Part shown: in pieces, positions 1-10,528 of the stretch | How positions within the stretch are numbered: the stretch's first letter is position 1 | How the letters are laid out: every line of letters starts with the position of its first letter | NCBI GenBank assembly: GCA_020851015.1 | Contig: JADZDN010000421.1 | Location: forward strand, 1 to 10,528 | Direction: 5' to 3' | Source of the DNA: Alphaproteobacteria bacterium | GTDB lineage: Bacteria > Pseudomonadota > Alphaproteobacteria > JAEULC01 | Length of the DNA: 10,528 nt | Translations under genes and position numbers: made by a program | The notes under the pieces: generated by a model | Seen by the model: the letters and a program-made list of their open reading frames with translations, nothing else | Databases searched by the model: none | What the model was told of the DNA's origin: nothing

Positions 1-476
1 GAAAGGTTGGCGAGCGGCGCCTGGCGGTGATCGGCATCCGCGACCCGCACACGATCCAGCTCATCGACAAGGCGATCCAGTGGGCCAAGGGCAAGGTCGC
101 CGAGCGCTTCGGCCCGATCGGCGAGGGCTATGACGTCTTCTACCACCTCTACGGCCGCAACGCGGTGATGAAGGACCTCGACCCCAATCCCGAGATGAAG
201 CCGCACGAGCTCGGCATCGTGGTCGAGGCCATCCACCGCGACGGCGACAAGGCCGCCGAGATCGCGGCATTGGCGGCGCGCAACATGTTCTACGCCCGCC
301 TGCCCGAGACCAAGGGCACGGCCGGCGCGGCGGCGCTGATGTCGGACGAGATCCTGATCGGCGAGGCCGCCTACGAATGGACGCTCAACCACGTGATCGA
401 GGTGAAGAACGCGATGGAACTGTTCCGCACGCGCAGCATGACGGTCGACGGCTCGGGCCTGAAGGAGGCGGTGTGA
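1..476 (+). CDS. AtuA (DUF1446) family protein, C-terminal part
   Basis: The reading frame is open from the left edge (first full codon at base 3), so this is the 3' end of a longer gene; the GTG at 27 is internal. The visible 158 or so residues carry the conserved tail of the AtuA/DUF1446 family: a FYHLYGRNAV segment, an HELGIVVEAI strand, and a closing YEWTLNHVIEV segment, which resembles the YxFxxYHLxE-like ending I know from that family. AtuA is named from acyclic terpene (citronellol/geraniol) utilisation in Pseudomonas, but most family members have no proven reaction. The downstream DUF4387 gene overlaps by one base (TGATG), a neighbour commonly seen beside AtuA-type genes in Proteobacteria. 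Family assignment is fairly firm; a terpene role is not shown, since no other atu gene is visible. Confidence 0.72.
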   Translation, partial: KVGERRLAVIGIRDPHTIQLIDKAIQWAKGKVAERFGPIGEGYDVFYHLYGRNAVMKDLDPNPEMKPHELGIVVEAIHRDGDKAAEIAALAARNMFYARLPETKGTAGAAALMSDEILIGEAAYEWTLNHVIEVKNAMELFRTRSMTVDGSGLKEAV

Positions 477-787
477 TGGCGACGCTGCGCGAGCTTGCCT
501 CGACGATCCGCTCCAAGAACGCGGGCGTCGACCACATCACCTTCGACATCATCTGCCGCGAGCGCGCGAACTTCGACCGCGTGCGCAACAGCAACGTGCT
601 GAGCCGCGAGGGCGTGGCCGCGCTGTTCAACATCCCCGTGGAGCGCGTGTCGCACTTCACGGTGTTCGAGCCGGCCAACGCGATCAAGTTCACGATAAGG
701 CGCCTCAAGCCCAGCGGCAGCCCCGGGGAAACCGACGTTTTCGGCTCGCAGCAATACGCGCCGCTGTTCGACGTGGTGATCCCCTAG
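476..787 (+). CDS. DUF4387 domain protein coupled to AtuA-like gene
   Basis: A 103-residue cytoplasmic protein without signal peptide or membrane segment. The start ATG at 476 shares its A with the preceding TGA, and AAGGAGG at 462-468 lies 7 bases before it, so translation is probably coupled. The sequence fits DUF4387: an N-terminal ELASTIRSKNAGVD segment, FDIICRE, and a VERVSHFTVFEPANAIKFTIRR strand-rich half, then a C-terminal YAPLFDVVIP. Biochemical function of the family is unknown to me. In related families the same small domain can be fused to AtuA-type proteins, so it probably acts as a subunit or partner of the upstream product; that is inference. Longer upstream reading in this frame is ruled out by the strong ribosome site. 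Confidence 0.82.
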   Translation: MATLRELASTIRSKNAGVDHITFDIICRERANFDRVRNSNVLSREGVAALFNIPVERVSHFTVFEPANAIKFTIRRLKPSGSPGETDVFGSQQYAPLFDVVIP

Positions 788-790
788 GGC

Positions 791-805
791 CGCCGGGGCC
801 CGGCG
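791..805. terminator. Short GC hairpin between convergent stops
   Basis: CGCCG-GGGCC-CGGCG forms a 5-bp stem (up to 7 bp if the loop tightens) in the 18-base gap between the DUF4387 stop (787) and the PepSY-like stop (806). It could serve both strands as a weak terminator. There is no T-run on either side, so the call rests on position and symmetry only. Confidence 0.3.
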
Positions 806-1234
806 CTAGCGGACGTAGCGCGCGTCCAGCACCTGGCCGGTCTCGGCCGACACCACCAGCGCGAGCTGGCGGTTGCGGCCGTCGCGGGCGTGGGCGGTGT
901 AGTGCGTGCCGTCGAACTGGATGTCCCGCACCCGGCGATAGCCCTGGCTGGTCAGGCTCTGCGCGATCTGGCTGTCGTTCAGCAGGACCACCGGCGCCGG
1001 AAGCGGCACGGGCGCGGGCGCGTAGTAGCCCGTCGTGCCGGTGACGGGATTGTAGACCAGCGGCGGCTCGGAGGGATCGGGGTTGCGGTTGTTGTTGCTG
1101 TTGGGCGCCACGGCGCCGGAAGCGGCGCCCTGGTAGACCACGTGGTTGTCCGATTCCGCCATCGCCGGCAGGGCGGCAAGCCCCGCGACCAGGCAGAGGG
1201 ACAAGGCGGCAAGGCGGGTGCGGGTCGTGGTCAT
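806..1234 (-). CDS. Secreted PepSY-like domain protein
   Basis: A 142-residue exported protein. The ATG at 1234 is preceded by AAGGGAGA about 7 bases upstream and opens a clean Sec signal peptide (MTTTRTRLAALSLCLVAG, ending near AMA-ES at about residue 27); longer in-frame starts lack this. Residues 28-80 form a low-complexity, Asn/Pro-rich linker (NSNNNRNPDP, then PAPVPLPAPV). The last 60 residues look PepSY-like: an amphipathic helix with QSLTSQGYRRVRDIQFDG, then strands ending in LALVVSAETGQVLDARYV. PepSY domains are often periplasmic inhibitory or ligand-binding modules; no target is visible here. A -10-like TATTCT lies at 1267-1262 on the minus strand, without a convincing -35. It stands alone, converging with the DUF4387 gene. 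Confidence 0.8.
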   Translation of the reverse strand: MTTTRTRLAALSLCLVAGLAALPAMAESDNHVVYQGAASGAVAPNSNNNRNPDPSEPPLVYNPVTGTTGYYAPAPVPLPAPVVLLNDSQIAQSLTSQGYRRVRDIQFDGTHYTAHARDGRNRQLALVVSAETGQVLDARYVR

Positions 1235-1316
1235 CGCTGTCTCCCTTCGTGTGATGCAGGAAGAATACCCGCGCCGTCCTGAATGGCGGCTGAACGCCTG
1301 CAACTGCCGGAAATTC

Positions 1317-2294
1317 CTAGCGGCCGGCCTTGCGCAGCGCGAAGGGCAGGGCGATGAATCCGACCAGCACCGCGAACCACAGGGTGACGAGGCGGATCAC
1401 GGCCGTGGCCGCGACCGCCGCCGCGCCCGGCACGCCCAGCGCCAGCAGCATGCCGAGCATGCTGAATTCCGCCCCCGCCAGTCCGCCGGGCAGCATGGTG
1501 ACGACCCCCGCCAGGGTCGCCAGCGTGAAGACCAGCACCGCGGCGGCCGCGGACAAGTCGGCCGCCAGCCGCCCGAGCAGCAGATGGAAGGCGAGCCCCT
1601 CGGTCAGCCAGCTCGCCAGGCTCAGCGCCAGCACGCCGGCATAGACGCGCCGGTCCGACAGCCGCCCCATCTGGCGCAGCGCCACGCGCACGCGCGCGAA
1701 CAGCCGCGGCGCGCGGCGGGTCAGGCCATAGGCGGCGCCGGTCATCCACAGGAACGGACGCGGCGCGAAAAACACCAGGTTGAGCGCCAGCGCGCCGGCC
1801 AGGGCCATCACGCTGAGTAGCAGGTACTTGCCGATCAGCAACGCCGCCAGCGCGGCGATGACGGCGATCGCCACCACGTCGGACAGCCGGTCGACGAACA
1901 GCAGGGGGGCCGTCTTCTCGTAGCGGAAGCCGCCGTACCGGCGCAGCAGCCACAGGCGCAGCACCTCGCCGACCCGGCCCGGCGTCAGCGTCATCGAGAA
2001 GCCGGCGAGGAAGAATCCGGCATGGACCAGGATCGGCACCCGGATCCCCAGCGCGCGCGCCGCCAGGTGCCAGCGCAGGAAGCGCAGGGTGAAGCTCACC
2101 AGCGCCATACCCAGCAGCAGCGCCATCAAACCCACGTCGATCCGGGCCAGGCTGGCGAGCAGATCGGCGCCGCCCGAGCCCACGCCGGCGACCAGCACGG
2201 CGGCGGCGAACACCGCCAGCGTCGCGACGACCCCGCGTTCGGCCCGCCGGCGGTCGGGCAGGCCGCCCGGCGATGCGGATCTCGGGGAGCTCAC
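1317..2294 (-). CDS. Flippase-like membrane protein, LPG synthase TM family
   Basis: A polytopic inner-membrane protein of 325 residues if started at the GTG at 2294, which has AGGAA about 10 bases upstream. The in-frame GTG at 2387 would add 31 residues encoded by AT-rich intergenic-looking DNA, so I prefer 2294. It has about eight hydrophobic spans and the hallmarks of the lysylphosphatidylglycerol synthase TM region (UPF0104, flippase-like) family: LRFLRWHLAARALG, FSMTLTPGRVGEVLRLWLLR (the conserved TPGrxGE motif), LFVDRLSDVVAI and a late LPGGLAGAEFSM. There is no C-terminal lysyl-transferase domain, so it is a stand-alone flippase-like module, a class linked to moving lipid-linked substrates across the membrane. 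It is divergent from the HAD-UbiA gene, suggesting a shared envelope lipid pathway. The substrate is unknown. Confidence 0.85.
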   Translation of the reverse strand: MSSPRSASPGGLPDRRRAERGVVATLAVFAAAVLVAGVGSGGADLLASLARIDVGLMALLLGMALVSFTLRFLRWHLAARALGIRVPILVHAGFFLAGFSMTLTPGRVGEVLRLWLLRRYGGFRYEKTAPLLFVDRLSDVVAIAVIAALAALLIGKYLLLSVMALAGALALNLVFFAPRPFLWMTGAAYGLTRRAPRLFARVRVALRQMGRLSDRRVYAGVLALSLASWLTEGLAFHLLLGRLAADLSAAAAVLVFTLATLAGVVTMLPGGLAGAEFSMLGMLLALGVPGAAAVAATAVIRLVTLWFAVLVGFIALPFALRKAGR

Positions 2295-2321
2295 GGGGGG
2301 CGGGTTCCTGGCGGCCTGTTT

Positions 2322-2351
2322 TTGACACGTCGCGCATGGCCATAGTATGGC
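2322..2351 (+). promoter_or_regulatory. Candidate sigma-70 promoter for HAD-UbiA gene
   Basis: A perfect TTGACA at 2322-2327 is followed after 18 bases by TATGGC at 2346-2351 on the plus strand, giving a predicted start near 2358 and a leader of about 90 bases. The divergent intergenic stretch 2295-2447 is markedly AT-richer than its surroundings around 2341-2385. A minus-strand TACTAT at about 2348-2343 could be the -10 for the flippase-like gene, but I find no good -35 for it. Confidence 0.45.
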
Positions 2352-2447
2352 TAATTCGTTAAATATCCCATTGCTTTGGCGTAGCACTGCCGCCCGCGGA
2401 GGGTGGGGTTAACCGTCGAGTGACGGGTTGCCCCCATAGTCGCCGTG

Positions 2448-3953
2448 ATGGATCGACCGCTCGCGATGGACCACCCCGCGACTGCACCGGCCTTGGGCGG
2501 GCGCAGGCCGCCGCTGTGCGTCGACCTGGACGGCACGCTGATCCGCAGCGACACGCTGGTCGAAGGCATCGGCAACCTGCTCGGCGACTGGCGCGCCTGG
2601 ATCCGCCTACCGCTCAGCCTGGCCCGCGGTCGCGCGGCGCTGAAGCAGCACGTGGCCGACGCCGCGTCGTTCGACGCCGCGCTGCTGCCCTACGACCAGA
2701 GCATGCTTGCCATGATCCGCGCCGCGCGGGCCGAGGGCCGCGAGGTGGCGCTGGTCACCGCCGCCGACCGGCGGATCGCCGACGCGGTGGCGGACCACCT
2801 GGGCCTGTTCGACACGGTGCTCGCCTCGGACGGCGCGCTGAACCTGAAGGGCCGCGCCAAGGCCGAGGCGCTGGTCGGTCGCTACGGCGAGAAGGGCTTC
2901 GTTTACGCCGGCAACGATGCCAGCGATCTTGCCATCTGGCGCCGCGCCGCCGCGGCGGTGGTGGTGAATGCGCCGGCCGGCCTGGTCGCGCGGGCGCGGC
3001 GGGCCGGGGTGGTCGAGGCGGTGCTGGATCACCCCGGCGGCACGGCCAAGGCGCTGCTGCGCGCCGCAAGGCCCTACCAGTGGGTCAAGAACCTCCTCGT
3101 GTTCGTGCCGATCGTCACCGCCCACGCCTTGTCCGACCTGTCGGCTTGGCGCCGGGCGATCCTGGCCGCCATGGCCTTCTCGCTGGTCGCCTCCGCCATC
3201 TACGTCATCAACGACATCAGCGATCTCGACGCCGATCGCCGCCATCCGCGCAAGCGCAAGCGCCCCTTCGCCAGCGGCGCCGCGCCGATCCACGCCGCCA
3301 TCCTGATGCCGCCGGTGCTGCTGCTCGCCGGCTGCTCGCTGGCGGTGGGCGCCGGCGTCCTGCCGCTGCTGCTGCTCTACGGCGCGGTGTCGATCGGCTA
3401 CTCGATATGGCTGAAGCAGTATCCGCTGGTCGACCTGTTCGTGCTGGCCGGGCTCTATACGATCCGCCTCTACGCCGGGGGCGAGGCGAGCGGCTACCAC
3501 GTCTCGGCCTGGCTGCTCGCCTTCTCGTCCTTCTTCTTCCTGGGCCTCGCGGCAGTGAAGCGGGCAGCCGAGATCCTGCCGCTGGCCAGGGCCGGCGGGG
3601 GCAAGGCCACGATCTCCCGGCGCGGCTACACGGCGCTCGACGGCGACTTCATCATGATGCTCGGCGTGGCGGCCAGCTTCGTCGGCACGCTGGTGCTCGC
3701 TCTCTACGTGCAGAGCGACTGGATGCAGGGCCGCCAAGGCTCGCCCGGCCCGATCTGGCTGGTAGTGCCGCTGCTGCTGTTCTGGCAGTGCCGCATCTGG
3801 CTGGCGACCGCGCGCGGCGACATGGACGACGACCCGATCATCTACGCGGCGCGCGACTGGGTGTCGCGCCTGGTCGCGGCCTGCGTCTTCATCGTCTTCG
3901 TCGTCGCCGACGGCAGCGCGCTCCGGCTGCTGCGGCGGCTGCTGTTCGAGTAG
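2448..3953 (+). CDS. HAD phosphatase-UbiA prenyltransferase fusion
   Basis: A 501-residue two-domain protein. Residues about 20-200 are a complete HAD domain: DLDGT (catalytic Asp26 and Asp28), Thr104 in LVTAAD, lysines 134/138 in LKGRAKAE, and GNDASD (Asp157, Asp160). Residues about 208-500 are an integral-membrane UbiA domain with both Asp-rich signatures: NDISDLDAD at 255-263 and YSIWLKQYPLVD at 318-329. UbiA enzymes condense prenyl diphosphates with an acceptor. The closest known architecture is DPPR-synthase-like (Rv3806c type), which makes polyprenyl-phosphoryl phosphoribose; a fused phosphatase could then remove the 5-phosphate. That order is inference. ATG 2448 is chosen over GTG 2445; ATG 2466 is possible, and no start has a clear ribosome site. 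The divergent flippase-like gene fits lipid-linked sugar export. Confidence 0.87.
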   Translation: MDRPLAMDHPATAPALGGRRPPLCVDLDGTLIRSDTLVEGIGNLLGDWRAWIRLPLSLARGRAALKQHVADAASFDAALLPYDQSMLAMIRAARAEGREVALVTAADRRIADAVADHLGLFDTVLASDGALNLKGRAKAEALVGRYGEKGFVYAGNDASDLAIWRRAAAAVVVNAPAGLVARARRAGVVEAVLDHPGGTAKALLRAARPYQWVKNLLVFVPIVTAHALSDLSAWRRAILAAMAFSLVASAIYVINDISDLDADRRHPRKRKRPFASGAAPIHAAILMPPVLLLAGCSLAVGAGVLPLLLLYGAVSIGYSIWLKQYPLVDLFVLAGLYTIRLYAGGEASGYHVSAWLLAFSSFFFLGLAAVKRAAEILPLARAGGGKATISRRGYTALDGDFIMMLGVAASFVGTLVLALYVQSDWMQGRQGSPGPIWLVVPLLLFWQCRIWLATARGDMDDDPIIYAARDWVSRLVAACVFIVFVVADGSALRLLRRLLFE

Positions 3954-3968
3954 ATGGAGGAACGGCGA

Positions 3969-4289
3969 ATGATTACCGAGATTGTGCTGTTCGACCTTCC
4001 CGCGGGCACCACGCGCGAAACCATGATCGCGCAGTTCCGCGAATCCATCCCGCGCTGGCGCGACAATCCCGACCTGCTGCGCAAGCACATGATCTTCGAC
4101 CTCGAGCGCCGCAAGGGCGGCGGGGTCTATCTGTGGCGCAGCGTCGCCGACGCGAAGCGCTGGCACGGCGAAGCGTTCCGCCAGCGCATCCTGGCCGCCT
4201 TCGGCAGCGAGCCCAGCTACCAGTATTTCGACACGCCGGTGGTGGTCGACAACGAGCGCCCGGACGTGTTCGTCGAAGCGGCCGACTAG
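3969..4289 (+). CDS. YdhR-like small monooxygenase / dimeric barrel protein
   Basis: A 106-residue cytoplasmic protein. ATG 3969 is preferred because GGAGG (3957-3961) sits 7 bases before it; the ATG at 3954 directly after the previous stop contains that ribosome site and would be a worse start. The pattern of strand-helix-strand (ITEIVLFDLP, then MIAQFRESIPRW, LLRKHMIFDLERR, GGVYLWRSVADAKRWH, and FRQRILAAFG) fits the YdhR/antibiotic-biosynthesis-monooxygenase dimeric alpha-beta barrel group. Members are small cofactor-free or poorly characterised oxygenases, so a real substrate cannot be given. It lies 15 bases after the HAD-UbiA gene and probably shares its transcript. Its stop TAG overlaps the ModE-like stop on the other strand. 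Confidence 0.72.
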   Translation: MITEIVLFDLPAGTTRETMIAQFRESIPRWRDNPDLLRKHMIFDLERRKGGGVYLWRSVADAKRWHGEAFRQRILAAFGSEPSYQYFDTPVVVDNERPDVFVEAAD

Positions 4290-4711
4290 CCGCCGGCGGC
4301 GGGGCGCGCGCCGCGCCGCGCGAGCCGGCGCGGCGGCCGCGGGCTTGGTTTCGCCGACCGGCCCGGCGCCTTGGCATCGGCGTTGGCCGCGCCGAGCGCC
4401 GCCATCTCCTGCGCCAGCGCGGCCTGCGCCAATTCCTCCATCCGCCGGAAGCGGTCGATCAGCGTTCCGCCGAAGCGGGTCAGCCGCGCGCCGCCGCCGT
4501 GCTCGCCGCCCTGGGCGGTTTCGACGACGCCCTGCGGAAAGGCCTGGTTCAGGCTGTCGACCAAGAGCCAGGCGCGGCGATAGGACATGCCCATGGCGCG
4601 GCCGGCGGCCGAAATCGACCCGGTCGCGCGGATCTGCTCCAGCAATTCGATCTTGCCGCGGCCAAGGCCGAAGCGGTGGGGGAATTCCAGGCGCAGGACC
4701 AAGCGGACCAT
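4286..4711 (-). CDS. ModE-like winged-helix regulator without TOBE domain
   Basis: A 141-residue DNA-binding protein. Residues about 8-95 match the LysR-type winged helix of ModE (COG2005): RFGLGRGKIELLEQIRATG, then ISAAGRAMGMSYRRAWLLVD as the helix-turn-helix, LNQAFPQGVVETAQGG and a GARLTRFG wing. Full-length ModE has a second half with two TOBE/molybdate-binding repeats; here that half is absent and replaced by a basic Pro/Arg/Ala tail from about residue 108. Such short forms are common in Proteobacteria and are often annotated as molybdenum-dependent regulators, but nothing here shows metal sensing. No molybdate transporter gene is adjacent. The ribosome site before ATG 4711 is weak. It is divergent from the LNPQPLPP gene (104-base gap) and convergent with the YdhR-like gene. 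Confidence 0.83.
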   Translation of the reverse strand: MVRLVLRLEFPHRFGLGRGKIELLEQIRATGSISAAGRAMGMSYRRAWLLVDSLNQAFPQGVVETAQGGEHGGGARLTRFGGTLIDRFRRMEELAQAALAQEMAALGAANADAKAPGRSAKPSPRPPRRLARRGARPAAGG

Positions 4712-4743
4712 GGCCGCCAGTTTACGGCATTGCCGGTCGTCTG

Positions 4744-4787
4744 GGTAAGCTGGTTCACAGCCCGCCCGGCCCGGTCGGGCTAGGGTT
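4744..4787 (+). promoter_or_regulatory. CRP-like site plus CTAGGGTT block, copy A
   Basis: GGTAA-GCTGGT-TCACA (4744-4759) matches the TGTGA-N6-TCACA dyad at 8 of 10 arm bases. Nineteen bases after TCACAG (4755-4760) lies CTAGGGTT (4780-4787). Taking TAGGGT as -10 gives a start near 4793, a 23-base leader to ATG 4816, and a dyad centre at -41.5. The same arrangement occurs on the minus strand at 5927-5970 and 6208-6251. Confidence 0.5.
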
Positions 4788-4815
4788 CCTCGTCGCCGCC
4801 CGCCAGGAGGTTCCC

Positions 4816-5037
4816 ATGAAGCTCGTTGTATCCAGCCTTCTCGCCGTCTGCTTCGCCATTGGCCTCGCCGGATCGGGCGAGGCCGCCACGACCGGCGTCC
4901 ACGCCAACGTCAATCGTGTCATGCTGAACCCGCAGCCGCTTCCGCCGGGCAGCAAGGTGATGCTGAACCCCCAACCCTTGCCCCCGGGCGGCCGGGCGAT
5001 GCTCAATCCGCAGCCTCTGCCGCCGCGTACGCGCTAG
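4816..5037 (+). CDS. Small exported protein with three LNPQPLPP repeats
   Basis: A 73-residue protein with an ideal AGGAGG (4805-4810) five bases before ATG 4816. Residues 1-23 are a Sec signal peptide (MKLVVSSLLAVCFAIGLAGS, cleavage near GEA-AT). After a short spacer, residues 36-73 consist of three 13-residue units, each beginning MLNPQPLPP and ending in a small basic linker (GSKV, GGRA, RTR). The gene therefore ends inside the third unit. I have the impression that the LNPQPLPP motif recurs in uncharacterised bacterial proteins, but I know no assigned function. The proline spacing suggests an extended, polyproline-like periplasmic or surface peptide. Expression is probably controlled by the CRP-like promoter at 4744-4787. 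A strong hairpin follows at 5058-5085. Confidence 0.83.
   Translation: MKLVVSSLLAVCFAIGLAGSGEAATTGVHANVNRVMLNPQPLPPGSKVMLNPQPLPPGGRAMLNPQPLPPRTR
4921..5037 (+). repeat. Three 39-base tandem coding repeats
   Basis: Units start at 4921, 4960 and 4999, exactly 39 bases apart, each opening with ATG and encoding LNPQPLPP. Over the eight LNPQPLPP codons the units differ at 5 (first versus second), 4 (first versus third) and 7 (second versus third) codons, and every difference is synonymous. The repeat is therefore old at DNA level and conserved as protein. Confidence 0.93.
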
Positions 5038-5057
5038 CCTCCGTCGTCGCGCCGGTG

Positions 5058-5085
5058 CCGCCGCGCCGGAAAACCGGTGCGGCGG
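5058..5085 (+). terminator. Strong GC hairpin after LNPQPLPP gene
   Basis: Two 12-base arms (5058-5069 and 5074-5085) pair completely in RNA with one G-U pair, closing an AAAA loop, 20 bases after the stop at 5037. No clear U-run follows (only CCTTCT further on), so it may be a terminator or a 3' stabiliser separating this gene from the next one. Confidence 0.55.
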
Positions 5086-5123
5086 GGGCTGCCGGGCCCC
5101 GGGCGTCCTTCTGCGCATGCAAG

Positions 5124-5152
5124 GTGGCAATCCCTCGCGGGTTGCCTATATC
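5124..5152 (+). promoter_or_regulatory. Candidate sigma-70 promoter for 20-residue repeat protein
   Basis: GTGGCA (5124-5129) and TATATC (5147-5152) are spaced by 17 bases, each matching consensus at 4 of 6. The predicted start near 5159 leaves a leader of about 27 bases to ATG 5186. Unlike the neighbouring small genes, no TGTGA-N6-TCACA or CTAGG block is present. Confidence 0.4.
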
Positions 5153-5185
5153 ATCGGCTGTGGCACGACGCGGAGAGTCTCCGTC

Positions 5186-5710
5186 ATGGCCCTGATGATG
5201 GCCTTCTTGGCCCTCCTTCTGCTGGGATTTTCGGCCCAGGCGCAGACGCCGCCCAAGGTGGCGCCGCCGCAATACGTCCAGCCGCCGCCGACGCCGCCGG
5301 TCGTGGGCTCGGCGCCGGGCGCGCGGCCCGATGTTCCCAGCGCCGGCACCTATACGCCCGGCAGCGTCGCCCGCGCGCTTGGCCAGCAGACCTACCAGGA
5401 CAGCAGCGGCGACGTGGTGACGACCCACCCGAACCTGTTGGGCGGCCAGACCTTCGTCGATCCCAACGGCAACACCGTGATCTCGCGGCCGACGATCCAG
5501 GGCGGCGAGGTGATGCGCGATTCGCAGGGCCGCATCATGACGTCGCGGCCGAACCTGACCGGCGGCTACACCTTCACCGGCGCGGACGGCAAGATCACGA
5601 TCTGCCGCCCCACGATCAACGGTCAGTACTACTGCCAGGACCAGGCCGACGCGCCGGGCCTGGCCAATCCGCGCGCGATCAGGGACAAGCTCGCCAAGCC
5701 GGCGAATTGA
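5186..5710 (+). CDS. Exported protein with four 20-residue repeats
   Basis: A 174-residue protein. ATG 5186 follows GGAGA (5172-5176) and opens a signal peptide (MALMMAFLALLLLGFSAQAQ, cleavage at about residue 20); the longer in-frame start at 5117 would put 23 polar residues before it. Residues 21-47 are a Pro-rich linker (PPQYVQPPPTPP). Residues 69-148 are four exact 20-residue units with the pattern aromatic at 2, Asp at 4, Gly at 7, Arg-Pro at 13-14 and Gly-Gly at 18-19 (first unit TYQDSSGDVVTTHPNLLGGQ). The fourth unit is degenerate and supplies Cys in ICRP, with another Cys just after it in YYCQ, a possible disulfide in the periplasm. The units look like beta-hairpin repeats. I do not recognise the family and assign no function. 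Its stop lies 6 bases from the convergent small gene. Confidence 0.82.
   Translation: MALMMAFLALLLLGFSAQAQTPPKVAPPQYVQPPPTPPVVGSAPGARPDVPSAGTYTPGSVARALGQQTYQDSSGDVVTTHPNLLGGQTFVDPNGNTVISRPTIQGGEVMRDSQGRIMTSRPNLTGGYTFTGADGKITICRPTINGQYYCQDQADAPGLANPRAIRDKLAKPAN
5390..5629 (+). repeat. Four 60-base in-frame coding repeats
   Basis: Units begin at 5390, 5450, 5510 and 5570 with no indel between them. At protein level Gly7, Pro14 and Gly18 are invariant and Arg13 is present in units 2-4. DNA identity between units is modest apart from a shared TCGCGGCCGA core in units 2 and 3, so this is an old duplication held by selection on the protein. Confidence 0.9.
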
Positions 5711-5716
5711 GCGGGG

Positions 5717-5887
5717 TCACCGCGCGCTGACGATCAGCGCGTGCAGCGTCGCATGCAGCGATTGGCCGCCGTCCTGAACCGCCTCCACCAGCCACAGCCC
5801 GGCGATCGCGGCCGACAGGCCGATCGCGGTGCAGCCCAGCGCGAAGGTGACGCTGAGCGCGAACAGCCTGACGAACGATCCGATCAT
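5717..5887 (-). CDS. Tiny single-span membrane protein, paralogue 1
   Basis: A 56-residue protein starting MIGSFVRLFALSVTF and ending LHALIVSAR. ATG 5887 has GAGGGT about 4 bases upstream on the minus strand. Residues about 9-34 form one long hydrophobic helix ending in AGLWLVEAV, after a basic Arg7, so the N-terminus is probably cytoplasmic and the polar tail periplasmic. Aligned without gaps to the next gene (5989-6162) it shares Met1, Arg7, Ala10, Val13, Phe15, Leu17, Cys19, Ala21, Ala27 and Gly-Leu-Trp 30-32, so the two are tandem paralogues. It has its own promoter motif (5927-5970) matching that of its sister. It is no match to a family I know. The paired conservation and ribosome site argue that it is real despite its size. 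Confidence 0.72.
   Translation of the reverse strand: MIGSFVRLFALSVTFALGCTAIGLSAAIAGLWLVEAVQDGGQSLHATLHALIVSAR
5723..5741. terminator. Hairpin between convergent genes, inside small ORF end
   Basis: CGCGCTGA-CGA-TCAGCGCG is a perfect 8-bp inverted repeat with a 3-base loop, extendable by a G-U and a C-G pair. It lies 13 bases after the plus-strand stop at 5710 and overlaps the last codons of the minus-strand small gene. It may end plus-strand transcription; there is no T-run. Confidence 0.35.
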
Positions 5888-5926
5888 GGTACCCTCGCTC
5901 TGCCCGGCAGGTGGCCGGATGGAGCG

Positions 5927-5970
5927 AAGCCTAGGCGCGCCGCCGCGCCGTCGCTGTGAGGCAGTTCACC
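5927..5970 (-). promoter_or_regulatory. CRP-like site plus CTAGGCTT block, copy B
   Basis: Read on the minus strand: GGTGA-ACTGCC-TCACA (5970-5955), matching TGTGA-N6-TCACA at 9 of 10 arm bases, then 19 bases after TCACAG comes CTAGGCTT (5934-5927). With TAGGCT as -10 the start is near 5921, leaving a 34-base leader to ATG 5887, and the dyad is centred at -41.5. Confidence 0.55.
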
Positions 5971-5988
5971 AAGGACGGCCGGCGCCGG

Positions 5989-6162
5989 TCACGGCGCGCT
6001 GGTGCCGACCTTCGGCGCCAGGGCCAGCAGCAGGGCGGGATCGTCGCCCAGCGCGATGCCGATACCCCACAAGCCGACCACGGCCAGCGCCACGCTGACG
6101 GCCGCGCACGCCAGGCCGAAAACGACATCCTGGGCCAGGAACCGGATCAACAAGGTCAGCAT
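5989..6162 (-). CDS. Tiny single-span membrane protein, paralogue 2
   Basis: A 57-residue protein beginning MLTLLIRFLAQDVVFGLACA and ending APKVGTSAP. The start ATG at 6162 has an excellent GGAGGAGGG about 8 bases upstream. One hydrophobic span (about residues 12-38) runs into GLWGIGIALGDDP, followed by a short hydrophobic stretch (ALLLALAP) and a polar end. It shares 12 of the first 44 positions without gaps with the 56-residue protein at 5717-5887, including Arg7, Cys19 and the GLW at 30-32. The product lies in the inner membrane; its role is unknown. The conserved Cys in the span could be a dimer contact or a lipid or metal ligand, which is speculation. It has its own CRP-like promoter at 6208-6251 and lies downstream of the YihY-like gene on the same strand. 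Confidence 0.78.
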   Translation of the reverse strand: MLTLLIRFLAQDVVFGLACAAVSVALAVVGLWGIGIALGDDPALLLALAPKVGTSAP

Positions 6163-6207
6163 GGCAAAACCCTCCTCCGCCGATTGCGGGAAGCGTCGAG
6201 CGGAGGC

Positions 6208-6251
6208 AAGCCTAGGCTGGCTTTCGGGGCCGGCCAGTGACGCAGGTCACA
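6208..6251 (-). promoter_or_regulatory. CRP-like site plus CTAGGCTT block, copy C
   Basis: Read on the minus strand: TGTGA-CCTGCG-TCACT (6251-6236), 9 of 10 arm bases of the CRP-type dyad, then 19 bases after TCACTG comes CTAGGCTT (6215-6208). With TAGGCT as -10 the start is near 6202 with a 40-base leader to ATG 6162 and a dyad centre at -41.5. The upstream arm overlaps the stop codon of the YihY-like gene. Confidence 0.58.
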
Positions 6252-7233
6252 GGGCGGAAATGTGGCGGACCGGCGGCACGCCGCCGCAATCCGGCCTTGC
6301 CGCGGCGCGGCTGCGCGCCCGGATGTCGCGCCACAGCCAGGTGACCTCGGCGCCGTAGAGGAAGACCTGGGCCGAGTAGTAGACCCAGATCAGCAGCACG
6401 CCCATGGTACCGACCGCGCCATAGCTGCTGACCAGGTTGGTGGTGGCGAGATAGGCGCCGATGCAGGCCTTGCCCAGGTCGAACAGGATCGCCGTGATCG
6501 CCGCCCCCACCCACACGTCGACCCAGTCGATCGCCCGATCCGGCAGCATCTTGAAGATGGCGGCGAACATGCCGGTCAGCACGGCCAGCGACAGCACGAT
6601 CTGCGCCAGCCACGCGAAATCGGCCAGAAGCGCCACGTGGCGCGCGGCCGCGTTGGCGAAGGCGACGATCGCCGCGTTCGCCATCAGCGACACCGCCAGG
6701 AGGAACCCCGCCCCGATCACCAGCATGAAGCCGATCAGGCGGATGCGCAGATAATCCAGCAGGAATTCCAGATACCGCCAGCCGCCGCCCCGCGTTTTCC
6801 GGGGCGAGGGCGGCGGAACCGTCTCGATCCGCCAGATGTGGTTGAGCGCCACCTGAAGCTGCACGAAAACGGCCGACGCGCCGAACAGGAAGATGAGCGG
6901 GGCCGCCAGACCTGCCAGCCAACCGGCATCCGCCGCGTGCGCGCTGGCGATCCAGGCCTGCAGCGATGCCGCGCCCGCCGGGCCGACGATCTCGCGAAGC
7001 TGGCCATAGATGGCGCCGCCCGCGGCTTCCTCGCCGAACAGCACGCTGGCGACCGCCAGCATCGTCGCGATCACCGGGCTGAGCGAGAAAACCGTGTAGA
7101 AGGCGATCGCGGCGCCGTGGGTCGGCGCGTCGTCGGCGTACCATTTGCGCGCCGCGCCCGCGAACAGGCGCGGCATCAGGCTTGGCAGCGGCGACGGCAA
7201 GTCAATTGAGCGGCGGCTGGCGTACCGGCCCAT
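6247..7233 (-). CDS. YihY/BrkB family inner-membrane protein
   Basis: Up to 328 residues, the usual size for the family. The conserved opening KWYADDAPTHGAAIAFYTVFSLSPV (split here as KWYADDAP, HGAAIAFYTVFSLSPV) and later FNKA-like features such as YGAVGTMGVLLIWVYYSAQV and YGAEVTWLWRDI are typical. About six membrane spans are visible. Despite the old names (ribonuclease BN, BrkB serum resistance), the family has no settled biochemical role; transporter-like or envelope functions are proposed. The start is uncertain: ATG 7233 overlaps the preceding gene by 32 bases, while ATG 7176 begins MPRLFAGAARKW with no overlap and matches family N-termini better; neither has a clear ribosome site. The gene probably shares a transcript with the small secreted protein upstream. 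Confidence 0.87.
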   Translation of the reverse strand: MGRYASRRSIDLPSPLPSLMPRLFAGAARKWYADDAPTHGAAIAFYTVFSLSPVIATMLAVASVLFGEEAAGGAIYGQLREIVGPAGAASLQAWIASAHAADAGWLAGLAAPLIFLFGASAVFVQLQVALNHIWRIETVPPPSPRKTRGGGWRYLEFLLDYLRIRLIGFMLVIGAGFLLAVSLMANAAIVAFANAAARHVALLADFAWLAQIVLSLAVLTGMFAAIFKMLPDRAIDWVDVWVGAAITAILFDLGKACIGAYLATTNLVSSYGAVGTMGVLLIWVYYSAQVFLYGAEVTWLWRDIRARSRAAARPDCGGVPPVRHISAL

Positions 7234-7528
7234 CGGGATGGCGCGCCAGGGCGGGCGCCGCCGGCCAGGCGATCACCTCGCCCCCCTCGCTCACCGCCAC
7301 ATCCACCACCTGGCTGCCGCACAGCGCCTCGCCGATCCACGAGCCTTCGCTATCCAGCGCCAGATGCAGGACCCGCGCGCACCCCCTGCGCTGGATCTCG
7401 CGGATCGCCTCCTTGCGGGCCAACGCCTGGTCGCCCTGGGCGCCTGCGCTCGCCCGCGTAGGCTCCGTCCCTTGGGCGCAGGCGCTCGCGGCGCTCAGGC
7501 ATCCCGCCAGCACCATGAAGCGCAGCAT
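7202..7528 (-). CDS. Small secreted protein, two-cysteine, PepSY-like
   Basis: A 108-residue protein. ATG 7528 is preceded by GGGGAG about 9 bases upstream and opens a short signal peptide (MLRFMVLAGCLSAASACAQG), probably cut after ACA at residue 18. LAGC resembles a lipobox, but a cut there would leave a signal of only 10 residues, so a soluble periplasmic product is more likely. The mature part has a basic helix (ALARKEAIREIQRRGC), then strands with LDSEGSWIGEALCG and VVDVAVSEGGEVIAW, a layout reminiscent of single PepSY-type domains. Two Cys (in RRGC and ALCG) could form a disulfide. The C-terminus is Pro-rich. It slightly overlaps, or abuts, the YihY-like gene depending on that start. Function is unknown. 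Confidence 0.7.
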   Translation of the reverse strand: MLRFMVLAGCLSAASACAQGTEPTRASAGAQGDQALARKEAIREIQRRGCARVLHLALDSEGSWIGEALCGSQVVDVAVSEGGEVIAWPAAPALARHPDGPVRQPPLN

Positions 7529-7702
7529 GACACGCACTCCCCGACAATCCTTGCCGGCAACGCCGGGACCGCGCGCCGGTTCCGGCCAAGCGCGACTCCC
7601 GAGCAACGACCCGCAAGGCCGGGCCCCGGGTTTGACATTGATCGCCCGCGCCGACAGCGCGCAATTCGGCCACGGTTCGGCTCAGCCTATTGATTTCACT
7701 GG

Positions 7703-7776
<74 letters not shown>

Positions 7777-7787
7777 GTGCCGGCGCC

Positions 7788-7793
7788 TATATA
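7788..7793 (-). promoter_or_regulatory. Candidate -10 (TATATA) for tRNA-Arg
   Basis: TATATA lies 11 bases before the tRNA 5' end on the minus strand, predicting a start near 7781 and a leader of about 4-5 bases, as is usual for tRNA genes. I see no convincing -35. The 68-base gap between the permease stop (7845) and the tRNA holds no obvious terminator. Confidence 0.35.
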
Positions 7794-7844
7794 GCATCGG
7801 CTTTCCGTATCCGCATCCTTGGGTCCGTCAGCCCCTCAAGCGGC

Positions 7845-8687
7845 TCAGCCGGCGACGCCGTAGCGGCGCTCGAGCCACAAGGTCGCGCGGGCGATCGGGA
7901 AGCAGTAGAGGAAGAACCAGACCAGCAGATAGAGATACATCGGGATCAGCAGGTCCGGCCGCGCCTCGGCGTTGAGCGCCGCGCGGGTCAGGTTCATCGC
8001 CTCCTGCACGCCGACGATCGACACCAAGGGCGTCGCCATCGTCAGGATCGCGTAGACGTTCATCCAGGGCGGCAGCATGCGCTTGAGGCACTGCGGCAGG
8101 ATCACCAGCATCATCGTCTGCAGCCGCGTCAGGCCCATGGCCTTGGCGCCGTCCCACTGGCCGGTGGGGATCGACTGGATGGCCCCGCGCACCACCTCGG
8201 CCACGTTGGCCATCACCGGCAGGGCCAGCCCCACCACCGCCTTGATCCAGGCCGGCAGCGGCACCACCATCCCGCCAAAGCGGACCTCGTAGGGCATCAG
8301 CAGGATGCAGTAGAACAGCAGCACCAGCCACGGCGCGTTGCGGAAGAACTGGGTCACGATCCAGGATCCTTCGCGCACCGGCGCCAGCAGCGATACCTGC
8401 ATCAGGCCCAGCACCGCGCCGCTGGCCGTGCCGATCGCCATCGCCAGCACGCTGATCCACAGGTTCAAGACGAAGCCGCTCGCCATCACCGGCGTCCATT
8501 TCAACAACGTCGCGATGACGCCCTCGTCCGCCGGCGCGGCCAGCGCCTCGCCGACCAGGAGTAGCGGCGCGCTCGCCAGCGCGAGCACGATGGCGGTGCG
8601 GCGGTCGCCCCACGGCGCGGCGCTCGCGGCGGGCATCCGCAGGGGCAGCAGCACCGGGAACGGCCGCGGCGGCGGATGGCCGCTCAT
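7845..8687 (-). CDS. Amino-acid ABC transporter permease, second subunit
   Basis: A 280-residue inner-membrane permease of the polar amino-acid (HisMQ/GltJK) family. Its ATG at 8687 overlaps the stop of the first permease (ATGA at 8684-8687), so the two are translationally coupled. After a 30-residue N-terminal extension rich in Pro and a first span, the core contains FFRNAPWLVLLFYCILL, VAEVVRGAIQSIPTGQWDGA and the EAA-type loop DGAKAMGLTRLQTMMLVILP (179-198), which docks the ATPase. It ends in LERRYGVAG. By family knowledge it forms a heterodimer with the 8684-9415 product. It is the last gene of the operon; no ATPase gene follows, and a tRNA gene comes next. Confidence 0.9.
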   Translation of the reverse strand: MSGHPPPRPFPVLLPLRMPAASAAPWGDRRTAIVLALASAPLLLVGEALAAPADEGVIATLLKWTPVMASGFVLNLWISVLAMAIGTASGAVLGLMQVSLLAPVREGSWIVTQFFRNAPWLVLLFYCILLMPYEVRFGGMVVPLPAWIKAVVGLALPVMANVAEVVRGAIQSIPTGQWDGAKAMGLTRLQTMMLVILPQCLKRMLPPWMNVYAILTMATPLVSIVGVQEAMNLTRAALNAEARPDLLIPMYLYLLVWFFLYCFPIARATLWLERRYGVAG

Positions 8688-9415
8688 TGCCCGAAACCCG
8701 GCAGGCGCATCGCCCGCTCCCAGCGCGACATCGCGTAGACCAGCACGCCGACGATGGCGACGTACATCACCAGCAGCACGTTCATCATCTCGCGCACGTT
8801 GTTCTCGTCCGACCAAATCTGCGCCGCGACGTAGAGCAGCTCCGGCACGGCGATGGCGTAGGCCAGCGTGGTGGTCTTCACCAGGTTGACCAGGTTGTTG
8901 TTGAGCGCCGGCAGGCAGATGCGGAAGACCAGCGGCAGCAGGATCAGGAAGAAGATCTTGAACCGCGTCAGCCCCAGCGCCTCGGCCGCCTCGCCCATCG
9001 TCTTCGGCACCGCCTCGATGCCCGAGCGGAAAATCTCGACGTTGAAGGCGCCGGCGAAGAAGGACAGCGTGATGACCGCCCAGGCGAAATTGCCGATCGG
9101 CGGCTGGCCGTCGATGCGCGGCAGCACGCCGCCGACGGCGAAGTAGAAGAAATAGAGCTGTACCAGCGGCGGCGTGTTGCGGAAGAACTGGATGTACCAG
9201 TAGACGGCGCCGCGCAGCCACTTGTTGCGCGCGCCTTGCAGCCACACGCCGACCAGCCCGACCGCGACGCTGAACAGGATGCACAGGGCCGACAATTCGA
9301 TCGTCGTCAGCAGCCCGTCGAGGAACCGCGCGCGGTCGAACGCATCGTAGCCGATGGTCAGGTTGATGCCGTGCGCGGCCTTCAGCCACTTGAAGAACGC
9401 GGCGACGGAGTCCAT
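8684..9415 (-). CDS. Amino-acid ABC transporter permease, first subunit
   Basis: A 243-residue membrane protein of the HisMQ family. ATG 9415 (MDSVAAFFKW) is preferred over 9463, whose extra 16 residues fall inside the REP-like palindrome; a clear ribosome site is lacking for both. The core has the family signatures FLDGLLTTIELS, FFRNTPPLVQLYFFYFA, FNVEIFRSGIEAVP, and the EAA loop EAAEALGLTRFKIFFLILLP (142-161), then NNLVNLVKTTTLAYAIAVPEL. About five membrane spans. Its partners are the binding protein encoded upstream (9564-10394) and the coupled second permease. The palindrome just before it may set its level below that of the binding protein. Confidence 0.92.
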   Translation of the reverse strand: MDSVAAFFKWLKAAHGINLTIGYDAFDRARFLDGLLTTIELSALCILFSVAVGLVGVWLQGARNKWLRGAVYWYIQFFRNTPPLVQLYFFYFAVGGVLPRIDGQPPIGNFAWAVITLSFFAGAFNVEIFRSGIEAVPKTMGEAAEALGLTRFKIFFLILLPLVFRICLPALNNNLVNLVKTTTLAYAIAVPELLYVAAQIWSDENNVREMMNVLLVMYVAIVGVLVYAMSRWERAMRLPGFGQ

Positions 9416-9429
9416 GGCAGTATGGCGAT

Positions 9430-9555
9430 GGCCCTCACCCGCCCTCCGCTTCGCTCCGGGCACCCTCTCCCGCTAGCGCGGGCGAGGGGCGTTGGAGACC
9501 CTCTCCCGACCTTGGGCGGGAGAGGGTGGTGAGCGCAGCGAACCGGGTGAGGGCC
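9430..9555. repeat. REP-like palindromic element of 126 bases inside ABC operon
   Basis: Outer arms GGCCCTCACCC (9430-9440) and GGGTGAGGGCC (9545-9555) are perfect complements. Between them lie two hairpins: 9463-9473 with 9478-9488 (11-base arms, one mismatch, loop TAGC) and 9498-9508 with 9517-9527 (perfect 11-base arms ACCCTCTCCCG, 8-base loop). The whole reads as two inverted copies of a half-element running CCCTCACCC, a GCTTCGCT-like block, then ACCCTCTCCCG. I recognise CCCTCACCC...CCTCTCCCG palindromes as frequent intergenic repeats in proteobacterial genomes. Its place between binding protein and permease genes resembles the REP sequences in the malE-malF gap, where they help unequal expression. 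Confidence 0.88.
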
Positions 9556-9563
9556 TCAGCGCT

Positions 9564-10394
9564 TCACGAACCCTTGTACTTCTTGTTCATCTCGGCCAGG
9601 AACGGGCTCTGCTTGATGCCCCATTTCTTCTCGAGCGCCAGAAGCGTGCCGTTCTTGTGCCAGTCCACGCTGACCTTCTTCATGAACTCGCCCCACGGGC
9701 CGTTCAGCTCGGGCAGCGGCACCGCGACGGCCCAGGGCTGCTCGTCCTCGGTCACCAGCGGCATCTCGTAGTCCTTCCACTTCGCGTCGCCGGCGGCCAG
9801 CGTCGATTCGATGAAGGTGTTGTCGTAGACGAAGCCCACGCAGTTGCCGGCGCCCAGCGCGGTCAGCGCCTCGGGAATGCCGGCGAAGGCCTGCAGGTCG
9901 GGTCCGTACATCTCCTGCACCCGCTGGTTGTAGTAGGCGCCCTGGATCGCGCAGACCTTCTTGCCCTTCAGGTCGGCCCATTTCTTCAAAGCAGCCTTCT
10001 TCGGCGCCAGCACGTTGGTGCCGCCGGCGTAGTAGTTGGGCTCGATCATCCCGATCACCTCGCGGCGCTTCGGGTTGTCGCCCATGGTGGCGATGATCAG
10101 GTCGATCTTGCCCTGCTGCAGGAATTCCTGGCGGTTCGACGCGACCACCGGCACCAGCTCGATGCCGACGCCCAGGCGCTTGGCCACGTCCGCGGCCATG
10201 TCGATCTCCATGCCCTTCAACGCGCCCGACGGATCGAGGAAGCCCCAGGGCTTGTAGTCGTTCTTGACGCCGACGATCAGCTTGCCGCGCTGCTTGATCT
10301 TCTCCAGCGTGTTCTGCTGCGCCTCGGCCGGCGCGCCCATGGCGAACGCCGCCAGCACGGCCAGCGCCGCGCTTAAGAATAGCCTGCGATTCAT
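9564..10394 (-). CDS. Amino-acid ABC transporter substrate-binding protein
   Basis: A 276-residue periplasmic protein of the SBP family 3. ATG 10394 has GGGAGAGGGG just upstream; residues 1-25 are a signal peptide (MNRRLFLSAALAVLAAFAMG, cleavage at AEA-QQ). The mature part begins with the family opening LEKIKQRGKLIVGVKNDYKP, then GMEIDMAADVAKRLGV, IDLIIATMGDNPKRRE (Arg110 or Arg111 is the expected carboxylate-binding residue; the usual Thr-Pro-Glu-Arg is altered to DNPKR), a KKVCAIQGAYYN lobe-2 start, and VYDN (Asp191, expected amino-group ligand). Two cysteines, 148 and 185, might pair. These residues suggest an alpha-amino acid ligand, but which one cannot be told. It is the first gene of the operon; spacing to the first permease is 148 bases, filled mostly by a palindrome. 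Confidence 0.93.
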   Translation of the reverse strand: MNRRLFLSAALAVLAAFAMGAPAEAQQNTLEKIKQRGKLIVGVKNDYKPWGFLDPSGALKGMEIDMAADVAKRLGVGIELVPVVASNRQEFLQQGKIDLIIATMGDNPKRREVIGMIEPNYYAGGTNVLAPKKAALKKWADLKGKKVCAIQGAYYNQRVQEMYGPDLQAFAGIPEALTALGAGNCVGFVYDNTFIESTLAAGDAKWKDYEMPLVTEDEQPWAVAVPLPELNGPWGEFMKKVSVDWHKNGTLLALEKKWGIKQSPFLAEMNKKYKGS

Positions 10395-10528
10395 CGCCCC
10401 TCTCCCACATGATCCTCGACGCCGCGCGGGCGTCCGGGCGATATACTAGGCCGCCGTCCGGCCGCGCGCCATGCGCCTGCGGTTTCAGGCCGGCGGCATC
10501 GGCCTGTTCCGGCGCGACCGGAGGGAGC
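10395..10528. promoter_or_regulatory. Upstream region of ABC operon, likely divergent promoter
   Basis: The 134 bases to the right edge hold one AT-rich island, GATATACTAG (10440-10449), usable as a -10 in both directions (TATATC toward the ABC operon with a leader near 39 bases; TATACT at 10442-10447 outward). No good -35 is seen for either. The final GGAGGGA (10520-10526) looks like the ribosome site of a plus-strand gene starting just past the edge; alternatively ATG 10471 opens a frame that runs off the window. I call no gene here. Confidence 0.4.

What the first reader, a model, noticed from the sequence alone, without database searches (positions are those of the whole stretch)
4744..6251. 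Three small-envelope-protein genes share a CRP-like dyad at exactly -41.5 of a CTAGGSTT block
Seen: TCACAG-N19-CTAGGGTT (4755-4787, plus), TCACAG-N19-CTAGGCTT (5959-5927, minus) and TCACTG-N19-CTAGGCTT (6240-6208, minus), each 28-45 bases before a well-supported start codon. The TCAC arm is the half of a TGTGA-N6-TCACA-type dyad matching at 8, 9 and 9 of 10 arm bases. Treating TAGGST as -10, all three dyads are centred at -41.5, the class II activation position known for CRP/FNR proteins. The 19-base spacers are unrelated in sequence, so this is not just a recent promoter duplication. CTAG is often a rare tetramer in bacteria. Inference: a local CRP-family regulon controlling the LNPQPLPP gene and two tiny membrane proteins, with weak -10s that need the activator.
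Basis: partly seen in the sequence, partly recalled or inferred. Interest (0 to 1): 0.76.

Follow-up and report, generated by a model that had tools for sequence, protein, structure and literature searches.

The report
CRP-type promoters of envelope protein genes
The three matching DNA blocks look like on-switches of the kind used by the classic cyclic-nucleotide regulator CRP, and the same switch stands before many uncharacterised membrane and secreted protein genes, over half of them small, in a little-known group of bacteria.

Summary
All three sites are as described; shuffled windows give 0.001 on average. GTGA-N6-TCAC-N21-CTAGNNT is a fixed-geometry unit: in the four held genomes of the nearest relatives' order, a scan over 31 spacings gave 16 hits, 14 at exactly N21. 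A one-mismatch form finds 30 sites there and no reversed control. By an automated rule, 23 of 30 precede an ORF with a hydrophobic N-terminus, against 16 of 213 CTAGNNT without a dyad; 14 of those 23 ORFs have at most 130 residues. So the regulon is order-wide, not local. Outside this order N21 is still the peak (40 of 125 rows). Each of the four genomes has a CRP-family protein with an RE-xxx-R helix; two such genes have tandem GTGA dyads upstream, and the full unit precedes the locus of a third. Best reading: class II promoters switched on by a CRP-type, probably cAMP/cGMP-dependent activator. Start sites, ligand and the acting paralog are untested, and the window's own genome is not held. 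New member of a known kind.

The parts
4745..4758 (+). Site 1 dyad GTAAGCTGGTTCAC (arms 7 of 8 to GTGA/TCAC), centre -41.5 to predicted start 4793; it lies between divergent genes (ModE-like ORF starts at 4711 on the minus strand)
4780..4787 (+). Site 1 -10 block CTAGGGTT
   Evidence: 8/8 in SJ314, 6/8 in MAG-111
4816..5037 (+). Gene 1: 73-aa protein with hydrophobic N-terminus and three MLNPQPLPP repeats
   Evidence: 227 relatives at E<=1e-3, 120 listed, none of those with a Pfam domain
5956..5969 (-). Site 2 dyad GTGAACTGCCTCAC
5927..5934 (-). Site 2 -10 block CTAGGCTT
5717..5887 (-). Gene 2: 56-aa protein with one hydrophobic segment, GLW family
6237..6250 (-). Site 3 dyad GTGACCTGCGTCAC; its left arm contains the stop codon of the brkB-like gene
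6208..6215 (-). Site 3 -10 block CTAGGCTT
5989..6162 (-). Gene 3: 57-aa protein with one hydrophobic segment, paralog of gene 2
5186..5710 (+). Downstream 174-aa probably secreted protein; in MAG-111 (L002) the site-1 unit stands before its relative and gene 1 is not seen, so it may share site 1

Best explanation
The three blocks are class II promoters of a CRP-type regulon. A dimer of a CRP-family activator binds TGTGA-N6-TCACWG centred at -41.5, covering the place of the -35 element, and recruits RNA polymerase to a weak -10 (mostly CTAGNNT). The genes switched on are mainly membrane and secreted proteins of unknown function, over half of them small, scattered over the chromosome and sharing this promoter across an uncultured alphaproteobacterial order. 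Shown here: the fixed geometry, its enrichment, its place before such ORFs, its conservation, and the presence of fitting regulators and many nucleotide cyclase matches in relatives. Inferred: activation rather than repression, cAMP or cGMP as ligand, and which regulator paralog acts.
For: Spacing: 14 of 16 hits at N21 over 31 spacings in G001-G004, reversed control 0 (p 1.5e-19, and 11 of 13, p 2.9e-15, after removing one of each of three sets taken as orthologs). 30 one-mismatch sites, 0 reversed controls. 23 of 30 before a hydrophobic-N-terminus ORF versus 16 of 213 (Fisher p 5e-16). Base 16, not fixed by the pattern, is C in 26 of 30. Related target proteins share the unit in different genomes: L145/L296 62% identical, L148/L160 67%, L153/L285 67%. 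The GLW profile finds six clear genes in G001-G003 and all six have the dyad at the right place; five of them had been found through the promoter or synteny, the sixth (L318) by protein search alone, with a non-CTAG -10. Blocks kept while spacers drift. Regulators: RETVAR or RETVTR helix in each of the four genomes; tandem GTGA dyads 22-23 bp apart before G002:C399 and G001:C164; the full unit before the G001:C125 locus. 17-22 class III cyclase matches per genome.
Against: No transcription start is mapped; -41.5 is inferred from the TANNNT block. The window's genome is not held. A second regulator clade (RESINK helix) could bind the same dyad. 7 of the 30 sites fail the gene rule. Of 30 strand readings of GTGAN6TCACWG in the 2.1-Mb sample, 21 have no TANNNT at the class II place; three of these are the reverse reading of counted sites and three are near misses listed, the rest may have other roles. 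The best conserved regulator (G001:C9, G003:C22) has no dyad with at most one mismatch in the stretch scanned upstream; G004:C124 has one with one mismatch at -189. The cyclic-nucleotide pocket of G004:C124 reads AEL instead of GEL. Class-wide, with all spacings 14-28 pooled, reversed controls are nearly as many as hits (about 114, my tally, against 140); only the N21 peak speaks for the unit there. At site 3 part of the left arm is a stop codon.
Confidence: 0.82

Rival explanations
1. The regulator is the RESINK-helix CRP protein (G001:C89, G002:C308, G003:C78, G004:C39) rather than the RETVAR/RETVTR clade; mechanism otherwise the same.
For: One such protein seen in each of the four genomes; a class III cyclase match lies about 1.3 kb from it in three of them (C89:2615, C308:4211, C39:25911; G003:C78 ends 0.3 kb after the match). 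A solved chain (4byy) has the similar helix RETVNK; that 4byy is GlxR and that GlxR binds TGTGA-N6-TCACA is recalled.
Against: Only dyads with two mismatches were found near the beginning of their open frames; but in two of the four (L170, L172) the open frame begins far upstream of the likely start, so this is not a full test. Two RETVTR genes have tandem dyads and the C125 locus has the full unit.
Confidence: 0.25
2. A redox or nitric-oxide sensing member of the family uses the dyad, so the signal is not a cyclic nucleotide.
For: GTGANNNNNNTCAC is printed in a paper on nitrogen-oxide regulators such as HcpR, DNR and NnrR (PMC1274295, search listing and start of abstract only).
Against: Of the six RE-xxx-R candidates in G001-G004, five carry a GEL...PRSA pocket as in cAMP receptors and one reads AEL. 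FixK/FNR-like paralogs have (V/T/I)ETVSR helices, expected from recall to read TTGAT.
Confidence: 0.12
3. An alternative sigma factor reads TCACWG and CTAGNNT as its two boxes; no activator is involved.
For: Fixed spacing and a strongly kept downstream half plus GC are compatible with a two-box promoter.
Against: The upstream arm GTGA is kept too, 8/8 arms between window and SJ314 and 7-8/8 to MAG-111; the same dyads occur in tandem without a -10 at the class II place; 20 bases between TCACWG and TA is long for sigma boxes (recalled).
Confidence: 0.06
4. The three sites are copies of one duplicated promoter, or chance matches.
For: Genes 2 and 3 are paralogs.
Against: Shuffles 0.001; spacers 7-8 of 19 identical between sites; different genes in four genomes carry the unit.
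Confidence: 0.01

Closest known systems
Class II CRP (CAP)-dependent promoters of E. coli
   Same: Dyad TGTGA-N6-TCACA centred at -41.5, weak or no -35, regulator with cNMP domain and RE-xxx-R helix (promoter and E. coli facts recalled; helices here).
   Different: Targets here are mostly membrane or secreted proteins of unknown function; the downstream arm reads TCACWGC; the -10 is mostly CTAGNNT.
CgrA regulon of Rhodospirillum centenum (PMC4681086; start of abstract and passages seen)
   Same: Alphaproteobacterium; a footprinted TGTGA-N6-TCACA site, said there to be identical to the CRP consensus, upstream of its own operon; several hypothetical proteins among its targets.
   Different: CgrA acts with cGMP in cyst development and has sigma factors among its direct targets; ligand and development are unknown here; the gcyB-gcyC-cgrA linkage was not looked for.
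Sinorhizobium meliloti Clr
   Same: Chain 7pza is the best bacterial solved relative of G001:C9 (E 5e-19; that 7pza is Clr is recalled). Clr is a cAMP and cGMP receptor (PMC10127613, title in search listing).
   Different: The aligned helix reads GASRPKVNR, without RE; its DNA box differs (recalled).
FixK/FNR-type class II promoters
   Same: Class II placement in Alphaproteobacteria (recalled).
   Different: Arms here are GTGA/TCAC, not TTGAT/ATCAA; FixK-like paralogs are separate proteins in these genomes.

Membership tests
CRP class II promoter | TGTGA-N6-TCACA dyad | tested here: met
   8, 9, 9 of 10 arm bases
CRP class II promoter | Fixed position relative to the -10, centre -41.5 | tested here: met
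   14 of 16 at N21; 9 of 30 readings with TANNNT at offset 36 against a mean of 0.09 per other offset, in a sample partly chosen for hits
CRP class II promoter | No good -35 hexamer | tested here: met
   With a 17-base spacer the -35 place reads CWGCSN in the table (ACWGCS with 18), read by eye against TTGACA
CRP class II promoter | Mapped start and activator dependence | not testable with these tools
   needs 5'-end sequencing and a deletion
CRP-subfamily regulator | cNMP-binding domain plus HTH_Crp_2 | tested here: met
   PF00027 and PF13545 over cut-off in G001:C9 and G001:C125; not run on the others; window's own genome not held
CRP-subfamily regulator | RE-xxx-R recognition helix | tested here: met
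   RETVAR, RETVTR, REAVAR in G001-G004
CRP-subfamily regulator | cAMP or cGMP dependence | not testable with these tools
   pocket GEL...PRSA in five of six, AEL in G004:C124; 17-22 class III cyclase matches per genome
CgrA orthology | Linked gcyB-gcyC-cgrA operon and cGMP response | not tested
   R. centenum genome not fetched; a cyclase match about 4 kb from the G001:C125 regulator was seen
FNR/FixK box | TTGAT-N4-ATCAA | tested here: not met
   arms read GTGA/TCAC

The most novel reading that the evidence does not exclude
A regulon spread over an uncultured alphaproteobacterial order rich in nucleotide cyclases, in which a cyclic-nucleotide activator is devoted mainly to orphan membrane and secreted proteins, many of them tiny: a signal-triggered rebuilding of the cell envelope, possibly a dormancy or cyst coat as with CgrA, rather than carbon catabolism.
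Probability: 0.2. Interest if true: 0.7.

Novelty: new member of a known kind. Interest (0 to 1): 0.5.

Why it matters
A promoter signature that can be read from raw sequence joins many unannotated envelope proteins, over half under 130 residues, into one regulon, which gives a first handle on when they are made. It points to which CRP paralogs may act in bacteria known here only from metagenome assemblies, and it shows that class II geometry with a CTAG-type -10 recurs in Alphaproteobacteria.

Tried and rejected
Chance and simple promoter duplication (rejected). Alternative sigma factor (disfavoured, see rivals). FNR/FixK box (arms do not fit). 'Local regulon' (rejected: order-wide). Strict CTAG -10 (relaxed: L318). 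Pfam: of 12 relatives' targets searched in the right frame, 11 have no family over its cut-off and one (L291) has PF07596, DUF1559; the two DNA references (L145, L160) were out of frame and were repeated by letters. The window's three genes have none. Literature: no held paper for LNPQPLPP; none by the terms; one search gave one paper, of which two passages were seen, a remark on AR1 and the reference list; two searches gave listings only. MAFFT misaligned the L002 site-1 spacer; the register was fixed by the pattern hit. A kinship of L162/L295 with L147 is weak (E 0.002, glycine-rich) and with L299 only by eye.

Results against the reading: 7 of 30 sites fail the gene rule (no ORF by the rule at L153 and L156; low hydropathy at L287, L289, L290, L292, L293; L289 is the frame-shifted gene-1 relative, L153 has a membrane ORF outside the rule). 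21 of 30 WG dyad readings lack a class II -10. Pooled over spacings, the class-wide reversed control is nearly as frequent as the pattern. Regulator homologs occur in 11 of 49 relatives without a unit hit as well as in 9 of 10 with one. Ten of the 41 PF13545 matches were not read.
Full report
What is in the window. With up to one mismatch, GTGAN6TCAC-N21-CTAGNNT occurs three times; 1000 dinucleotide shuffles average 0.001. The genes behind them are a 73-aa protein with MLNPQPLPP repeats (4816-5037, plus) and two paralogous 56- and 57-aa proteins with one hydrophobic segment (5887-5717 and 6162-5989, minus). None of the three has a Pfam (E up to 1) or NCBIfam (E up to 0.01) match.

Relatives. 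No genome is held for the window. The one genome-contig scan (80 loci kept) gave two near neighbours: L001, MAG 'Alphaproteobacteria bacterium isolate SJ314' (query protein 94% identical; genome G001), and L002, MAG 'Rhodospirillales bacterium isolate new MAG-111' (72%; G002). The search tool holds four genomes for the order of G001, namely G001-G004. Near 4290 the SJ314 copy of the region passes to another contig, C62.

Footprint. In SJ314 all three sites are present: arms 8/8 each, -10 block 8/8, 8/8, 7/8, spacers 14, 17 and 10 of 19. TCACNG-N19-CTAGGSTT without mismatch occurs twice in the SJ314 assembly, at the orthologs of sites 1 and 2. In MAG-111 sites 1 and 3 persist (arms 7/8 and 8/8, -10 block 6/8 each, spacer 9/19 each), although no MLNPQPLPP gene is seen and the site-1 unit now stands before the relative of the 5186 gene. 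At site 3 the left arm overlaps the brkB-like stop codon in the window and SJ314; blastn shows no match to that gene in L002, yet the arm is kept there.

Genome-wide geometry. GTGAN6TCAC-N21-CTAGNNT hits 10 of 59 relatives (20 sites; reversed control 1): G001 5, G002 5, G003 3, G004 1, six others 1 each. Letting the spacing run from 6 to 36 in G001-G004 gives 16 hits, 14 at N21, one at N22, one at N29, and no reversed control (p 1.5e-19). In 385 genomes of the class with spacing 14-28 there are 140 rows, 125 outside G001-G004; of these 40 are at N21 and 13 at N22, against 3-10 at each other spacing (p 2.5e-17 for N21; two rows of G325 share one dyad). Pooled over spacings the reversed control there is nearly as frequent (about 114 by my tally of the table), so the evidence is the peak, not the total. 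The geometry thus recurs in the class and is densest in this order.

Targets. The one-mismatch form with TCACWG finds 30 sites in G001-G004 (9, 10, 8, 3) and no reversed control. An automated rule (best ATG/GTG 10-85 bases downstream, at least 28 codons) gives an ORF with a 17-residue window of mean hydropathy 1.8 or more in its first 60 residues for 23 of 30, against 16 of 213 CTAGNNT without a dyad and 5.3% of 7200 random places in 60 G001 stretches (Fisher 5e-16). The 23 ORFs run from 31 to 338 residues; 11 have at most 80 and 14 at most 130. Related targets share the unit across genomes: L145/L296 (62% identity), L148/L160 (67%), L153/L285 (67%), L162/L295 within G001 (87%), and the GLW proteins. 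Of 12 relatives' targets put to Pfam in the right frame, 11 have no family over its cut-off and L291 has DUF1559. The GLW profile finds 26 proteins of 56-75 aa including the window's two, and six clear genes in G001-G003 plus three weak hits elsewhere (E near 0.004, not followed). All six have the dyad at the right place; five had been found through promoter or synteny, so only L318, with TTAATCT as -10, is an independent case.

Unfixed -10. In 2.1 Mb of G001 and G003 stretches, 30 strand readings of GTGAN6TCACWG show TANNNT at offset 36 nine times and at other offsets 0.09 times on average; the stretches were partly chosen for hits, so the nine are inflated. Dyads number 38 and 27 against 11.8 and 5.7 expected from base composition.

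Regulator. Of 41 PF13545 matches in G001-G004 the helices of 31 were read. The CRP-like ones include ETVSR, PESLSR, RESINK and RE-xxx-R groups; several weak matches look like other families. RE-xxx-R proteins are in all four genomes: RETVAR in G001:C9, G003:C22 and G004:C124, RETVTR in G002:C399 and G001:C164, REAVAR in G001:C125. Pfam confirms PF00027 and PF13545 in the two put to it, C9 and C125. The pocket reads GEL...PRSA in five and AEL in G004:C124. Dyads 22-23 bp apart lie upstream of C399 (one perfect, one with one mismatch) and C164 (one perfect, one with one, one with two), each with a divergent ORF beyond; the complete unit precedes the C125 locus, a 31-aa ORF followed by the regulator. 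C9 and C22 show no such dyad. The RESINK group is a live rival: one per genome, with a cyclase match about 1.3 kb away in three. PF00211 matches number 17, 22, 22 and 20 per genome.

Mechanism. Shown: dyad, fixed spacing, place before ORFs, conservation, fitting regulators in relatives. Inferred: a CRP-type dimer at -41.5 contacts RNA polymerase and makes up for a missing -35; ligand cAMP or cGMP. With a 17-base spacer the -35 place reads CWGCSN, unlike TTGACA.

Known background. The dyad is the CRP consensus. CgrA of R. centenum, an alphaproteobacterium, binds a TGTGA-N6-TCACA site upstream of its own operon (PMC4681086, passages). I found no held paper on this regulon with the searches; that says nothing about papers not held. 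I file the finding as a new member of the class II CRP promoter kind, with an unusual target set.

Noticed in passing
L111 (G001:C62), ortholog of window 4816-5037: The SJ314 copy of the MLNPQPLPP gene is out of frame near its start, or the assembly has an error there; an intact copy is in the window.
   Followed up: partly
L002 3432-6021: MAG-111 has a solute-binding protein, an ABC permease and an ABC ATPase with a TOBE domain, probably a molybdate transporter, beside the ModE-like gene; in the window that gene (4286-4711; ModE-like, below cut-off) stands without them.
   Followed up: partly
G001-G004: 17, 22, 22 and 20 class III nucleotide cyclase matches per genome in assemblies of 3.5-5.9 Mb.
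   Followed up: no
L354 (G003:C48), minus strand, script offsets 10163 and 10186: Two GTGA dyads 23 bp apart without a TANNNT at the class II place, like the arrays upstream of the regulators; maybe repression or cooperative binding.
   Followed up: no
L196 (G001:C9) 12102: A perfect GTGATGGCCATCACTGC dyad begins about 15 bases after the stop codon of the C9 regulator gene.
   Followed up: no
window 9432-9562: Inverted-repeat-like element (CCCTCACCC...GGGTGAGGG) between two transporter genes, also aligning in reverse to its SJ314 counterpart.
   Followed up: no
G037, G165, G262: An identical GTGAN6TCAC-N28-CTAGNNT stretch in three genomes, probably one shared conserved locus.
   Followed up: no
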